DNA of 64,000 nucleotides, taken from NCBI RefSeq assembly GCF_900182835.1, contig NZ_FXUB01000002.1, positions 186,001-250,000 of the forward strand, read 5' to 3'. The notes under the pieces were generated by a model. That model ran no database searches. It worked only from the letters and a program-made list of their open reading frames with translations, and was not told the DNA's origin. Shown one piece after another: positions 1 through 64,000 of this stretch. Source of the stretch: Desulfurobacterium pacificum (GTDB lineage: Bacteria > Aquificota > Aquificia > Desulfurobacteriales > Desulfurobacteriaceae). Every line of letters begins with the position of its first letter. The first letter of the stretch is position 1. A program made the position numbers and the translations under genes.

Positions 1-1
1 T

Positions 2-2047
2 GCGAAACTCATACCTTCCGACGCAAAGTCTGTTGAAGAGGCAGTAGAGAAAGCACCGGAAATAAAAGAGCTAACAGAGAAAGATGAAACCATAAAGAAA
101 CTGATAGAAATTGCCAAAAGGCTTCAAGGGCTTGCCAGACAAACGGGAGTTCACGCAGCCGGTGTCGTTATAGCCCCCGAAACGCTTACGAATTTCATTC
201 CGTTAGCAAGAAGTAAGGACGGAGACGTTACTACTCAGTTTGACATGGGGCAGGTTGAAGCTTTAGGTCTGCTGAAAATGGACTTTTTAGGACTCAAAAC
301 GTTAACCATCATAGATAGAACCATCAGGCTAATTGAAGAAAGGCATGGAGTAAAGATAGAACCCACAAAACTGCCTTTAGATGATGAAAAGACGTTTAAG
401 TTGCTTCAGGAAGGAAACACCGTAGGAGTGTTCCAGCTTGAATCTCGCGGCATGAGAAACCTGATGAAACGCCTCAAGCCGTCAGTTTTTGAAGACATAA
501 TTGCTTTAGTTGCTCTTTACCGCCCCGGTCCCCTAAACTCCGGAATGGCAGAAAGTTACATAAAACGTAAGCACGGCGAAGAGGAAGTTGACTACATATT
601 CCCGGAACTTGAACCTGTTCTGAAAGAGACTTACGGGCTTTTCATCTATCAGGAACAGATAATGCAGATTGCCAACATCTTGGCAGGATACTCGTTAGGA
701 GAAGCTGACCTTCTCCGCCGTGCTATGGGTAAGAAGAAAAAAGAAATCATGGAAGAACAGCGGAATATATTTGTTACAAGGGCGGTTGAGAGAGGATATC
801 CGAGAGACAAGATAGAAAAACTATTTGACGATATAGCCAAATTCGCCGAATACGGATTTAACAAATCTCACTCTGCAGCTTACGGATTTTTAGCTTACGT
901 AACAGCTTACTTAAAAGCGCACTATCCAAAAGAGTTAATGACTGTAATGATGTCTATTGACTACGATAAAACTGATGAAATCGTGAAGTTAATGAAAGAC
1001 TGCAGAGAAAACGGCATTCCTGTATATCCGCCGGATGTAAACAGAAGTAACGCCATGTTCTCTATTGAAGGGGAAGGAATAAGGTTTGGACTCGCCGGTA
1101 TAAAGGGAGTGGGAGAGAAAGCAGCGCAACACATCGTAGAGGTAAGAGAAAAAGAAGGTGCATTTAAAGATATCTACGATTTCTGCGAAAAGGTTGACCT
1201 GAAGGTTGTAAACAGAAAGGTAATAGAGTCGCTAATAAAAGCTGGCGCCTTTGATTCAACAGGAATCAGTAGAGCCGCCAATTTGGAGGTGTTAGATAAA
1301 GCAATGTCTGCCGCACAGAGCATACAGAAATCCAAAAGCAAAGGTCTTATGAGCCTATTTGGAGATGAAGTATCTGTAGTAAACAAAGAAATTCCTGAAG
1401 TGGAAGAGTGGCCTGAAAGGATAAAACTTGAGTATGAAAGACAATCCATAGGCTTTTACCTGTCAGGACATCCTCTCCTTGAATACAAGGATTTCATAAA
1501 GTTTGGATTTAACTCAACAGCCGAAAAGGAAGAGTGGAAAGACGACCAGGAAGTTAGGTTGGTTGGAGCTATCACAGAAGTGAAAACGCGAAGAACCCAG
1601 AGAGGAGAGCTTTGGGCAAACGTTGAACTCTCAGATATGGATGGAACGGTAAACGTTTTGGTATTTCCCAACGTATTTAAAGAAACAATGGAACTTTTAA
1701 CGGAAGGAAATGTAGTCGTAATTGAAGGAAGCGTAAGGGAGGAAGAGGAAAGCAAATCGGTAATTGCAAAGAACGTAGAACCTTTAAATAGACAAGTATT
1801 TGAAAAGGTCAACCAGGTTGTTCTTAAACTGACCGATGAGGAGCTTACGGACAACTTCCTTGAAGAACTGAAGAAAACGCTGGAAAAGCTTTCCAGCCCA
1901 AACGGAAAACCGGTAGTTTTAGAAATGAAACTAAGAGATTGTTTTGTAAAATTGCAACTACACCCTGAGTTTTCGTTACCTATTGAAACACAGGTATTTA
2001 GCGAATTAGGGAAAATTTTACCAAGAGAAAGAATAAGTGTTGCTTGA
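2..2047 (+). CDS. dnaE: DNA polymerase III subunit alpha, 3' part (cut by window edge)
   Basis: Replicative C-family DNA polymerase. The reading frame is open from base 2 to the TGA at 2045-2047, so about 681 C-terminal residues are visible and the start lies outside the window; the ATG at 245 is internal. The fragment opens inside the palm/fingers region with the family hallmark RQTGVHAAGVVIAP, followed by DFLGLKTL, ALYRPGPL and the YQEQIM and FNKSHSAAYG blocks. A helix-hairpin-helix region (FGLAGIKGVGEKAA) and a C-terminal OB fold (VRLVGAITEVKTRRT) follow in the usual order. No PolC-type features are seen. accA starts 9 bases after the stop, so the two are probably co-transcribed. Confidence 0.97.
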   Translation, partial: AKLIPSDAKSVEEAVEKAPEIKELTEKDETIKKLIEIAKRLQGLARQTGVHAAGVVIAPETLTNFIPLARSKDGDVTTQFDMGQVEALGLLKMDFLGLKTLTIIDRTIRLIEERHGVKIEPTKLPLDDEKTFKLLQEGNTVGVFQLESRGMRNLMKRLKPSVFEDIIALVALYRPGPLNSGMAESYIKRKHGEEEVDYIFPELEPVLKETYGLFIYQEQIMQIANILAGYSLGEADLLRRAMGKKKKEIMEEQRNIFVTRAVERGYPRDKIEKLFDDIAKFAEYGFNKSHSAAYGFLAYVTAYLKAHYPKELMTVMMSIDYDKTDEIVKLMKDCRENGIPVYPPDVNRSNAMFSIEGEGIRFGLAGIKGVGEKAAQHIVEVREKEGAFKDIYDFCEKVDLKVVNRKVIESLIKAGAFDSTGISRAANLEVLDKAMSAAQSIQKSKSKGLMSLFGDEVSVVNKEIPEVEEWPERIKLEYERQSIGFYLSGHPLLEYKDFIKFGFNSTAEKEEWKDDQEVRLVGAITEVKTRRTQRGELWANVELSDMDGTVNVLVFPNVFKETMELLTEGNVVVIEGSVREEEESKSVIAKNVEPLNRQVFEKVNQVVLKLTDEELTDNFLEELKKTLEKLSSPNGKPVVLEMKLRDCFVKLQLHPEFSLPIETQVFSELGKILPRERISVA

Positions 2048-2056
2048 GGTTGAAAG

Positions 2057-2989
2057 ATGAGCGCGTTATTTGAATTTGAAAAGCAGGTGGATAGATTAAG
2101 AAGAAAGATTGAGGAACTGAAGTCTATGGAGAAGTTTGAGCCAGCGGTTATTGAGGAGATAGAAAAAAAGTTTCAGAAGAAAATAAAAGAGTTCTACGAA
2201 AACCTTGAAGCCTGGGATAGGGTTCAAATAGCAAGACATCCAGATAGACCACATTCTATTGATTTTATAAGAGCTACTTTCAAAGATTTCGTTGAGCTTC
2301 ACGGAGATAGACACTGCGGAGATGGAAAAGCAATAATTGCAGGCTTTGCAAAATTTGAGGGAATCCCTGTCTGCGTGATAGCACAGGAAAAAGGTAGAGA
2401 CACAAAAGAGAAAATAGCAAGAAATTTCGGAATGCCCGTTCCTGAAGATTATAGAAAAGCTTTAAGAGTTATGAAGTTAGCAGAAAAGGTTGGGAAACCG
2501 ATAATTACCCTTGTTGATACGCCGGGGGCTTTTCCTGGGATAGAGGCAGAAGAGAAAGGGCAGTCGGAAGCCATAGCAAGAAACCTTTACGAAATGGCAA
2601 AGTTAACAGTTCCTGTAGTAAGCGTGGTAATAGGAGAAGGCGGTTCAGGAGGAGCTTTGGCTATAAGCGTTGCTAACAGGCTTTTAATGTTTGAAAACGC
2701 CATTTACTCTGTTATCTCTCCGGAAGGTTGCGCCGCTATTTTGTGGCAGTCGCAGGATAAAGTTAAAGAGGCGGCTAAAGCGCTAAAGTTAACGGCTAAG
2801 GATTTACTTGAGTTGGGAATAATTGATGAAATCATTCCTGAACCGTTAGAAGGTGCACACAGGGATTGGGATACAACGTTTAAGAACTTTAAAACTTACG
2901 TGAAGAAGCATCTTGACGAACTGATGAGACTCTCCGGCAAAGAGCTTAGAGAAGATAGATACGCAAAGTTTAGAAGGATAGGAATTTAA
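2057..2989 (+). CDS. accA: acetyl-CoA carboxylase carboxyltransferase subunit alpha
   Basis: Alpha subunit of the carboxyltransferase that moves the carboxyl group from biotin to acetyl-CoA, the first step of fatty acid synthesis. The 310 residues match the usual AccA length: an N-terminal helical region (1-60), then the crotonase-fold core with GDRHCGDGKAI, VDTPGAFPG and GEGGSGGALAI, and the C-terminal ISPEGCAAILW block. The ATG follows the dnaE stop closely. The 3' end overlaps the convergent carbonic anhydrase gene by four bases. The carboxylase partner genes are not in this window. Confidence 0.97.
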   Translation: MSALFEFEKQVDRLRRKIEELKSMEKFEPAVIEEIEKKFQKKIKEFYENLEAWDRVQIARHPDRPHSIDFIRATFKDFVELHGDRHCGDGKAIIAGFAKFEGIPVCVIAQEKGRDTKEKIARNFGMPVPEDYRKALRVMKLAEKVGKPIITLVDTPGAFPGIEAEEKGQSEAIARNLYEMAKLTVPVVSVVIGEGGSGGALAISVANRLLMFENAIYSVISPEGCAAILWQSQDKVKEAAKALKLTAKDLLELGIIDEIIPEPLEGAHRDWDTTFKNFKTYVKKHLDELMRLSGKELREDRYAKFRRIGI

Positions 2990-3636
2990 GGAATAACCTT
3001 TTCAAGAGGCAGGTTGGAGAGGAGGGGATTTTTCCTTATTCTCTTAGGATTTTTATCGCCGTTCAGATTTACAATTAAGATTCTTCCATAACCTTTACCG
3101 TAATAGTTGGCAAAATCATAAACAGCCCCAACAACGGCAAGCCTGTTCCTTTTTATTAAAACGCCGTACCTTTCAACGGCAATTCTTACCTGCCAGTGAA
3201 CGTTTTCTTCTACAGCCATCAACCAATCCTTTTCAAAGTCTCCTGTTCTCTCTACTCTTGAAACGGGAATGCACAAGTGGTCAAGCTCATGCCTGATACT
3301 CATAGATTCATCTTCATAACCTTCTAAAAAGGTTTTTATCGCCCCACAATGAACGTGACCTAAAATGAGAAGAACTGGTGTCCTAAGGTGAAAAACGCCG
3401 TAATCAACAGAACCAACGTTGTTCTCAATCTGATTTCCTATGTTTCTTATGACAAAAACGTTATTTATCAACTCGCTTGAAAAAATACTGGGTTGAACTC
3501 TCGCATCAGAACAGGTTACAAGCGTTATCAGAGGTTTTTGTTCGTGAATGTGAGTTTCAAAGAAATCTTTACCTTTAGAAGAAACAAACTCATCGTTTTC
3601 GGAAAATATGCTTTCAATAACGGTTTTGGGAGTCAT
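2986..3636 (-). CDS. beta-class carbonic anhydrase
   Basis: Interconverts CO2 and bicarbonate; in an autotroph it would supply inorganic carbon to carboxylases, and it lies beside accA. The zinc-site pattern is complete: CSDAR (Cys, Asp, Arg) and the downstream HVHCG (His-x2-Cys). The frame stays open to an ATG at 3702 with no ribosome binding site. I prefer the ATG at 3636, which has a GGGGGAAG stretch just upstream and gives 216 residues of typical length. The longer form would add 22 residues that look unlike the family. Convergent with accA. Confidence 0.9.
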   Translation of the reverse strand: MTPKTVIESIFSENDEFVSSKGKDFFETHIHEQKPLITLVTCSDARVQPSIFSSELINNVFVIRNIGNQIENNVGSVDYGVFHLRTPVLLILGHVHCGAIKTFLEGYEDESMSIRHELDHLCIPVSRVERTGDFEKDWLMAVEENVHWQVRIAVERYGVLIKRNRLAVVGAVYDFANYYGKGYGRILIVNLNGDKNPKRIRKNPLLSNLPLEKVIP

Positions 3637-3741
3637 AGCTTCCCCCACTTCTTTAGTAAAGTATTGTAACAGAAACAACCCCTTTCTTTGTAAGGCAGAC
3701 ATTTATAAATTTATGGATATATATATTCCCGGAGGGAACCT

Positions 3742-4524
3742 ATGAAAGAAAGACTATTCAAAATAGTACTCCTATTTGGGATACTCCTTACGTCTGCTGA
3801 ATTTATTTCCAACCTACTCCACAAAAGCATCTGTTCAACGGAAGGGTGCAGGATAGTCGCCGAAAGCGTTCGCTTTTCCGACGCAGTAATCGTTTTAGTA
3901 GGACTTTTAGTTTTTTTAGCAATTTTTCTTTTATCTCTCTGTAAAAAAGAGGTGTGCCAGAAACTTATAGATGCCTTACTTATAACAGCCTTAAGTGCGG
4001 AAGGTGTTTTCGTTGGATACCAACTCTTCAGGGTAAAAACCATATGTATATTCTGCATTACAGTATTTCTAACCTTTGTAGTTCTTACTTTAATAAGGAG
4101 TATAGAAAGAAGATTTGTTCTTACCGGTTTCTTAACCTTCGTCAGTGTCTTGTTCGTGATGTTTATGCTTAAACCTGCAGGAACAAACAATGTAAGCTTT
4201 AGTGCTACTTATACGATAATTTACAAAGAAGGATGTCCCCACTGCGAAAAAGTTATGAAGGAAGCCGAAGAAAAAGGTGTAAAGCTTGAAAAATTAAACG
4301 CCCAAAAGTGCATCTCATTCCTTAAAAGCCTAAACATAAAGGAAGTTCCTGTTTTAGTAGTTAATAAGAAAGCAGAAAAAATCATAGTAATAGGGGATAA
4401 AAACATAGAAGATTTCCTTTTTAAAGGGAACGAAGAGGAAAACACTACAATAGAAGAGAATTCACTTTCTGGATTCTGCCCGATAGACAGCGATATAACA
4501 AACTGCACGGACGACGCAAAATGA
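3742..4524 (+). CDS. VKOR-family disulfide oxidoreductase fused to a thioredoxin-like domain
   Basis: Probable membrane enzyme that drives disulfide formation in exported proteins, the bacterial VKOR counterpart of DsbB. The first ~145 residues have four or five hydrophobic segments. A loop cysteine pair (CSTEGC, residues 31 and 36) and a membrane CxxC (CIFC, residues 102-105) fit the VKOR electron path. A soluble C-terminal domain carries a thioredoxin-type CPHC (165-168) and a cis-Pro region (EVPVL). Fusion of VKOR to its redox partner is known in other bacteria. The SD is GGAGGG before the ATG. The stop overlaps the gmhB start (ATGA). The cysteine-rich lipoproteins at 29.8-33.1 kb are plausible clients (inference). 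Confidence 0.8.
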   Translation: MKERLFKIVLLFGILLTSAEFISNLLHKSICSTEGCRIVAESVRFSDAVIVLVGLLVFLAIFLLSLCKKEVCQKLIDALLITALSAEGVFVGYQLFRVKTICIFCITVFLTFVVLTLIRSIERRFVLTGFLTFVSVLFVMFMLKPAGTNNVSFSATYTIIYKEGCPHCEKVMKEAEEKGVKLEKLNAQKCISFLKSLNIKEVPVLVVNKKAEKIIVIGDKNIEDFLFKGNEEENTTIEENSLSGFCPIDSDITNCTDDAK

Positions 4525-5021
4525 AAAAAGCTGCGTTTTTAGATAGGGATAATACCCTTATTCATGACCCGGGATACATACACGAGCCGGAGAAAGTAAT
4601 TTTGCTTGAGGGCGTTGGTGAAGGATTAAAACTACTGAAAGACAACGGATACCTCCTCATAGTAGTAAGCAACCAATCTGGAATTGGCAGGGGATACTTT
4701 GAAGAGAAAGACTTTTGGGCAGTAAACAATAAACTACAGGAGCTATTAAAACCGTTTAACGTTCAGATAGACGCTTTTTACTTCTGCCCACATAAACCAG
4801 ACGATAACTGCACCTGCCGTAAGCCTAAAATAGAGCTTGCATTAAAAGCAGCTAAAGAGATAGGCATAGACCTTAAAAGCAGCGTGATGATAGGTGATAA
4901 AGATTCAGACGTTGAATTTGGTTTTAAAGCTGGAATGAAGTGTAGTTTAAAAGTGGGGAGTTACCCTTTTGACAACTTTTTAAAAGCAGCACAGTTTGTA
5001 GTGGAATTTTTTAAGAATTAA
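4521..5021 (+). CDS. gmhB: D-glycero-beta-D-manno-heptose-1,7-bisphosphate 7-phosphatase
   Basis: HAD-superfamily phosphatase that removes the 7-phosphate from heptose bisphosphate during ADP-heptose synthesis for the LPS core. The 166 residues contain the catalytic DRDNTL motif near the N terminus, the SNQSGIGRG motif II, the GmhB-specific zinc loop (CPHKPDDNCTCRKP) and motif IV (GDKDSDV). Histidinol-phosphate phosphatases are related, but length and zinc loop favour GmhB. It is translationally coupled to the VKOR gene by a 4-base overlap. It fits the LPS-type glycosyltransferases at 39.4-42.2 kb. Confidence 0.9.
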   Translation: MKKAAFLDRDNTLIHDPGYIHEPEKVILLEGVGEGLKLLKDNGYLLIVVSNQSGIGRGYFEEKDFWAVNNKLQELLKPFNVQIDAFYFCPHKPDDNCTCRKPKIELALKAAKEIGIDLKSSVMIGDKDSDVEFGFKAGMKCSLKVGSYPFDNFLKAAQFVVEFFKN

Positions 5022-5113
5022 TGCTGAACTTTAGGAGTAGTCTTCAAAGCAGGTAGGGCTAAAGCTAATAAAAATGCCAATACTAATAGAAACGCTAAAA
5101 TTGCTTCAATCAT
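5018..5113 (-). CDS. tiny hydrophobic single-helix protein (31 aa)
   Basis: A short reading frame beginning ATG ATT GAA and ending CAG CAT TAA. The product is almost one continuous hydrophobic helix (residues 3-21, Ala/Leu-rich) with a short polar tail (KTTPKVQH). A GGAGG ribosome binding site lies about eight bases upstream, inside the end of the preceding gene. The start codon overlaps that gene's stop (ATGATTGA), a typical translational coupling. The last bases overlap the end of gmhB on the other strand by four. Function unknown. Confidence 0.55.
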   Translation of the reverse strand: MIEAILAFLLVLAFLLALALPALKTTPKVQH

Positions 5114-5315
5114 CGCTATCCTCCGCCAAAAGTTTATATCTTAGATTTAACTTATATGAAATAGCCATCCCTGTAACACTTAGTATAGCTCCCAATATAT
5201 TCCAGAAATTAATGCCTTCTGTTTTAAGAGAACTTACAGTTGCACCTATTAGAAGAACGGATACAGTAAAAGCTTTTCCAAACAAGTCTTTATAATAGTC
5301 ATATTTCCTGCTCAT
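5106..5315 (-). CDS. small two-helix membrane protein, hypothetical (69 aa)
   Basis: Not recognised. Residues about 12-30 and 35-53 are hydrophobic, with basic residues between and after, suggesting a helical hairpin in the inner membrane and an acidic tail (LLAEDSDD). It is coupled to the 31-residue hydrophobic gene downstream. A -10-like TATAAT on the minus strand (5328-5323) would place the transcript start at the ATG, and no ribosome binding site is visible. The mRNA may therefore be leaderless. Confidence 0.6.
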   Translation of the reverse strand: MSRKYDYYKDLFGKAFTVSVLLIGATVSSLKTEGINFWNILGAILSVTGMAISYKLNLRYKLLAEDSDD

Positions 5316-5391
5316 AGTTTTGATTATATACCATTTAGGTTCCGCATTTTGCTAACATACCAATCTCAAAATCAACATTTAATGTTGAAAG

Positions 5392-6564
5392 ATGGTTAAG
5401 CTATATACAAAGATAAAGCAAAAACCAGAAGATTTTGTAGTAGAAGAACTGCCAATTTTAGAACCTAAAGAAAGCGGCAACTTTTATCTATTAAAACTTC
5501 ACAAATCCAACACATCTACTTTAGAAGCCGTAAGGATTCTATCCCGATTTTTAAAGATTCCCCTAAAAGAAATAGGGTTTGCAGGACTGAAGGATAAATT
5601 TGCAGTCACAACGCAGTATTTAACGATTCCTGACTCTTATACCGTTGAAAGCTGCTGCTTTGGAATAAAAAACAATCGGTGGGTAAGAAAAGAAACTGTT
5701 AACGTAGGGAAAGAAACAGGTTTTTGCGTTGAAATTTTAGGCAAGGTAAATAGAAAACTGAATTTAGGAGATTTGAAGGGAAACAGGTTTACGATAACCG
5801 TAAGAAATTTTGAAAAAAATCTAAGAGGAAAGTTTTACCGGAACCTTGAAATAGTTAAATCCTACGGCTTTCCAAACTATTTTGGTGAACAGAGATTTGG
5901 AAGCGTAAAGAGCAGAGATGATTTCGTTCTAAGATACATTCTAAAAGGAGACTTTGACGGCGCTTTGAGAAGTTACTTTTTTGGAAAATCCACCGTTGAC
6001 TACTGGGGTGACTGGAAAAAGCTATACAAAACCCTCTCACCTGCCCTTGAAGAGTATGAAAAAGACCTAATAAAAGGGTTAATGAGAGGGCTGCCAGCCG
6101 AAAAAGCGTTCAGGATACTGCCCAAAAACGTCCGCTTAATGTTTAACTTTGCATTTCAGAGCTTTCTGTGGAATGAAACGTTAAGAGAATACGTTGAAAT
6201 GAAATACCCCTTTGTAAGAATTCCCTTTATAAACAACTGGAAACTCTCATACTACCTGAAGGTTCACGATTTCAAGCACTTAGAAAAGTTAGAAATACCT
6301 TACACCGGTCACGTTTACAAACCTGAAGACCCCAAACTGAAGAAAGTGATGAAAAAGGTATTCAAGAAATACGGCGTGAAAGAAGAGTGGTTTGATAAAG
6401 AAACAGCAGGAATGGTGGTAATGACAGATGGACTGAGAAAGGCAATCGTAAAGCCTGAAGATTTCCGCATTTTAGAGAAGACGAAAAAGCACGTTAAACT
6501 GCAGTTTACCCTCCCTCCCGGTTCCTACGCAACAGTTTTACTAAGATTCCTCATTAAAGGGTAG
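5392..6564 (+). CDS. truD: tRNA pseudouridine(13) synthase
   Basis: Converts U13 of tRNAs to pseudouridine. The 390 residues match the TruD family: N-terminal KPEDFVVEEL, the catalytic aspartate in GFAGLKDKFAVTTQY (Asp about 68) and the NYFGEQRFG block near residue 160. The C-terminal half contains the family-specific insertion domain and ends with PPGSYATVLLR. The ATG at 5392 is preceded only by a weak TTGAAAG. The end overlaps the convergent HDOD gene by 11 bases. Confidence 0.95.
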   Translation: MVKLYTKIKQKPEDFVVEELPILEPKESGNFYLLKLHKSNTSTLEAVRILSRFLKIPLKEIGFAGLKDKFAVTTQYLTIPDSYTVESCCFGIKNNRWVRKETVNVGKETGFCVEILGKVNRKLNLGDLKGNRFTITVRNFEKNLRGKFYRNLEIVKSYGFPNYFGEQRFGSVKSRDDFVLRYILKGDFDGALRSYFFGKSTVDYWGDWKKLYKTLSPALEEYEKDLIKGLMRGLPAEKAFRILPKNVRLMFNFAFQSFLWNETLREYVEMKYPFVRIPFINNWKLSYYLKVHDFKHLEKLEIPYTGHVYKPEDPKLKKVMKKVFKKYGVKEEWFDKETAGMVVMTDGLRKAIVKPEDFRILEKTKKHVKLQFTLPPGSYATVLLRFLIKG

Positions 6565-7204
6565 AAAGAATGTTCTGAGCCTTATCTTCAGCAGAAAGGC
6601 ATATTTCCACCAGTTCCTCTTTTGTAAACATGGAAAACTCTTCTGGAATGTTAACGTTCTTTCCTGAAGTTAAATCGCCGCAAAGCTCCATCAGTTTTTT
6701 CCCTAATCTCTTAATTTTCCCCAACTTGCTGTTATCGTCCAACAAGCCGTTTATTACGTACTCTGAAACGCCAGCTTTCTCAAGAATTTCTCTTATCTCT
6801 TCACCAATTTCATCTTTTACCGGGTCTAAAATCCCCACCATGTAAGCCTCATCGGAATGTTCAGGAAGGAGTTTTTCCGCCAATCCTCTAAGGAGATAGG
6901 CAAACTTTATAGTATTTTTCATCTCATCGCGACTCTTAGTTTTCAGAAATGAAGAAGTAAGGAGAACGAATATGTAGTCTTTAAGGTTCTTATATCCTAA
7001 ATAAGCAACCGTCTGAACGATAGACTTTATCTCCTTTCTGAGACCGAAAAAGGGGGAATTGATAAACTTTAAAAGCCTTGCAGAAAGGTTTGGGTCAAGG
7101 CTTATTATTTGAGCTATCTCGTTAAGTTCTTCCCCTTCTATTAAACCTTTTATAAGCCTGAGCATCACTTCTCGGTTGAGTTCAAGCCTATCTAAGTTGG
7201 ACAT
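6554..7204 (-). CDS. HDOD-domain protein
   Basis: A HDOD domain is an HD-like helical fold lacking metal-dependent phosphohydrolase residues, usually part of signalling or regulatory proteins. Here it stands nearly alone (216 residues) with the typical IAQIISLDPNLSARLLKFINSPFFGLR segment and the following TVAYLGYKNL, and no receiver or catalytic domain is attached. The open frame runs up to 7339, but the ATG at 7204 has a strong GGAGGAGAGG ribosome binding site. The extra upstream codons overlap rsmB and look artefactual. It lies 31 bases downstream of rsmB in the same direction. Confidence 0.85.
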   Translation of the reverse strand: MSNLDRLELNREVMLRLIKGLIEGEELNEIAQIISLDPNLSARLLKFINSPFFGLRKEIKSIVQTVAYLGYKNLKDYIFVLLTSSFLKTKSRDEMKNTIKFAYLLRGLAEKLLPEHSDEAYMVGILDPVKDEIGEEIREILEKAGVSEYVINGLLDDNSKLGKIKRLGKKLMELCGDLTSGKNVNIPEEFSMFTKEELVEICLSAEDKAQNILSTL

Positions 7205-7235
7205 CCTCTCCTCCCTCTTTTGCGTAGTAGAGTAA

Positions 7236-8570
7236 TTATACATTCCAGCGGGTATAGAAAAATCCGTCCATGCCATCTCTATAGGGGAAAACCCGCAAAA
7301 CGTTAGAGTCAGGGTAGAGGAAATTCTTGACTTCTTCAAACGGTTGAGGCTTCAAGTTAAGGTTTTTAAAAAGCGCTACATGGGCTTCCCCCTCCTCTTT
7401 CTCCAAAGAACAAACGCTAAAAAGTAAAACGCCACCAGGTTTTAAAAGTTTAACTGCCGACTTTATCAATTCTCTTTGAATGGAAGCGTTGGTTTTAATC
7501 AAAGATAAACTTTTGTTCCACTTGCCTTCAGGGTGACGCCTGATAACGCCTGTTGCGCTGCATGGAGCGTCAATGAGTATCCTGTCAAAGCTATTCTTAT
7601 GCTTTTCAATGAAGGACCTATCTTTTGAAATGTCGGTAATAACAGGTTTAACGTTCTTAACGCCAAGCTTCTTGCAGTTTTCTTTTAAAAGTTCCATCCT
7701 ACTTTTGCTGACATCAACGGCGTAGATTTCCATCTCGTTTCCTGTAAGGGCAGCAATAGCGGTTGTCTTTCCTCCCGGAGCAGCGCCTACGTCCAATATT
7801 CTTTCGCCAGGTTTTGGCTGAAGCAGATACGCTGCAAGGTAAGAAGCAGGGTCCTGTATGTAGAAGAAACCACTTTCGTATCCAGGTAGCTCTTCAACTG
7901 CAACTCTACCTTTTATCCTGACCATCTCTTTCAGGAATGGATGCTGTTCAAAGCCAAAACCTTTATCTTCAAGGAGTTTTAAAAACTCACCTACATTTAT
8001 TTTGAGAGCGTTAACGCGAAGGTAGAGAGGAGCAACCTCGTTCAAACTCTCAAGCAAGCGTTCAAGGTTCTGTCCGTAAAAGTTGTGCCACCTCTTTACC
8101 ATCCAGGTTTCAAAAGAGTGGAAAACGGCAAGCCTTTCAATCGGGTCTCTTATTTCGTTAACGGCGCTTTTGTAGTCAAAATTTATCAATTTCTTTGAAA
8201 CGGCGTTGATAAAACCTGCAGCCTTTTTACCGGCAATTCTTTTAAAGGCTTCAACGGTTTCGTTGATTGCAGCGTAAGGGGGAATGCCGGTGAAGAACAA
8301 TTGATAAGCTGTAAGGCGGAGGGCGTTGCGGGTGGGGATTTTTTGCTTTGCAGGATTTTTACCGGTAGCTTTTTCAATAGAAAAGTCAAGAAGCCTTAAG
8401 AATCTAACTGTCCCAGAAGCAATCTCTCTCACAAAAGCCCTGTCAAGAGGCGGTAAGTCTTTAGTGTATTTGTCAAGAAACGGCTTAAAGCGTTTAAAGT
8501 TTTCTCTTTCAGTAAATATCAGGATTTTCAGAGCCAAAAATCTCGTCTTCCAGCCAGTCAACGTCGTCAA
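7236..8570 (-). CDS. rsmB: 16S rRNA (cytosine(967)-C(5))-methyltransferase
   Basis: Methylates C967 of 16S rRNA using S-adenosylmethionine. An N-terminal NusB-like RNA-binding domain (about 1-140) is followed by the Rossmann-type methyltransferase domain with DVGAAPGGKTTAIA, the DAPCSATG catalytic motif and the second cysteine in SVCSLEKEEGE. The 444 residues are full length. The ATG at 8570 overlaps the upstream kinase gene by 62 bases. A TTG about 33 bases further in (before ALKIL) would shorten the overlap and is an alternative start. Confidence 0.94.
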   Translation of the reverse strand: MTTLTGWKTRFLALKILIFTERENFKRFKPFLDKYTKDLPPLDRAFVREIASGTVRFLRLLDFSIEKATGKNPAKQKIPTRNALRLTAYQLFFTGIPPYAAINETVEAFKRIAGKKAAGFINAVSKKLINFDYKSAVNEIRDPIERLAVFHSFETWMVKRWHNFYGQNLERLLESLNEVAPLYLRVNALKINVGEFLKLLEDKGFGFEQHPFLKEMVRIKGRVAVEELPGYESGFFYIQDPASYLAAYLLQPKPGERILDVGAAPGGKTTAIAALTGNEMEIYAVDVSKSRMELLKENCKKLGVKNVKPVITDISKDRSFIEKHKNSFDRILIDAPCSATGVIRRHPEGKWNKSLSLIKTNASIQRELIKSAVKLLKPGGVLLFSVCSLEKEEGEAHVALFKNLNLKPQPFEEVKNFLYPDSNVLRVFPYRDGMDGFFYTRWNV

Positions 8571-9087
8571 ATATCTCCTTTCCTTTTATTCCTTCTAATA
8601 TAAGTTCAGCAACTTCTTCTGGCGTCCTGCCGGTAGTATCAATATGAAGAATTTTAGGAGAAGCGGGAGAATCTAACGCTTCTGTAGCTATTACTGCTAA
8701 CTTCTCCGATTCTACGTTCTCTACTACTTTTTCTTCAGAATACCCTCTCATCTTCAGTCGCTTTTTTACTTCTTCAGGTTTAAGGCGAAGGATAACCAAA
8801 ACGTCTGAAGGTATATAATGAGCTACCATTCCTTCAGCGATAAAAGATTCTTTCTCTTCAAAGAATCTCCTCAGAGCATCTGTATCAACAACGTAAGAGT
8901 TTCTTTTTTCATCGTAAGAAGTATAGAGCTTTTCTTCTTTTATTAGCTTTGAAAGTTCATAAAGAGGTAATTCAAGACGCTGTGCGAGGAGTTTTGAAAC
9001 GGTAGTTTTGCCAGTTCCTGGAGTGCCTGTGATGGTTATTCTGAGTTTAACCCTCCCGCGAGGGGAGGGAGGATTTTTAGTTGGCAT
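8509..9087 (-). CDS. AK6/Fap7-type adenylate kinase-like P-loop kinase
   Basis: Small P-loop NTPase of the AK6 family (archaeal putative adenylate kinase, eukaryotic Fap7/hCINAP), linked in those domains to nucleotide metabolism and small-subunit ribosome maturation. Seen here: the Walker A GTPGTGKTT, the SYVVDTDALR stretch, the lid-like FIAEGMVAHYIP, and LKPEEVKKRLKMRGYSEEKVVENVESE, which closely resembles archaeal members. The first 12 residues (MPTKNPPSPRGR) are atypical and overlie a GC-rich inverted repeat; the conserved part begins VKLRITITGTPG. The ATG overlaps the preceding gene's stop. Cmk or Tmk is less likely because of the ENVESE region. Confidence 0.8.
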   Translation of the reverse strand: MPTKNPPSPRGRVKLRITITGTPGTGKTTVSKLLAQRLELPLYELSKLIKEEKLYTSYDEKRNSYVVDTDALRRFFEEKESFIAEGMVAHYIPSDVLVILRLKPEEVKKRLKMRGYSEEKVVENVESEKLAVIATEALDSPASPKILHIDTTGRTPEEVAELILEGIKGKEIFDDVDWLEDEIFGSENPDIY

Positions 9088-9385
9088 CAGAAGGTTCTTC
9101 TTGATTCTCTTGTTTGTTCTTAAGTTTTATGATTGTTCCCATTCCCCAAACGTTAATAACCGGGTCACCATCTTTATCTACGCCCTGAACAATCTGAATT
9201 TTAATGTTTTTAACTCCATCCGCCTTTAACTGTTCAGCCTGCTGTTCAAGCATTCCAACAACTCGCATAACTGGGTCAATGGGAAGCTCTTCTTCAAACC
9301 ATACAGATTGCTTCTGCTGTGCAAAGGAGTAAGCGATGTTAACAATTTCATGCGGTTCCTGAATTTCTCCGAAAGACAGAATCAT
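9077..9385 (-). CDS. conserved hypothetical protein (102 aa)
   Basis: Not firmly recognised. Soluble, with an acidic N-terminal half and a C-terminal half of alternating strand and helix (MLEQQAEQLKADG then NIKIQIVQG and VINVWGMGTII). The layout loosely resembles YbjQ/DUF74-type domains, which is only a guess. The Gln/Glu-rich tail (KQENQEEPSDAN) looks disordered. The ATG at 9385 has a good GGGAGGTG ribosome binding site. The stop overlaps the start of the AK6-like gene, so the two are coupled. Confidence 0.65.
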   Translation of the reverse strand: MILSFGEIQEPHEIVNIAYSFAQQKQSVWFEEELPIDPVMRVVGMLEQQAEQLKADGVKNIKIQIVQGVDKDGDPVINVWGMGTIIKLKNKQENQEEPSDAN

Positions 9386-9395
9386 TCACACCTCC

Positions 9396-10151
9396 CTATT
9401 TTGTATCTTTGGCTTTAAAGTTCTGACCAGCATTAACAACTTTATCCAGCTTTTTGAGTAACTCAACGTTTACTTTTACTTTGTATTTCTTGAATAGATA
9501 ATCTGCAAGCTGAGCTGCCGCAACCTGCTTCTTCTCCTCTCTAATTGCTTCTACAAGGTCTCTTTTATTTATAACTTTTAGGTTTGGTTTATCCGGGTCA
9601 GGAGAAAGTCCGTACTCACCTTTATGAGCAGAGAAAAAGTTTTCTATATCTTCCCTCGTTACCCTTATGGCATCTTTTAAAACCATATCAAGATATGCTT
9701 TTACTTTGTAGCCGTTAACTGCTCTTTGTATAAGGCGTTTTTCTACTAAAGGAGCTTGGGTGGGGGGGATTTTGCCTTTCTTTACCTGTTCCTTTACCCA
9801 GTTTTTAATTTCTTTCTTCGCATCCTCTATTTCTGGAAGATACTTCTTAAACCACTTCGTCTTTTCTATATTGTTTTTTTCTGCCTCATGTAAAAGAAGC
9901 TTCTGAAGCATAAGTTCTTTCGCTGCCTGAACTTCATCAGCAAGGTTAAAATACCAGTTACCCTTACCTACCTTTTGAATTACTTCAGCTTTATACTTTT
10001 TATAGTAGGACTTAAATTCAGGAACTGTAGCACAAACGTTATCTAACTGCGTATAAGCAACACAATTGTTAGAAACGCTTTTCGCTACTGCATTTCCCAT
10101 AAAGGGTAAAGTTGAAATAAGCGCGGCGGTTAGAAGCTTTTTAATTCTCAT
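9396..10151 (-). CDS. secreted SurA-like chaperone-type protein
   Basis: A signal peptide (MRIKKLLTAALISTLPFMGNAVA) precedes about 225 mostly helical, Lys-rich residues. The arrangement (two long helices, a segment with LPEIEDAKKEIKNWVKEQ, then a C-terminal region ending in VELLKKLDKVVNAG) recalls the N-terminal chaperone domain of SurA/PpiD-type proteins. No parvulin isomerase domain is present, so a pure outer-membrane-protein chaperone role is inference. The frame is open to 10169, but the ATG at 10151 has the ribosome binding site GGAGGAAAG. Only ten bases separate it from the next gene. Confidence 0.65.
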   Translation of the reverse strand: MRIKKLLTAALISTLPFMGNAVAKSVSNNCVAYTQLDNVCATVPEFKSYYKKYKAEVIQKVGKGNWYFNLADEVQAAKELMLQKLLLHEAEKNNIEKTKWFKKYLPEIEDAKKEIKNWVKEQVKKGKIPPTQAPLVEKRLIQRAVNGYKVKAYLDMVLKDAIRVTREDIENFFSAHKGEYGLSPDPDKPNLKVINKRDLVEAIREEKKQVAAAQLADYLFKKYKVKVNVELLKKLDKVVNAGQNFKAKDTK

Positions 10152-10249
10152 ACTCTTTCCTCCCAACAAAACAGATTGAAGTCATTTTAACAGATTCAGA
10201 TTAATTTGTGTTATTTGGAAAGTTTATGTTTGAATAAAGAAAGTTAATG

Positions 10250-10271
10250 AAGCCCCTCGTATGAGGGGCTT
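10250..10271 (-). terminator. hairpin terminator after the TonB-dependent receptor
   Basis: Perfect 9-bp inverted repeat AAGCCCCTC / GAGGGGCTT with a 4-base loop, eight bases past the receptor stop codon on the minus strand. The following transcript is T-rich (CATTAACTTTCTTT) rather than a pure U-run, so termination strength is uncertain. Confidence 0.7.
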
Positions 10272-10278
10272 GAAATCC

Positions 10279-12147
10279 TTAGAAGGAGATGTCAATGCCT
10301 GCGAAGGCTGCTCTTCCCATAGTGTTATAACCGTAGGCAAGCTCGTATTTTTTGTTAGTTAAGTTCACGCCTTTAATATGGAATTTAACTTTGTTGTTGA
10401 GCCTGTAGGAAAGATAACAATTGTAAGTAGTAAACGGTGAAAGAGAAACAATTTTAGCAGGAGAACTTGAGTAATCTTTATCCGCTCTTGCACTATAGTG
10501 TTCTATCCAAAAAGAGAATTTAGTTTTTCCAAATAAATAATCAGAACCCATTATATATATTATCTCAGGTCTTCTAAGAGTGAAATCATCATCACCATCT
10601 ACATGCTGATGAGTGTAAGTTCCCCATAAACTAAAGTTTTTAATCGGAGAAATAGATAGTCTAATTTCTGCTCCTTCCGACAACCCTTTGGACGCATTCT
10701 GGTAATTAGGATTTGCACTACTTTCATAGACAATTGGATTCCAAACATGATTTTTAAAGTAGTTAATATCTATTCTCCCTTTTACAAAAGGCATTCTCTG
10801 CGCTACACCTAAAATCCATCCTTCACTCGTTTCTGGTTTAAGATTCGGATTTCCTATCACTTCATAGATACCAAAAAACGCGCCTCTGGCATAAAGCTGA
10901 TAAACAGATGGTGCCCTGAAACCTGTTCCATATTGCACCTTCAAGGTAGTTTCAGTTGTTTTTACATCGTAAGATGCTGATACCTTATAAGTAGTTTTAG
11001 CTCCAAATTGGCTATGAAAGTCTCTTCTTAGAGCAAAAGTGAAATGTGAAGCATTTAAATCACTATGAAATTCTCCATATATCGAACGTGTATGTAAATT
11101 GGCTACTGAGGTAGTAGTAAAACTCCAGGCAGGATAGTCATAAATGCATCTTCCTATTTCTTGTTTGTAAGATGTACCAAAATTAACAAACGAAGAACCG
11201 AAATAATTGGTAATTTGAAAAGAAGCATACCTTGTAATACCCGTATAGTTGCCAATCCCTGTATCTATACTGAACCTTTCTTCCTTATTATTTCCAAACT
11301 TTGCGGTCAACAATAAGTTGTTCGACAGAGCAGATTCTATTTTTAAACTGGTGAAAAAGTTATTATAAGAAGTATGCGCATCAGGAACAGGAACGCCATT
11401 ATTAGCACTATCGTATTCCACTTTTCCACCTTTAAGTTTAATATTCCCTGTAAGTTTAGTAGAATCATTTAAATCCCATCCCCAGCTTAGCCAACCTGTT
11501 CTGTAGTTATAACCATCGTTATCCGGATCGTAAGTCCCACTACCTGCTTTTTCATTTGACGCGCTAAATCCGTTAGTTTTGAAATTTTCAAAAGAAAGAG
11601 AAAGGTATCCACCTTTTAGCTTTAATGCAGAATAAAGGTCTTCCTTAAAAGTCTTATATTTCCCGCCTTCCAGTCCTACCTTAAATTCATTTTTCTTAGG
11701 TTTTTTAGTAATGATGTTAATAACACCTGCAATCGCTTCAGAACCGTAGAGAGCTCCCTGAGGTCCTTTTAAAACTTCTATTCTTTCAACGTTACTCAAA
11801 TCTATATAACTAAAATTTGCTTGAGTATCAGGAGACGAAGGGTCGTTAACTGGAACACCGTCAATCATTACAAGGATATACTTAGTAGGAAGCCCCAACA
11901 TGTAAACACTTGTCGTCTGTCCGAATCCACCGTTGGAACTCTCTGTAATTCCGGCAACGTACTTCAAAACGTCTGCGATACTGGTAAACCCATACTTTTT
12001 AATCTGCTCTTTAGTGATGATATCAACGTCATCGCCTACGTGGTCAACAGGAACAGCCACTCTTGTCGCCGTAATTTGAATCTCTGGCGTCTGCGCATAA
12101 GCATTTACTGCTGCAAAAATCGTTGCAGCTAAAAGCAGTTTTTTCAT
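10279..12147 (-). CDS. TonB-dependent outer-membrane receptor, probable cobalamin receptor
   Basis: Outer-membrane active transporter (622 residues) with a signal peptide (MKKLLLAATIFAAVNAYA), a TonB-box-like EIQITATRV, a plug domain (about 30-145) including VMIDGVPVND and VERIEVLKGPQGALYGSEAIAGVINIITKK, and a beta-barrel ending in the C-terminal Phe typical for outer-membrane insertion. It is the last gene of an operon with an ABC-type cobalamin importer behind a cobalamin riboswitch. BtuB-type function is therefore well supported by context, while the substrate is not proven by sequence. A hairpin terminator follows. Confidence 0.9.
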   Translation of the reverse strand: MKKLLLAATIFAAVNAYAQTPEIQITATRVAVPVDHVGDDVDIITKEQIKKYGFTSIADVLKYVAGITESSNGGFGQTTSVYMLGLPTKYILVMIDGVPVNDPSSPDTQANFSYIDLSNVERIEVLKGPQGALYGSEAIAGVINIITKKPKKNEFKVGLEGGKYKTFKEDLYSALKLKGGYLSLSFENFKTNGFSASNEKAGSGTYDPDNDGYNYRTGWLSWGWDLNDSTKLTGNIKLKGGKVEYDSANNGVPVPDAHTSYNNFFTSLKIESALSNNLLLTAKFGNNKEERFSIDTGIGNYTGITRYASFQITNYFGSSFVNFGTSYKQEIGRCIYDYPAWSFTTTSVANLHTRSIYGEFHSDLNASHFTFALRRDFHSQFGAKTTYKVSASYDVKTTETTLKVQYGTGFRAPSVYQLYARGAFFGIYEVIGNPNLKPETSEGWILGVAQRMPFVKGRIDINYFKNHVWNPIVYESSANPNYQNASKGLSEGAEIRLSISPIKNFSLWGTYTHQHVDGDDDFTLRRPEIIYIMGSDYLFGKTKFSFWIEHYSARADKDYSSSPAKIVSLSPFTTYNCYLSYRLNNKVKFHIKGVNLTNKKYELAYGYNTMGRAAFAGIDISF

Positions 12148-12154
12148 CTTTTTT

Positions 12155-12871
12155 CTACCTCCTGTAGTTTGGTTTTATGAAAAGTTCTCCATCCACTTCG
12201 GCAACTTTTAAAGGAACGTCGTAGATTAACTGCAGCGACCGTAAAAAATCCCCCCTCCCTCCCCAAAAAACCTCCCTCCCCTCTTTCAATCCCAAAAAAA
12301 GGTCGCAAGTATCAAGCAAAAACAACACATCGTGAGAAGCAACAATTACAACCTTTCCTCTATCTTTTAACTCTCCTACAATTTCGGCAACAGCTACAGC
12401 AACATCAGGGTCAAGAAAAGCAGATGGCTCGTCAAAAAGGACAACATCCGGGTCTATAGCCAAAAGCCTCGCAATGAGAACTCTTACCTTCTCTCCGCCA
12501 CTTAACTTAGCAAAAATCCTCCCCCCAAACCCACTAAGCCCGACTTTCTCAAGAACTTCGTCTATATCTTTTTTTCTCAAACGCACAGGCGAAGAAGATT
12601 CAACAACCTCGTAAACGCTATAAAACAGGTTCGGTTCAAAATTTTGAGGAACTGCGTTAACCACTTTCATCCGCTCTCTGAACGATAACTCCTTCAAGTC
12701 CTTTCCCTTCCACCTTATCCGCCCTTTCCCTTCAAAAACACCTGCAATAAACTTCAAAAGAGTTGTCTTACCGCTCCCGTTCTTACCGGCTATTCCTAAA
12801 ACCGTTCCGGGAGAAAGGGTAAACTCAACACCGCTAACAATTCCCGCTTTTTCAACACTTACTTCAAGCAC
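12155..12871 (-). CDS. btuD: cobalamin ABC transporter ATP-binding protein
   Basis: Cytoplasmic ATPase of a FecCD-type importer, 238 residues. Walker A is GKNGSGKTTL, the signature is LSGGEKVRV, and Walker B is VVLFDEPSAFLDP, followed by the His-switch ASHD. The start overlaps btuC by eight bases. Siderophore importers share this architecture; the cobalamin riboswitch upstream points to vitamin B12 or a precursor. The 3' portion contains an exceptional G-rich stretch on the coding strand (12250-12284). Confidence 0.88.
   Translation of the reverse strand: MLEVSVEKAGIVSGVEFTLSPGTVLGIAGKNGSGKTTLLKFIAGVFEGKGRIRWKGKDLKELSFRERMKVVNAVPQNFEPNLFYSVYEVVESSSPVRLRKKDIDEVLEKVGLSGFGGRIFAKLSGGEKVRVLIARLLAIDPDVVLFDEPSAFLDPDVAVAVAEIVGELKDRGKVVIVASHDVLFLLDTCDLFLGLKEGREVFWGGRGDFLRSLQLIYDVPLKVAEVDGELFIKPNYRR
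12243..12284 (-). repeat. G-run tract containing the recurrent GGGGATTTT element
   Basis: On the minus strand the tract has at least four runs of three or more G separated by single A residues, ending in GGGGGGATTTTTTAC. It could fold into a G-quadruplex and contains the recurrent GGGGATTTT element described under findings. It lies inside btuD and encodes part of REVFWGGRGDFLRS, so it is also coding sequence. Confidence 0.5.
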
Positions 12872-13769
12872 GCCCCGCCCTCCACAAAACGTAAAGGAAC
12901 AAGGGAACGCCTACAACAGCGGTAATCGCCCCAACCGGAAGCACCGTCGGATACACCAGCGTCCTCGCTAAAAACTGAGAAAACAGAAGAAGCACGCCGC
13001 CAACCAAAAACGAAACGGGCATCAGGTAGTTAGAAACTCTGAAACCTAAAAGCCTTCCTATGTGCGGAACAACGATGCCGACAAATCCAACAATGCCAAC
13101 AGTTCCAACGAAAACAGAAACGAAAAGCGCTGATAAAATCAAGAGGATAATCCCCTCTCTCTCAAACCTCACGCCAGAGAAAACGCCCAACTCTCCAAGA
13201 GAAAGCGCATCCACCCACTTCCCGAAAGGAAGGAGAACGAAGATGGCGAGTAAAGAAATCAGAAACAGCAAAGCAGAAAATTTTAAAGGCTGAGGAGAGA
13301 TAAAACCCAACGTAAAAAAGAGCGCATCCTGAACGGTGAAAGAGGGCATAACAGCGTAAAGGAAGAGTATCAAGGAAGACAAAAACGCATTTATGCCGAC
13401 ACCGAACAGGAGTATTTCGGCAGAAGTCCTGTAAACAGCTGAAAACAGAACTAAAAGGAAAACGGTCACCAGACTTCCAAGAATCGCTCCCGAAATAACA
13501 GGAAAAGAGAAAAAAGCAGCCACAGTTGCCCCGAAAGCCGCCCCCGCAGAAACGCCCAAGATGTAGGGGGAGGCGAGGGGATTTTTCAAAACCCCCTGAT
13601 AAACCACGCCGGTGATTCCTAAAACTCCGCCGAAAGAGAAAGCAACAAGAGCTTCCGGAAGCCTCAGCCACATCAAAACCCTTTCATCATTCAACTTCCA
13701 GCCTAAAAACAGCAAAAAAACAGCTATTGTCAGAATCAGAAGAAAAGCAATCGTTATCTTAAACCGCAA
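12864..13769 (-). CDS. btuC: cobalamin ABC transporter permease (FecCD family)
   Basis: Inner-membrane permease of 301 residues with about nine or ten hydrophobic helices. The FecCD hallmark KNPLASPYILGVSAGA is near residues 65-85, followed by the GVGINAFLSSLILF and GFVGIVVPHIGR segments (the latter contacts the ATPase). It overlaps btuF by 16 bases and btuD by eight, indicating one transcription unit. The family also moves siderophores; assignment to cobalamin rests on the riboswitch. Confidence 0.9.
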   Translation of the reverse strand: MRFKITIAFLLILTIAVFLLFLGWKLNDERVLMWLRLPEALVAFSFGGVLGITGVVYQGVLKNPLASPYILGVSAGAAFGATVAAFFSFPVISGAILGSLVTVFLLVLFSAVYRTSAEILLFGVGINAFLSSLILFLYAVMPSFTVQDALFFTLGFISPQPLKFSALLFLISLLAIFVLLPFGKWVDALSLGELGVFSGVRFEREGIILLILSALFVSVFVGTVGIVGFVGIVVPHIGRLLGFRVSNYLMPVSFLVGGVLLLFSQFLARTLVYPTVLPVGAITAVVGVPLFLYVLWRAGRA

Positions 13770-14515
13770 GCTTCCTCCCCCAAATATTTAACGCCCCTTA
13801 AAAACATCGGCGATGGGTGAAGCAAGAAACTCCCTGGCACTTCATATACCTTCAAACCAAACTTTCTCAGCAGTAACTTCAAATCCCCACCGCCGTTGTG
13901 GCACGAAAGGACAGCTATTTCCCCATTTTGAACGACAAACTCAGCAGAAACAGCACCAAACGAAACGTTTTCAGGAACTATTCTCAACCCAGCTAAAGAC
14001 AGTGCTTGTCCTATGTAACTTTCTCCACCAGCAACGTAAATCGGACTGCAGGAAACAAGAACAATAACTTTCTTACCTTTTAAGCAGGAAACAGTTTTTA
14101 AAGAACTATCTAATTCCTTCTCAAATCGCTCCCTCAATTCCTTACCATCAGAACCAACTAAATTCCCAACAGATTCAACGGCATCTTCAACTTCCTTTAA
14201 ACTCACAAGGTGAAAAACAACAACTTTCGCCACCCTACTTAAAACTTTCCTGATTCCCGGTGGTGTCATATTTGTAGCGAGAATCAGGTCTGGCTTAAGG
14301 GAAATAATTTTTTCAACGTTTGGGTTAACTATTCCCCCAACCTTTTCTGCCTTAACGTTCAGGGTGCAAAAGTCAGTCACACCAACCAACTTATCTTCAG
14401 CACCAGCGTAAACGACCATTTCTGTAAGGGCAGGGGAAAGACTAACAATCCTTTCAAAAGCAAAAGCATTCCCAAAAATTAGAAAAATAAAGAAAAACAA
14501 AAAAAGAACCCTCAT
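13754..14515 (-). CDS. btuF: periplasmic cobalamin-binding protein
   Basis: Substrate-binding component of the importer, 253 residues. An N-terminal signal peptide (MRVLFLFFFIFLIFGNAFA) precedes the BtuF-like start RIVSLSPALTEMVVYAGA. The two lobes are joined by a long helix (VEDAVESVGNLVG region), typical for class III binding proteins. There is no lipobox, so it is probably soluble in the periplasm. It is the first gene after the cobalamin riboswitch, with GGGAGG as ribosome binding site eight bases before the ATG. Confidence 0.88.
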   Translation of the reverse strand: MRVLFLFFFIFLIFGNAFAFERIVSLSPALTEMVVYAGAEDKLVGVTDFCTLNVKAEKVGGIVNPNVEKIISLKPDLILATNMTPPGIRKVLSRVAKVVVFHLVSLKEVEDAVESVGNLVGSDGKELRERFEKELDSSLKTVSCLKGKKVIVLVSCSPIYVAGGESYIGQALSLAGLRIVPENVSFGAVSAEFVVQNGEIAVLSCHNGGGDLKLLLRKFGLKVYEVPGSFLLHPSPMFLRGVKYLGEEACGLR

Positions 14516-14525
14516 TAACCCTCCC

Positions 14526-14549
14526 GCTTCCTGAACCCCCGCAGGAAGC
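14526..14549 (-). promoter_or_regulatory. expression-platform hairpin of the cobalamin riboswitch
   Basis: Perfect 8-bp stem GCTTCCTG / CAGGAAGC with an 8-base G-rich loop, placed directly between the aptamer and the btuF ribosome binding site (GGGAGG). The position suggests control of translation initiation, perhaps through pairing of the G-rich loop with the C-rich aptamer region as in other cobalamin riboswitches. There is no U-run, so a terminator is unlikely. The mechanism is inference. Confidence 0.55.
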
Positions 14550-14725
14550 AGCAGATTCAGCGCAGGCCGGTCTCCCGGCTCGCAGGATTCAAAAGGCTTT
14601 AACCTTCCCGGAAGGCAGGCTTACCACCCAACCTCCCAGTGGCTAAAGCCCTTGTTATTCTCCCTGCTCACGGTTGCGGGGACAGCGCCGGATTTTCACC
14701 GGACTTCCCGTTCACCTGCGCCAGC
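14538..14725 (-). ncRNA. cobalamin riboswitch (AdoCbl class)
   Basis: Read on the minus strand, the region shows the conserved cobalamin aptamer elements in order: GGTGAAAATCCGGCGC, CTGTCCCCGCAACCG, an AGCCACTG block, and a perfect B12 box AGCCGGGAGACCGGCC at 14580-14565. It lies immediately upstream of btuF and should lower expression of the btuF-C-D and receptor operon when cobalamin is plentiful. Confidence 0.95.
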
Positions 14726-14743
14726 CAAATTTTACACTTTCCT

Positions 14744-14866
14744 TCACTTTTTCCTCAAGGAAGAAAAAATCCTCCCCCCCACAGCCACAACAGTCCAAGC
14801 AACAGTAACAACTATAAAAAACCAGAACAGCAACGTCCCAAAGGTTGAGTTTGAAATCAACTTCAC
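14744..14866 (-). CDS. possible small single-helix membrane protein (38-40 aa)
   Basis: Short frame starting GTG at 14866 (overlapping the proA stop as GTGA) or, better, TTG at 14860 with AAGGGAG five bases upstream. The product is a short polar N terminus, a strongly hydrophobic stretch (TLLFWFFIVVTVAWTVVAV) and a basic tail (SSLRKK), a classic single transmembrane helix with positive inside. It ends 18 bases before the cobalamin riboswitch and may be translationally coupled to proA. Function unknown. Confidence 0.45.
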   Translation of the reverse strand: MKLISNSTFGTLLFWFFIVVTVAWTVVAVGGRIFSSLRKK

Positions 14867-16110
14867 TCCCTTATCTGCCCATCACCGAAAATGATGTATT
14901 TAGGAATGGTAAGGTCTTCAAGTCCCATAGGACCTCTTACGTGAACCTTATCGGTAGAAATACCCATCTCCGCACCAAGTCCGAAAACGTTACCGTCCGT
15001 AAATCTCGTAGAAGCGTTTATGTAAACAGCAGCTGAATCAACCCTGTTCAAAAACTTCATTCCATTTGTGTAATTCTCTGTGACTATTGCATCGCTATGG
15101 TGAGAACCGTAAGTATTAATATGGTCAATAGCTTCATCTAAAGAATCAACAACCCTAACTGCCAAAATCAGGTCAAGGTATTCAGCATACCAGTCATCTT
15201 CCGTTGCAGGCTTTACGTAATCTGGCGCAAAAGCCCTCGTTCTATCACATCCTCTAATCTCAACACCAGCTTCCTTAAACATTCCTATCATTTTAGGCAA
15301 AAACGCTTCTGCAACTGCCGAGTGAACAAGCATCGTTTCCATGGCGTTACAAACGCCCGGTCTCTGAACTTTGGCGTTAAAGCATATCTTCCAGGCTTTC
15401 TCTAAGTCTGCAAACTCATCAACGTAAACGTGACAAACGCCCTTATAATGCTTTATAACAGGCATTCTGGCATTTTCAGCCACAAACCTTATTAAGCCTT
15501 CTCCGCCTCTTGGAATTACAACGTCTATATACTCATCAAGCTGAAGCATCTCTTTCACTGCAGACCTGTCAGTCGTATCCATAAACTGAATCGCCTCTTC
15601 AGGAAATCCTTCAGAAGCAGCAGCCTCTTTCAAAATACTTACAAGAACGCGGTTTGAGTTAATAGCTTCAGAACCTCCCTTTAAAATCACCGCATTAGAG
15701 CTTTTAATACACAAAGAAGCAGCTTCAACAGTAACGTTAGGTCTTGACTCGTAAATAATTCCCACAACACCCAAAGGAACTCTCATCTTTCCTATTTTCA
15801 AACCGTTAGGTCTCTTCCACATTTTTATAACTTCACCAACGGGGTCGTTCAGAGCAGCAACGTCGTGAAGAACCTGAACCATCCCCTTTATTCTCTTTTC
15901 ATTAAGAAGCAACCTATCAAGCATCGCCTTTGAAAGACCTTTTTCCTCTCCTGCAACTAAGTCCTTTTTATTCTCCTTTTCTATAACTTCTCTCTTCTCC
16001 TCAATTAATTCAGCTGCTCTCAACAAAACCCTGTTTTTTACCTCAGTTGAAATATCCACAAGCTGATAACTTACTTCTTTCGCTTTTTTAGCTATATCTT
16101 CAACGTTCAT
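14863..16110 (-). CDS. proA: gamma-glutamyl phosphate reductase
   Basis: Second enzyme of proline synthesis, reducing gamma-glutamyl phosphate to glutamate semialdehyde with NADPH. The 415 residues are full length for the aldehyde-dehydrogenase-like ProA family. Visible marks: GKMRVPLGVVGIIYESRPNVT, the KGGSEAINSN nucleotide-binding segment and the catalytic cysteine in VQRPGVCNAMET. The partner proB is not adjacent. The ATG at 16110 is preceded by GGGGGAGAGG. Confidence 0.96.
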   Translation of the reverse strand: MNVEDIAKKAKEVSYQLVDISTEVKNRVLLRAAELIEEKREVIEKENKKDLVAGEEKGLSKAMLDRLLLNEKRIKGMVQVLHDVAALNDPVGEVIKMWKRPNGLKIGKMRVPLGVVGIIYESRPNVTVEAASLCIKSSNAVILKGGSEAINSNRVLVSILKEAAASEGFPEEAIQFMDTTDRSAVKEMLQLDEYIDVVIPRGGEGLIRFVAENARMPVIKHYKGVCHVYVDEFADLEKAWKICFNAKVQRPGVCNAMETMLVHSAVAEAFLPKMIGMFKEAGVEIRGCDRTRAFAPDYVKPATEDDWYAEYLDLILAVRVVDSLDEAIDHINTYGSHHSDAIVTENYTNGMKFLNRVDSAAVYINASTRFTDGNVFGLGAEMGISTDKVHVRGPMGLEDLTIPKYIIFGDGQIRE

Positions 16111-16193
16111 ACCTCTCCCCCTGCAGAATTTCGTGGAAATTCTAACAAAATGAAACTAAATTCTTATTAAAATCAAAGTTTCAGGAGAAATCC

Positions 16194-16961
16194 ATGTGGA
16201 AGAAACTGATATTAACCATAACAGCAGTAGCGTTCACAGCAGGATGCGCAACAACAGGAACAACGCCGCAAACTCAACCAGCACAGCAGCAGAAAGTAAA
16301 TAAAACGGTTGCAGGCGCAGCCATCGGCGCTGTAGTAGGTGGCGCTTTAGGCGCAGCAACAGGACCTTCAGGCAGCAATAAAGGGAAAAGAGTCCTGATA
16401 GGTGCAGCCATCGGTGCAATAGTCGGTGGTGCTATAGGTTACGCTTTAGAACAGCAGGCAGAAGAGTTGGGAAATGACGTAGGCGTTAAACCTATAGATA
16501 ACACAAACCCGGCAGTTAGACCTGCAAAGCCACCTATCAGTGAAGAAAAACCTGTTGCTGTGGTAAAAGAACCAGATAAGGTAAGAGTAATATTCAAAAA
16601 CAGCGTCCTGTTCGACTTTGACAGCTATACACTTAAACCAGAAGCCAAAGAAACCCTTAGGAGAATAGCTGAAACTCTCAGACAGAATCCTGACAACGTG
16701 ATAGTTATCGCAGGATTTACAGACAGCACAGGGGATTTCAACTACAACGTTGAACTTTCAACAAAAAGGGCAGAAGCCGTAAGAAAGTTTTTAATTCTCA
16801 ACGGCGTTGACCCAACCCGTATATTAGTCTTTGGCTGCGGACCCAAATGCCCCATAGCGCCAAACAACACACCAGAAGGTAGAGCACTCAACAGAAGAGT
16901 AGAAATTATGGTTTACCCTAAAGGCGCAACAATCCCGGAACCTTGCAGTTACTGCAGATAG
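16194..16961 (+). CDS. Pal/OmpA-family lipoprotein with glycine zippers
   Basis: Probable outer-membrane lipoprotein anchoring the envelope to peptidoglycan. The N terminus has a lipobox (FTAGC, Cys about 18). Two glycine-zipper segments follow (AIGAVVGGALGAATG and AIGAIVGGAIGYA), then a linker, then an OmpA C-terminal domain (about 130-245) with LFDFDSYTLKPEA, GFTDSTGDFNYN and the NRRVEI end. Two cysteine pairs in the OmpA domain (CGPKC and the terminal CSYC) are unusual and could form disulfides. miaB follows after nine bases. Confidence 0.88.
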   Translation: MWKKLILTITAVAFTAGCATTGTTPQTQPAQQQKVNKTVAGAAIGAVVGGALGAATGPSGSNKGKRVLIGAAIGAIVGGAIGYALEQQAEELGNDVGVKPIDNTNPAVRPAKPPISEEKPVAVVKEPDKVRVIFKNSVLFDFDSYTLKPEAKETLRRIAETLRQNPDNVIVIAGFTDSTGDFNYNVELSTKRAEAVRKFLILNGVDPTRILVFGCGPKCPIAPNNTPEGRALNRRVEIMVYPKGATIPEPCSYCR

Positions 16962-16970
16962 GGAGAAAAA

Positions 16971-18296
16971 ATGAAGCGATTCTTCATAAAAACGTTCGGC
17001 TGCCAGATGAACGTCAACGATTCAGAAAAGATGGCAGGAATGTTAAAAGACTTGGGTTATGAAAAAGCTGAATCGCCAGAAGAAGCAGACGTAATAATTG
17101 TCAACACCTGCTCTGTAAGGGCAAAGCCGGACAACAAAGCTTACAGTTTCATTGGAAACCTGAAAAAACTAAAAAAAGAGAAACCATCAACCATCATAGC
17201 CATTGCCGGATGCGTTCCTCAAAAAGAGAAAGAACACCTTTTAAGGTTTGAGCACGTTGACCTAATTTTTGGAACGTTCAATTTCGTTAAACTCCCCGAA
17301 CTTCTTGAAAAAGCAAAAGAGGGAAGAACTACTGAAATACTTGAAGAAAAAATCCCCGAAGAAGACCACCTCCCCCTTATAGACAGCTACCTTGAAAACC
17401 CATACGTTGCCTACGTTACAGTCCAGAGAGGCTGCAACCGCTTCTGCACATACTGCATAGTCCCCTTCACAAGAGGAAGAGAAAGAAGCGTCAAACCTGA
17501 ACTTGTATTAGAAGAAATCAAGAGACTTGCAGAAAGAGGCGTAAAAGAGGTTCACCTCTTAGGACAGAACGTTGACTTTTACAGATACAAAAACACCGAC
17601 CTTGCAGACCTTCTATACATGGTTGCAGAAATCAAAGGAATAGAACGCATTCGCTTTACGACAAGCCACCCTGCAGGCTTCACAGAAAAGATAGCCCGAG
17701 CAATGAAAGAGATAGAAAAAGTCTGTCCTTACGTTCACCTTCCGCCTCAAAGCGGTTCAAACAGAATCCTCAAACTCATGAACAGAGGCTACACAAGAGA
17801 AGAATACATACAAAAGGTAGAGATGCTCAGAGAGTACGTTCCGGATGTTGCACTATCTGGAGACTTCATAGTTGGATTCCCAGGCGAAACGGTAAAAGAC
17901 TTTGAAGAAACCTTATCACTCGTAGAAAGATGCACCTACGACCAGGCTTTCGTCTTTGAATACTCTCCAAGACCTTTAACAAAAGCCTACCAGATGGAAG
18001 ACAACGTTCCGAAAGAAGAAAAGAACAGGAGATTACAAATACTTCAGGAATTAATCAAAAAGCAGGCAGAAAAGAAAAACCTTAAAAGACTCAACAAGGT
18101 AGAAGAAGTCTTAGTTGAGGGTAAAAGCCAGTGGGGAGATAAACTAACAGGGAGAACGAGAGACAACAAAGTCGTTAACTTCACAGGAAATGAAAATTTA
18201 ATAGGAAAAATCGTTAAAGTGAAAATCACGAAAACTACCCCCTTCTTCTTAGAAGGGCAACACCACGAAGGAGACAAAAATGAAAACAGAAACTAA
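16971..18296 (+). CDS. miaB: tRNA-2-methylthio-N6-dimethylallyladenosine synthase
   Basis: Radical-SAM methylthiotransferase acting on A37 of tRNAs. The N-terminal UPF0004 domain has three cluster cysteines (FGCQMN, NTCSVR, AGCVPQ). The radical-SAM CxxxCxxC is in RGCNRFCTYCIVPFTRGRERS near residue 150, and a C-terminal TRAM domain begins about residue 370. The 441 residues match MiaB rather than MtaB or RimO, as does the NVNDSE motif after the first cysteine. The 3' end overlaps the next small gene by 17 bases. Confidence 0.96.
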   Translation: MKRFFIKTFGCQMNVNDSEKMAGMLKDLGYEKAESPEEADVIIVNTCSVRAKPDNKAYSFIGNLKKLKKEKPSTIIAIAGCVPQKEKEHLLRFEHVDLIFGTFNFVKLPELLEKAKEGRTTEILEEKIPEEDHLPLIDSYLENPYVAYVTVQRGCNRFCTYCIVPFTRGRERSVKPELVLEEIKRLAERGVKEVHLLGQNVDFYRYKNTDLADLLYMVAEIKGIERIRFTTSHPAGFTEKIARAMKEIEKVCPYVHLPPQSGSNRILKLMNRGYTREEYIQKVEMLREYVPDVALSGDFIVGFPGETVKDFEETLSLVERCTYDQAFVFEYSPRPLTKAYQMEDNVPKEEKNRRLQILQELIKKQAEKKNLKRLNKVEEVLVEGKSQWGDKLTGRTRDNKVVNFTGNENLIGKIVKVKITKTTPFFLEGQHHEGDKNENRN

Positions 18297-18576
18297 AGAA
18301 GACTTCTTTAAGACTTTTCCCTACAGGCTGGTTATAGAAGCCCTTGAAAAAGAGTTAAAGAGGAAACTACAAAAATACAAAAAGACAAATAAAACTCTTG
18401 AAGAAAAATACAAACTATCGTTCGAAGAATTTGAAAAATCAAAACTCTTAGAAAAGCACAACTACTCTTGGGAAGTAGAAAACGACTACATAGAATGGGA
18501 ACACGCAGTAGAAGGAATACGTTACTGCGAAAAGAAACTGAAGGAGCTCCAAAATTTGCCACGAACACCCTTTTGA
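18280..18576 (+). CDS. small charged helical protein, hypothetical (98 aa)
   Basis: Not recognised with certainty. Very rich in Lys and Glu, predicted almost entirely helical with heptad-like spacing (residues 18-50 and 70-95). It contains EEKYKLSFEEFEKSKLL and ENDYIEWEHAVEG, a pattern seen in small antitoxin-like coiled-coil proteins of thermophiles. That comparison is from memory and unproven, and no toxin gene follows. It overlaps the miaB end and is probably co-expressed. Confidence 0.6.
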   Translation: MKTETKEDFFKTFPYRLVIEALEKELKRKLQKYKKTNKTLEEKYKLSFEEFEKSKLLEKHNYSWEVENDYIEWEHAVEGIRYCEKKLKELQNLPRTPF

Positions 18577-18669
18577 AAACCCAGAAGAACATATTAATAC
18601 TCCATGTAGTGAAATGGACATAGAAAAGTTTATTTTAAAGATAAAACACTATTTACAGGAGAGGTCATC

Positions 18670-19143
18670 ATGGTCGAGGTATCCGTAATAGGAATCACTC
18701 AGGACAGAATGAACGGCATGCCTATCATCATTTTAGGCAACGCAAGGGAACGATTCGCCATTCCCATCTGGGTAGGAATGTGGGAAGCCGAACTCCTCGA
18801 AACAGAACTTTTAGGAGCAGTCCCGCCAAGACCTTTCCCCTACGACCTGATAAGAGAACTTTTAGCAGCGTTCGGCGGAGAAATAGAAAGAGTAGTAATC
18901 AACGATTTTGACAAAGGAATCTACTTCGCAGTAATTGAAGTCAAAAGACCCGATGGTGAAGTAATAAGGATAGATGCAAGACCGAGCGATGCGATAAACA
19001 TGGCTGTTCGGGTAGGCGCTCCTATCTACGTAGAAAGAGAAGTTATTGAAAAAGCTTCCAGCATTCCGTTAGATAGATGCGAAGGTGAAGACTGTGAGGA
19101 ACAGTGGGAGAAACTAATAAGAGAACTATTTGACGAAAGTTAA
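18670..19143 (+). CDS. DUF151 / bifunctional nuclease family protein
   Basis: Member of the BFN/DUF151 family, small proteins for which DNase and RNase activity has been described in plants. The 157 residues show the family core: PIIILGNARERFAIPIWVG, ELLAAFGGEIERVVINDFDKGIYFAVIEV and IDARPSDAINMAVRVGAPIYV. The ATG follows an AGGAGAGG ribosome binding site. It ends convergently with the nickel transporter ATPase gene, overlapping by 18 bases. Confidence 0.9.
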   Translation: MVEVSVIGITQDRMNGMPIIILGNARERFAIPIWVGMWEAELLETELLGAVPPRPFPYDLIRELLAAFGGEIERVVINDFDKGIYFAVIEVKRPDGEVIRIDARPSDAINMAVRVGAPIYVEREVIEKASSIPLDRCEGEDCEEQWEKLIRELFDES

Positions 19144-19773
19144 ACTGCCATCTTTTAGGTAATACTTTTTCCAGTCAAGGGCATCAATAAGATTTTTATC
19201 GTGAGTGATAACAATTACAGCTTTTTCAACGCTTTTGAGAAAGTCAACCAACATAAAGAAGTTCTTCTCATCCAAACCGTTCGTAGGTTCGTCCAGTATA
19301 AGTCCCTTAGGATTCATAGTCATAACGGCAGCAATAGAAACAAGCCTTTTTTGACCACCAGAAAGCTTATATATAGGAGTATCTTTCAAATGTCGTATTC
19401 CAAACCTTTCTAAAACGCTTTCAACTAAAGCTTTAACCTCTTCCTTACTATAGCCCAAGTTCATAGGCGCAAACGCCAGTTCCTCCTCAACGGTAGGAGA
19501 AAACAGCTGGTCGTCTGGATTTTGGAAAACGTAACCAACTTTAGTCCTCAAATTATAAAAATCCTCCTCTCCTTCCACCTCTTTCCCTTCAAAAAAAATC
19601 CTCCCCTCAAACTCCACAAACCCCATCAAAGTTTCAGCAAAAGTCGTTTTACCAGAACCGTTAGGACCTACGATAAAAATCTTTTCTCTCTCATGAAGAG
19701 AAAAATCAACGTTCTTAAGAACTTCTCTACCACCTCTCTTTACAGAAAGGTTCTCTGTCCTGATAAGCTCCAT
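19126..19773 (-). CDS. nikO: nickel ECF-type transporter ATP-binding protein
   Basis: ATPase of an energy-coupling-factor importer for nickel or cobalt. The 215 residues contain Walker A GPNGSGKTTF, the Q-loop YVFQNPDDQLFSP typical for CbiO/NikO, signature LSGGQKRLV and Walker B GLILDEPTNGLD. It overlaps nikQ by 34 bases and is the last gene of a five-gene operon. The accompanying NikK and NikL proteins favour nickel over cobalt. Confidence 0.9.
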   Translation of the reverse strand: MELIRTENLSVKRGGREVLKNVDFSLHEREKIFIVGPNGSGKTTFAETLMGFVEFEGRIFFEGKEVEGEEDFYNLRTKVGYVFQNPDDQLFSPTVEEELAFAPMNLGYSKEEVKALVESVLERFGIRHLKDTPIYKLSGGQKRLVSIAAVMTMNPKGLILDEPTNGLDEKNFFMLVDFLKSVEKAVIVITHDKNLIDALDWKKYYLKDGSLTFVK

Positions 19774-20459
19774 AACTCCACCACCGTAAAAACTAAAAAG
19801 CTCACAACTGCAAAAGCGTAATCCTCTTTTTTCATCTTAGACTCCCCGTAAACCGGAAACTCCCCCCTAAACCCTCTACAAAGCATAGCTTTATATATCC
19901 TATCAGCCCTAAAGTAACTCTTAACCAACAAATTAGCCAATATATACGCGTACGTTTTGTACGTATTCAAACTCGTCTTAGGTCTAAATCCCCTACAGTA
20001 CGCAGACTTCAACATCAAACGATACTCATCGTAAATTGTATAAATATATCGGTAGGTTAAAAAAAACAGCTGCACCAACTTTGCAGGCAACCTGAAATCT
20101 CTGAAAGCTCTAAAAATCTGAAAAGGTTCAGAAGTCATAAGTAAAGCAATACTTATAACCAATATCTCGTTAGACTTCAAAAACAGGAGTAAACCCAAAC
20201 TAACATTTCCATAAATAAAAGCTGAAACAACTAAAAAAATAAGAAAAGCATCAGCAGCAAGGAGGATGCGGAAAATCCGCCCCACATCCCCCCGCAAACA
20301 AAAAAGCAGCGCAGCGACAAAAGGAACAAATCCTAAAACCTCACCAAAAGAGGAAGACAGCGCAATCTTCCAGGCGAAAAGCAACAAAACGACAAGTTTC
20401 ACCCTCGCATCAAGCCTGTAGAGAAACGATTTCTTCCCCAAAGCTTCAAAATAGTTCAA
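19740..20459 (-). CDS. nikQ: nickel ECF-type transporter transmembrane protein
   Basis: T-component (CbiQ/NikQ family) of 239 residues with about five hydrophobic segments. It carries the coupling motif seen in the family, SAYCRGFRPKTS with a second AMLCRGFRGEFP, corresponding to the ARG-type coupling helices that contact the ATPase. The N terminus has the usual LDARVKLVVLL. It overlaps nikL by four bases. Confidence 0.9.
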   Translation of the reverse strand: MNYFEALGKKSFLYRLDARVKLVVLLLFAWKIALSSSFGEVLGFVPFVAALLFCLRGDVGRIFRILLAADAFLIFLVVSAFIYGNVSLGLLLFLKSNEILVISIALLMTSEPFQIFRAFRDFRLPAKLVQLFFLTYRYIYTIYDEYRLMLKSAYCRGFRPKTSLNTYKTYAYILANLLVKSYFRADRIYKAMLCRGFRGEFPVYGESKMKKEDYAFAVVSFLVFTVVELWSLSGQRTFL

Positions 20460-21055
20460 GCCTCTTTCCTCCTAAAACTATAACCAAACGCAGCAGCTCC
20501 AAAGATACCAACTATCCAACCAAGACCACCAAAAACATCTTTCAAATGAATGGCAGAAACCTGCTCCTCTATCTTTAAAAGCTTTCTGTCAATAGGCTGG
20601 AGTTGCTCCTTCAACTCCTCCCTTACAATCTTCCTTATCTCATCTGCAGAAACGCCTGCCACAGGTGCATTCGCAGAATTAGACATACCTTGCGAAACAT
20701 TTTTAGAAGACGAAGGTTGTTCTGCAGAAGCTGCCTGCTCTACCGAACCGTAATCAACCTCTGCAACAGCCCTATGCCCTAACTCTGCATTCACAACTAC
20801 TTTGTACTTACCAGGATGCGGCAGCGTACAGGAATAATTTCCCTCATTATCTGTATAACCAGTAATAACTTTTTTACCTGTTTTCTCATCATATATTATA
20901 ACCTGCGCGTGTTTCGCAGGCGTTCCATCGTTAAAATAACTATAAACAGATAACTTATTCCCCTCTAAATCGGTAAAAGCAGTAATTTTGTGGGCAAAAG
21001 CGTTTGAAAAAATTGCAACAAACAGCACTGTCAAAAGAATGACTAACCTTTTCAT
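20456..21055 (-). CDS. nikL: NikL-like periplasmic component of the nickel transporter
   Basis: Membrane-anchored protein of 199 residues: signal peptide (to about residue 21, ending FAHK), a carboxypeptidase-regulatory-like beta domain (about 22-105, with TDNEGNYSCTLPHPGKYKV), a Ser/Ala/Pro linker, a short coiled segment (VREELKEQLQPIDRKLLKIEEQV) and a C-terminal transmembrane helix ending in RRKEA. This layout is that of NikL/CbiL additional components. The His directly after signal cleavage (AHK) could be a metal ligand, as proposed for such proteins. It overlaps nikM and nikQ. Confidence 0.82.
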   Translation of the reverse strand: MKRLVILLTVLFVAIFSNAFAHKITAFTDLEGNKLSVYSYFNDGTPAKHAQVIIYDEKTGKKVITGYTDNEGNYSCTLPHPGKYKVVVNAELGHRAVAEVDYGSVEQAASAEQPSSSKNVSQGMSNSANAPVAGVSADEIRKIVREELKEQLQPIDRKLLKIEEQVSAIHLKDVFGGLGWIVGIFGAAAFGYSFRRKEA

Positions 21056-21660
21056 TTCTCACTTCCCTCCAAGTCAAGCATCTCCGGAAGATTCCTTCTA
21101 ATAAAGTAAAGAACAAACACGTTAACAATCGCTTCTATAACCATTACAGGAATGTGCGCTAACAAGACCAGTTTTGCATTGACGATAAATTCCTGCCCTA
21201 TAGTGGTTAGCTCCAAAGCTACTAAGAATCCAGCCGTAAGAACCGCAACAACCGCTCCCAAAATACCGGCTACAACAAATCCTTTGTCCTTTTTCAGAAA
21301 AGGTCTGCAAAGGTAGTAAGCAACAACACCACCAATAGCCATATTAAAAGTATTCACTCCTAAAACCGTTATACCACCAAACTGAAAAAGAACAGCCTGC
21401 AAAAACAAAGCCACCAATAAAACAGGAAAGGTTGCCCACCCAAGGAGCAACCCCGTTAAACCGTTAAAAAGTAAGTGAACGCTGGTAGGACCAAGCGGAA
21501 CGTGAATAAGAGAAGCAACGAAGAAAACTGCTGACATCAAAGCCGCTAATGGTAAATTCTTTTGATTTATCTTCTTCAAGCCCACATAAGTTCCAGCAGC
21601 TGTCAGAACCCAACCTGTAACTAAAACCCAACCTGGTAAAACTCCTTCAGAGATATGCAT
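21052..21660 (-). CDS. nikM: nickel ECF-type transporter substrate-binding membrane protein
   Basis: S-component of 202 residues. The N terminus MHISEGVLPGWV is diagnostic: in CbiM/NikM the N-terminal amine and His2 bind the metal. Further marks are HVPLGPTSVHLLFNGLTGLLLGW and QAVLFQFGGITVLGVNTFNMA. There are about six or seven membrane segments. The start codon position matters functionally because His2 is a ligand, which supports the ATG at 21660. It overlaps nikK by one base. Confidence 0.93.
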   Translation of the reverse strand: MHISEGVLPGWVLVTGWVLTAAGTYVGLKKINQKNLPLAALMSAVFFVASLIHVPLGPTSVHLLFNGLTGLLLGWATFPVLLVALFLQAVLFQFGGITVLGVNTFNMAIGGVVAYYLCRPFLKKDKGFVVAGILGAVVAVLTAGFLVALELTTIGQEFIVNAKLVLLAHIPVMVIEAIVNVFVLYFIRRNLPEMLDLEGSEK

Positions 21661-22439
21661 TACTTAACCCCCTCTGGTTTCGGATAGGCTTTAACCCACA
21701 TTACAGCATCAAGTTCTACAGGATACAGCTTGCCGTCTTTATATCTCTTCTTTCCTCCGTAACCAATGGCAGAAAATCCCCACCAACCAGCCCATGGGAA
21801 CGTATATTCAAAATATCCATCCTTATCCGTTCTTATAACCTGAGTAACAAACGGGTCTGCTGGAACTTTAATTCCTTTAGTATTAAGATACTCAACCTCT
21901 ATCCTCACATTTGCAGCAGGCTTACCGTGGAAGTAAACCCTTCCTCTGAAAGTATTTCCTTCCCACAATCCCCAAGGGCGAGTAAGTGGAACTATCTCCA
22001 TCTTCAAACCAACAGGTTCATTCCAACCTTCTTCAAGGTCAAAAGCGTCAACATAAACCTTGGTAATCTGTTTAATAAACTTCTGCTCTGCAGGCTCAAA
22101 GTAAGCGCTTGGCACCAAATAAAACTTATACACTCCCGGTCTTCTTATTCTGAAATCAGCAGTGTACATAGGTACTTTTTTATTCACTCCTTCATAAGCA
22201 GGAATCATGTGTTTAACCCAGTGAATCTTGTACTTGTGATGTCCAACAACCGCACCACTATCAAGAATTCTGAAGGGCATGTTAGGACCGCCTTCCATAG
22301 GATGGGTAAACTTTGCCTCTAACTTAATTACCCTTTGATTCCCCTCAACAATATCGGTATTAGGCTTCAAGACCATAAAGTGAGCATAAGCCTGTGAAGA
22401 TAACAACACCCCGGCAGCAACAGCCAACAATTTCCTCAT
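21660..22439 (-). CDS. nikK: DUF4198 periplasmic protein, NikK-like
   Basis: Secreted DUF4198-family protein, 259 residues, with a signal peptide (MRKLLAVAAGVLLSSQAYA). The mature N terminus starts HFMVLKPNTD, the His being typical for this family and a candidate metal ligand. A C-terminal Ig-like beta domain (RGRVYFHGKPAANVRIEVEY, TDKDGYFEYTFPWAGWW) follows. It is the first gene of the nikK-M-L-Q-O operon and probably delivers or captures nickel in the periplasm (inference from known NikK-containing loci). Confidence 0.82.
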   Translation of the reverse strand: MRKLLAVAAGVLLSSQAYAHFMVLKPNTDIVEGNQRVIKLEAKFTHPMEGGPNMPFRILDSGAVVGHHKYKIHWVKHMIPAYEGVNKKVPMYTADFRIRRPGVYKFYLVPSAYFEPAEQKFIKQITKVYVDAFDLEEGWNEPVGLKMEIVPLTRPWGLWEGNTFRGRVYFHGKPAANVRIEVEYLNTKGIKVPADPFVTQVIRTDKDGYFEYTFPWAGWWGFSAIGYGGKKRYKDGKLYPVELDAVMWVKAYPKPEGVK

Positions 22440-22477
22440 ACCTACCTCCTACTTTTTAAATTTTATCTACGACTATG

Positions 22478-22506
22478 GTAATACTTTTTTGTGACTTTTT
22501 CAACAA
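22478..22506 (-). promoter_or_regulatory. putative promoter of the nickel transporter operon
   Basis: On the minus strand TTGTTG (22506-22501) and TATTAC (22483-22478) are 17 bases apart, a plausible sigma-70-type promoter about 40 bases upstream of nikK. The -10 element forms part of a GTATTAC word repeated in opposite orientation at 22532-22538. Confidence 0.45.
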
Positions 22507-22521
22507 ATCAGTAAAACTTTC

Positions 22522-22551
22522 TTGCTTTTTAGTATTACTCATTGGTATAAT
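22522..22551 (+). promoter_or_regulatory. putative promoter of the porin gene
   Basis: TTGCTT (22522-22527) and a perfect TATAAT (22546-22551) separated by 18 bases, about 30 bases upstream of the porin ATG. The word GTATTAC (22532-22538) sits in the spacer and is the mirror of the copy over the nikK promoter, so both divergent promoters may share a regulator. Confidence 0.6.
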
Positions 22552-22581
22552 CTCTTAAAACTTTCAAGAACAGGAGGAGTG

Positions 22582-23748
22582 ATGCGTGGGAAGGTGCTTT
22601 TACTAACGTCTTTATTGTTAATGTCCTCCCTCCCCACTTTAGGCGCTGAACTCAAAGTCCCCGTGGAATTTCACGGTGATGCAACCCTTTACTATCAGGG
22701 CGCGAAAGTGGGCGACATCAACAACGTTAACATTCCTGACCCCTCAGGAACAGGCTACACTGCCGACTTAGAACTCTCTTTCAACCCAGACAAAAACGGA
22801 GAATTCTACACAAGAGTCCATGCAGGAGACGGAACAGGTGCCGACAAAATCTTTGATTACGCTGAAGACGCCCTGTTTGCTAACCTCAACACCTTAGCAG
22901 ACGACAACCCCGAAGGGAAAACCTTTGAAATCTTAGAACTCTACTACTCTCATAGTTTCCTTAACGGCAAACTTCAGTTAACGGTTGGGAAAACAGAACC
23001 TTTTGCCTTCATTGATGACAACGAATACGCCAACGATGAAGTCTCCCAATTTGTAGGAAAACCTTTCGTTAACAACCCAATATTAGACCCTGAAGACTTT
23101 TTCGCTCCACTAATCGCAGCACAGGTTACCCTATCCGAAAACCTATCTTTCACCGCCCTTGTTCAGAGTAACCAACAAACTACAATATACTGGAATAGCG
23201 ACGACAAACAATGGGAAGTAAGAGAAAAAAGCGAGTATGACAACGTATTTGACAAACCATTTTTAGCTGCGCAGCTCAACTATTCAACAGAAAATGGAAA
23301 CTACAGGTTTTACATCTGGGATAACACAGCCGACCATATTAAGTTAGGAGAAACAACAGATAACCCAAACGCCAAACCTGACACAGAACAAGGTTGGGGT
23401 GCAGGAATATCTATAGACCAAAAAATAACAGATAAAATCGGCATTTTCGGAAGAGCATCTTACGCCAACAGAAACGTCTATGCGTTCAACAAATTTGTAT
23501 CTGCTGGAATATCAATAAATTCTCCGTTTAACAGAGGAAACACGCTGTCAGCCGGTGTTGCAGCAATTATTCCAAGCAGCAAGTTTGAAAATGACGACAC
23601 AGAATGGCACTTTGAAACCTACTACGACATAAAAGTATCGGAAAACTTCCACATCATGCCAGACATTCAATACGTAGTTAACCCTAACGGCTCAAGTAAC
23701 AACGATTCCATCTTCGCCGGTATGGTTAAGATGGTATTTACTTTCTAA
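22582..23748 (+). CDS. outer-membrane porin, OprB-like
   Basis: Beta-barrel outer-membrane protein of 388 residues with a signal peptide (MRGKVLLLTSLLLMSSLPTLGA) and an even pattern of amphipathic strands, ending in the terminal aromatic MVFTF. Segments such as LELYYSHSFLNGKLQLTVGKTEPFAFID and the GAGISIDQKI region resemble carbohydrate-selective porin (OprB) barrels. The frame is open from 22522, but the ATG at 22582 has GGAGGAG directly upstream. Divergent from the nickel operon; passage of nickel or nickel complexes is possible but unproven. Confidence 0.8.
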   Translation: MRGKVLLLTSLLLMSSLPTLGAELKVPVEFHGDATLYYQGAKVGDINNVNIPDPSGTGYTADLELSFNPDKNGEFYTRVHAGDGTGADKIFDYAEDALFANLNTLADDNPEGKTFEILELYYSHSFLNGKLQLTVGKTEPFAFIDDNEYANDEVSQFVGKPFVNNPILDPEDFFAPLIAAQVTLSENLSFTALVQSNQQTTIYWNSDDKQWEVREKSEYDNVFDKPFLAAQLNYSTENGNYRFYIWDNTADHIKLGETTDNPNAKPDTEQGWGAGISIDQKITDKIGIFGRASYANRNVYAFNKFVSAGISINSPFNRGNTLSAGVAAIIPSSKFENDDTEWHFETYYDIKVSENFHIMPDIQYVVNPNGSSNNDSIFAGMVKMVFTF

Positions 23749-23855
23749 TTTTCTCCGGGGACCTCCCCGTCCCCCTTCTATCACATTTTTGCATAAACAA
23801 GAAAAAAAGAATACATTTTTAGGTTGAAGAATTTCACTGCAGCACTGAGGTTAAA

Positions 23856-24059
23856 ATGGGTGAAATAGTAATTAAAGTCCCGGGAAACGTAAAAGAAACC
23901 CTTGAAATAGAAAAAAATCAACAGACAGTAAAAGAATTCCTCCGAAAATTAAAACTAATTGAAGATGTTCTTTTCCTTCAAGAACATTATCCTGAAGTGA
24001 ACAACGCCGTGGAAATTCCAAACATTAGCGAAGAAGACCTTATAATTCAAGGTGACTAA
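23856..24059 (+). CDS. antitoxin-like protein of a PIN-type TA pair
   Basis: 67 residues, acidic C terminus (NISEEDLIIQGD), with an N-terminal strand (EIVIKVPGNVKETLEIE) and a helical stretch. The size, position directly before a PIN-domain gene and one-base spacing to it are typical for VapB-like antitoxins. The DNA-binding fold is not recognisable. The ATG is preceded by GAGG. Confidence 0.65.
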   Translation: MGEIVIKVPGNVKETLEIEKNQQTVKEFLRKLKLIEDVLFLQEHYPEVNNAVEIPNISEEDLIIQGD

Positions 24060-24509
24060 GTGAAGCTCTTTATTGATAGTAATATTATCATTGAAGCTCT
24101 AAAGCAAGACGGAAATAAAGAAGCTAAAGATATATGGAAAATCCTCTTAAACCATTTGCTTTATCCTAAAATTAACCTTTACGTAAATGCCATAGTGTAT
24201 AGCGAGTCTGTATACAAACTGGTCATAAAAGGAAAAAAGAAATCCTCTTTAATAGATGACTATGTTTTTAAAATATTTAAAGTTCTATCCTGGTTGGACA
24301 TACCTTACGAAGTAAAAGAAATCGCCGATAAATACGTAAAACACTACAAGTTATCCACAAACGACAGCTTAATCTTAGCAAGTTGCCAGTATTACAAAAT
24401 AAATTATCTATTATCTATAGACAGCGATTTCTCAAAACCATGCGAAAAAGAAGGTATCCCTTTAATCAATTCTTCACAGCAACTATCCAAATTACTGAAA
24501 ATTAACTAA
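24060..24509 (+). CDS. PIN-domain ribonuclease toxin (VapC-like)
   Basis: 149 residues starting GTG immediately after the upstream stop. PIN acidic residues are visible: Asp6 in LFIDSNIIIEAL, a Glu in VYSESVYKL, the TNDSLILASC block and the final Asp in LLSIDSDF. As a VapC-type toxin it would cleave RNA, often tRNA or rRNA, unless bound by its partner. The pair is flanked by housekeeping genes and no mobile element is seen. Confidence 0.85.
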   Translation: MKLFIDSNIIIEALKQDGNKEAKDIWKILLNHLLYPKINLYVNAIVYSESVYKLVIKGKKKSSLIDDYVFKIFKVLSWLDIPYEVKEIADKYVKHYKLSTNDSLILASCQYYKINYLLSIDSDFSKPCEKEGIPLINSSQQLSKLLKIN

Positions 24510-24544
24510 ATTTCTTTACACCTTAATTAATAGGAGTACACCAA

Positions 24545-24793
24545 GTGAAGCGAACAAAACTTCAAAAAGCTTTGGAAATAGCAGCATCTATCACTGGCGT
24601 AGTAGCGCTGTTTATAACTGCCATCGGTTATCCTCAAATAGGCTTTGTAGTAGCCCTCTTCGCATCTGCTATGTATGCAATTTATGGATACACCACAAAG
24701 CAATACGGCATAATGGTTAGCTCTCTGATTTACGGAGCAGTAGAAATAGTAGGTATAATCAGATGGGTTTTTATGGGAGCAAACAATGGATAA
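24545..24793 (+). CDS. small three-helix membrane protein, hypothetical (82 aa)
   Basis: Three hydrophobic segments (about 13-30, 33-48, 57-77) with few polar residues. The C-terminal YGIMVSSLIYGAVEIVGIIRW recalls a half PnuC/SWEET-like unit, but this is only a resemblance. The GTG start at 24545 has AGGAG upstream. It overlaps surE by eight bases, so it opens the surE-DedA-ferredoxin-holA-rseP operon. Confidence 0.6.
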   Translation: MKRTKLQKALEIAASITGVVALFITAIGYPQIGFVVALFASAMYAIYGYTTKQYGIMVSSLIYGAVEIVGIIRWVFMGANNG

Positions 24794-25541
24794 AAAGCCT
24801 TTAATACTACTCTCTAACGACGATGGAATAAGGTCTGACGGCTTAAAAGTTCTCTACGAAAAACTCTCCGAATTTGCCGACGTAGTTGTTGTAGCACCAG
24901 ACAGAGAAAGAAGTGCCGTAGGTAGAGCTTTAACCCTGCATCGCCCCCTAAGATGCGAACAGGTTGACGAAAACTGGTTCGCCGTTGATGGAACGCCCAC
25001 AAGCTGCGTTTACATCGGTATCCACGCAATAATGAAAGGCAAAAAGCCAGACATGGTCATAGGCGGAATAAACAGAGGACCAAACTTAGGCGAAGATATA
25101 ACCTATTCCGGTACTGTATCAATAGCGATGGAAGGTGCTTTATTAGGAATACCTTCCATCGCGTTTTCTTTAGCCACCTTCAAGGACTTTCAATGGGAAT
25201 CAGCCGGCAACTGGGCTAAAAGAATCACCCAAAAAGTTCTTGAAAAAGGTATTCCCGAAAACTGCTGTCTCAACGTTAACATTCCCAATTTGCCTGAAAA
25301 CGAAATAAAAGGCATTAAGGTAACAAGGCAGGGAAAAAAGGATTACACTGAGAAGGTAGAAGTCAGAAAAGACCCGTGGGGAAGAACCTATTACTGGATA
25401 GGCGGAGAAGAACCTAACTGGAAAGCTGAACCAGGAACAGACTACTGGGCGGTAAAAAACGGCTACATTTCCATAACTCCAATCCACTTAGACCTAACAG
25501 ACTACAAAGCTCTTGAAATTCTTAAAAACTACGAGTGGTAG
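24786..25541 (+). CDS. surE: 5'/3'-nucleotidase SurE
   Basis: Metal-dependent phosphatase acting on nucleoside monophosphates. The 251 residues start with ILLSNDDGIRSDGLKVL (the two Asp of the active site) and include GTPTSCVYIG, GINRGPNLGEDITYSGTV and a C-terminal region ending in the conserved TDYKAL. Full length. The start lies inside the end of the small membrane protein gene. Confidence 0.95.
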   Translation: MDKKPLILLSNDDGIRSDGLKVLYEKLSEFADVVVVAPDRERSAVGRALTLHRPLRCEQVDENWFAVDGTPTSCVYIGIHAIMKGKKPDMVIGGINRGPNLGEDITYSGTVSIAMEGALLGIPSIAFSLATFKDFQWESAGNWAKRITQKVLEKGIPENCCLNVNIPNLPENEIKGIKVTRQGKKDYTEKVEVRKDPWGRTYYWIGGEEPNWKAEPGTDYWAVKNGYISITPIHLDLTDYKALEILKNYEW

Positions 25542-25542
25542 A

Positions 25543-26139
25543 ATGGATTTACTCTCAATCCAGTTCTGGCAGGAGTTAGCTTTAAAGTACGGAGCGCCGG
25601 CGCTTGCCCTAAACGCATTTATAGAAGCGATATTCTTCCCAATACCTCCAGATGTTCTACTTATAACTCTATGCCTTGCAAAACCAGAAAACGCTTTTTT
25701 GTACGCACTCATAGCAACTATCTTTTCCTCTTTAGGCGGAATAGGAGGATATTTCTTAGGGTTCTGGGGAGGGAAACCCTTAGCTATAAAGTTTTTTGGA
25801 GAAACAAAAGTAAAAAAGGTTCACAACCTTTACGACCGGTACGAAAGTTTAGTCATACTTTTGGCAGGATTCACTCCACTACCCTATAAGGTATTTACCG
25901 TAACGTCTGGCGTTCTGTACGCCTCTCTAAAGAAACTTTTTATATTTTCATTAATTGGTAGAGGTAGTAGATTTTTTCTTGAAGCCCTGCTGATAAAAAG
26001 GTTTGGAGAGGACATCGTAAATTTCCTATACAAAAACTTAAATATAATCTCTCTACTTGCAGGAATAGGAATAATTATAATTTTCATGGTCTATCAAAAA
26101 CTCAAAGGAAGAGAAAATGAGCAGAAGGAAGTTCTTTAA
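25543..26139 (+). CDS. DedA/YqaA-family membrane protein
   Basis: Inner-membrane protein of the DedA/VTT superfamily, probably a lipid scramblase or transporter-type protein. 198 residues with a membrane-embedded N-terminal helical hairpin (NAFIEAIFFPIPPDVLLITLCLA), the small-residue-rich GGIGGYFLGFWGG and the signature GFTPLPYKVFTVTSG. The frame is open upstream to 25513, but the ATG at 25543 follows the surE stop by one base and gives the expected N terminus. It overlaps the following ferredoxin gene by 23 bases. Confidence 0.85.
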   Translation: MDLLSIQFWQELALKYGAPALALNAFIEAIFFPIPPDVLLITLCLAKPENAFLYALIATIFSSLGGIGGYFLGFWGGKPLAIKFFGETKVKKVHNLYDRYESLVILLAGFTPLPYKVFTVTSGVLYASLKKLFIFSLIGRGSRFFLEALLIKRFGEDIVNFLYKNLNIISLLAGIGIIIIFMVYQKLKGRENEQKEVL

Positions 26140-26674
26140 AGCTCTCGCGAACTCCTTAGCACAGGCAGCTGCTGAGTTTACTTATGAAGCGACAAAACCT
26201 CAAGAAGAATTCATAAGACCTCCTGGAAGTCCAGACGAAGATACATTTCTATCTCTATGTAAAAGGTGCGGAACTTGTATCTCTTCCTGCTCTACAGGAG
26301 TACTTGATAAGGTATCAAAACTCCACCCCGTAATACTTGATACTCCCTTTATGAATTTTGACAAAAACTACTGCGAGCAGTGCTACACCTGTATTGAAAA
26401 TTGCCCCAACGGAGCGCTAACGTTTGAAAACCTTAAACGTTTTAGGTACGTAGCTGTTCTTAACAAAAACAGGTGTGCTGCATATCAAGACGTATTCTGC
26501 CAGACTTGCTACTGGAGTTGTCCCCAGATGGACAAAGCCATTACCCTTGAAAACTTAGTAAAACCTGTATTCAACAGCGAACATTGTAAAGGGTGTGGAC
26601 GGTGCATCCACAGCTGCCCGACAAACCCTAAAGCAATTGAAATGAAAAAGGTAAAGGTTAATGAAACAGGTTAA
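26117..26674 (+). CDS. polyferredoxin, NapF/NapG-like, with twin-arginine N terminus
   Basis: 185 residues with four cysteine clusters that could hold [4Fe-4S] centres: CKRCGTCISSC (about 49-59), CEQCYTCIENC (about 84-94), a spaced CxnCxxCxxxC around 118-135 (FCQTCYWSC) and CKGCGRCIHSC (about 157-167). The N terminus MSRRKFFKAL matches the twin-arginine pattern but the following region is only weakly hydrophobic, so export is uncertain. NapF and NapG assemble or feed periplasmic nitrate reductase; no nap genes lie in this window. It overlaps DedA and holA. Confidence 0.8.
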   Translation: MSRRKFFKALANSLAQAAAEFTYEATKPQEEFIRPPGSPDEDTFLSLCKRCGTCISSCSTGVLDKVSKLHPVILDTPFMNFDKNYCEQCYTCIENCPNGALTFENLKRFRYVAVLNKNRCAAYQDVFCQTCYWSCPQMDKAITLENLVKPVFNSEHCKGCGRCIHSCPTNPKAIEMKKVKVNETG

Positions 26675-27605
26675 GGTACAAGACGCACTCAAACAGCTAA
26701 AAAACAACGTCCCCTGGAAAAGGATTTTCATCTACGGAGACGAGATATACCTTACGGAACAGCTAATAAAGAAAATCTCAAGCTTTAGAGAAGTAGAAAA
26801 GTTCTACGCAGACGAAGACCTATCCGCAATATACAGCTTCAGTGGAACGTCCCTTTTCGGCAGTTCGCCAGTTCTACTGATAACAAACGCCCAACATTTA
26901 CCTTCTGCGCTGCGAAAAAAAAGCGAAAAAGAAAAGTTTCTAAAATTTCTAAAAACTTTACCTGAATTCATTGTTGCAGCAACAGAAACCCTTGATTACA
27001 AAAAGCTTAAAAGTGAAATATTTCAAACAATAACCGAATTAGCAGAGATTGTTATAGTCTCTGAAAGTTACCACGAAAAAGCAGTCTATAACCTACTAAA
27101 GAAAAAATTTTCATCTGCAGGGAAACAGATATCAGACCAAGCAATAAGGTTAATAATAGAAACTGTAGGAACAGACCTCTTAAACTTGAAGCAGGAAACG
27201 GACAAACTGTTAGCCTATCCTGGAGAACTAACAGAGGAAACGGTCAGGCAGATACTGTTCTCAAGCGGTAGAGTTAACGTTTTTGAGATAATTGTTCCTT
27301 TAGTAGAGAAAAACAGAAAGGAATTCTTAAAACTGATTTCTACTGCTCTATCTGAAGGTGTTGACCCACTTTCAATTATAGGTCTCTTACAATCACAGGT
27401 AAGACAACTAATAGCTATTCTGACCGGAGAGAAACCTAAACTCCCGCTTAAAGCACAAAAAACCTTTAAAGAACTATCAAGACGAACGACCATAAAAGAC
27501 CTATTTTTACTCTTACAAAAAATCCACGAAGCAGAGTTTGCAACTAAAAGCGGCGAGAAGATGCCGGAGTTAGCCATCAAATCAATAGTGCTGGAGGATG
27601 AATGA
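26661..27605 (+). CDS. holA: DNA polymerase III subunit delta
   Basis: Clamp-loader subunit that opens the beta clamp. The 314 residues show the HolA layout: an N-terminal AAA-like domain with RIFIYGDEIYLTEQ, a VVYFADEDL-like acidic segment (VEKFYADEDLSAI), then the helical domains with LLNLKQETDKLLAY and the C-terminal collar (SIIGLLQSQVRQLIAI). Walker motifs are absent, as expected for delta. It overlaps the ferredoxin by 14 bases and rseP by four. Confidence 0.92.
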   Translation: MKQVKVQDALKQLKNNVPWKRIFIYGDEIYLTEQLIKKISSFREVEKFYADEDLSAIYSFSGTSLFGSSPVLLITNAQHLPSALRKKSEKEKFLKFLKTLPEFIVAATETLDYKKLKSEIFQTITELAEIVIVSESYHEKAVYNLLKKKFSSAGKQISDQAIRLIIETVGTDLLNLKQETDKLLAYPGELTEETVRQILFSSGRVNVFEIIVPLVEKNRKEFLKLISTALSEGVDPLSIIGLLQSQVRQLIAILTGEKPKLPLKAQKTFKELSRRTTIKDLFLLLQKIHEAEFATKSGEKMPELAIKSIVLEDE

Positions 27606-28882
27606 CCGTTCTTTACTTTATCATAGCGTTAGGAATATTGATATTTGTACACGAGTTGGGACACTTCTTAGCTGCAAGATTTTTCGGCGTTAAAGTTGAG
27701 ACGTTTTCAATCGGTTTTGGACCAAAACTTTTCACATTTAAATGCTGCGATACAGAGTTTGCCGTAAGCCTTATACCGTTAGGCGGTTACGTCAAAATGG
27801 CAGGAGAAGACCCGGACGTTCCGCCTTCCTCACCTGATGAATTCTACGCCAAACCGCCGTGGCAGAGAATAGTCATAGCATTGGCAGGACCTATAATGAA
27901 CCTGCTCTTGGCAGTTGTCTTCTTCTCGCTTTCGTTTATGATAGGAAGGTACGTTCCCACTTATCAGATCGAAGCAGCCAAAGTAGGAAACGTTTTAAGC
28001 GCAAACTCAAGTTTAAAAAGCGGAGATGTAATACTCTCCGTTGACGGTCAAAAAATTAGAAACTGGCAGGAGTTTTCAAAAGTTATTGCTCTTAATCCTG
28101 ACAAAACGCTAAACGTAGTAGTTGAAAGAGACGGGAAGAAAGTAACCGTACCACTCAAAACCGGTATGGATGAAAAAACCGGCATAGGAACGGTAGATGT
28201 AATTCCTGCAATAAAGCCTATTGTCGGGAAAGTGATAAAAGGTTCTCCTGCTGCAAAAGCAGGACTAAAGCCTGGAGACGTTATCCTCCAGATAAACGGT
28301 CACGAAATAACTTCCTGGAGACAGGTAGTTAAGCTCATCGGAAACAGTAACGGCAAACCTGTCAAAATCTTAATTCTAAGGAATGGCAAAAAACTTACAA
28401 TAACGGTCAAACCCCATTTAAATAAACAACTCGGCAGATACACAATTGGGATTATTCCGAAGTTTGACGTTACGTTCGTCAGATACTCTCCAATAAAAGC
28501 TGTTGAAAAAGGTATAGAAGAATTCGTTTCCCAATCCGCTCTTTTCTTCACTTTCCTCTACAAGCTAATAACAGGACAGGCATCCATAAAGAGTTTAGGC
28601 GGTCCTATAATGATAGCCGAAGTGGCAGGAAAAGCCGCTCAGGCAGGAATTTCTAGCTTTATATACTTTATGGCTTTCATAAGTTTGCAGCTTGGCTATT
28701 TCAACCTGCTACCGCTTCCCGTTTTAGACGGCGGACTCATAGTTATGTTCTTAATAGAAATGCTGAGAAAGAAACCCCTTTCTGCTTCCTTTAGAGAAAA
28801 GTTCCAGCAGGTGGGTTTTGCCCTGTTAGCTCTATTAATGGTCATTGTTTTCTACAACGATATAATGAGACTTGTCAGGTAG
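27602..28882 (+). CDS. rseP: site-2 membrane protease RseP
   Basis: Intramembrane zinc metalloprotease that cleaves membrane anchors such as anti-sigma factors. 426 residues with HELGH in the first helix (residues 18-22), two PDZ domains (about 110-190 and 195-275, the second with GSPAAKAGLKPGDVILQINGHEI) and the C-terminal LPVLDGG metal-ligand motif. Full length. It ends convergently with rsmH, overlapping by eight bases. Confidence 0.96.
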   Translation: MTVLYFIIALGILIFVHELGHFLAARFFGVKVETFSIGFGPKLFTFKCCDTEFAVSLIPLGGYVKMAGEDPDVPPSSPDEFYAKPPWQRIVIALAGPIMNLLLAVVFFSLSFMIGRYVPTYQIEAAKVGNVLSANSSLKSGDVILSVDGQKIRNWQEFSKVIALNPDKTLNVVVERDGKKVTVPLKTGMDEKTGIGTVDVIPAIKPIVGKVIKGSPAAKAGLKPGDVILQINGHEITSWRQVVKLIGNSNGKPVKILILRNGKKLTITVKPHLNKQLGRYTIGIIPKFDVTFVRYSPIKAVEKGIEEFVSQSALFFTFLYKLITGQASIKSLGGPIMIAEVAGKAAQAGISSFIYFMAFISLQLGYFNLLPLPVLDGGLIVMFLIEMLRKKPLSASFREKFQQVGFALLALLMVIVFYNDIMRLVR

Positions 28883-29780
28883 AAACTCTTTCTGCTGCTC
28901 TCAGTCGGGCGCTACGGGCGGCGGGATTTTCTTTTACCTCTTTTTCTGTAGGTTCAACAGGTTTTTTTGTAAGAACTTTAAAGCCTTCTAAGTTTTTCAT
29001 TATCCTCTTCACCAAACCATCTTCTAAGGAGTGAAAGGTAATCACCACCAGTCTGCCACCTGGTTTCAAAAAGTTTGCTGCTTTTGGAATCCCTTCCTCT
29101 ATTTCTTCAAATTCCTTATTGACGTATATCCTTATAGCCTGAAACGTTTTTATCGCAGGATGTTTTTTTCTACCAGCCCATAACTTTTTAGGAACAACTT
29201 CCTCTACAATTTTCGCCAATTCTAACGTTGTCTCTATAGGCTCTTCTTTCCTTCGCCTAACTATTTCTCTCGCAATTTTTCTGGCAAATCTTTCCTCGCC
29301 ATATTTAAAAATTATCTCTGCTAACTTCTTCTCAGAAAGTTCATTAACAACATCTCTGGCGGTTAGTTTCTGTCTCCTATCCATTCTCATATCAAGAGGT
29401 TGCTCTTCCCAAACGGTAAACCCTCTATCTCCTCTTAAATGAAAATGAGAAACACCCAAATCAAAGAGAACGCCATCAATTTCTTCCACTCCTTCGGCTT
29501 CCAAAACCTCATCAATCTGGGAAAAAGCAGCGTGATAGATGGAAACCCTACCACCAAAAGGTTCAAGCCTTTCTATCGCCCTCTCTATCGCTTCCTCATC
29601 TCTATCTATGCCAATAACCTTAACATCGGGAGAAGCCTTCAAAATCGCTTCTGTATGTCCCCCTCCACCCAAAGTAGCATCAACAAAGACGCCACCTTTC
29701 TTTACATTTAAAAATTCAAGAACCTCTTTTAACATTACCGGTGGGTGATAGATTTCTTTCAATTTTTGAACCTCCAGCAT
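28875..29780 (-). CDS. rsmH: 16S rRNA (cytosine(1402)-N(4))-methyltransferase
   Basis: Methylates C1402 in the ribosomal P site. 301 residues with YHPPVMLKEVLEFL, FVDATLGGGGHTEAIL (SAM site), GVLFDLGVSHFHL and VITFHSLEDGLVK. The frame starts ATG at 29780, but GGAGG lies inside it and fits a TTG start at 29762 (just before KEIYHPPVM), giving 295 residues. It is not part of a dcw cluster here. A strong terminator of the upstream lipoprotein gene lies directly before the start. Confidence 0.94.
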   Translation of the reverse strand: MLEVQKLKEIYHPPVMLKEVLEFLNVKKGGVFVDATLGGGGHTEAILKASPDVKVIGIDRDEEAIERAIERLEPFGGRVSIYHAAFSQIDEVLEAEGVEEIDGVLFDLGVSHFHLRGDRGFTVWEEQPLDMRMDRRQKLTARDVVNELSEKKLAEIIFKYGEERFARKIAREIVRRRKEEPIETTLELAKIVEEVVPKKLWAGRKKHPAIKTFQAIRIYVNKEFEEIEEGIPKAANFLKPGGRLVVITFHSLEDGLVKRIMKNLEGFKVLTKKPVEPTEKEVKENPAARSARLRAAERVST

Positions 29781-29781
29781 T

Positions 29782-29803
29782 AAAAAAGGCGCCCGAAGGC
29801 GCC
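29782..29803 (-). terminator. intrinsic terminator after the first lipoprotein gene
   Basis: Minus strand GGCGCC TTCG GGCGCC followed by TTTTTT: a 6-bp GC stem with a UUCG tetraloop and a U6 tract, a textbook intrinsic terminator. It ends only two bases before the rsmH ATG candidate. Confidence 0.9.
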
Positions 29804-29837
29804 AATAATTACAGGTTAAACTCTAAATTTGTAATCT

Positions 29838-31373
29838 TTATGTAGGAAAATAAGAAGGAATATAATAAGAAGGCGTTCTCATTATCATAGTGCTTGGATC
29901 CCAGAAATCTATGTCAGGAAACTCAATCGTATTCAGATATTCCGTCCCATTAATATTCTGGATTAATTGTTGAATCGTAGCGTTATCCACTCCTTCAAAG
30001 ATGAGTTTACCGTATCCTACAGATAAATCAGGAATAGTCTCATTTTCCATGCAAAAGTCAGTTTCAAGACCAGAACAGGTCGTTTCGTAAATCAACACAG
30101 GGCTGAAAGAAAATGTTATTGAGTTAACCGAAAAACTCGCTCCATTCAAACTACCAGTTACATTATAACTGGAAACAGTTACAGTCCCATTATTAATGGT
30201 AACATCTGAACCGCTACCTGACAGCGTCAAAGTGCCTAAATCGGTATACATATATATACGTAAACCACCATAATTCTCAACGCTGACGTAAAAACTATTA
30301 CCATTCTCACCTATATGCATCTCAAACCCTTTACCTAAATAAAACTCTAAAGAATCCTCATCAAGTGGAGGATACGAAATCTGTGAACCGTCAAGAGAAA
30401 GATTAACAATGTGAACCCCATCATCAAAAGAAGCACCCACAAAACCTTTATCGGTAAGTTTATTAATAATTATGCTGCTTCTCTCCATAAAAATAACAGG
30501 ATATCCTGCAATACCATCTCCCTCTTTAATGGGATAGTTGATAATGTAAGTGCCGTTTTCCGTTTCATTACCCAGAACAACTGTGTAGTTACCTTCAATT
30601 GCGAAACCGTCAATCTGTGTAGGAATCAGAGTCAATTCGAAATCCTGTTCACCCATTTTACCTTTGAAAGTATGAGACTTATAAAAAATAGAAAACGCAT
30701 CCATCTGTTCAGCCACCGTTTCCGGATCACTATACATCAATTGTTTTCTCTTAATGTCCCTCATATTACTGACAATAGTAGAACTAACAAAAACACTGGT
30801 ATCATTCACACAGCTATCAAACTCTGGATAACTCCCAGAAACACGATCATAGAGACATTGATCCACCTTATCACCACCTTTCTCCTTCTCCAACGCAGGG
30901 AAACTATCAAAGCTCAACAAATCCTCACAGGCAGTAGTATTAAGCGTTGAAAAATCCCACCTTAGAAACGTAGAAATAGTGCAGTAAGCTGCAACTGTAT
31001 CAAGATACAAACCGAGGTCAAGCCCCATAGTTTCGTTTTCCTCTCCATCAAAAATAAGGTCTGTAGGACGCACAACACCACCAACCTTTGACGCTGGAAT
31101 AGTTCCAAGATAGATAAACTTATCACCTGCAGGCAAGTAAACGTCCAGATTACTACCGTCATAGTTCTTTATCAGAAACTTACCTGCACCATTTGTGATG
31201 CTACAGGCCGAAGAGCCTGGCGAATACCCTTCAGGGCACACGTAAACACCTTTGATAAAAGCATCGTAAATTACCCCTGAAGCTGATGAGTTCTGCGATA
31301 CGTTATTAGATACTCCACAACCCAGAAGAAGGAAAGATAAAGACGCCAGGAACAATTTAGAACGCAGAGACAT
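29838..31373 (-). CDS. surface lipoprotein of unknown function, paralogue A
   Basis: 511-residue lipoprotein with signal peptide and lipobox (LLLGCG, Cys about 19). It opens with a Ser/Asn-rich linker (NVSQNSSAS), then a beta-rich domain with GVIYDAFIKGVYVCPEG, a globular region with several conserved Cys (ACSIT, AAYCT, ACEDL, QCLYD, SCVND) and a C-terminal beta-rich half. About 14 N-x-S/T sequons are present. It shares order and many blocks with the neighbouring paralogue (VRPTDL.FDGE, MGLDLGLYL, AFSIFY..HTFKGK), so the pair arose by duplication. ATG 31373 has GGAGGGGAAG upstream; the frame itself is open to a TTG at 31385. Confidence 0.8.
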   Translation of the reverse strand: MSLRSKLFLASLSFLLLGCGVSNNVSQNSSASGVIYDAFIKGVYVCPEGYSPGSSACSITNGAGKFLIKNYDGSNLDVYLPAGDKFIYLGTIPASKVGGVVRPTDLIFDGEENETMGLDLGLYLDTVAAYCTISTFLRWDFSTLNTTACEDLLSFDSFPALEKEKGGDKVDQCLYDRVSGSYPEFDSCVNDTSVFVSSTIVSNMRDIKRKQLMYSDPETVAEQMDAFSIFYKSHTFKGKMGEQDFELTLIPTQIDGFAIEGNYTVVLGNETENGTYIINYPIKEGDGIAGYPVIFMERSSIIINKLTDKGFVGASFDDGVHIVNLSLDGSQISYPPLDEDSLEFYLGKGFEMHIGENGNSFYVSVENYGGLRIYMYTDLGTLTLSGSGSDVTINNGTVTVSSYNVTGSLNGASFSVNSITFSFSPVLIYETTCSGLETDFCMENETIPDLSVGYGKLIFEGVDNATIQQLIQNINGTEYLNTIEFPDIDFWDPSTMIMRTPSYYIPSYFPT

Positions 31374-31502
31374 CTTCCCCTCCAAAATTGTTTACCTAAA
31401 CTAATAATATTTATCTTATAAAAAAATTTCAAGATGATTTCAGTCATTAAAGTATTTCTGGCAAAGAGAAGCCGGAGAAAATCCCTATCCAAAAAACAGG
31501 AA

Positions 31503-31532
31503 TTTTGCCTCCCGCTCATGCAGGAGGCAAAA
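31503..31532 (-). terminator. hairpin terminator after the second lipoprotein gene
   Basis: Perfect 10-bp inverted repeat TTTTGCCTCC / GGAGGCAAAA with a 10-base loop, just after the stop at 31541, followed on the minus strand by TTCCTGTTTTTT. Confidence 0.8.
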
Positions 31533-31540
31533 TGAAACGA

Positions 31541-33130
31541 TTAACTCTCTTTCTTAAAAGCCATGGGTTCACTGATTTTTTGGGGTTCCTGGAAGTAATC
31601 AAAGGGAATAAAAACTGAAGTGCTCATTAGAGAACCTTCATAGATACTGTTATTCAGGTAATACTGTTCATCAGGTGGAATAAACCACACCGAATCAAAA
31701 TTAAAAATCCCCCTGCAAACAACCAGAAACGGCAGAACATCTCCCTCCTTACAGAAACCGTCGGCAGCAAGTTTATCTGAACAATCAACCTGATAGGCAA
31801 ACATAGGAGTAAGAGTAAACGTAAAGTTCCAGTTAGATAGAGATGCACGCGTATTTTGAGGCGAATAAACAGTGGCGCTATTTTCTCCGCTACTGAAAAT
31901 AACTTTTCCATTCTCCACCTGTATATCACCAGCTGCGTTAGAGAGATTAATACTCCAGTTATTGTTATACATTGTAATCGTCATGCTATTAAACGTCCCC
32001 GTCCCATTAAACGGCAAAACAGTTTGATACCAGGAATTTGTCTGATATGAAGAGAAATAGTAACTTGTCCCTTCATTCATCAGCTTAACCATATCTGTAG
32101 CATTAGAACCATTATAAGGAATTTCAATACCGTCCAGCGAAACGTTTATATACGAAAAACTGTAAGCGCCAACATCGGCATAAACGCCCAGAAAACCTTT
32201 CGGCGAAATCTCGTTCATAAGTATAAAATACTTATTGTTCAACAAAAGCACCGGATAGGCATAAGCAACACCTGTAGAATCATCAAGAGGATAAAATAGC
32301 TTGTAAGTTCCATTTTCAAATGAATCGGAATAATTCCCTTCTACTTCCAGACCATTCACTTCAGTCGGGGTTAAGGTTATCTCAAAATCCTGTCCTCGTA
32401 GTTTCCCTTTAAAAGTATGAGGACTGTAAAAAATAGAAAACGCAGACAACTGTTGCATAATAAGTTCAGGATTGCTTTCATAAAGTTGCTTCTCTTTAAA
32501 ACTCCTGAAGTCATCAACCATAGAATCGTTAACACTAACCGTAGCGTTATCAAGACACTCCTTAAAAGCAGTGCCATTTCCGTAGGATTGTGACAGACAG
32601 TAAACTACCTTATTTCCACCTTTTTCCTGCTCCAATTTTGCAAAATCATCAAAACCAACAAAACCACTGCATCTTTCCGCATCAATGCCAGACAAATCCC
32701 AGGATAGATAAGTCGAACTATTCGTGCAATAAGCAGCCAGCGTTTCCAGATACAATCCCAGATCAAGCCCCATGGTCTTATTCAGTTCACCATCAAAATA
32801 AAGATCCGTTGGACGCACAACGTTACCACTTGATTTATCAGCCGGTATAGAACCAAGATAGATAAAATTATTTCCCACCGGTAAATAGAGATCTAACTTC
32901 ATCTCACTACCTTTCACGCTATACTTCCCGGTTCCATCCGTAACATTACATTGAGATGAAGAAGGGTCAACACCTGAAGGACAAACATAAAGACCTTTGA
33001 TAAAAGCATCGTAGATAACGCCTGTCAACTGAGAAGTGGAACTGTTCTGAGAAACATTTCCCGAAATACCGCCGCAACCTGAAACGAAAACACCTAAAAC
33101 CAGAGCAGAAAACAATCGATTAAATCGCAT
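31541..33130 (-). CDS. surface lipoprotein of unknown function, paralogue B
   Basis: 529-residue lipoprotein paralogous to the gene at 29838-31373. The lipobox is VSGCG (Cys about 19). The same blocks occur in the same order: NVSQNSSTS, GVIYDAFIKGLYVCPSG, GKYSVKG, VRPTDLYFDGELNKTMGLDLGLYLETLAAYC, EQEKGGNKV, AFSIFYSPHTFKGK. The C-terminal half is less conserved between the two. About 18 N-x-S/T sequons are present. The frame is open to 33193, but ATG 33130 has GGAGGGGG upstream. Each paralogue has its own terminator, so they are probably separate transcripts. No known family recognised. Confidence 0.8.
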   Translation of the reverse strand: MRFNRLFSALVLGVFVSGCGGISGNVSQNSSTSQLTGVIYDAFIKGLYVCPSGVDPSSSQCNVTDGTGKYSVKGSEMKLDLYLPVGNNFIYLGSIPADKSSGNVVRPTDLYFDGELNKTMGLDLGLYLETLAAYCTNSSTYLSWDLSGIDAERCSGFVGFDDFAKLEQEKGGNKVVYCLSQSYGNGTAFKECLDNATVSVNDSMVDDFRSFKEKQLYESNPELIMQQLSAFSIFYSPHTFKGKLRGQDFEITLTPTEVNGLEVEGNYSDSFENGTYKLFYPLDDSTGVAYAYPVLLLNNKYFILMNEISPKGFLGVYADVGAYSFSYINVSLDGIEIPYNGSNATDMVKLMNEGTSYYFSSYQTNSWYQTVLPFNGTGTFNSMTITMYNNNWSINLSNAAGDIQVENGKVIFSSGENSATVYSPQNTRASLSNWNFTFTLTPMFAYQVDCSDKLAADGFCKEGDVLPFLVVCRGIFNFDSVWFIPPDEQYYLNNSIYEGSLMSTSVFIPFDYFQEPQKISEPMAFKKES

Positions 33131-33254
33131 TTCCCCCTCCATAAAATTATCAGGCTCTATCCTGATTTTAAGTTTATAATCAATTTTTGTCAATTATTAT
33201 TTTTTTAAGTTAATCAATAAAAAATAAATTTCAATAAACAATTTGAATAATTTC

Positions 33255-33302
33255 TGCACAAAAACTGTGCATTCTGTCCGATTTCTACACTATTTTTGTT
33301 CA
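33255..33302 (+). promoter_or_regulatory. two NtrC-type enhancer sites
   Basis: Site 1 (33255-33271) is TGCAC-N7-GTGCA, a perfect match to the NtrC dyad. Site 2 (33286-33302) is TACAC-N7-GTTCA, a weaker copy. They start 31 bases apart, about three helical turns, and lie 40-90 bases upstream of a sigma-54 promoter. Confidence 0.8.
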
Positions 33303-33342
33303 TTCAAAATAAATAAACATTTACGGAATTAAACTTTAAAAC

Positions 33343-33359
33343 TGGCACGCCTCTTGCTT
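33343..33359 (+). promoter_or_regulatory. sigma-54 promoter of the P-II/amtB operon
   Basis: TGGCAC-N5-TTGCTT: the -24 GG (33344-33345) and -12 GC (33356-33357) have exact spacing. Transcription should start near 33369, about 23 bases before the P-II ATG, under nitrogen control through an NtrC-type activator. Confidence 0.9.
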
Positions 33360-33361
33360 AA

Positions 33362-33730
<369 letters not shown>

Positions 33731-33741
33731 AGGAGGACGCT

Positions 33742-35022
33742 ATGAAAAAACGACTTATGCCTTTTATAACAGCTTTACTAATACCCTCAACCGCTTTCGC
33801 TTCTTCAGGACTTAACAGCGGAGACACCGCCTGGATGCTCATATCAACAGCTTTAGTAATGCTCATGACGCCGGCAGGTCTTGCTCTCTTCTATGGAGGA
33901 ATGTCAAGGAGCAAAAACATTCTTAACACTATAGGAATGAGCTTTTTAGCTTACTGTATCGTTTCTGTCATATGGGTGCTATGGGGTTATACACTGGCGT
34001 TCGGAACAGACGTTCACGGAATAGTAGGTAACCTTCAAAAACTCTTTTTAAACGGAATAAAGCCCGACACTTTAAGCGGAACAATTCCCGAATACCTCTT
34101 TGTAGCGTTTCAGGGGACGTTCGCAGCTATTACGGTAGCACTTGCAAGCGGTTCTGTTATTGAAAGGATGAAGTTTTCAACTTGGTTAATATTCTCTGTT
34201 CTTTGGGCAACGCTCGTCTATTCACCAATAGCTCACTGGGTATGGGGTGGAGGTTTCTTAGCAAACGATGGCGCTCTTGACTTTGCCGGTGGAACGGTAG
34301 TTCACATCAATGCTGGTATTGCAGGTCTCGTAATGGCACTTCTCTTAGGGAAACGAAGAAATTACGGGAAAGCAGCTTTCTTTCCTTCATCTGTAGTCTT
34401 AACCGTTTTAGGTTCAGCGCTACTCTGGTTTGGATGGTTTGGATTTAACGCCGGTTCAGCTTTAGCGGCTAACGGTTCTGCTTCCTTAGCTCTGCTTGTA
34501 ACGAACGTGGCAGCTGCAATTGCAGCCGTTTCTTGGATGGTAACCGAATGGATTACTCATAAAAAACCAACGCTTTTAGGCGCTGCTTCAGGTGCAGTTG
34601 CAGGACTTGTAGCTATAACGCCAGCAGCAGGATTTGTAAACGTAACAGGAGCTTTAATCATAGGCTTAATTGCAGGGCTTGTAGGTTACTTCGGAGTATT
34701 CGTTCTAAAACAGAAGTTGGGATACGATGACTCTTTAGATGCTTTTGGCGTTCATGGTCTCTGCGGTATATGGGGTGCAATAGCTACAGGTATATTCGCA
34801 GTTAAGTCAATCGGCGGAACAGCAGGAGTTCTTGAAGGAAACTTACCTCAATTATGGATTCAGGTAAAAGCTGTTTTAGCAACGCTTATCTACTCTGGAA
34901 TTATGACTGCAGTTGTGTTCTTCGTTTCTTCCCTAATAACAGGAGGTGCAAGAGTAAGCGAAGAAGAAGAAATAGAAGGTCTTGATTCTGCAGTTCACGG
35001 AGAGAAAGGGTTTAACCTGTAA
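33742..35022 (+). CDS. amtB: ammonium transporter
   Basis: Trimeric ammonium channel, 426 residues. A signal peptide-like first helix ending TAFASS is followed by 11 membrane helices. Conserved pieces include GGMSRSKNIL, AHWVWGGGFL, DFAGGTVVHINAGIAGL (first pore His) and DDSLDAFGVHGLCGIWGA (second pore His). Ribosome binding site AGGAGG. Co-transcribed with glnK. Confidence 0.97.
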   Translation: MKKRLMPFITALLIPSTAFASSGLNSGDTAWMLISTALVMLMTPAGLALFYGGMSRSKNILNTIGMSFLAYCIVSVIWVLWGYTLAFGTDVHGIVGNLQKLFLNGIKPDTLSGTIPEYLFVAFQGTFAAITVALASGSVIERMKFSTWLIFSVLWATLVYSPIAHWVWGGGFLANDGALDFAGGTVVHINAGIAGLVMALLLGKRRNYGKAAFFPSSVVLTVLGSALLWFGWFGFNAGSALAANGSASLALLVTNVAAAIAAVSWMVTEWITHKKPTLLGAASGAVAGLVAITPAAGFVNVTGALIIGLIAGLVGYFGVFVLKQKLGYDDSLDAFGVHGLCGIWGAIATGIFAVKSIGGTAGVLEGNLPQLWIQVKAVLATLIYSGIMTAVVFFVSSLITGGARVSEEEEIEGLDSAVHGEKGFNL

Positions 35023-35028
35023 GAGAGC

Positions 35029-35048
35029 GGGAGGGGTCCTCCCCTCCC
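35029..35048 (+). terminator. perfect GC hairpin between amtB and the porin gene
   Basis: GGGAGGGG TCCT CCCCTCCC, an 8-bp stem with a 4-base loop, directly after the amtB stop. It is followed by CTTAAAAAG, not by a U-run, so it may stabilise the upstream transcript or cause partial attenuation rather than full termination. Confidence 0.55.
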
Positions 35049-35085
35049 CTTAAAAAGCAGAAGAAAAGAGAACAGGAGGTGAAGC

Positions 35086-36096
35086 GTGAGAAAAGGTGCG
35101 AAAGCTATTTTAACATCAATCATATTAGCAACAGTATCATATTCTACATCTATGTCGGCAGAATTGAAGATGCAGAACGTTAAACTAAACGTAAAAGGTG
35201 GAATAACTACAACTGAATTCTTTGAAACGAGAGCTAAAACCGACGGAAGTTCCTCAAACGACCTGAAACTATCCGATGCTATCTTAAATTTAGAGGCAAC
35301 AGACGGAATTTCCGGAGCAGATTTTGGTCTTGGAACGATTACAGAACCTACAGTACTTTCAAGTGCTAATAACGACAATACTGCTGTAATCGGCGAAAAG
35401 ACGGGGATAGTGTGGGGATTTTTATATACCTCTCCGTTTAAAAACTTCAAAGTAGAAGCAGGTTTACTACCTACAAACGTAGGATATGAATTAGCAGCCA
35501 CTTATTTGAATCCAAACATAGTTTACGGTTTTGTATGGAACAGCCAACCCTTTATTTACAAGGGTGCAAGGGTCACATATTCCGCTTCAGAAAACTTTTC
35601 TCTGTACGCCGAATACGATAAAGGTAAAGAGCTTAACGGAAATCCTGAAAACCACGCCTTTGCAGTAGGTTCTATAGGAAGCGTTGATGGAATTGGCTAT
35701 ACGGTTACCTACTTTGACTACGCAAACTACAAAAACCTAATTGACTTTACGCTATCAACTGAATATAAAAATTTCACCTTCGCCATAAATGGAGATTATC
35801 AGTGGCTTGACAAGGATAACGATAAAAAGGGTTACGGAATCGCTGCTTACATCATTCCTACATTTGGAAAACTGTCCATTCCCCTAAGAGTAGAATACGT
35901 AAAGGATACGAACAACTCCGGAATTTACGGCTTCAGCAAACCTACCTATTCGGTTACCTTAACACCCACCTGGAAATTATCGTATAATTCTAAGATACGA
36001 ATTGAATACTCTTACGCTTATAGTAGCGACAATACTGCATTTAACGGTTCTAACCATAAAGGAACTGCCTCCTTCCAGCTCCTGTTTATGTTTTAA
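35086..36096 (+). CDS. outer-membrane beta-barrel porin (OmpL/Bbp2-like)
   Basis: 336 residues, start GTG at 35086 with AGGAGGTGAAGC upstream. A signal peptide (to about residue 25, STSMSA) precedes amphipathic strands and a C-terminal aromatic ending (LLFMF). Blocks such as PFKNFKVEAGLLPTNVGYELAATYLNPNIVYG resemble the OmpL-like beta-barrel porin-2 family. Position behind glnK-amtB suggests nitrogen-controlled expression, perhaps for ammonium entry (inference). Confidence 0.78.
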   Translation: MRKGAKAILTSIILATVSYSTSMSAELKMQNVKLNVKGGITTTEFFETRAKTDGSSSNDLKLSDAILNLEATDGISGADFGLGTITEPTVLSSANNDNTAVIGEKTGIVWGFLYTSPFKNFKVEAGLLPTNVGYELAATYLNPNIVYGFVWNSQPFIYKGARVTYSASENFSLYAEYDKGKELNGNPENHAFAVGSIGSVDGIGYTVTYFDYANYKNLIDFTLSTEYKNFTFAINGDYQWLDKDNDKKGYGIAAYIIPTFGKLSIPLRVEYVKDTNNSGIYGFSKPTYSVTLTPTWKLSYNSKIRIEYSYAYSSDNTAFNGSNHKGTASFQLLFMF

Positions 36097-36100
36097 CTTT

Positions 36101-36116
36101 GGTGCCTTCGGGCACC
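36101..36116 (+). terminator. terminator after the porin gene
   Basis: GGTGCC TTCG GGCACC, a 6-bp stem with UUCG tetraloop four bases past the stop, followed by CTCCCTTTTCGTTT. Ends the glnK-amtB-porin transcript. Confidence 0.8.
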
Positions 36117-36144
36117 CTCCCTTTTCGTTTGATAGAATTATTCT

Positions 36145-36801
36145 ATGGAAAGCTTAACTAAAAGATACCCATGGGTAAAAAGAACAAAAGCTTATTGGGT
36201 CTGGCTAAATACAGTAGCAAGAGCTATTGCGGGACTGTGCAGATTAAAAGTTGAAGGAAGAGAAAACGTTCCCGATGAAGGCAAAGTTCTTTTAGTTTCT
36301 AACCACAGGAGTTACCTTGACCCACCGTTAGTTGCATATGCGGTAAAGAAAAGACCTGTTTTTTTTATGGCAAAGGCGGAACTCTTTGAAATGCCTATTC
36401 TTTCTTCACTGATAAAACATTGGGGAAACGGGTTTCCTGTAAAGAGGGGAAAGGCAGACCTAACGGCTCTAAAAACGGCTCTTGAGATTTTAGATAAAGG
36501 CGAATTGGTATGCATATTTCCAGAAGGACAGAGAGCACCTGCAGGAAAATTCCTAAAAGCTAAATGGGGAGCAGGTTTAGTGGCTTTAAAGGCAAAAGCT
36601 CCAATAGTTCCCTGCTTAATAGAAGGAAGTGAGAAACTGATAGGAAAGGAAAAGTTCTTTGCCGGAATTCCAAAAGTAACCATTAGATTTGGCAAACCTT
36701 TTACCATAGATTTAGAGGATAGAAAAGAAAATTACCAGAAAGCAGCAGACTTACTCATGGAAAAGATAAAGGAGCTAAAGGGTGGAAATAGTAGTGGCTA
36801 A
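36145..36801 (+). CDS. plsC: 1-acyl-sn-glycerol-3-phosphate acyltransferase
   Basis: Makes phosphatidic acid from lysophosphatidic acid. 218 residues with the acyltransferase motifs in order: SNHRSYLDPP (the HX4D catalytic pair), FPVKRGKADL, FPEGQRAPAG and PIVPCLIEGS. One N-terminal hydrophobic segment is compatible with membrane association. It overlaps ispH by 20 bases. Confidence 0.93.
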   Translation: MESLTKRYPWVKRTKAYWVWLNTVARAIAGLCRLKVEGRENVPDEGKVLLVSNHRSYLDPPLVAYAVKKRPVFFMAKAELFEMPILSSLIKHWGNGFPVKRGKADLTALKTALEILDKGELVCIFPEGQRAPAGKFLKAKWGAGLVALKAKAPIVPCLIEGSEKLIGKEKFFAGIPKVTIRFGKPFTIDLEDRKENYQKAADLLMEKIKELKGGNSSG

Positions 36802-37684
36802 AAGCGCAGGCTTTTGCTGGGGCGTCAAGAGAGCTGTAAAGATGGCAGTAGAGTCTCTGAAAACGTCAAAATCTGGGAAAGTCTTCTGCTTGGGAGAACT
36901 TATACATAATAGATTGGAAATAGAAAGGCTTAAATCTATGGGAATGGTGTTTGTGGAGGATTTTGAAAAAATTCCTGAAGGTGAATCAATAATAATACGC
37001 TCTCACGGAGTTGCCCCTTCTGTGATAGAAAACTTGAAGAAGAAAAAACTCAAGATAGTTGACGCCACCTGCCCATTCGTTAAAGACGTTCACGAAAAAG
37101 CTATGAAACTTGAAAGAGAAAATTACCCAGTATTGATATTAGGAAATCCAAACCACCCTGAAGTAAAAGGTATAGCAGGTCACGTCAAAAATCCCCTCAT
37201 CGCCTCCACCCTCTCCGAAATAGAAAAACTCCCCTCTTTTTCCAGATTAGGTGTGGTCTGCCAAACTACTCTCAACATAAACTTTTTCAAAGAGGCAATT
37301 TCCACACTTTTATTGAAAGTTAAAGATATAAAGATTTATAATACTATTTGTAACGCAACTTACATAAGACAGAAAGAGGCAAAAGAATTAGCCAAAAACG
37401 TTGACGTTATGCTGATAGTAGGAGGGAAAAACAGCTCAAATACTACAAAGCTGTACCAGATATCAAAAACGGTAAACGAAAACAGCTTTCACGTAGAGTC
37501 GGAGGAAGAAATAGATAAAGACTGGTTCAAAAACGCAAAGAAAGTTGGAATTACAGCTGGTGCCTCAACGCCCCAGTGGGTAATAGAAAAGGTAGTTAAT
37601 TACCTTTTAGATATCGCAGAAGGGGGAGAGTTAAGTGGAAGGGGAATTCGCAAAACTGTTAGAAGAGAGTTTCAACCGGCTTAA
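36782..37684 (+). CDS. ispH: 4-hydroxy-3-methylbut-2-enyl diphosphate reductase
   Basis: Last enzyme of the MEP isoprenoid pathway, a [4Fe-4S] protein. The start is GTG at 36782 (GTGGAAATAGTAG). The three cluster cysteines are visible: GFCWGVKRAV, DATCPFVKDVH and NTICNATYIRQ, together with IRSHGVAP and GNPNHPEVKGIAGH. 300 residues. The 3' end overlaps the S1-like gene by 50 bases; ispH and S1 are fused or adjacent in several other bacteria, which fits this arrangement. Confidence 0.96.
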   Translation: MEIVVAKSAGFCWGVKRAVKMAVESLKTSKSGKVFCLGELIHNRLEIERLKSMGMVFVEDFEKIPEGESIIIRSHGVAPSVIENLKKKKLKIVDATCPFVKDVHEKAMKLERENYPVLILGNPNHPEVKGIAGHVKNPLIASTLSEIEKLPSFSRLGVVCQTTLNINFFKEAISTLLLKVKDIKIYNTICNATYIRQKEAKELAKNVDVMLIVGGKNSSNTTKLYQISKTVNENSFHVESEEEIDKDWFKNAKKVGITAGASTPQWVIEKVVNYLLDIAEGGELSGRGIRKTVRREFQPA

Positions 37685-38651
37685 AAACGAGGTAATTACC
37701 GGAACGGTAGTAAAAGTAACAGACAGAGAAGCGTTCATAGACTTTGGCTGGAAATCGGAGGGGGTTGTTCCAATAAAAGAGTTAGGATACAAACCCCAAA
37801 TTGGCGAGAAGATAGACGTCTGCGTTGTTGAACCAGAAACCGAAGAAGGTTACGCTCTACTCTCGGTAAACTGCGCCCGCTCACTGAAAGAGTGGCAACA
37901 GTTGGCAGATGAAATAGAAAAGAAAGGAATAGTAAGGGGAAGAATAAGACAAAGGGTAAGGGGCGGATATAAGGTTCAAATAGAAGAAGGCATAACCGTA
38001 TTTCTGCCCATGTCACAGGTTGACATAATGCCTGTGACGAAACCTGACGACTGGCTTGATAGAGAAATAGAAGCTAAAGTTCTTTCGGTTGACAGAAAAA
38101 GAAAGAGCATCGTCATTTCAAGAAGAAAACTGTTAGAAGAGGAAAGGGCTAAAAAGAGAAAAGAAACGATAAAGAAATTAAAAGAAGGGGACATCGTAGA
38201 AGGAACTGTTAAAAATATCGTTGATTTTGGCATCTTCGTTGACGTTGACGGCGTTGATGGACTGGTTCACAAAACGGATATTTCTTGGTCTGGCTTAAAA
38301 ACGCCCTTTGATGTGGCAAAGATAGGCGATAGAATAAAGGTGAAAATCAAGAAGATAGAACACGACAAAGAAAGGTTGGTTCTAAGTCTGAAAGACGTTA
38401 AGGAAGACCCCTGGGAAAAGATAGAAGAACTGTTCAAGCCGGGAATGGAAGTTGAAGGAACAGTAGCAAAAGAGGACAAAAAAGGCTACTGGATAGAACT
38501 ACCTGGAGACGTTGCAGGATACATTCCTGCCACAGCACTACCAAAAGGTGTAAAGCTAAAATACCACCACAGGTATAAATTTATCGTGGACACGATAGAT
38601 AAAGAAAAGAGGAGAGTAGTGCTGAAATGGCAGGAAAATCCCCAGAAATAA
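37635..38651 (+). CDS. rpsA: S1 RNA-binding domain protein, ribosomal protein S1-like
   Basis: 338 residues with four S1 (OB-fold) repeats: about 18-75 (ITGTVVKVTDREAFIDFGWKSEGVVP), 95-165, 182-255 (VEGTVKNIVDFGIFVDVDGVDGLVHKTDISW, the best conserved) and 270-335. E. coli S1 has six, so this is a shorter form as in many deep-branching bacteria. GTG start within ispH. It binds mRNA to the 30S subunit, or acts as a general RNA-binding protein. It overlaps smpB by 25 bases. Confidence 0.88.
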   Translation: MEGEFAKLLEESFNRLKNEVITGTVVKVTDREAFIDFGWKSEGVVPIKELGYKPQIGEKIDVCVVEPETEEGYALLSVNCARSLKEWQQLADEIEKKGIVRGRIRQRVRGGYKVQIEEGITVFLPMSQVDIMPVTKPDDWLDREIEAKVLSVDRKRKSIVISRRKLLEEERAKKRKETIKKLKEGDIVEGTVKNIVDFGIFVDVDGVDGLVHKTDISWSGLKTPFDVAKIGDRIKVKIKKIEHDKERLVLSLKDVKEDPWEKIEELFKPGMEVEGTVAKEDKKGYWIELPGDVAGYIPATALPKGVKLKYHHRYKFIVDTIDKEKRRVVLKWQENPQK

Positions 38652-39085
38652 AGAACAAAAAAGCTTACTTTGACTACGAGATTTTAGAAAAATATGAAGC
38701 AGGAATAGAACTAAAAGGAACAGAAGTAAAGTCTCTCAGGGAAGGAAAAGCAAACATAAGGGATTCTTTCGTCAGAATAGAAAACGGCGAGGCGTTCCTC
38801 TTTAACTCCTACATAGCTCCCTACTCCCACGGAAACCTTTTCAACCACGAGCCAACGAGGAAAAGAAAACTCTTACTCCACAAAAGAGAAATAAAAAGGC
38901 TGATGGGTAAGGTGCAGGAAAAAGGATTAACGATAGTCCCCTTGCGCATTTACTTTAACAAGAGAGGAAAGGCAAAGGTAGAAATCGCCCTGGTAAAAGG
39001 AAAAAGGAAATACGATAAGAGAGAAGCGATAAAGAGAAGAGAGTTGGAAAGGGAAGCCCAAAAGGCAATGAAGTTTTACCGCTAA
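38627..39085 (+). CDS. smpB: SsrA-binding protein SmpB
   Basis: Partner of tmRNA in rescue of stalled ribosomes. 152 residues with NKKAYFDYEILEKYEAGIELKGTEVKSLREG, the DSFVRI segment and the basic C-terminal tail (KRKYDKREAIKRRELERE). The ATG overlaps the S1-like gene. The end overlaps the convergent lipoprotein gene by four bases. The tmRNA gene is not seen in this window. Confidence 0.96.
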   Translation: MAGKSPEIKNKKAYFDYEILEKYEAGIELKGTEVKSLREGKANIRDSFVRIENGEAFLFNSYIAPYSHGNLFNHEPTRKRKLLLHKREIKRLMGKVQEKGLTIVPLRIYFNKRGKAKVEIALVKGKRKYDKREAIKRRELEREAQKAMKFYR

Positions 39086-39474
39086 TCCTTAACCGGCTCT
39101 ATTTTTACGACATCAATGTAGGGAAAGTAAAATCTGCTGATGGAAACGTATCCTAAAACTCTTACCTTCTTTCCTATAAATTTACCCAAGTCTTCCGTAT
39201 CGTCGTGAACGTATATACAGCCAGACTTATCGCATAAAAGCGGATCGTCGGCAGCAAAGGGTGGAAACTGGTCCTGCACCTTTTTATAGGTCAAAATTCC
39301 CACTAACTTTACGTAGTAACCGTAAAAGCCGTCTGGATGGTTGGCAATAAGGGCAGCAGGATAGGTTATGGTGCAATCATCTTTACAGGTAGCACAGCTA
39401 AACGAGAAAATCGTTAACAGTCCTGCCAAGAGCGTCAAGAGAAAACCTAAAACAAACCTCTTTTCTAATTTCAT
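39082..39474 (-). CDS. small lipoprotein, hypothetical (130 aa)
   Basis: Not recognised. An N-terminal signal sequence with lipobox (FSFSC, Cys about 27) is followed by a compact beta-rich domain (YYVKLVGILTYKKV, GKKVRVLGYVSISRFYFPYIDVVKIEPV) that looks like an OB fold of the tOB/YgdI type. Cys pairs CATCKDDC and CDKSGC suggest disulfides. The ATG at 39474 has GGGAGAG upstream although it lies 77 bases inside the preceding glycosyltransferase gene. Confidence 0.7.
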   Translation of the reverse strand: MKLEKRFVLGFLLTLLAGLLTIFSFSCATCKDDCTITYPAALIANHPDGFYGYYVKLVGILTYKKVQDQFPPFAADDPLLCDKSGCIYVHDDTEDLGKFIGKKVRVLGYVSISRFYFPYIDVVKIEPVKD

Positions 39475-40453
39475 CTCTACTCTCCCACATTCTTTCTCTA
39501 ACCAATCTTCTCACGCCTTCTGCAATTGATTCGGCAAAAGCTTCCACGCAAACTCCTGTTTTTGAGTTTACCACTTCTGGCAGAACTCCAACGTTAGTCG
39601 CAACAACGGGTGTTCCGCAGCTCATAAACTCTAAAGGAACTCTCGCTATCATCTCTGAACCTTTTGAAGAAACAACTCCAACATCACAGGCAGACATGTA
39701 ATCGCTAATAGAAGAAACTCTTTCTGTTATAAAGGTAACGTCATTTTCAATGCCTAATTTCTTAGCTAAATTCTTTAAATCGTACAGCTTTACATTTTTT
39801 TCTTCGCCTATTATCAATCCTTTAACGGGCAATTCTTTCTTTAAAGCAGCAAGGGATTTTAAAAATAGGTCATGCCCTTTAACAGTGTCTAAACGTCCGA
39901 TAATTCCTAAAAGTATCTCATCGCCAATGCCAAGTTCCCTGCGGATTCTATCTTTTCCCTCTTTAGAAAAGTTAAATTTGTCCGTGTCAACGGCACCGGG
40001 GATAAAAACTTTCCTTACTTCAGAAACAACTTCGTTTAGAAGTTTTCTTGAAGAGAGAATAACCCCATCAACAAATTTGCGGTGTAGGTATCTGTTAAGA
40101 GCGTTGTTTTTTATGCCTTTAGCCTCTCCATGAAGCCTGTACAAGCGAAATTTAAAACTTTTCTTCAAAAGGGAAGCAAAGAGCATCTCATCACCGCGTA
40201 TGGTGAGAACAACGTCAGGTTTAAAAGATGAAACGGCTTTTTTAAGTGAAAGAAACGGCTTGAAGGGAAGGGTTTTGCGGGGATTTTCAATGAAATAGAG
40301 TTTAATGCCTTTTTCAAGACACTTTCGGTGGGCAGCAGAGCCTTTTACAACTGCGCAGGCAACCTCGCCGCTGCAAACGGAAGCTACTTTTATTCCTAAA
40401 TCGGTAAGGGCGCTGTCCCAGAGTTCGTCAAGAACGATTAGCGTTCTTTTCAT
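39398..40453 (-). CDS. glycosyltransferase, GT4-like
   Basis: GT-B-fold sugar transferase, 351 residues. N-terminal acceptor domain; C-terminal donor domain with IGRLDTVKGHDLFLKSL, SACDVGVVSSKGSEMIARVPLEFMSCGTPVVATNVGVLPEVV (the E-x7-E region). The ATG lies inside the end of the next upstream gene (26-base overlap). It is the third gene of an envelope glycan operon with a GT2 transferase and a deacetylase. The sugar and acceptor cannot be read from sequence. Confidence 0.88.
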   Translation of the reverse strand: MKRTLIVLDELWDSALTDLGIKVASVCSGEVACAVVKGSAAHRKCLEKGIKLYFIENPRKTLPFKPFLSLKKAVSSFKPDVVLTIRGDEMLFASLLKKSFKFRLYRLHGEAKGIKNNALNRYLHRKFVDGVILSSRKLLNEVVSEVRKVFIPGAVDTDKFNFSKEGKDRIRRELGIGDEILLGIIGRLDTVKGHDLFLKSLAALKKELPVKGLIIGEEKNVKLYDLKNLAKKLGIENDVTFITERVSSISDYMSACDVGVVSSKGSEMIARVPLEFMSCGTPVVATNVGVLPEVVNSKTGVCVEAFAESIAEGVRRLVRERMWESRDEIRKEVCFRFSLDALGRTVNDFLV

Positions 40454-41189
40454 TTTTCTCCACTTCCCACAGCTTCAAATACTTTAAAAAGGTATAGTAG
40501 AAAGCCATAACGCTCAAAACAAACCCTTCAAACCCGTCCAAAAATCCCCCCTTCAAAACATACCGCCTAACAAAAGCACCAAAAGGGGAAAAAAGAAGCT
40601 TCACCAGAGAAAAGCGCTTACCTTTTTTAAAGGCGTTTTCGGCAAAAAGAGTAGTGTAAAGGTCTATCTTTTTCAGGTGGTAGGAAACAGAAGGATAAGA
40701 GTAGTGAAGCAGGTCGCCTTTTAAATATCCCACCTTTCCTTCAACCTTCAAACTTTCGTGAACTCCGCTTCCTACCCAGCGCGCCTTTTCTCTTTTAGCT
40801 AACCTTAGGTGCCAGTCAGGATACCAGGCGTGCTTTATCCATCTTCCCAAGTAATTAGTCAAAACGTTAACGTAAAAGCCGTCATACTCTCTGCTTGAAA
40901 CAGCTCTTTTTATAGAGTTGGCAAGTTCCTTTGAAACTACCTCATCGTCATCTATAAAAAGAATCCACTCACCGCTGCAAAGGTTTAGAAGGTGGTTTTT
41001 CTGATTTACGAAATTGTCAAATTCTCTGTAGAAAACTTTTGCGCCGAAAGACTTTGCTATCTCTACGGTTTTATCTGTTGAACCGCTGTCAAGAACAACA
41101 ATTTCGTCTGCTATACCTTTCACGCTTTCAAGAACTTCTCCTAACTTCCTTTCAGAATCTTTTGTGATTATCCCGACAGAAAGCTTCAA
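40428..41189 (-). CDS. glycosyltransferase family 2, WaaE/KdtX-like
   Basis: 253 residues of GT-A fold: KLSVGIITKDSERKLGEVLESV, VVLDSGSTDKT, KNHLLNLCSGEWILFIDDDEVV (DxD-type motif). The middle region with YPDWHLRLAKREKARWVGSGVHE and the hydrophobic C terminus match LPS-core beta-1,4-glucosyltransferases of the WaaE/KdtX type, so a lipid A core acceptor is likely. It overlaps its neighbours on both sides (4 and 26 bases). Confidence 0.87.
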   Translation of the reverse strand: MKLSVGIITKDSERKLGEVLESVKGIADEIVVLDSGSTDKTVEIAKSFGAKVFYREFDNFVNQKNHLLNLCSGEWILFIDDDEVVSKELANSIKRAVSSREYDGFYVNVLTNYLGRWIKHAWYPDWHLRLAKREKARWVGSGVHESLKVEGKVGYLKGDLLHYSYPSVSYHLKKIDLYTTLFAENAFKKGKRFSLVKLLFSPFGAFVRRYVLKGGFLDGFEGFVLSVMAFYYTFLKYLKLWEVEKNEKNANRS

Positions 41190-42235
41190 AGCACCTTACC
41201 CCGCTTGAAAGTTCTGTAAACCTTAAAACCTAAATCGGTGGAAAAAGTAATAAGCCTTCCGATGAGGGTAAATAAATCCTTTCCAATTGAAACTCTCGGC
41301 AGTTCTTTCGGGTCGCTACTTTCCGTAATAAATCCTTTCTTTATCGTGAAGACATAGTCAAAAACCTCCGCAGCTATCGGCTTGCTGAATTCCGAATAGT
41401 GTCCGAAGGGCCAGGCAAAGGTGTTAACTTTTATTCCTAAATTACTTTCTATATCTCTTTTACTTTTCAGCATTTCATCTCTAATTCTAACTCTGGCGTT
41501 TTCTTCCGTTTCAAACTCGCCCAGATTAATGCCCCTTTTTTCAATCTCCGAGCGCAGCGACTCTTTCCAGTTTCCCTCTTTTTTGAAATTCTTGCAAAAG
41601 TCTAACAGTTCCTTAGAAGGAAGAAACCTTTTAACATCTAAAGCGCTGCGGGTAGGAAAAATAGGCTGACCGACAAAGGGCGGGTTGTGGTAAAGGTAGA
41701 GCTGCCAGGGAACCTTCTCTCCAGAGAAGAAATCCTTTATCTCTGAAGAATAAGGATAGGAAAAGTGATTAACGCCGTGTGCGCCGTAGGAAAAAACGTC
41801 TTTCATTTTTTCTAACTCTTCCCAGGATAGAAATTCCTCAGAACTGCCGTTCTTTATGAAGTCCTCGTGGGCAAAATACATTGAGACGGGCTGACAGAGT
41901 TCAGAAAAAGAAGCGTTGCCGTTCCAGTAGTCAAAAAGAGTTTTTCTGACGCCGCTTTTTCTAATTCTGCTGGATGAGAGGAAGAGGTGGGCGGGGATTT
42001 TCATCTTCTTCAAAACAGGATACGCGTAAACAAAATTATCGGTATAACCATCGTCAAACGTTATAGCTGCCCTTCTCTCCTTACTCTTCTCTTCAAAAAG
42101 AGCCTGAAGCGGAACAACCTTAAACCTGCTTTTTATTAGCTTCAAAGCCTTAACAAAACTATCAAGAGAAATATCGTCTCTTTTCTTCTTTCCGTCTGGA
42201 TAAACCCTATGCAGAAAGAAAACGACATCTTTCAT
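41186..42235 (-). CDS. polysaccharide deacetylase family protein
   Basis: NodB-homology carbohydrate esterase (CE4-like), 349 residues. Motif 1 is AAITFDDGYTDN (catalytic and metal Asp), motif 2 is YGAHGVNHFSYPYS (the H-x3-H type metal pair), and a later WPFGHYSEF. No signal peptide is seen, so it probably acts at the cytoplasmic face on a lipid-linked or LPS precursor; that location is inference. It is the first gene of the deacetylase-GT2-GT4 operon and divergent from ispE. Confidence 0.87.
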   Translation of the reverse strand: MKDVVFFLHRVYPDGKKKRDDISLDSFVKALKLIKSRFKVVPLQALFEEKSKERRAAITFDDGYTDNFVYAYPVLKKMKIPAHLFLSSSRIRKSGVRKTLFDYWNGNASFSELCQPVSMYFAHEDFIKNGSSEEFLSWEELEKMKDVFSYGAHGVNHFSYPYSSEIKDFFSGEKVPWQLYLYHNPPFVGQPIFPTRSALDVKRFLPSKELLDFCKNFKKEGNWKESLRSEIEKRGINLGEFETEENARVRIRDEMLKSKRDIESNLGIKVNTFAWPFGHYSEFSKPIAAEVFDYVFTIKKGFITESSDPKELPRVSIGKDLFTLIGRLITFSTDLGFKVYRTFKRGKVL

Positions 42236-42253
42236 TTAAAACCCCTTTTCAGC

Positions 42254-42259
42254 TATAAT
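42254..42259 (+). promoter_or_regulatory. -10 element of ispE, near-leaderless
   Basis: Perfect TATAAT ending ten bases before the ispE ATG (42269). Transcription should start around 42266, leaving two or three untranslated bases. No ribosome binding site precedes the ATG. No good -35 is visible. Confidence 0.5.
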
Positions 42260-42268
42260 CCCTTAATT

Positions 42269-43108
42269 ATGAAACTGATAATACCATCACCAGCAAAGAT
42301 TAATCTATCTCTCTGGATAAAAGGCAAAAGAAAAGACGGATATCACGAGCTTATCACCGTAATGCACACTATAAATCTATACGACGTCCTCTACTTTTTA
42401 CCATCAGATAGATTAGAACTTCACATAGAAGGAAACCAAACTCTCCCTTTAGGAAGCAGCAACTTAATAATAAAAGCGTGCAGACTGTTCAGAGAAAAAA
42501 CAGGCATAAACCCTAAAGTTAAAATAAAGTTAGAAAAAAATATACCCATAGGCGCCGGATTAGGTGGCGGAAGTTCAAACGCAGCTAACACCCTTAAAGC
42601 ACTAAACACCCTATACGGCAATCCACTATCTAAAGAAGAATTGTTTGAGCTTGCAGAAAACTTAGGCAGTGACGTTCCGTTTTTTATAAGAGGTGGACTG
42701 GCAATAGCCTGGGGACGCGGTGAGAAACTAAAATTCTACTCCCCTGCTAACTTTAAAATACTACTAATATACCCCTATTTTTCCTGCTCAACTGCAGAAG
42801 TCTATCAGAAACTTCTCCAAATAAAGAGGGAAATATCCGTAGAAGACGCAGAAAGGCTAATAATCTCACCTCTAATAAACGGCAATTTTGAAGAATTAAA
42901 GGAAAATCTCGTGAACGACCTTGAAAAATCCGAAAGTGATTGTGTAAAAAAAGTTTTAAAAATCAAAGAAGAACTCAAAGAATTGGGAATAGAAAAGAGC
43001 TTAATGAGTGGAAGTGGTTCCTGCGTATTCTCCATAGATACAGGAGATTTAAACACAGACCTCTTGAAAAATAAGCATTGGTGGTTTAAATTTCTCTCTG
43101 CAATATAG
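42269..43108 (+). CDS. ispE: 4-diphosphocytidyl-2-C-methyl-D-erythritol kinase
   Basis: GHMP kinase of the MEP isoprenoid pathway, 279 residues. N-terminal PSPAKINLSLWIKGKRKDGYHEL, ATP loop PIGAGLGGGSSNAANTL and C-terminal SLMSGSGSCVFSI are all present. The frame is open to 42209, but those codons overlap the divergent deacetylase gene; the ATG at 42269 matches the family start. The tRNA cluster begins two bases after its stop. Confidence 0.95.
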   Translation: MKLIIPSPAKINLSLWIKGKRKDGYHELITVMHTINLYDVLYFLPSDRLELHIEGNQTLPLGSSNLIIKACRLFREKTGINPKVKIKLEKNIPIGAGLGGGSSNAANTLKALNTLYGNPLSKEELFELAENLGSDVPFFIRGGLAIAWGRGEKLKFYSPANFKILLIYPYFSCSTAEVYQKLLQIKREISVEDAERLIISPLINGNFEELKENLVNDLEKSESDCVKKVLKIKEELKELGIEKSLMSGSGSCVFSIDTGDLNTDLLKNKHWWFKFLSAI

Positions 43109-43109
43109 C

Positions 43110-43184
43110 TGGGGCGTAGCCAAGCGGTAAGGCAGCGGACTTTGGATCCGCCATTCGCAGGTTCGAATCCTGCCGCCCCAGCCA
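43110..43184 (+). tRNA. tRNA-Gln (TTG)
   Basis: 75 bases with encoded CCA. Acceptor TGGGGCG/CGCCCCA, anticodon loop CTTTGGA with anticodon TTG, T-loop GGTTCGAATCC. It begins right after the ispE stop. Confidence 0.97.
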
Positions 43185-43195
43185 TTTATTATTAT

Positions 43196-43272
43196 GGTGG
43201 GAGTAGCTCAGTTGGTGGAGCGCCGGGTTGTGGCCCCGGCGGTCGCGGGTTCAAGTCCCGTCTCCCACCCCA
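43196..43272 (+). tRNA. tRNA-His (GTG)
   Basis: 77 bases with the extra 5' G (G-1) opposite C73, acceptor GTGGGAG/CTCCCAC, anticodon GTG in TTGTGGC, and encoded CCA. Confidence 0.97.
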
Positions 43273-43284
43273 CTAATCCGCCAG

Positions 43285-43370
43285 GCGGGAGTGGCGGAAC
43301 TGGCAGACGCGCTGGACTTAGGATCCAGTGCCCTCGTGGCGTGTGGGTTCGACTCCCACCTCCCGCACCA
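43285..43370 (+). tRNA. tRNA-Leu (TAG)
   Basis: 86 bases with a long variable arm (TGCCCTCGTGGCGT), acceptor GCGGGAG/CTCCCGC, anticodon TAG in CTTAGGA, and encoded CCA. Confidence 0.97.
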
Positions 43371-43376
43371 TAAAGG

Positions 43377-43452
43377 GCGGGCGTAGCTCAGTTGGTAGAG
43401 CACAACCTTGCCAAGGTTGGGGTCGCGGGTTCAAGTCCCGTCGCCCGCTCCA
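43377..43452 (+). tRNA. tRNA-Gly (GCC)
   Basis: 76 bases, acceptor GCGGGCG/CGCCCGC, anticodon GCC in TTGCCAA, and encoded CCA. Confidence 0.97.
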
Positions 43453-43456
43453 TTAA

Positions 43457-43531
43457 GGCGGCGTAGCCAAGTGGTAAGGCAGGGGACTGCAAATCCCTTA
43501 TTCGGCGGTTCGATTCCGCCCGCCGCCTCCA
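43457..43531 (+). tRNA. tRNA-Cys (GCA)
   Basis: 75 bases, acceptor GGCGGCG/CGCCGCC, anticodon GCA in CTGCAAA, and encoded CCA. Last of five tRNAs in a row. Confidence 0.97.
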
Positions 43532-43552
43532 TTAAAATGCCAAGGATAACCA

Positions 43553-44656
43553 ATGAAAGTTCTCTTTTCCTGTGTATCTTTAGGAATAGGGGGAATAGAA
43601 AGGCTCGTTGTAGACTTGTATAAATTCTTAAAATCCAATCCTGATTATGGAATAACACCGGGAATATTAGTATTAAAGAGAAAATCAGGCTTTACTGAAG
43701 AAGTAGAAAATAACTCTGATGTATTTATTCTTTCAAACGAAGATAAAAAAATAAAAACTTCAAGCTTTTCTCTATATCCTAAGTTTAGAAGAATCGTTAA
43801 ATCCTTTAAGCCAGACATCATTCACTTCAACGGATATCCCAGTGAATTTATAGGCAGCCTTTCTTCTTTTAATTTACCTATCAAAAGAATTTCACATATT
43901 CATAATTTTCACTTTATTGGAGGAAAGAAACGAATTTTTAAATATAAACTCCTCAATCCTTTTCTTCACGGATTTATATACGTATCACAAGCTGTTAAAA
44001 ACTCTGTTAACCCGTTATACAATCCCCTAAATAAACCAGCAATAACGCTATACAATTTCATAATTCCTGAAAGAATAAACGAACTTAAAAAAGAGAAACT
44101 GAACAGAAAAGACCTTAATATTCCAGAAAATGCCACAGTAGCCTTATTTGTAGGAAGATTAACGGAAAATAAAAACGTAGAATCTCTGTTGAAAGCAGTA
44201 AAAATAATAAACACTAAACATCAAAACTTTTACTTAATCATAGTAGGAGGCGGAAAATTAGAGAAAAAACTACAGAATTATGCAAGAGCTCAAAAACTTA
44301 ACAACGTTATCTTTACCGGATTTGACCCTAACCCGATAAAATATATGAAAATTAGCGATATTTTCGTTTTACCTTCTAAAGTAGAAGGATTTGGAATAGC
44401 GCACCTGGAAGCAATGTACTGTGGACTACCAGCAGTAATATCAAAAAACGTCCCATCTGCAGAAATAGCCAACCAGTGTTCAGTAATAACAGACACAACA
44501 CCTCAATCTATAGCAAATGGCATCCTTGAACTGATAAAAGACAAAAAATTAAGAGAAAACTTTTCAAAGGAAGCAAAAAAAATAGCGCATCAGTACACAA
44601 TCCAAAACTACGTACTTAAACTACGAGATTTCTATAGTAGTATCAAAACCTCTTAA
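43553..44656 (+). CDS. glycosyltransferase, GT4 family
   Basis: 367 residues of GT-B fold. N-terminal CVSLGIGGIERLVVDLYKFL, C-terminal ALFVGRLTENKNVESLLKAV and ISDIFVLPSKVEGFGIAHLEAMYCGLPAVIS (donor site with the EGFGIAHLE pattern). It starts 22 bases after tRNA-Cys and could be read from the tRNA transcript. Coding sequence looks more A+T-rich than its neighbours, so it may be a later insertion at the tRNA cluster, but no flanking repeat or integrase is present. It overlaps the convergent EAL gene by 36 bases. Confidence 0.87.
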   Translation: MKVLFSCVSLGIGGIERLVVDLYKFLKSNPDYGITPGILVLKRKSGFTEEVENNSDVFILSNEDKKIKTSSFSLYPKFRRIVKSFKPDIIHFNGYPSEFIGSLSSFNLPIKRISHIHNFHFIGGKKRIFKYKLLNPFLHGFIYVSQAVKNSVNPLYNPLNKPAITLYNFIIPERINELKKEKLNRKDLNIPENATVALFVGRLTENKNVESLLKAVKIINTKHQNFYLIIVGGGKLEKKLQNYARAQKLNNVIFTGFDPNPIKYMKISDIFVLPSKVEGFGIAHLEAMYCGLPAVISKNVPSAEIANQCSVITDTTPQSIANGILELIKDKKLRENFSKEAKKIAHQYTIQNYVLKLRDFYSSIKTS

Positions 44657-46639
44657 ACATAATTCCTTCATTTCCTCAAATGGAACAGCTCTGGAGAAAA
44701 AGAATCCCTGAACGTAATCAACACCTATACGTTTAACTATCATAAACTGCTTCCTGGTCTCTACACCTTCCGCCACTACATCACAACCAATATCATGACA
44801 CATCTTAGTAACGTGTTTACAAACAGCTAACCCCCTTGGAGTATCCACTATATCAATTAACGATTTATCAAGTTTTATCTCATCAATATCAAACTTAGTA
44901 ATAATTTCAAAGCTGGAATAACCTGTTCCAAAATCATCTATGGAAATTTTAAAACCTGCATCTTTAAGACTTTTAACGTTTTCCTCAGCAATAGAACCAT
45001 AAAGAAAACTTCTCTCAACTATCTCAAACACAACGTTTTTTCCTTCTAAAATAGAAACCACTCTCCTTATGGCATCCTTGTTCCTAATAGTATCTGGATG
45101 TAAATTAACGCTAATTTCAAGGTTCAAACCTTCTCTTTCCAAGGTTTCAATATCCTTCTTTACTTGCTTACAAACCCAGACATCTACAATAGGAGCAAGT
45201 CCAGCTTGCTCAATCATACATAAAAAAACCGGACCTACCCATCTATTTCCCTGTCTAAACCTTAACAACGCCTCAAACTTACTACAACTACCTTCCCTAA
45301 CGTCAACTTTTGGTTGGTAAAAAATCCTCAACGTCTCCGCATTCAAAGAACGAACCAACTCATTAAGTCTTGACTGGGCTAAAATAATTTCCCTCTGCGC
45401 CTTATAAGCTAAAATACCTTCCTGAGACTGAATCTCCTCCCCAATTTCAAGATTCTTCTCTAATACCTTTTTGCTTGAAAGGAGAAAAACTTGCTCTGAA
45501 AACTTCTTAGCAAAACGGTAATAAACAACGGAATCAAAACAAACAAGCAAAACCTGAAAAGCAACCACTCCTAAATTTCCACCAGTCTTCAGATATGCAT
45601 CCAGAAAGGGCGGCGTTGTCCATACAACCGTAAAATTGGTAAAGTGAACAGGAAAAATGGACAAAAACGCATATGCAGCAAAAAGGTTAAAAAGAGGAAG
45701 AAAAATAAAAGGAATCAAAAAGAAACGATTTAAAACGATAACAGAGTAAATAAGCAACGTATTTATGTTAAAAAACGTAAACGGGAAGGAAACTCTAACT
45801 ATCGTTCTAAAAGGTTTATCCCTCAATGCAAATAAAAAAGCAATAGCCATAGGAAGCCCTAAACCATCCCCTCCCACATTTACAAACATCCTATGAAACT
45901 CTATAGCCTTCAAACCAGGAAAAATCTCTTTTAAAAACGGCTCCGCTCCAAAAATAGAGAAAGCTATATGACTACCGTGAATTCCAAAAAACCAGAAAAA
46001 CTGGATTACGAAATCCCTAAAGGCTAACAGGAGAACAGAAGGAACCTTTTCTATCCAGCTCCCGTTACGGATAAAGCTTTCCACCGAATTAATATAAAAG
46101 CTCAAAGGAAGATATAAAATCAGCGAAACGGCAAATGCACCAACAAAAACAAGCAAATAGTTAACAAGTCTGTAGATATGAAAATTTCCATCTTCTTCTT
46201 TCAATCTTAGGGAAAGATAAGGATACAATTTTTTAAGGAAGTAGGTGGATATAAACGGAACTATCAAAACTCCCGGAGTAGCTCCTTTGGGAAGTATAAA
46301 CTGGTTAGTAGCCTCAACAGTCCAAACGGTAAGTAGAACGGCAAGAGAGAGAAAAACCGCCATTATCTGACTAACCTTAAGCCTAACAGCAAAGAAGTAG
46401 CTGATAGAAGCAGCTATAGCTACAGGTAGAAACCTCTCCAAAACGTCAGAAAGAGTACTGAGCAGACGAATTTCTATCCCGAAATAGTCCAGAAGGAAAT
46501 AAGCAAAGAATATCACGTAAGTAAGCAAAATGTAAGGAACAACTGCAGTGAAAGCTTCCTGAAGAGTTATAACAAACCTCAAAATCCTCTCATCTTCTAA
46601 AACCTTTTTAACAAACAGCTGCAAGGAAATTCCCCTCAC
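44621..46639 (-). CDS. membrane c-di-GMP phosphodiesterase: PTS EIIC-like domain fused to EAL
   Basis: 672 residues. The first ~400 form a PTS EIIC-like sugar-binding membrane domain (about ten helices, with FGIHGSHIAF and FVNVGGDGLGLPMAIAF typical of the cellobiose/lactose EIIC fold). The last ~240 are an EAL domain with intact motifs: KFEALLRF, ISVNLHP, FEIVE, ISIDDFGTGYSS, IKLDKSLI, VVAEGVET and VQGFFFS. Hydrolysis of c-di-GMP controlled by a sugar-like ligand is the simplest reading. No EIIA/EIIB genes are nearby. The GTG at 46639 lacks a ribosome binding site; a TTG at 46624 has GAGGGGA and may be the true start. Confidence 0.88.
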   Translation of the reverse strand: MRGISLQLFVKKVLEDERILRFVITLQEAFTAVVPYILLTYVIFFAYFLLDYFGIEIRLLSTLSDVLERFLPVAIAASISYFFAVRLKVSQIMAVFLSLAVLLTVWTVEATNQFILPKGATPGVLIVPFISTYFLKKLYPYLSLRLKEEDGNFHIYRLVNYLLVFVGAFAVSLILYLPLSFYINSVESFIRNGSWIEKVPSVLLLAFRDFVIQFFWFFGIHGSHIAFSIFGAEPFLKEIFPGLKAIEFHRMFVNVGGDGLGLPMAIAFLFALRDKPFRTIVRVSFPFTFFNINTLLIYSVIVLNRFFLIPFIFLPLFNLFAAYAFLSIFPVHFTNFTVVWTTPPFLDAYLKTGGNLGVVAFQVLLVCFDSVVYYRFAKKFSEQVFLLSSKKVLEKNLEIGEEIQSQEGILAYKAQREIILAQSRLNELVRSLNAETLRIFYQPKVDVREGSCSKFEALLRFRQGNRWVGPVFLCMIEQAGLAPIVDVWVCKQVKKDIETLEREGLNLEISVNLHPDTIRNKDAIRRVVSILEGKNVVFEIVERSFLYGSIAEENVKSLKDAGFKISIDDFGTGYSSFEIITKFDIDEIKLDKSLIDIVDTPRGLAVCKHVTKMCHDIGCDVVAEGVETRKQFMIVKRIGVDYVQGFFFSRAVPFEEMKELCLRGFDTTIEIS

Positions 46640-46761
46640 TTTATAATGTTAATACGTTTTAAATTAGCGCTTAAAATATTGTATCAATATAATCCTTTTC
46701 AAGCCGATTTTCCCACGAGAACTTTTCAGGTAGAATTAGCAAAAAAACGCAGAGGTAAGTT

Positions 46762-47652
46762 ATGAAATTTACAGTTTCCGTTCCAGCCTCCACAAGTAAC
46801 TTAGGAGCAGGATTTGATGCGTTAGGTTTAGCTTTAAAACTTTACAACGATTTTATAGTAGAACCAGCAGACTTCTACTCAGCAGAAATTAAAGGGGAAG
46901 GAGAAGAGGAACTACCAACTGACGAAAAGAACCTGTTCATAAGAGCTTACAGAAGTACGATGGAATATTTAGGAAAAAACCAACCTATAAAAGTAAAACA
47001 GATAAACAGAATTCCTTTAGGAAGAGGGTTGGGAAGTTCCGCAACGGCAATCGTAGGCGGTATCTTAGCAGCTCAAAAGATAAGTGGAAAGGAGCTCTCA
47101 CTACCAGAAGTCATAGACATAGCTTTTAAGTTTGAACCCCACCCTGACAACGTTCTACCGGCATATACAGGCGGATTTGTAGTAGCAGCCACCAACGGCG
47201 ATTTAACATATCTTAAATTGGATTGGCCCAAAGAATTAAAAATAATAATAGTTGTACCTGAGCTATTCCTTTCAACGGAAGAATCCCGTTCGGTTCTTCC
47301 AGAAACGTATCCAAGAAAAGACGTAATTTTCAACATTCAAAGAGTTGCACTACTCTTAGGAGCGCTCCAGAAGAAAGACTACTCACTACTAAAAGAAGCC
47401 GTTAAGGACAGAATACATCAACCCTATAGATGTGACCTGATTCCTTCCTTCTGGGAAGTACTATCAGAAGGGTACAGAGCAGGTGCGTACGCCGTCTATC
47501 TATCCGGAGCTGGCAGCTGCATAGGTGCAATAGCAGATAAAAACTTTGATGAAATAGGAAAGGCTATGACAAGCGTCTTTGACGCTTTAGGAATAGAATC
47601 CAGATACATGGTCTTAGATGTAGATGAAAACGGAGCGGAGATAAAAGAGTGA
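46762..47652 (+). CDS. thrB: homoserine kinase
   Basis: GHMP kinase that phosphorylates homoserine on the way to threonine, 296 residues. VSVPASTSNLGAGFDALGLAL, the ATP loop IPLGRGLGSSATAIVGG, KFEPHPDNVLPAYTGGF and the C-terminal YLSGAGSCIGAI are all typical. ATG with AGAGGTAAG upstream. It overlaps the next gene by four bases. Confidence 0.95.
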   Translation: MKFTVSVPASTSNLGAGFDALGLALKLYNDFIVEPADFYSAEIKGEGEEELPTDEKNLFIRAYRSTMEYLGKNQPIKVKQINRIPLGRGLGSSATAIVGGILAAQKISGKELSLPEVIDIAFKFEPHPDNVLPAYTGGFVVAATNGDLTYLKLDWPKELKIIIVVPELFLSTEESRSVLPETYPRKDVIFNIQRVALLLGALQKKDYSLLKEAVKDRIHQPYRCDLIPSFWEVLSEGYRAGAYAVYLSGAGSCIGAIADKNFDEIGKAMTSVFDALGIESRYMVLDVDENGAEIKE

Positions 47653-48740
47653 AAATCCTCCACATCAACACCGAAAAAGGCTGGAGAGGAGGAGAACAAC
47701 AACTATTCTACTTAGCAAAAGGTCTAATAGAGAGAGGAATTGATACGGCAGTTGCCTGCAGAAAAGGAGAAGAATTAGAAAGGAGATGTAAAGAGGAAGG
47801 AATTCCTACAGTTCCTCTAAAAGGAAACCAGACTACAGACATACTAAGATTAGGAATTATCGGAAAAAAGTTTGACGTAATACACGCCCATTCAGCAAAA
47901 GCCCACACTTTAGCCGCTTTTTCAAAGCCATTTCACAAGAAAAAAGTGGTATATACAAGAAGAGTAAGTTTTCCTCCAAAAAGAGACCCCCTTACAAAAT
48001 ACAAGTATAAACTTACAGACATCACTATCTGCGTCTCACAAAAAGTTGAAAGAGTAATAAAAGAACAATTAACTAACCTAAAAACGAAAGTCATACATTC
48101 AGTAACATCCACAGAAATAGAAAGAAACGTAGACAATAACGTTGTAAACTCTTTCCGAAATAAGTACAAAGGCAAAACTATCATCGGTACCGCCGCCGCC
48201 CTCACTCCCGAAAAAAATATTCCAAACTTCATAGAAGCAGCAAAAATCGTTACAGAAAAAAGGAAAGATGTCATTTTTGTAGTGTTCGGTGAAGGACACC
48301 TAAAAGGTGAACTGGAAAACTTAGTCAAAAAATTGGGTTTACAAAACAACTTTTTCTTTGAAGGATTCAAAAGAGACATAAACAACTACATAAAAGCGTT
48401 AGACGTTTTCGTCCTACCTTCAGATAATGAAGGCTTCAGCGGTTCAATTCTAAACGCAATGCTACTAAAGGTCCCCGTAATAGCAACAGACGCCGGCGGC
48501 GCAAAAGAAATTGTAGAAAACGAAAGAACCGGTCTTTTAGTTCCGCGCCGTAATCCTGTAAAATTGGCGCACGCAATTTTAAGGCTTTTAGACGATAAAG
48601 AACTCAAAAGCAAAATAGTTTCAAACGCTTACCAAAAGGTTGTGGATAACTTCACAGTTGATAGAATGGTAGATGCATACATCAAGGTGTATGGGGAGGT
48701 AGTAGGTGATAGAAGCATTGTGGGAGAAGTGCTTAAATGA
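47649..48740 (+). CDS. glycosyltransferase, GT4 family
   Basis: 363 residues, GTG start overlapping thrB. N-terminal ILHINTEKGWRGGEQQLFYLAKGL (a nucleotide-sugar fold start seen in lipid-sugar transferases), FDVIHAHSAKAHTLA, then the donor domain with IGTAAALTPEKNIPNFIEAA and LDVFVLPSDNEGFSGSILNAMLLKVPVIATDAGG. It overlaps dnaA by 35 bases. Acceptor unknown; probably envelope glycans. Confidence 0.88.
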   Translation: MKILHINTEKGWRGGEQQLFYLAKGLIERGIDTAVACRKGEELERRCKEEGIPTVPLKGNQTTDILRLGIIGKKFDVIHAHSAKAHTLAAFSKPFHKKKVVYTRRVSFPPKRDPLTKYKYKLTDITICVSQKVERVIKEQLTNLKTKVIHSVTSTEIERNVDNNVVNSFRNKYKGKTIIGTAAALTPEKNIPNFIEAAKIVTEKRKDVIFVVFGEGHLKGELENLVKKLGLQNNFFFEGFKRDINNYIKALDVFVLPSDNEGFSGSILNAMLLKVPVIATDAGGAKEIVENERTGLLVPRRNPVKLAHAILRLLDDKELKSKIVSNAYQKVVDNFTVDRMVDAYIKVYGEVVGDRSIVGEVLK

Positions 48741-50061
48741 AATCAAAAAAGAAATCAAACCCCAGCTATTCAAAACCTGGTTTCAGGACTTAAAAGTTGT
48801 CTCTCTTGAATCAAACACCCTTAAACTTAAAGCAAAAGATAGAATCGTAAAGGAATACCTTGAAAAGCACTACCTCCCCCTCATAAAAGAGATAGCAGCA
48901 AAAGAGTTTAGAAAATACGTTGACGTTGAAATCCTACTACCGGAAGAAGCTCACAAACCCTTACAACCAGAACTTAACCTTTTTAAAGGCTTACCGAAAA
49001 AGAAAGAAATAGAAAGTAACCTCAATCCACGATACACCTTTGAAAACTTTGTAGTTGGTTCCAGCAACCAGTTTGCTCACGCAGCAGCTATGGCTGTAGC
49101 AGAAAACCCTGGAAGGTCCTACAACCCTCTGTTTATTTACGGAGGCGTGGGACTTGGAAAAACACACCTTATGCAGGCAATTGGAAACTTCATAAAAAGA
49201 ATGATGCCATCAAAAACCGTAGTTTACGTAACTACAGAAAGCTTCATGAACGAACTCATAGATGCCTTAAGAAACGACAGAATGGTTCAATTCAGAGAGA
49301 AATACAGAACCGTTGACGTTCTTTTGGTAGACGATATTCAATTCATAAGCGGCAAAGACAGAACGCAGATTGAGTTTTTCCACACGTTCAACGCCCTATA
49401 CGATGCAGGAAAACAGATAGTTTTAACCAGCGATAGACCCCCAAAAGACATTCCAACGTTAACAGACAGGCTCAGAAGTAGGTTTGAATGGGGACTTATA
49501 GCAGACATTCAACCGCCGGACTTTGAAACGAGAATAGCTATTTTGAGAAGGAAGGCTGAAGCTGAAGGGATAGACGTAGATGATAACGTTCTAAAACTCA
49601 TAGCCACAATTATTAAATCCAACATAAGACAGCTTGAAGGTGCACTTATAAAGCTAAAGGCAAAAGCAAGTTTGGAAGGAAGACCAATAGACGAAGAGTT
49701 AGTTAGAGATATGTTCAGCATAGACAGCTCTGTTAAAGTGGAAAATCCCACCCGCTCCGACCTCCCAATAGATGAAATAAAAGAATTAGTCTGCAAGAAG
49801 TTTGACGTTACCATAGAACAGATAGAAAGTTCTTCACGAAAAAAGCAGATAGCGTTAGCCCGCCAGGTAGCTATGTATTTAGCAAGAAAAGTCGGTAACT
49901 ACTCGTTCCCAAAAATCGCTGCAGCGTTCAACAGAAACGACCACACAACTGTAATGCACGCCGTTTCAAAAATTGAAGACCTGAGAGAAACAAACCAGGA
50001 ACTGAACCAGATAATCCTTGAGCTTGAAGAGCGGCTAAACGCCATTATTTCAAGAACCTAA
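48706..50061 (+). CDS. dnaA: chromosomal replication initiator DnaA
   Basis: Origin-binding AAA+ ATPase, 451 residues. Domain I (1-80, ALWEKCLNEIKKEIKPQLFKTWF), a short linker, domain III with Walker A GGVGLGKTHLMQ and Walker B VDVLLVDDIQFISGKDRTQ, and domain IV with the DnaA-box-binding signature NRNDHTTVMHAV. GTG start inside the glycosyltransferase gene. It lies directly left of the origin and is transcribed towards it, thus against the leftward fork. Confidence 0.97.
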   Translation: MIEALWEKCLNEIKKEIKPQLFKTWFQDLKVVSLESNTLKLKAKDRIVKEYLEKHYLPLIKEIAAKEFRKYVDVEILLPEEAHKPLQPELNLFKGLPKKKEIESNLNPRYTFENFVVGSSNQFAHAAAMAVAENPGRSYNPLFIYGGVGLGKTHLMQAIGNFIKRMMPSKTVVYVTTESFMNELIDALRNDRMVQFREKYRTVDVLLVDDIQFISGKDRTQIEFFHTFNALYDAGKQIVLTSDRPPKDIPTLTDRLRSRFEWGLIADIQPPDFETRIAILRRKAEAEGIDVDDNVLKLIATIIKSNIRQLEGALIKLKAKASLEGRPIDEELVRDMFSIDSSVKVENPTRSDLPIDEIKELVCKKFDVTIEQIESSSRKKQIALARQVAMYLARKVGNYSFPKIAAAFNRNDHTTVMHAVSKIEDLRETNQELNQIILELEERLNAIISRT

Positions 50062-50331
50062 ACTACTTATCCACAGGTGTTGTGGATAACTCTTGTGGAT
50101 AACGTTGTGGAAAAGTTTTATAGATGTGGAAAACAAAAATTGCTCGTAAATTATCCACAGATACCGTACTGAATTGTGGAAAACTTAGTACTTATCCACA
50201 TACTTATCCACACCCTTTTCCACACACCTCAAAAAAATTTTTATAGAATTAAACGACTTAAAAGCTTTTGCACAAATTTGATGCATTTTACTATTACTAC
50301 TAATTAAACTGGTTTAACTTGGAGGTACAAA
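50062..50331. other. oriC: chromosomal origin of replication (oriC)
   Basis: The 270 bases between dnaA and dnaN contain ten DnaA boxes. Six are perfect TTATCCACA: + at 50067, 50151, 50192 and 50204; - at 50081 and 50094. Four are TTTTCCACA: - at 50106, 50125 and 50175; + at 50216. The right part (50225-50320) is A+T-rich and contains an A7T5 tract and DnaA-trio-like repeats, the likely unwinding element. The change in strand composition on either side supports this as the active origin. Confidence 0.93.
50266..50302 (+). promoter_or_regulatory. weak DnaA box plus DnaA-trio-like repeats (unwinding site)
   Basis: A one-mismatch box TTTTGCACA (50266-50274) is followed 13 bases later by five trinucleotides which on the minus strand read TAG TAG TAA TAG TAA (50302-50288). 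This matches the DnaA-trio pattern on which DnaA is thought to load onto single-stranded DNA in Bacillus, in the same orientation relative to the box. Confidence 0.65.
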
Positions 50332-51426
50332 ATGAAAATAAGGATAAATAGAAATACAATAAGAGAAGCTGTGAAAAACGTCGCAACTGCTGCTGACAAG
50401 CGTGGAAATATTCCCATACTTTCAAACGTTTTACTTGAAGCTGAAGATAATTCCTTGCGTCTTACTGCAACAAACCTTGAGGTTGGCATTTCAACGTTAA
50501 TTTCGTGTGAAACCGTTGAATCTGGAAAAACAACGGTTAACGCTTTAAAACTTTCAAAATTGGTTGCCAGCTTGACGGGAGAGGAATTGGAACTTGAAAC
50601 TGACGATAGCAAGCTAATTGTAAGGTCTGTGAATTCCAGATTTTCTCTTGCAACGCTTCCTCCAGAAGAGTTCCCAGAAGTGGAACTTCCAGAAAAATAC
50701 AACGTAAAACTTTTAACTTCTGAACTTGATAAGGCGATAAAGAAAGTTTCTTACGCCGTTAGCAGAGATGAAGCCCGTTATATTTTGACAGGTGTTTATT
50801 TAAAATCCTTCGGTGATAAGATTCACGCTGTTGCTACAGACGGTCACAGACTTGCTCTGTACGAAATAAAAGCAGAAGCTGAAGAGTTTTCCGCTATCGT
50901 TCCAAGACGTTCTCTATCGGAGCTTAAAAAACTATTAAGAGAAAGTGAAGAAACTGAAATGCTCCTTTCGGAGAATAAACTCTACTTCAGAATCGGTGAT
51001 ACCGTTATGTGGACCTCCATTATTGAAGGTGAGTACCCTGATTACTTAGCCGTTATTCCTGAAGACAATCCTCTAAAATGCGTTGTAGATAGAGACGAGA
51101 TAGTAAACGCTTTAAAAGAGGTTTCAGTTATTTACGATAAAGAAGAGGTAAGGGCTGTTATTCTGAACTTTACACCTGGCAATCTGAAATTGACTGCAAA
51201 AAAGGTTGAGTTAGAATCAGGTGAAGAGGCTGAAGTTAACGTTCCGGTTGAGTATAACGGAGAAGAGTTTGAGATTACGTTTAACGTAAATTACCTTTTA
51301 GAAGCTGTTAGCTCCTACGATGCAGAATCAGTAAAGATATTGATGGACCAGCCGATATCTCCTGTGCTAATTACTTCAGATGAAGAACCTGAACTGAAAA
51401 ACGTTATAATGCCGATGAAGGTGTAA
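50332..51426 (+). CDS. dnaN: DNA polymerase III subunit beta (sliding clamp)
   Basis: 364 residues forming three clamp domains. KRGNIPILSNVLLEAED, LATLPPEEFPEV, YILTGVYLKSFGDKIHAVATDGHRLALYE and the C-terminal ENVIMPMKV-like ending LKNVIMPMKV are visible. ATG with GGAGG seven bases upstream. First gene to the right of the origin and co-directional with the fork. It overlaps pgsA by one base. Confidence 0.97.
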   Translation: MKIRINRNTIREAVKNVATAADKRGNIPILSNVLLEAEDNSLRLTATNLEVGISTLISCETVESGKTTVNALKLSKLVASLTGEELELETDDSKLIVRSVNSRFSLATLPPEEFPEVELPEKYNVKLLTSELDKAIKKVSYAVSRDEARYILTGVYLKSFGDKIHAVATDGHRLALYEIKAEAEEFSAIVPRRSLSELKKLLRESEETEMLLSENKLYFRIGDTVMWTSIIEGEYPDYLAVIPEDNPLKCVVDRDEIVNALKEVSVIYDKEEVRAVILNFTPGNLKLTAKKVELESGEEAEVNVPVEYNGEEFEITFNVNYLLEAVSSYDAESVKILMDQPISPVLITSDEEPELKNVIMPMKV

Positions 51427-51947
51427 TGGGAAGGGTAAAAACGTTTCCCAATTTTCTTACTCTTTTAAGAGTTCTCCTTATTCCTTTTATTGTGTTTTTT
51501 GTGGTTCATAAGTTTTACATAGTTGCCCTTTCTCTTTTTGTTTTTGCAGCTCTAACGGATTTTTTAGATGGTTATGTGGCTAGGCGTTTTAAAAGCGTTA
51601 CCAGTTTAGGAATGCTCCTTGACCCGGTTGCAGATAAGTTGTTGACTTCTTCAACGTTAATTTCTTTAGCTTACGTTAAGTTGTGCGACCCTTACTCTGT
51701 TATAGCTATAGTTGGAAGAGAAGAAGCAGTAACAGGTATGAGGGCTATTGCCGCTTCAAGGGGGATGGTTATTCCCGCTTCAAAGGGAGGAAAGCTAAAA
51801 ACTGTTCTTATAATTGCCTCAATCGTTTTGCTCCTGGCAGGACGTAAGATTGAAGGAGAAAGCCTTTTAATCGTTTCTGCCGTTATAGCTCTTTTTACAG
51901 GTGTTCGCTATTTTTACAGATTTTTTAAGGCTTTAAAGGAGGAATGA
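51426..51947 (+). CDS. pgsA: CDP-diacylglycerol-glycerol-3-phosphate 3-phosphatidyltransferase
   Basis: Makes phosphatidylglycerol phosphate in the inner membrane. 173 residues with the CDP-alcohol phosphotransferase signature DGYVARRFKSVTSLGMLLDPVADK (D-G-x2-A-R-x8-G-x3-D-x3-D). Five or six hydrophobic segments. It is followed after one base by plsY, a second phospholipid gene. Confidence 0.93.
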   Translation: MGRVKTFPNFLTLLRVLLIPFIVFFVVHKFYIVALSLFVFAALTDFLDGYVARRFKSVTSLGMLLDPVADKLLTSSTLISLAYVKLCDPYSVIAIVGREEAVTGMRAIAASRGMVIPASKGGKLKTVLIIASIVLLLAGRKIEGESLLIVSAVIALFTGVRYFYRFFKALKEE

Positions 51948-51948
51948 A

Positions 51949-52533
51949 TTGAGTACTTTCGTAATAATTGCTGTTTTTTCTTTCTTTTTAGGTTCTATTC
52001 CTTTTGGTTACGTGATTGGTAAGCTGAAAGGGGTTGATGTCAGGAAGCATGGAAGTGGTAATATAGGTGCAACAAACGTTTCAAGAGTTTTAGGTAAAAA
52101 GTGGGGGGCTTTCGTTCTCTTTTTAGATGCTCTTAAGGGTGCAGTTCCTGTTTTAATAGTTAAATTACTTGGCTATCCGCTTGAATATCAGGTTCTTGCT
52201 GGTTTTTTGGCGATATTAGGTCATTGTTTCTCTCCATTTATGAAGTTTAGAGGCGGTAAGGGTGTTGCTACTGGTCTTGGCGTTTTTTTAGTCGTTTCTC
52301 CATTAGTTACTTTGATTGCTGCTTTGATTTTCTTTGCTGTATTTTTTACTACTCGCTACGTTTCCCTTTCCTCAATAATAGCAGCGCTCTCATTTCCCAT
52401 AATCTTTAAGATTCTTAAAGCTCCTCCTCCTTCTGTCTCTCTTCTTCTCTTTTTAACTGCATTTACCGTTGTGGCAAAGCACCACCAGAACATTAAAAGA
52501 CTTTTAAAAGGTGAGGAAAAGAAATATCGGTAG
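51949..52533 (+). CDS. plsY: acyl-phosphate glycerol-3-phosphate acyltransferase
   Basis: First acylation of glycerol-3-phosphate, 194 residues, all-helical membrane protein. Motifs: FFLGSIPFGYVIGKLKGVDVRKHGSGNIGATNVSRVLG, HCFSPFMKFRGGKGVATGLGV and KHHQNIKRLLKGEE. TTG start with AAGGAGG upstream; no ATG fits. The partner plsX is not in the window. Confidence 0.95.
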   Translation: MSTFVIIAVFSFFLGSIPFGYVIGKLKGVDVRKHGSGNIGATNVSRVLGKKWGAFVLFLDALKGAVPVLIVKLLGYPLEYQVLAGFLAILGHCFSPFMKFRGGKGVATGLGVFLVVSPLVTLIAALIFFAVFFTTRYVSLSSIIAALSFPIIFKILKAPPPSVSLLLFLTAFTVVAKHHQNIKRLLKGEEKKYR

Positions 52534-52535
52534 AT

Positions 52536-53075
52536 TTAGACTCTTTTCCACATCCTATCTAAATCAACTGTAAACTTGCACTTTATTTCAAAGGTAAACG
52601 TTCCGCTGTCGCTGTCAAATACTTTGTCGTATTTGTTGTTTTTCAGTTTGAATACCCTCATTTTTTTGATTTCTGGATAGACGAGAGCGTAGTATTGAAC
52701 TTTCTCTCTCTCGTAGAGTTCAAATTTTAAATTTTCATCCTTTATTGCTGTTGATTTTGAAACTATTTCAAAAACAACTTCCGGCGGCGATTTTATGTAG
52801 TCTTCTATCTTTTTGCATATAACAACTACATCTGGTCTTACTACAGTATTTTCATTTACTATCCAGTCAAGTTCTTGACAGACAAAACAATTTTTCGGAC
52901 AGTTTTCCAATTGCTCTTCTATCTGTCTTACCAGAACGCTTACTGTTCTTTGATGTTTCCAGAATGGCGAAGGTGCCATAGCGTATGGAACACCTTCTAT
53001 TAGCTCCCAATCACCTTCCCACTTAAAGTAGTCTTCAACTGTATAATGAGGTAGGTATTTTTCTGCAATATTCAT
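52536..53075 (-). CDS. Uma2-family (DUF820) putative endonuclease
   Basis: 179 residues of the Uma2/DUF820 family, which has a PD-(D/E)xK nuclease fold. Typical blocks: YTVEDYFKWEGDWELIEGVPYAMAPSPFWKH, VVRPDVVVICKK (catalytic Asp), PPEVVFEIVSKSTAIKDENLKFELY (E-x-S/K) and VQYYALVYPEIKKM. The biological role of the family is unclear. Convergent with plsY, divergent from ispA. Confidence 0.9.
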   Translation of the reverse strand: MNIAEKYLPHYTVEDYFKWEGDWELIEGVPYAMAPSPFWKHQRTVSVLVRQIEEQLENCPKNCFVCQELDWIVNENTVVRPDVVVICKKIEDYIKSPPEVVFEIVSKSTAIKDENLKFELYEREKVQYYALVYPEIKKMRVFKLKNNKYDKVFDSDSGTFTFEIKCKFTVDLDRMWKRV

Positions 53076-53148
53076 CAGTTATTTCCTTTAGAAACCATTT
53101 CCTTTAAATTATAATTATCCTTGCTTACGGGCAAAAATGGGGAGGACT

Positions 53149-54033
53149 ATGGACTTAAAAAGTTACCTTGTAGAAAGGAAAAAGTTAATAGATAAAGAGA
53201 TAGTAAAGTATCTTCCGCCTTTTCCAGAGTTTGGTTTTCGCCTTTATGAAGCGGTTAAGTATTCTCTGATTGTTGGTGGAAAAAGGTTGAGGCCAATTCT
53301 TTGTTTGGCAGGTTGCGAAGCCGTTGGCGGAAATTACCGTAATGCAGTTACACCGGCCTGTGCAATTGAAATGATTCACACCTATTCTTTGATTCACGAC
53401 GACCTTCCAGCTATGGATAACGATACGCTCCGCCGTGGCCATCCTACCGTGTGGTATAAGTTTGATGAGGTTACTGCGATTTTGGCAGGCGATGCCCTTT
53501 TGAACAGGGCATTTGAGGTTCTTTCAGAGTGGGATTTTGACTGTAAGGTTAAAATAGAGGTGATGAAGGAGATATCAAAGGCTTCTGGTATGCTCGGAAT
53601 GGTTTTGGGTCAGCAGTGTGATATGGATGCTGAAGGTAGAAGCGATGTTTCTCTAGAGGAGCTGCTTTTTATACACAGGCACAAAACTGGTAGGCTTATA
53701 ACTGCCTCTGTCGTTGCGGGCGGTATAACGGGATTGGGAAATGGAGAAGAAATAGAAGCTTTGAGGAAATATGGTGACGGAATAGGACTTGCCTTTCAGA
53801 TAATAGACGACGTTTTAGATGTTGTTGGTGACCAAGAAAAGTTAGGTAAAAACGTTGGTTCTGATGCGGAGAAGGGTAAAGTAACGTTTGTTACTTTTTA
53901 CGGCGTTGATGGTGCAAAAAAGAAGGCAAGAGAAGAAGTTGAGAAGGCAGTAGAAGCTCTTTCTGTTTTTCCTGCTGATAAGGTAGAGCCTTTGGTAGAA
54001 ATTGCTAAATTTATAGTAGAGAGAGAGTATTAG
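53149..54033 (+). CDS. ispA: short-chain polyprenyl diphosphate synthase (farnesyl/geranylgeranyl)
   Basis: 294 residues. First aspartate-rich motif HDDLPAMDNDTLRRGHPT and second QIIDDVLDVVGD, with the GGKRLRPIL start. The DDxxxxD spacing in the first motif is the short-chain IspA type. The frame is open to an ATG at 53137, but that codon precedes the ribosome binding site GGGGAGG, which serves the ATG at 53149. It is followed by dxs, joining precursor synthesis and chain elongation. Confidence 0.93.
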   Translation: MDLKSYLVERKKLIDKEIVKYLPPFPEFGFRLYEAVKYSLIVGGKRLRPILCLAGCEAVGGNYRNAVTPACAIEMIHTYSLIHDDLPAMDNDTLRRGHPTVWYKFDEVTAILAGDALLNRAFEVLSEWDFDCKVKIEVMKEISKASGMLGMVLGQQCDMDAEGRSDVSLEELLFIHRHKTGRLITASVVAGGITGLGNGEEIEALRKYGDGIGLAFQIIDDVLDVVGDQEKLGKNVGSDAEKGKVTFVTFYGVDGAKKKAREEVEKAVEALSVFPADKVEPLVEIAKFIVEREY

Positions 54034-54053
54034 AGAGAAGGTGGAGGGGATTT

Positions 54054-55910
54054 TTGATACTTGAAAAGGTTAATTCGCCGGAGGACCTAAAAAAGCTTTC
54101 AACGGAGGAGTTAAAGCAGCTTGCAGAAGAGGTAAGAAAGTTTATAGTAGAAGTTGTAGAAAAAACGGGGGGACATTTAGCTTCTTCTTTGGGCGTTGTT
54201 GAGTTAACGATAGCTCTTCTTAAAGTGTTTTCTCCACCAAGAGATGAAATAGTCTGGGACGTGGGACATCAGTCTTATCCGTATAAGATTCTTACAGATA
54301 GAAAAGAAAAGTTTCACACTTTAAGGCAGTTTGGCGGTATATCCGGTTTTCCTTCTATTAAGGAAAGTATTTATGACGCTTTTGGCACCGGCCATAGTTC
54401 TACTTCTATTTCTGCCGCTTTAGGTTTAAAGGTGGCAAAGAGATTGAGAGGTGAGGAGGGTCACGTTATAGCCGTTATCGGTGATGGTGCTTTAACTGCC
54501 GGTGAAGCTTACGAAGGATTAAACAATGCAGGTCAACTGAAGGAAGATTTAATAGTTATCCTTAACGATAATGAGATGTCTATATCAAAGAATATAGGGG
54601 CTATTTCCAATTACCTGACCAAGGTTGCTACCGGCGAAAATTTGAGGAAAGCTAAAGAAAGGTTAGAGGAAGTTACGAAAAGAATATTTGGCGAAAGAGT
54701 TTACAAAACGTTAAAGCGCGTTGAAGACTTAATCGTTAAGGGACTGTTTCCGCCTGGGATGCTCTTTGAAGAATTGGGATTTCGTTATGTTGGTCCAATA
54801 GACGGTCACGATATAGAAACTCTTACTGTTACTTTAAAAAACGTTTCCCGAATGAAAGGTCCTACCCTTGTTCACGTTATAACGAAAAAAGGGAAAGGTT
54901 ACACGCCTGCCGAGGAAAAGCCTGAAAAGTTCCACGGCGTTTCTCCAAAGATTTCAAAGCCAGTAGAGAATTTGCCGCCTTCATATACGGAAGTTTTTTC
55001 AAAAACTCTTATAGAAATAGCGCGAGAAAACGAAAACGTTGTTGCAATCACTGCTGCAATGCCGTCTGGAACAGGTCTTGATAAGTTTAAGGAAGTTTTT
55101 TCCGATAGATACTTTGATGTTGGTATAGCAGAACAGCACGCTGTTACCTTCGCTGCCGGAATGGCTAAGAAGGGTTTAAAGCCGGTTGTCGCAATTTACT
55201 CCACTTTTCTTCAGAGAGCTTATGACCAGATAGTTCACGATGTTGCCCTTCAGGAACTTCCCGTAGTTTTTGCAGTAGATAGGGCAGGGCTTGTAGGTGA
55301 GGACGGTGCCACCCATCACGGCGCTTTTGACCTTTCTTACCTTCGTCACATTCCCAACATGGTGATTGCTGCACCAAAAGATGAAGAGGAGCTCCGTCAT
55401 CTTTTATATACGGCAGTTAAGAGTGATAAACCATTTGCCGTTCGATATCCAAGAGGTAGAGGCTACGGCGTAAGGATAAGAGAGCCTTTGAAGGAAATTC
55501 CGATAGGTAGCTGGGAAGTTTTGAAAGAAGGTAAGGATTTAGTAATCCTTGCAATCGGCTGGACTGTTTACCAGGCGTTTGAAGCTGCAAAAAAGCTTGA
55601 AAAAGAAGGTGTGAACGTTTGTGTCGTTAATGCGAGGTTTATAAAGCCTCTTGATGAAAAGTTATTAGAAGAGCTTTCAAAGAAGTTTTCTACCTTTCTG
55701 ACCGTTGAAGAGAACGTAGTAAAGGGAGGATTTGGTTCTGCCGTAGATGAGTTTTTTGCCGATAGAGAGGAAATAAAAATTTTTAATCTTGGCATTCCTG
55801 ACAGATTTATAGAGCACGGCAATCAAAATCTTTTGAGAAAGTTAGTTGGAATAGATAGCGAAGGTATTTATAGAAAAGTGAAGGAAGTTGTTTCTGTTGT
55901 TAAAAGTTAA
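54054..55910 (+). CDS. dxs: 1-deoxy-D-xylulose-5-phosphate synthase
   Basis: First enzyme of the MEP pathway, thiamine-diphosphate dependent. 618 residues with GGHLASSLGVVELTIAL, DVGHQSYPYKILT, the ThDP motif GDGALTAGEAYEGLNNAG, FDVGIAEQHAVTFAAG and DRAGLVGEDGATHHG. The start is TTG at 54054, with a purine-rich GTGGAGGGGA directly upstream that is also one copy of the recurrent GGGGATTTT element. It follows ispA by 20 bases. The end overlaps the convergent prenyl synthase gene by four. Confidence 0.96.
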   Translation: MILEKVNSPEDLKKLSTEELKQLAEEVRKFIVEVVEKTGGHLASSLGVVELTIALLKVFSPPRDEIVWDVGHQSYPYKILTDRKEKFHTLRQFGGISGFPSIKESIYDAFGTGHSSTSISAALGLKVAKRLRGEEGHVIAVIGDGALTAGEAYEGLNNAGQLKEDLIVILNDNEMSISKNIGAISNYLTKVATGENLRKAKERLEEVTKRIFGERVYKTLKRVEDLIVKGLFPPGMLFEELGFRYVGPIDGHDIETLTVTLKNVSRMKGPTLVHVITKKGKGYTPAEEKPEKFHGVSPKISKPVENLPPSYTEVFSKTLIEIARENENVVAITAAMPSGTGLDKFKEVFSDRYFDVGIAEQHAVTFAAGMAKKGLKPVVAIYSTFLQRAYDQIVHDVALQELPVVFAVDRAGLVGEDGATHHGAFDLSYLRHIPNMVIAAPKDEEELRHLLYTAVKSDKPFAVRYPRGRGYGVRIREPLKEIPIGSWEVLKEGKDLVILAIGWTVYQAFEAAKKLEKEGVNVCVVNARFIKPLDEKLLEELSKKFSTFLTVEENVVKGGFGSAVDEFFADREEIKIFNLGIPDRFIEHGNQNLLRKLVGIDSEGIYRKVKEVVSVVKS

Positions 55911-56881
55911 CAGCTTCTTTTAACTATAAAGTCGGCAATTTCATATAGGGAAGATTTTAAGGGTGAATCCTGAAATACAGATAGCGCTTCTTTAGCTTTG
56001 TTGATGTAGCTTTCTGCAAGGTTAATCGTTTCTTTAACTCCCCCTTTTTCAAGTGCAAACTGGCGGACAAACTCTATCTGTTCTTGAGTGGGTTCTGTTG
56101 TAGTAAGGATTTCAGATATTTCTTCTTTTTCTCTTTCTGAAGCATGTTTAAGTGCGTATAGTAAGGGGTAGGTTACTTTTCCTTCTCTTATGTCGTTTCC
56201 TGCCGGCTTGCCTATCGTTTTTTCATCTGAAGTATAGTCAAAAGCGTCATCTATTAACTGAAAGGCGTAACCTATATATTCACCGTATTTCCTTAAAGCT
56301 TCTCTCTGCTCTTTTTCTGCGTTTCCTACGATTGCACCGCACTCGCAGCACGTAGCTAGTAGAGAGGCTGTTTTTCTGTAAATAATGTCAAAGTATTCTT
56401 CTTCAGTTAGGTTTACGTTTCCTATCTTTTCAAGTTGAAGGAGTTCTCCTTCTGCCATATCTTGAACAGTTTTTGCAGCAGTTTTTAAGACTTCACTTCC
56501 GCCGTAAACGGCCAAAATATAAATGGCTTTTGCGAACATGTAATCGCCTACTAATACTGCAACGTCATTGCCAAAAACTTCATTTGCAGACGGCTTTCCT
56601 CTTCTGAGTTTTGCTCCGTCAACGATGTCGTCGTGTAGAAGCGTTGCTGTGTGCATGTATTCCATAACTGTAGCAACAGGAATTAGCCTGTCTTCTGGGG
56701 CGTTGAGTAGCTTCCCTGCTATTATTGTTAAGCCGGGTCTTACTCTTTTACCGCCGCTATCTAATATGTAACCGCCAGCTTTAAGAACTAACTCAACGCC
56801 TGAACTGATTAACTCTTTAGAGTAGTTTTCTGCCTTTTCTAATTCACTTCTTATTACTTCAAAAGGTTTAAAAATCTTCAT
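55907..56881 (-). CDS. ispB: long-chain polyprenyl diphosphate synthase (quinone side chain)
   Basis: 324 residues, trans-prenyltransferase with LLHDDIVDGAKLRRGKPSANE (DDxxD) and FQLIDDAFDYTSDE, plus KRVRPGLT. The single-spaced DDxxD and the length indicate a hepta/octaprenyl synthase for menaquinone-type side chains, distinct from the short-chain enzyme at 53.1 kb. Chain length cannot be fixed from sequence. pyrE lies nine bases upstream. Confidence 0.92.
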   Translation of the reverse strand: MKIFKPFEVIRSELEKAENYSKELISSGVELVLKAGGYILDSGGKRVRPGLTIIAGKLLNAPEDRLIPVATVMEYMHTATLLHDDIVDGAKLRRGKPSANEVFGNDVAVLVGDYMFAKAIYILAVYGGSEVLKTAAKTVQDMAEGELLQLEKIGNVNLTEEEYFDIIYRKTASLLATCCECGAIVGNAEKEQREALRKYGEYIGYAFQLIDDAFDYTSDEKTIGKPAGNDIREGKVTYPLLYALKHASEREKEEISEILTTTEPTQEQIEFVRQFALEKGGVKETINLAESYINKAKEALSVFQDSPLKSSLYEIADFIVKRSC

Positions 56882-56889
56882 GCAGTTTC

Positions 56890-57480
56890 CTACTTAACTG
56901 GAATGTTTCTACTTCCTGGTTTTACAAGTTCTATTTTACCTTCTTTACACAGCGGACAGGAAGAGGGCTCGTAAACTGGAACTTCGAGACGCCAGAGAGT
57001 AGTAAAAGGAACGCCGAAGTTGACTTTACCGCCGCTTCTATCAACTAAACTGCCTACGGCAACGACTTCACCACCGTGTTGCTTAACAACCTCTATTGTT
57101 TCTTTTGTAGATTTTCCAGTCGTTACCACGTCTTCAACGACAATTGCTCTCTCTCCTTCTTTTATTTCAAATCCTCTTCTCAGGGTAAGGTTACCGTTTA
57201 CCCTTTCTGCGAAGATTCCTCTAACGCCTAAATATCTTGCAGTTTCATAAGAAACGATTATTCCGCCTATTGCAGGGGCTATTACTAAGTCGTATTCTAC
57301 TTCTAGCTCTTTTAGTTTTTTTGCCAGTTCTTTGCATAAGATCTCAGCGTAGTTGGGATATTGGAGAACCTTTGCGCACTGCAAGTAATAGGGACTATGA
57401 AGTCCGCTTGATAGGAGAAAGTGACCTTCTAAAAAAGCGTTTGACTTTAAAAATATTTCTTTTATCTGGTCTTCTGTCAT
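56890..57480 (-). CDS. pyrE: orotate phosphoribosyltransferase
   Basis: Forms orotidine monophosphate from orotate and PRPP. 196 residues with [20 protein letters not shown], the PRPP loop [16 protein letters not shown] and a C-terminal CPLCKEG (CxxC), known from the Thermus/Aquifex-type PyrE. The frame is open to a GTG at 57492, but the ATG at 57480 has GGAGG upstream. Divergent from the M20 gene. Confidence 0.94.
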
Positions 57481-57576
57481 TTGTGCCTCCACCCGAAAAC
57501 TTGCTGGATAAATTTATTCTATCTTTTGAAAACTTCCAGTTGTGTAGGAAAATACTTTTGGTGTTTGGGAGGCGTT

Positions 57577-58773
57577 ATGGATATAAATAGGGAAATATTG
57601 AGGATTTCTAAAGATATTTTTGAAGATACAGTAGCCTGGAGAAGGCATTTGCGTATGTATCCGGAGCTTTCCGGGCAGGAGTATGAAACTGCGGAGTTTG
57701 TAGCTAAAAAGTTAAGAGAGTTTGGAGTTGATGAAGTAATAGAAGGGTTTGCTGGTTCTACGGCTGTTGTTGGGATTATCAAAGGAAGTGGAAAAAAAGA
57801 AGTGGCGTTAAGGGCAGATATGGACGCTCTTGCCGGTGAAGGTAGAATAGAGAAGCCTTACGCTTCGCGCGTTTCAGGAGTTGCTCATCTTTGTGGGCAT
57901 GACGCTCATACGGCTATGCTTTTGGGTGCTGCGAAGACTCTTGTTGAAATTAAAAGTTATTTAAAAGGTAGCGTAAAACTTATTTTTCAACCGTGTGAGG
58001 AAAAGAGTGAATGTAGCGGAGCGAGGTTTTTAATTGAAAACGGCGTTTTAACGCCTGAGACTGAGGCGATATTTGGTCTTCACGTTTCACCGGAGTTAAA
58101 AACCGGTATTGTGGGAATAAAAAAAGGTGTTGTTTTGGCGTCTGCTGACTTTTTTAACGTTAGAGTTGAAGGAAAAAGTGCTCACGCTTCAAAACCACAC
58201 AAAGGTAGAGACCCGATTGTCGCGGCCTGCGAGATGGTTTCTTCCATTTATCACGTTGTAAGCAGATTTATTGACCCTCTTGAACCTGCTGTTATTTCTG
58301 TTGGAAAGATAGCCGGCGGTTATGCAGAAAACGTGATTCCTGACTCTGTTGAGTTTGAAGGAACTTACAGGACTTTGTCTGGAAATGTTAGAAAGCTGAT
58401 TGCCAGAAAATTGGAGGAAATCGTTAAAGGATTGGCTGTTGCTTATGGGGTAGAAGCTAGTTTGACAATTAAAGAGGGTAATCCGCCTCTTATGAATGAT
58501 GACCGTTTAATTGAGTTAGTTAAAAAGATTTCGATTGATATGTTTTCTAAAAAAGGTGTCGTTGAGCTTGAGAGACCTTCTATGGGAGGGGAGGATTTTG
58601 CCTTTTATCTGGAAAAAATCCCCGGCGTCTTCATCAGGCTCGGAACGGGAAATAAAGAGAAGGGGACTACCTATCCCCTTCACAGCTCGAAGTTTGACAT
58701 TGATGAAGATGCTTTGTGGGTTGGCACTGCTCTTTATTCAGCTTTTGCCGTTAGTTTTTTGATGAGCCTTTAA
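57577..58773 (+). CDS. M20-family amidohydrolase / aminoacylase
   Basis: Zinc-dependent hydrolase of the hippurate hydrolase / IAA-amino acid hydrolase group, 398 residues. WRRHLRMYPELSGQEYETA, LRADMDALAG, HLCGHDAHTAMLLGAA, FQPCEE and GGEDFAFYLEKIPGVFIRLG give the metal and active sites; a dimerisation domain sits in the middle. The frame is open to 57481, but the ATG at 57577 has GGGAGG upstream. Substrate (N-acyl amino acid, diaminopimelate derivative or peptide) is open. It overlaps the RND gene by 23 bases. Confidence 0.88.
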   Translation: MDINREILRISKDIFEDTVAWRRHLRMYPELSGQEYETAEFVAKKLREFGVDEVIEGFAGSTAVVGIIKGSGKKEVALRADMDALAGEGRIEKPYASRVSGVAHLCGHDAHTAMLLGAAKTLVEIKSYLKGSVKLIFQPCEEKSECSGARFLIENGVLTPETEAIFGLHVSPELKTGIVGIKKGVVLASADFFNVRVEGKSAHASKPHKGRDPIVAACEMVSSIYHVVSRFIDPLEPAVISVGKIAGGYAENVIPDSVEFEGTYRTLSGNVRKLIARKLEEIVKGLAVAYGVEASLTIKEGNPPLMNDDRLIELVKKISIDMFSKKGVVELERPSMGGEDFAFYLEKIPGVFIRLGTGNKEKGTTYPLHSSKFDIDEDALWVGTALYSAFAVSFLMSL

Positions 58774-61700
58774 TCAGCATTTTTCCTATCTGCTTTATGT
58801 CTTCTATTACGGAAACAACTACCGGGACGAAGACGAGGGTCATAAATGTTCCTATAAGTAAACCGCCTATTGCTACGACTGCTAATGGTGCGAGCCTTTC
58901 AAGTCCTAAAGCCCAACCAAGTGCTATTGGAATCATTCCAACGCTTGTGCCAAACGCTGTCATAAGAACAGGACGCGTTCTTATCTTTATACTTTCAATA
59001 ATTGCTTTCTTTGTTTCCAGTCCTTTTTCCTTTGCCATCTTTATAAAGTCAATGAGCAAAATGGAGTTTTTAACGATTATTCCTGCCAGTAAAATCATTC
59101 CCATAAATGAGGGCATACATTGCGGTTTGTGAGTTATGAGCATTGAGAACGCAGCACCTATAAGGGCAGGCGGAATTGCTGCAATGATTGAGATTGGATA
59201 CGCGAAAGAGGAAAACGCAGGAACCAGCGAGAAGTAAAGAAGGATAATTCCGATTATCAGGGATTTCATCAATCGCTTGAAGCTTTCGTTCATCTGTTTA
59301 ATTTCGCCTTCGTGAGATATGCCGTAGCCTGGCGGCAGATTAATAAACTTTTTCTCTAACTTGTTGACCTGCTCCTGCAGTATCGTTGTTGGCGTTGTTG
59401 ACCTGTATCCTTCAACGTCTAAAGTATTCTTAAGGTCTTTATGTGTAATTACGCTCTGCGTTCTTTCTTCTTTAACTTTTGCAAAATAAGATAGCGGAAT
59501 GAATCCTTTCTTTGTAGGTATCGGAAGGTTCTGAAGCTTTTCTACTGCATCTCTTTTGTTCTTTGGCAGTATAAGTTTTATTGTAAGTCCGTTTTCCATG
59601 GGAACAACGAATGATGAAGCAGGTATGCCTTTTACAAATCCACCGATGTATTCTGCGATTTGCAGTGGTGTGAGTCCGAATTGGGCTGCTTTGTGGGAGT
59701 CAACTTGAAGTATTAGTTCTTTTTTGTCCATATACCAGTTTCTTGAAACAGACGTTAGACCCTTTACTTTATACATAAGGGAAAGCAGTTTATTTCCTAT
59801 CTGGTCAAGTATGTGAGGGTCTTTTCCATAAATCATTTCATCTATTGTTGCTTTAATGGAAGAAAGAGGTGTAGCGCCATAGTCCATTACGTTTACGTAT
59901 CTTAATCCAGGTATTTTTGAGAACTTCTTTCTTAATTTGTCTTCTATCTGCCATATCGTTTCCTTTCTGTGAAACCTATCTATAAACTGGACGGTCATTT
60001 CTATTTGCTGAGGCGTTTTTCCGCTTCCAAAAGACAGGACGCCTGGTTCAGAGCCTATAGTTGAGGATACTCTTATTATTCCGGGCATTGAGTAGAGGAT
60101 TTTTTCCATTTTGGAGAGAATATCTTCCGTTTTTTGCAGTGATGTGTTTGAATCTGCTTCTGCTCTGACTATGACTATTCCCGTATCCATAGGGGGCATC
60201 AGGTCTCTACCTAATATGGGAATAACGTTTTTCATCGTTAGGACGAAGAGCATGAAAAACATCATTATAAACGGCATTCTGAAGAAGGGTTTCTTGAGTT
60301 TGAGTAGCGGCGTTACCAGAGAAACGTAGAAGTCTCTCAACCTGTAAACGAAGCCTTTGACGTAGTAGTCGTAAACTTTCCTTTCTAAGAAGTTCTTGTC
60401 GGGCGTTTTCTTCAGTATGTAAGGGGCTACTATGGGGATTATCGTCATTGCCACCACGTAGGAAACTAAAAGAGCAATAATCAGAGTGAGGGAGAGGGGG
60501 CGGAGGATTTTTTGAACGTAACCGCCGACAAATACTATCGGAAGAAGCATTACTACAGTCGTGTAGGTTCCGGAGAGAACCGCTAACATTACTTCCTGCG
60601 TTCCATCTATACACGCCGTTTTTATGTCTTTCTTCAGCTCAAAGTAGTGTCTTTCTATATTTTCAAGAACAACGACGGCATCGTCTGTGAGCATTCCTAA
60701 CGCTAATATTACTGCCGTGAGCGTAACGATGTTAAAGTTAAATCCGAAGAGCCACATTAAACCAATCGTTATCAGGTAGGTAATCGGAATTGAGAAGAAG
60801 GACACTATGAGCATTCTGATATTTGCCAAAAAGAGAAATATGACTAAAAGGGTCATTATTATTGCGTCTCTTAACGATTCAAGCATGTTTTTGTTTGATA
60901 GCTTAATCATCCACTCTTGAGTGAACGGGATTTCAAACTTCAGGTAGGGGTATTCTTTTTCAAGTTTTGGAAGGAAATGCATAACCGATTCTATTGCCGG
61001 GAGTTCGTAACCTTTCGGTGAGCGCAGTATAGAGATACCTATTGCTGGTTTTCCGTTACCGTGGTAGGCAGACATTCTCTCTGCGTATCCCCACTTAACT
61101 TTTGCAACATCTTTTAAGTAAACGCCTGGTTTTATCAGTATGTTTTTAAGGTCTTCTATCCTTTCTGCTTCGTCCTTTATTTTCAGGACTACCATACCGT
61201 TTTTGTTGATTATCAACCCTGTCGGAAAGTTTCTGTTGTTGTCTCTTACAGCTTTAAGCAGTTGATTGAGAGTTATTCCGTATTTAGCCATTTTCAAATA
61301 ATCCGGCAGGATTTCAACTTCTCTTTCATATCCGCCGAATACTTCTACATCTGAAACGTTTGGAAGGTTGAGTAGCTGGTCTTTTATTTCGTTTTCTGCT
61401 AATTCTCTTACCTGTGCGAGCGTTAAACCGCTTCCTTTTCTGGGATAGACGGCTAATATCATTACCGGCTTTGTTGCATCCGTTACCTTGTAAACCTGAG
61501 GGGGAAGGATGTCTTTGGGGAGTTTTGAGATTATTTTTGATAGTTCGTTTGAGACGTCCGTTGCTGCCGCGTCTATATCTTTTTTGTAGGAAAATTCGAC
61601 AGTTACTACGGAAACTTCGTCTTTTGATACCGAATCTACAGTTCTTACGAGAGAAAGGGTTTTGAGGTGCTGTTCTATCGGGCGGGTGATGTGAGCTGCA

Positions 61701-61879
61701 ACGTCTGAAGCTGATGCACCAGGTTCAACGGTTACCACTGCTACCGTCGGTCTGTTGGCATCTGGGAAGAACTTTCTGGGTATTTCTTTAAATCCGATTA
61801 TTCCTATTACGGAAAATAGCAGGAGAAACGCTAAAACGGCGTGGGGTTTTTCTATGTACCACTTGACGATTTTATTCAT
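58751..61879 (-). CDS. RND-family efflux transporter permease
   Basis: Inner-membrane proton-driven pump of 1042 residues. N-terminal helix, two large periplasmic loops and twelve membrane helices. Helix 4 has the proton-relay LALGMLTDDAVVVLENIERH (the DD pair), and GNGKPAIGISILRSPKG and PRKFFPDANRPTV fit the hydrophobe/amphiphile branch rather than the metal (CusA) branch. Third gene of the TolC-MFP-RND operon, overlapping the adaptor gene by eight bases. Confidence 0.92.
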   Translation of the reverse strand: MNKIVKWYIEKPHAVLAFLLLFSVIGIIGFKEIPRKFFPDANRPTVAVVTVEPGASASDVAAHITRPIEQHLKTLSLVRTVDSVSKDEVSVVTVEFSYKKDIDAAATDVSNELSKIISKLPKDILPPQVYKVTDATKPVMILAVYPRKGSGLTLAQVRELAENEIKDQLLNLPNVSDVEVFGGYEREVEILPDYLKMAKYGITLNQLLKAVRDNNRNFPTGLIINKNGMVVLKIKDEAERIEDLKNILIKPGVYLKDVAKVKWGYAERMSAYHGNGKPAIGISILRSPKGYELPAIESVMHFLPKLEKEYPYLKFEIPFTQEWMIKLSNKNMLESLRDAIIMTLLVIFLFLANIRMLIVSFFSIPITYLITIGLMWLFGFNFNIVTLTAVILALGMLTDDAVVVLENIERHYFELKKDIKTACIDGTQEVMLAVLSGTYTTVVMLLPIVFVGGYVQKILRPLSLTLIIALLVSYVVAMTIIPIVAPYILKKTPDKNFLERKVYDYYVKGFVYRLRDFYVSLVTPLLKLKKPFFRMPFIMMFFMLFVLTMKNVIPILGRDLMPPMDTGIVIVRAEADSNTSLQKTEDILSKMEKILYSMPGIIRVSSTIGSEPGVLSFGSGKTPQQIEMTVQFIDRFHRKETIWQIEDKLRKKFSKIPGLRYVNVMDYGATPLSSIKATIDEMIYGKDPHILDQIGNKLLSLMYKVKGLTSVSRNWYMDKKELILQVDSHKAAQFGLTPLQIAEYIGGFVKGIPASSFVVPMENGLTIKLILPKNKRDAVEKLQNLPIPTKKGFIPLSYFAKVKEERTQSVITHKDLKNTLDVEGYRSTTPTTILQEQVNKLEKKFINLPPGYGISHEGEIKQMNESFKRLMKSLIIGIILLYFSLVPAFSSFAYPISIIAAIPPALIGAAFSMLITHKPQCMPSFMGMILLAGIIVKNSILLIDFIKMAKEKGLETKKAIIESIKIRTRPVLMTAFGTSVGMIPIALGWALGLERLAPLAVVAIGGLLIGTFMTLVFVPVVVSVIEDIKQIGKMLIKGSSKN

Positions 61880-63053
61880 CGTTTCCCTCTATTGGCAAAA
61901 CTTTGTTGAACCTTAAGATTTCTAAAAGCTTGCTCTCTCTGCCTGTGGCAACGATATCGCCGGGTTTTAGATTTCCTTTAACAACTGCCTTTCCGTTTGC
62001 TTCTAACAAGACTTTTACTTTTACGGGTTGAACTTTTCTGTTGTTTACCTTTATAACAACTACTTCATTTTTCAGGTGAAGCAGGGCACTTATTGGAACT
62101 ACTGTGCCTTTGGCTTTTTTGCCTTTTAGGGTAACGATTACGTTTTCGCCCGGCTTTACTGTCCCTTTTGTTACTTTTACTTCTACTGTATAGAGTCCGT
62201 TTACTGGATTGGCTGCCGGATAGATTTTTGTGACTACGCCTTCGGCGCCGTTTTCAAATTTAGCTGTGCTATTTATTTCAACCGACTTTGCTTCTGAAGG
62301 CGGGAGGTTTACTAAAACGCGCATTCCTTTTTCTGGATAGAAGACTTTTAACAGCGGTTTGCCTGGAGCTGCCAGGTCACCTTCGTGAGCTAAAACTGTT
62401 GCTACTATGCCGTTTTCTACTGCTTTTATTGTGGTGTATTTGAGCTTTGACTGGAGGGAGGAGATTTGGTGGAGGATGGAGGATTTTTCTGCGTTTAAGC
62501 CTTTTACTTTATAGTCAAGGCTTTCTACCTTTGCCTTTGCAGTAGCGTAAGCGTTCTCAGCCTTTTCGACCGCTGTGTGGGGCACTGCACCTTTTGAATA
62601 TAAGAATTGTTCTCTTTTAAGTTCTGTTTTTGCGTTTTTGAGTATCGTTTCAGCAGCTCTTTTATCTATCAGGGCAGCTTTGATTTCTGCGTCTATCGTT
62701 TTGAGTTTTGCCTTAAGAGATTTAATTGATTCCTTTATTTGAGAGTCGTCTATTTTTACCAGCGTTTCGCCTTTTTTGAAGGTGTCGCCTTCTTTTTTAT
62801 AAACCTTTTCAACCGTTCCGGCTATTGTTGTTGAAATGGTTGCGTAGCTGTAACTTTCGGCTTTGCCTAAATACTTTATTTTTTGAATTAGTGCTCCCTG
62901 CTTTACTTTTGCTACCACAACTGGTATTGGTGGTCTTTGAGGTGTGGGAGTAGAAGCTATTTCCTGCTTTCGTTTTGCTATTGCTGTAGCTCCTAAAATC
63001 ACTCCGCCGACTACTATTAAGATAAAGATTATCCATGCTATTCTACTTTTCAT
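61872..63053 (-). CDS. RND efflux periplasmic adaptor (membrane fusion protein)
   Basis: 393 residues bridging the pump and the outer-membrane channel. N-terminal membrane anchor (IAWIIFILIVVGGVILGATA), lipoyl-like half motifs (ATISTTIAGTVEKVYKKEGDTFKKGETLVKID and IKAVENGIVATVLAHEGDLAAPG), a long alpha-helical hairpin (about 105-200) and C-terminal beta domains. The start overlaps the TolC stop (ATGA). Confidence 0.92.
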   Translation of the reverse strand: MKSRIAWIIFILIVVGGVILGATAIAKRKQEIASTPTPQRPPIPVVVAKVKQGALIQKIKYLGKAESYSYATISTTIAGTVEKVYKKEGDTFKKGETLVKIDDSQIKESIKSLKAKLKTIDAEIKAALIDKRAAETILKNAKTELKREQFLYSKGAVPHTAVEKAENAYATAKAKVESLDYKVKGLNAEKSSILHQISSLQSKLKYTTIKAVENGIVATVLAHEGDLAAPGKPLLKVFYPEKGMRVLVNLPPSEAKSVEINSTAKFENGAEGVVTKIYPAANPVNGLYTVEVKVTKGTVKPGENVIVTLKGKKAKGTVVPISALLHLKNEVVVIKVNNRKVQPVKVKVLLEANGKAVVKGNLKPGDIVATGRESKLLEILRFNKVLPIEGNDE

Positions 63054-64000
63054 CTTATCTCTCCGCCGTTTATGATGGTTTCTATTTTTCTTCTGATAAT
63101 TTCTTCTTTGTAAATGGCAGCCTTGAGTGCTGCTTCTGCCATAAACCTTTTCGATTTAGCTAATAGAAGGTGTTCCATGCTTCCCTTACCGCTGTCGTAT
63201 TTAAGCTGTTCTACTCTTTCTGTTTCTTTTGCTAAGGCTACTTCTTTTTTAAGAGCTTTTATTTCAGATTGGGTGTATTTGTATTCGGAAATTGCCTGTG
63301 ACAGCTGGTTTTTAAGGTTGATTTCTTCAGCTTTAACTTCTTGCTTCTTGGCTAGTTCGTTTAGTTTGGCGCTTTCTATGTCCTTGTATTTTTTGCCTGC
63401 TGTGAAAATGGGAAAGGAAACAAATAGAGCTGCGAAGCCGTAAGGTTCGTTTTCTGATGAGTCAAATCCGTAATTTCTTGTATAGGAAGCTTTAAAGGTT
63501 ATTTTGAGTCCGTACTTTGCTTTTGTAAGAACCGTTTCTTTCTTGGATATTTCCGTTTCCTGTTTTTTGAGTTCTATTAGTTTGTTGTTTTTGAGAAGCT
63601 GAGAGTAGAGGATTTTTTCAGGTGGTAAAGGCTTTTGAGCTATGGTTACCGGTTCTACTGAGCTGATTTTTATTCCGGTCAGGTTTTGAAGTATGGTTAG
63701 CATCGTATTTTCTTCGCTTTTTACCTTTTCTATTTCGGATTGAACTTTTGCTATGTCGTATTCAACTTTTAAGAGGTCAACCTTGGCAAATTTTCCAGCT
63801 TTTATGCCTGTTTCAACGTCACTTTTGAGTTTTTCAAGGCTTTTTAGGTAGCTTTTTAGGGAATTTTCCTGTGCTTTAAGGGCGAGGTAGGTGAGGTATG
63901 CCGTGTCAACCTGGTATTTTAAGGTCCATTTTAGGTAGCTTTTTTGGGTGTCAACGGATTTGGCGCGTAAGGAGAAGAGGAGGGAGGTGAGGGGGATTTT
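63050..64000 (-). CDS. TolC-family outer-membrane efflux protein, partial
   Basis: The frame is open from the TGA at 63050 to the right edge of the window, giving about 316 C-terminal residues; the internal ATG at 63703 is not the start. Long amphipathic helices with Lys/Glu/Ala (SLEKLKSDVETGIKAGKF, VKAEEINLKNQLSQAISEYKYTQSEIKALKKE) and the barrel segments YGFAALFVSFPIFTAGKKYKDIE are typical of TolC repeats. First visible gene of the efflux operon. Confidence 0.88.
   Translation of the reverse strand, partial: KIPLTSLLFSLRAKSVDTQKSYLKWTLKYQVDTAYLTYLALKAQENSLKSYLKSLEKLKSDVETGIKAGKFAKVDLLKVEYDIAKVQSEIEKVKSEENTMLTILQNLTGIKISSVEPVTIAQKPLPPEKILYSQLLKNNKLIELKKQETEISKKETVLTKAKYGLKITFKASYTRNYGFDSSENEPYGFAALFVSFPIFTAGKKYKDIESAKLNELAKKQEVKAEEINLKNQLSQAISEYKYTQSEIKALKKEVALAKETERVEQLKYDSGKGSMEHLLLAKSKRFMAEAALKAAIYKEEIIRRKIETIINGGEIR

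Follow-up and report, generated by a model that had tools for sequence, protein, structure and literature searches.

The window (the whole 64-kb stretch of DNA analysed) carries at 50062-50331 a spacer flanked by the genes for the initiator and the sliding clamp (Table 1); the gene names are based in part on the general character of the protein families. The spacer begins with ten DnaA boxes in mixed orientation, five in each, of which six are perfect copies of TTATCCACA and four are TTTTCCACA. Both this count and the A+T-rich region to the right of the boxes were confirmed as originally predicted. Further to the right lie a less perfect box, an imperfect dyad that overlaps it, and five triplets.

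Table 1. Features of the dnaA-dnaN region, in window coordinates.
Feature	Position	Strand	Basis
dnaA, initiator	48706-50061	+	open reading frame; protein match
DnaA box TTATCCACA, perfect	50067-50075	+	consensus match
DnaA box, perfect	50081-50089	-	consensus match
DnaA box, perfect	50094-50102	-	consensus match
DnaA box TTTTCCACA, 1 mismatch	50106-50114	-	consensus match
DnaA box TTTTCCACA, 1 mismatch	50125-50133	-	consensus match
DnaA box, perfect	50151-50159	+	consensus match
DnaA box TTTTCCACA, 1 mismatch	50175-50183	-	consensus match
DnaA box, perfect	50192-50200	+	consensus match
DnaA box, perfect	50204-50212	+	consensus match
DnaA box TTTTCCACA, 1 mismatch	50216-50224	+	consensus match
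A+T-rich side of origin, predicted unwinding region	50229-50331		72-76% A+T in 50-nt windows starting at or after 50212
Trio-proximal box TTTTGCACA, 2 mismatches to TTATCCACA; also left arm of decayed dyad	50266-50274	+	consensus match, alignment of relatives
Decayed dyad TTGCAC-AAATTTG-ATGCAT	50268-50286		alignment with relatives
Five DnaA-trios, 3'-AAT GAT AAT GAT GAT-5'	50288-50302	-	YTA run TTA CTA TTA CTA CTA on +
dnaN, sliding clamp	50332-51426	+	open reading frame; name presumed

Evidence for a chromosome origin

The genome of the window comprises 1,593,312 bases in 11 contigs and contains 27 perfect DnaA boxes. Six of these fall within 146 bp of the dnaA-dnaN spacer, which is the sole perfect-box cluster of the genome. 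At the density found outside, the chance of six perfect boxes in 270 bp is about 3e-18 (leading Poisson term). Cumulative GC skew was determined for the 291-kb contig less 6 kb. It showed a flat minimum at 46-50 kb of the window followed by a steep rise, with a skew of -0.062 to the left of the origin and +0.170 to the right. The lowest point of this contig was at 46716, 3.4 kb from the origin, and the centre of oriC was 25 counts higher. In a closed relative (G009), 20 sampled 15-kb stretches gave a noisy skew with no clean two-arm pattern.

The claim of an origin between dnaA and dnaN thus looks borne out: the box cluster is beyond chance, and the skew minimum, for which a position elsewhere would have spoken against the site, was located nearby on this contig. 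With a DnaA-box cluster beside an A+T-rich region, as is usual for oriC, the spacer is very probably the chromosome origin, and replication in vivo is predicted to start there.

For comparison within the family, 22 genomes were used. A dnaA gene was found in 19 of them (G005, G008 and G014 gave none and hence are outside the set), and 19 dnaA-dnaN spacers, including that of the window, were compared. All 19 contain 10-12 boxes with at most one mismatch when those before and after the dnaA stop codon are counted together. In 11 genomes (L005, L010-L019), the array starts with four or five boxes that are part of the final dnaA codons (last ~80 bases), and the 3' ends coding for them give a VIHxxVDNYVDNYVDN-like protein tail, for example VIHTGVDNYVDNYVDN. 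The stop codon precedes the boxes in the window and seven other genomes; the window equivalent of the box-coding ends is 50067-50114. The total stays at 10-12 whichever side of the stop codon the boxes occupy.

Trios, trio-proximal box and dyad in the family

Read on the other strand, 50288-50302 is 5'-TAG TAG TAA TAG TAA-3'. Five triplets with the trio polarity of Bacillus subtilis had been predicted and were found here; the polarity is shared with the outgroup origins (mostly Clostridia). The basal unwinding system (BUS), a module of box, spacer and trios, demands at least three trios with a middle adenine and prefers 3'-GAT-5'; the window has five, three of which are GAT. A run of at least four YTA occurs once in the 64-kb window, both strands counted. 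Runs of five occur three times in the whole genome, including the origin copy; the other two (G000:C1:237431-237445 and G000:C2:272978-272992) are not near a perfect-box cluster.

At least three consecutive YTA triplets were found in 15 of the 19 family origins and at least four in 13, the window included in both counts. Loss of the triplets in relatives had been named beforehand as speaking against the element, and this conservation answers the point in its favour. Origins without a strict run of three were L007, L008 and L009 (genus g4) and L010 (genus g5); the last has a run of four once A is allowed at triplet position one. Summed over the 19 origins, the longest runs amounted to 67, versus 28.9 +/- 2.6 in dinucleotide shuffles (maximum 39, n = 500). 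For single origins, the shuffle P was <0.01 for 12 of the 15 runs, and L004 (P = 0.0135), L012 (0.0265) and L017 (0.0745) were weaker. The repeat of opposite polarity, TAR, reached three in one of 19 origins, and the control repeats ATY and TTR in 7 and 10, respectively. TAY and AYT scored like YTA, being phase-shifted forms of one and the same repeat.

The distance from TTTTGCACA to the first trio is 13 bp (AATTTGATGCATT, 50275-50287), inside the published spacer peak of 10-13 bp (PMC8287927, available parts). The site has the same polarity as the trios and thereby conforms to the BUS box rule (at most two mismatches, 0-16 bp from the trios). The window has no tandem co-oriented boxes; the 9-mer of the right dyad arm, with four mismatches, would just be admissible as a second box by the published limit, but its distance of 4 bp to the first box exceeds the published maximum of 3. 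The spacer AATTTGATGCATT is not G+C-rich. The DnaA of the window has the hydrophobic ISM residue and the arginine finger that BUS requires: by hand count in the 8btg alignment, I190 of B. subtilis, which serves ssDNA capture, corresponds to I, I193 to L and the arginine finger R264 to R.

The search for boxes with trios asked for three or more YTA and, at a distance of 16 bp or less, a box with no more than two mismatches (rule from PMC8287927, as given in its available parts). One match was obtained in the 64-kb window and one weak match in the remaining 221 kb of this contig. The 40 dnaA neighbourhoods from other families (141,606 bases) gave none, and 300 kb of G009 samples gave two chance-like matches, of which one lies within the edge of dnaN and on its other strand.

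Under this rule, the BUS module fits the window, whereas the family's origins taken together can be assigned to BUS only tentatively, because only 3 of 19 have such a box: the window (TTTTGCACA, 13 bp), L006 (TTTTGCACA, 13 bp) and L004 (TTATCCACA, 15 bp). All three are without a dyad. The other 16 include all 13 dyad origins, none of which combines a trio run with a box of two or fewer mismatches at 16 bp or less (L010, as noted, has no strict run), and L007, L008 and L009, which lack the YTA run itself. When the rule was relaxed to three NTN, with boxes counted only beyond spacer position 100, L002 and L003, both dyad origins, matched as well. L004 has TTATCCACA-ATTCCACA-GCC before its trios, much as in Clostridia.

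The 13 origins contain GTGCAC-N7-GTGCAC (at most one mismatch) directly before the trios. Its arms are GTGCAC in 24 of 26 cases; the 7-bp centre drifts, yet consists of A/T only in 12 of 13. The distance from the right arm to the first YTA is 0-2 bp in 13/13, and to the longest YTA run 1-2 bp in eight and 6-7 bp in five. Perfect dyads with an A/T centre were present in 12 of 136 genomes of the phylum, in 11 of them at the dnaA-dnaN oriC, and the reversed control gave none in the 136 genomes. The twelfth (G012) lies not at oriC but in what is apparently the 3' flank of tmRNA.

In the window, the dyad keeps its TGCA-N9-TGCA core (50269-50272 and 50282-50285). The pair of TGCA cores, set at a distance of 13 bp, does not vary among the 8/8 aligned loci (the window and seven of 18 relatives); L004, L006 and L009, which are outside this alignment, have lost either the dyad or its right arm. 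The dyad place of seven loci (L001, L005-L010) was entered by hand; the automatic search had landed elsewhere for L004, L006 and L009. TTTTGCACA occupies the place of a dyad arm in the window and in L006. The weak box reported earlier before the triplets is present, with two mismatches, but a more fitting description is that of a left arm belonging to a decayed dyad; missed at that time were the GTGCAC dyad itself and the absence of an ordinary trio-side box in most of the family (16/19). By parsimony on the DnaA tree, the states with and without dyad require at least two changes.

An ordinary pair of DnaA boxes was rejected as the identity of the dyad in the dyad origins, because the trio-facing arms are 3-5 mismatches off and do not conserve the initial TT, and because there is no box at 16 bp or less from a trio run. 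The best reading in the opposite direction has two mismatches (L002). Among 150 spacer boxes, a set pre-chosen as close to consensus, none has G at position 5.

Copies of the dyad with at most one mismatch were also counted in the 22 genomes. 13 were at oriC and 17 elsewhere; the reversed control gave 4. A genome-wide operator was rejected, since shuffles of the window's own genome and of G009 give 0.5-2.3 copies per 1.6 Mb and the 17 copies are no excess over these. 15 of the 17 were inspected. Two adjoin an apparent tmRNA 3' end in genus g4 (a perfect copy at G012:C1:1066535-1066553 and a one-mismatch copy at G010:C3:143992-144010), and in both genomes the oriC dyad itself is decayed. Three lie at the end of a fur-like frame (genus g7), and G002, G017 and G018 have copies inside an ammonium-transporter-like frame, where G006 has nearly the same letters. 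G017 and G018 each have one copy before a gene, and the remainder are single. The names tmRNA, fur-like and ammonium-transporter-like are our assumptions from the look of the frames.

The module in other bacteria

BUS is predicted in 1755 of 2070 species, and box- and trio-dependent opening is described with DnaA of B. subtilis and six more species, of which the paper classes three as Gram-negative; the module was reconstituted with DnaA of Helicobacter pylori, Synechococcus and Deinococcus (PMC8287927, available parts). According to the same text, tandem co-oriented boxes occur in 57% of predicted origins and are not required, and the G+C-rich spacer is a B. subtilis feature that was optional in the search (PMC8287927). 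Unwinding in Thermotoga maritima needs TAG repeats (PMC10316083, available parts). A BUS-type trio element at the origin of the window is in itself expected.

As outgroup controls, 80 loci were collected, of which 77 have at least 200 bases after dnaA. A box within 25 bp upstream of at least three YTA was found in 54 of the 77. The 25 of these that were inspected, mostly Clostridia, typically combine a pair of box-like sites with trios and a short spacer rich in G+C. One of the 77 loci contains TGTGCACA or the dyad, and its row shows TGTGCACA. The position of the dyad is that at which outgroup and f4 origins often carry tandem boxes.

No box cluster like that of the window was found in 40 dnaA neighbourhoods from four other families of the phylum. 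Among the matches listed, many genomes of these families have paired boxes elsewhere. 20 such clusters were fetched, and a box with trios was present in 11 of 13 from family f4 and in one of seven from family f3. The f4 trios follow the box after 1-2 bp in 10/13 clusters and after 10 bp in one more. Their boxes are canonical and often tandem and, unlike those of most of the window's family, come without a dyad; judged by sequence, these clusters look like displaced origins with canonical BUS. The f4 clusters with box and trios (L235, L237-L242, L244-L247) are on another contig than dnaA or at least 46 kb away from it. The proposal that the locus extends a Firmicutes-type architecture to a deep branch is not supported in view of the wide prediction of BUS, the module in a second family of the phylum, and T. 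maritima.

Compared with the BUS of the B. subtilis oriC (DnaA-boxes 6/7 and trios), as far as described in the available parts of PMC8287927, PMC6669920 and PMC10721633, the window has the same order of box, spacer and trios, the same trio polarity, a spacer of at most 16 bp, the same place between dnaA and dnaN, and the same ISM isoleucine and arginine finger. It differs in having neither a tandem TTATCCACA-like pair nor a G+C-rich spacer by the trios; the family differs in that 13/19 origins carry the GTGCAC dyad and have no box at 16 bp or less from a trio run. The eTrio of T. maritima oriC resembles the window in its TAG repeats in a distant bacterium, whereas its DnaA box is a divergent 12-mer and its boxes are laid out otherwise (PMC10316083, available parts). 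In Campylobacter and Bdellovibrio, too, dnaA is known to contain DnaA boxes at its 3' end (PMC6052347 and PMC5124646, available parts). In Campylobacter jejuni, as in the family, the origin lies downstream of dnaA with boxes in its 3' end; the trio is degenerate, and a second origin-binding protein, Cj1509, is known (PMC6052347, available parts). The one Cj1509 site compared, TTTCACA, is unlike GTGCAC-N7-GTGCAC.

A literature search by wording found nothing joining the DnaA-trio with Aquificota names and, by title among the matches listed, no GTGCAC-type element at oriC. As far as this limited search goes, a dyad replacing the trio-proximal DnaA box is undescribed.

The DnaA tree was built by a quick method from 64 rows, including 24 of the 80 outgroup loci and 21 of the 40 loci from other families. 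The 24 outgroup rows (mostly Firmicutes) are on one side of a branch with support 99, and the family is not nested among them. Residues of DnaA co-varying with the dyad were rejected as candidates: the separating columns are those of the variable tail at the C-terminus and a small number of further ones, which were judged to follow the tree. DciA was rejected as helicase loader, since it was found in none of the 22 family genomes, with 7 of 14 controls positive. An IstB/DnaC-type ATPase is present besides DnaA in the window's genome and names no loader, because its family is too broad.

Proposed course of opening and alternatives

In the course established for BUS in other species, a filament of DnaA starts from the boxes in duplex DNA and captures one of the strands at the trios. 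The observed elements (boxes, trios, their geometry and conservation, and the dyad) suggest a similar course here. DnaA would fill the ten-box array (50067-50224), and one DnaA at TTTTGCACA (50266-50274) would seed a DnaA filament. The filament would then capture the triplets of the - strand (50288-50302) and open the duplex towards dnaN, and helicase loading could follow. In most of the family, the GTGCAC-N7-GTGCAC dyad against the trios may do the seeding job, and in the window it would have decayed into a single box-like arm. To this reading as a whole, an origin with BUS composed of a box array, a trio-proximal seed and trio capture, with the dyad doing the same job in relatives, we assign a probability of roughly 78%.

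For the dyad-bearing majority, the dyad is favoured as the seeding site because it is close to the trios and because box and dyad are mutually exclusive. Tentatively, trios would be loaded there from the dyad, read by DnaA in a non-box mode or by a dimeric partner, with a state that changed at least two times and more box-like sites in the window and two relatives. A partner protein reading the dyad is about as likely, because GTGCAC is conserved more tightly than would be expected of a weak DnaA box. With the same reserve, a second origin-binding protein, acting as a dimer, may recognise the dyad and either gate the loading of DnaA on the trios or regulate dnaN; its site would then have been lost in the window's genome and others. 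Constant arms around a drifting A/T centre are the usual look of a target with two half-sites, the arms are poor DnaA boxes in origins that have no other box by the trio run, the perfect A/T-centred dyad is almost confined to oriC, and Cj1509 offers an analogy (PMC6052347, available parts). Such a protein is harder to reconcile with the tight coupling of the right arm to the trios and with L004, which has canonical boxes at the dyad place; moreover, the non-oriC copies, within the shuffle range, point to no regulator, and no candidate protein was found. A DNA hairpin in the single-stranded origin, keeping the bubble open or marking a loading site, would agree with three dyads that fold at -8.0, -7.9 and -6.6 kcal/mol (0/200 shuffles as good) and with L007, which alters the outer pair on both sides. 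We regard it as unlikely, because the window copy folds poorly (-2.2 kcal/mol, 86/200 shuffles as good); in addition, the GTGCAC letters themselves are conserved beyond pairing, and the dyad or its right arm is lost in L004, L006 and L009.

Acquisition of the whole dnaA-oriC-dnaN module from Firmicutes could account for the score of the window's DnaA, 432 bits to 8btg versus 239 to 1l8q, which we take to be the DnaA of B. subtilis and Aquifex, respectively, and for a gene order that is presumably as in Firmicutes. The architecture does not look like such an import, since the DnaA tree does not nest the family in the outgroup and the module is general, and we consider this very improbable. Hardly any weight is given to the triplets being chance A+T-rich repeats in the dnaN leader instead of DnaA-trios: they are absent in 4/19 origins and runs of five recur at two further places of the genome, but polarity, place and repeat are kept in 15/19, their sum exceeds all shuffles, and the outgroup origins and family f4 have similar ones.

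Trios are thus present in at least two families of the phylum, in one of them away from dnaA. At the presumed handover of DnaA from duplex to single strand, the origins form a natural series of dyad, decayed dyad with one box-like arm, and canonical tandem boxes. The properties required of a trio-proximal site are therefore testable with short DNA scaffolds and purified DnaA.

The window also contains TATAGAAT at 50242-50249, and in genera g4 and g6 similar -10-like letters precede the dyad place by ~20 bp. If it is part of a dnaN promoter, as we presume possible, the dyad would lie just after the transcription start.
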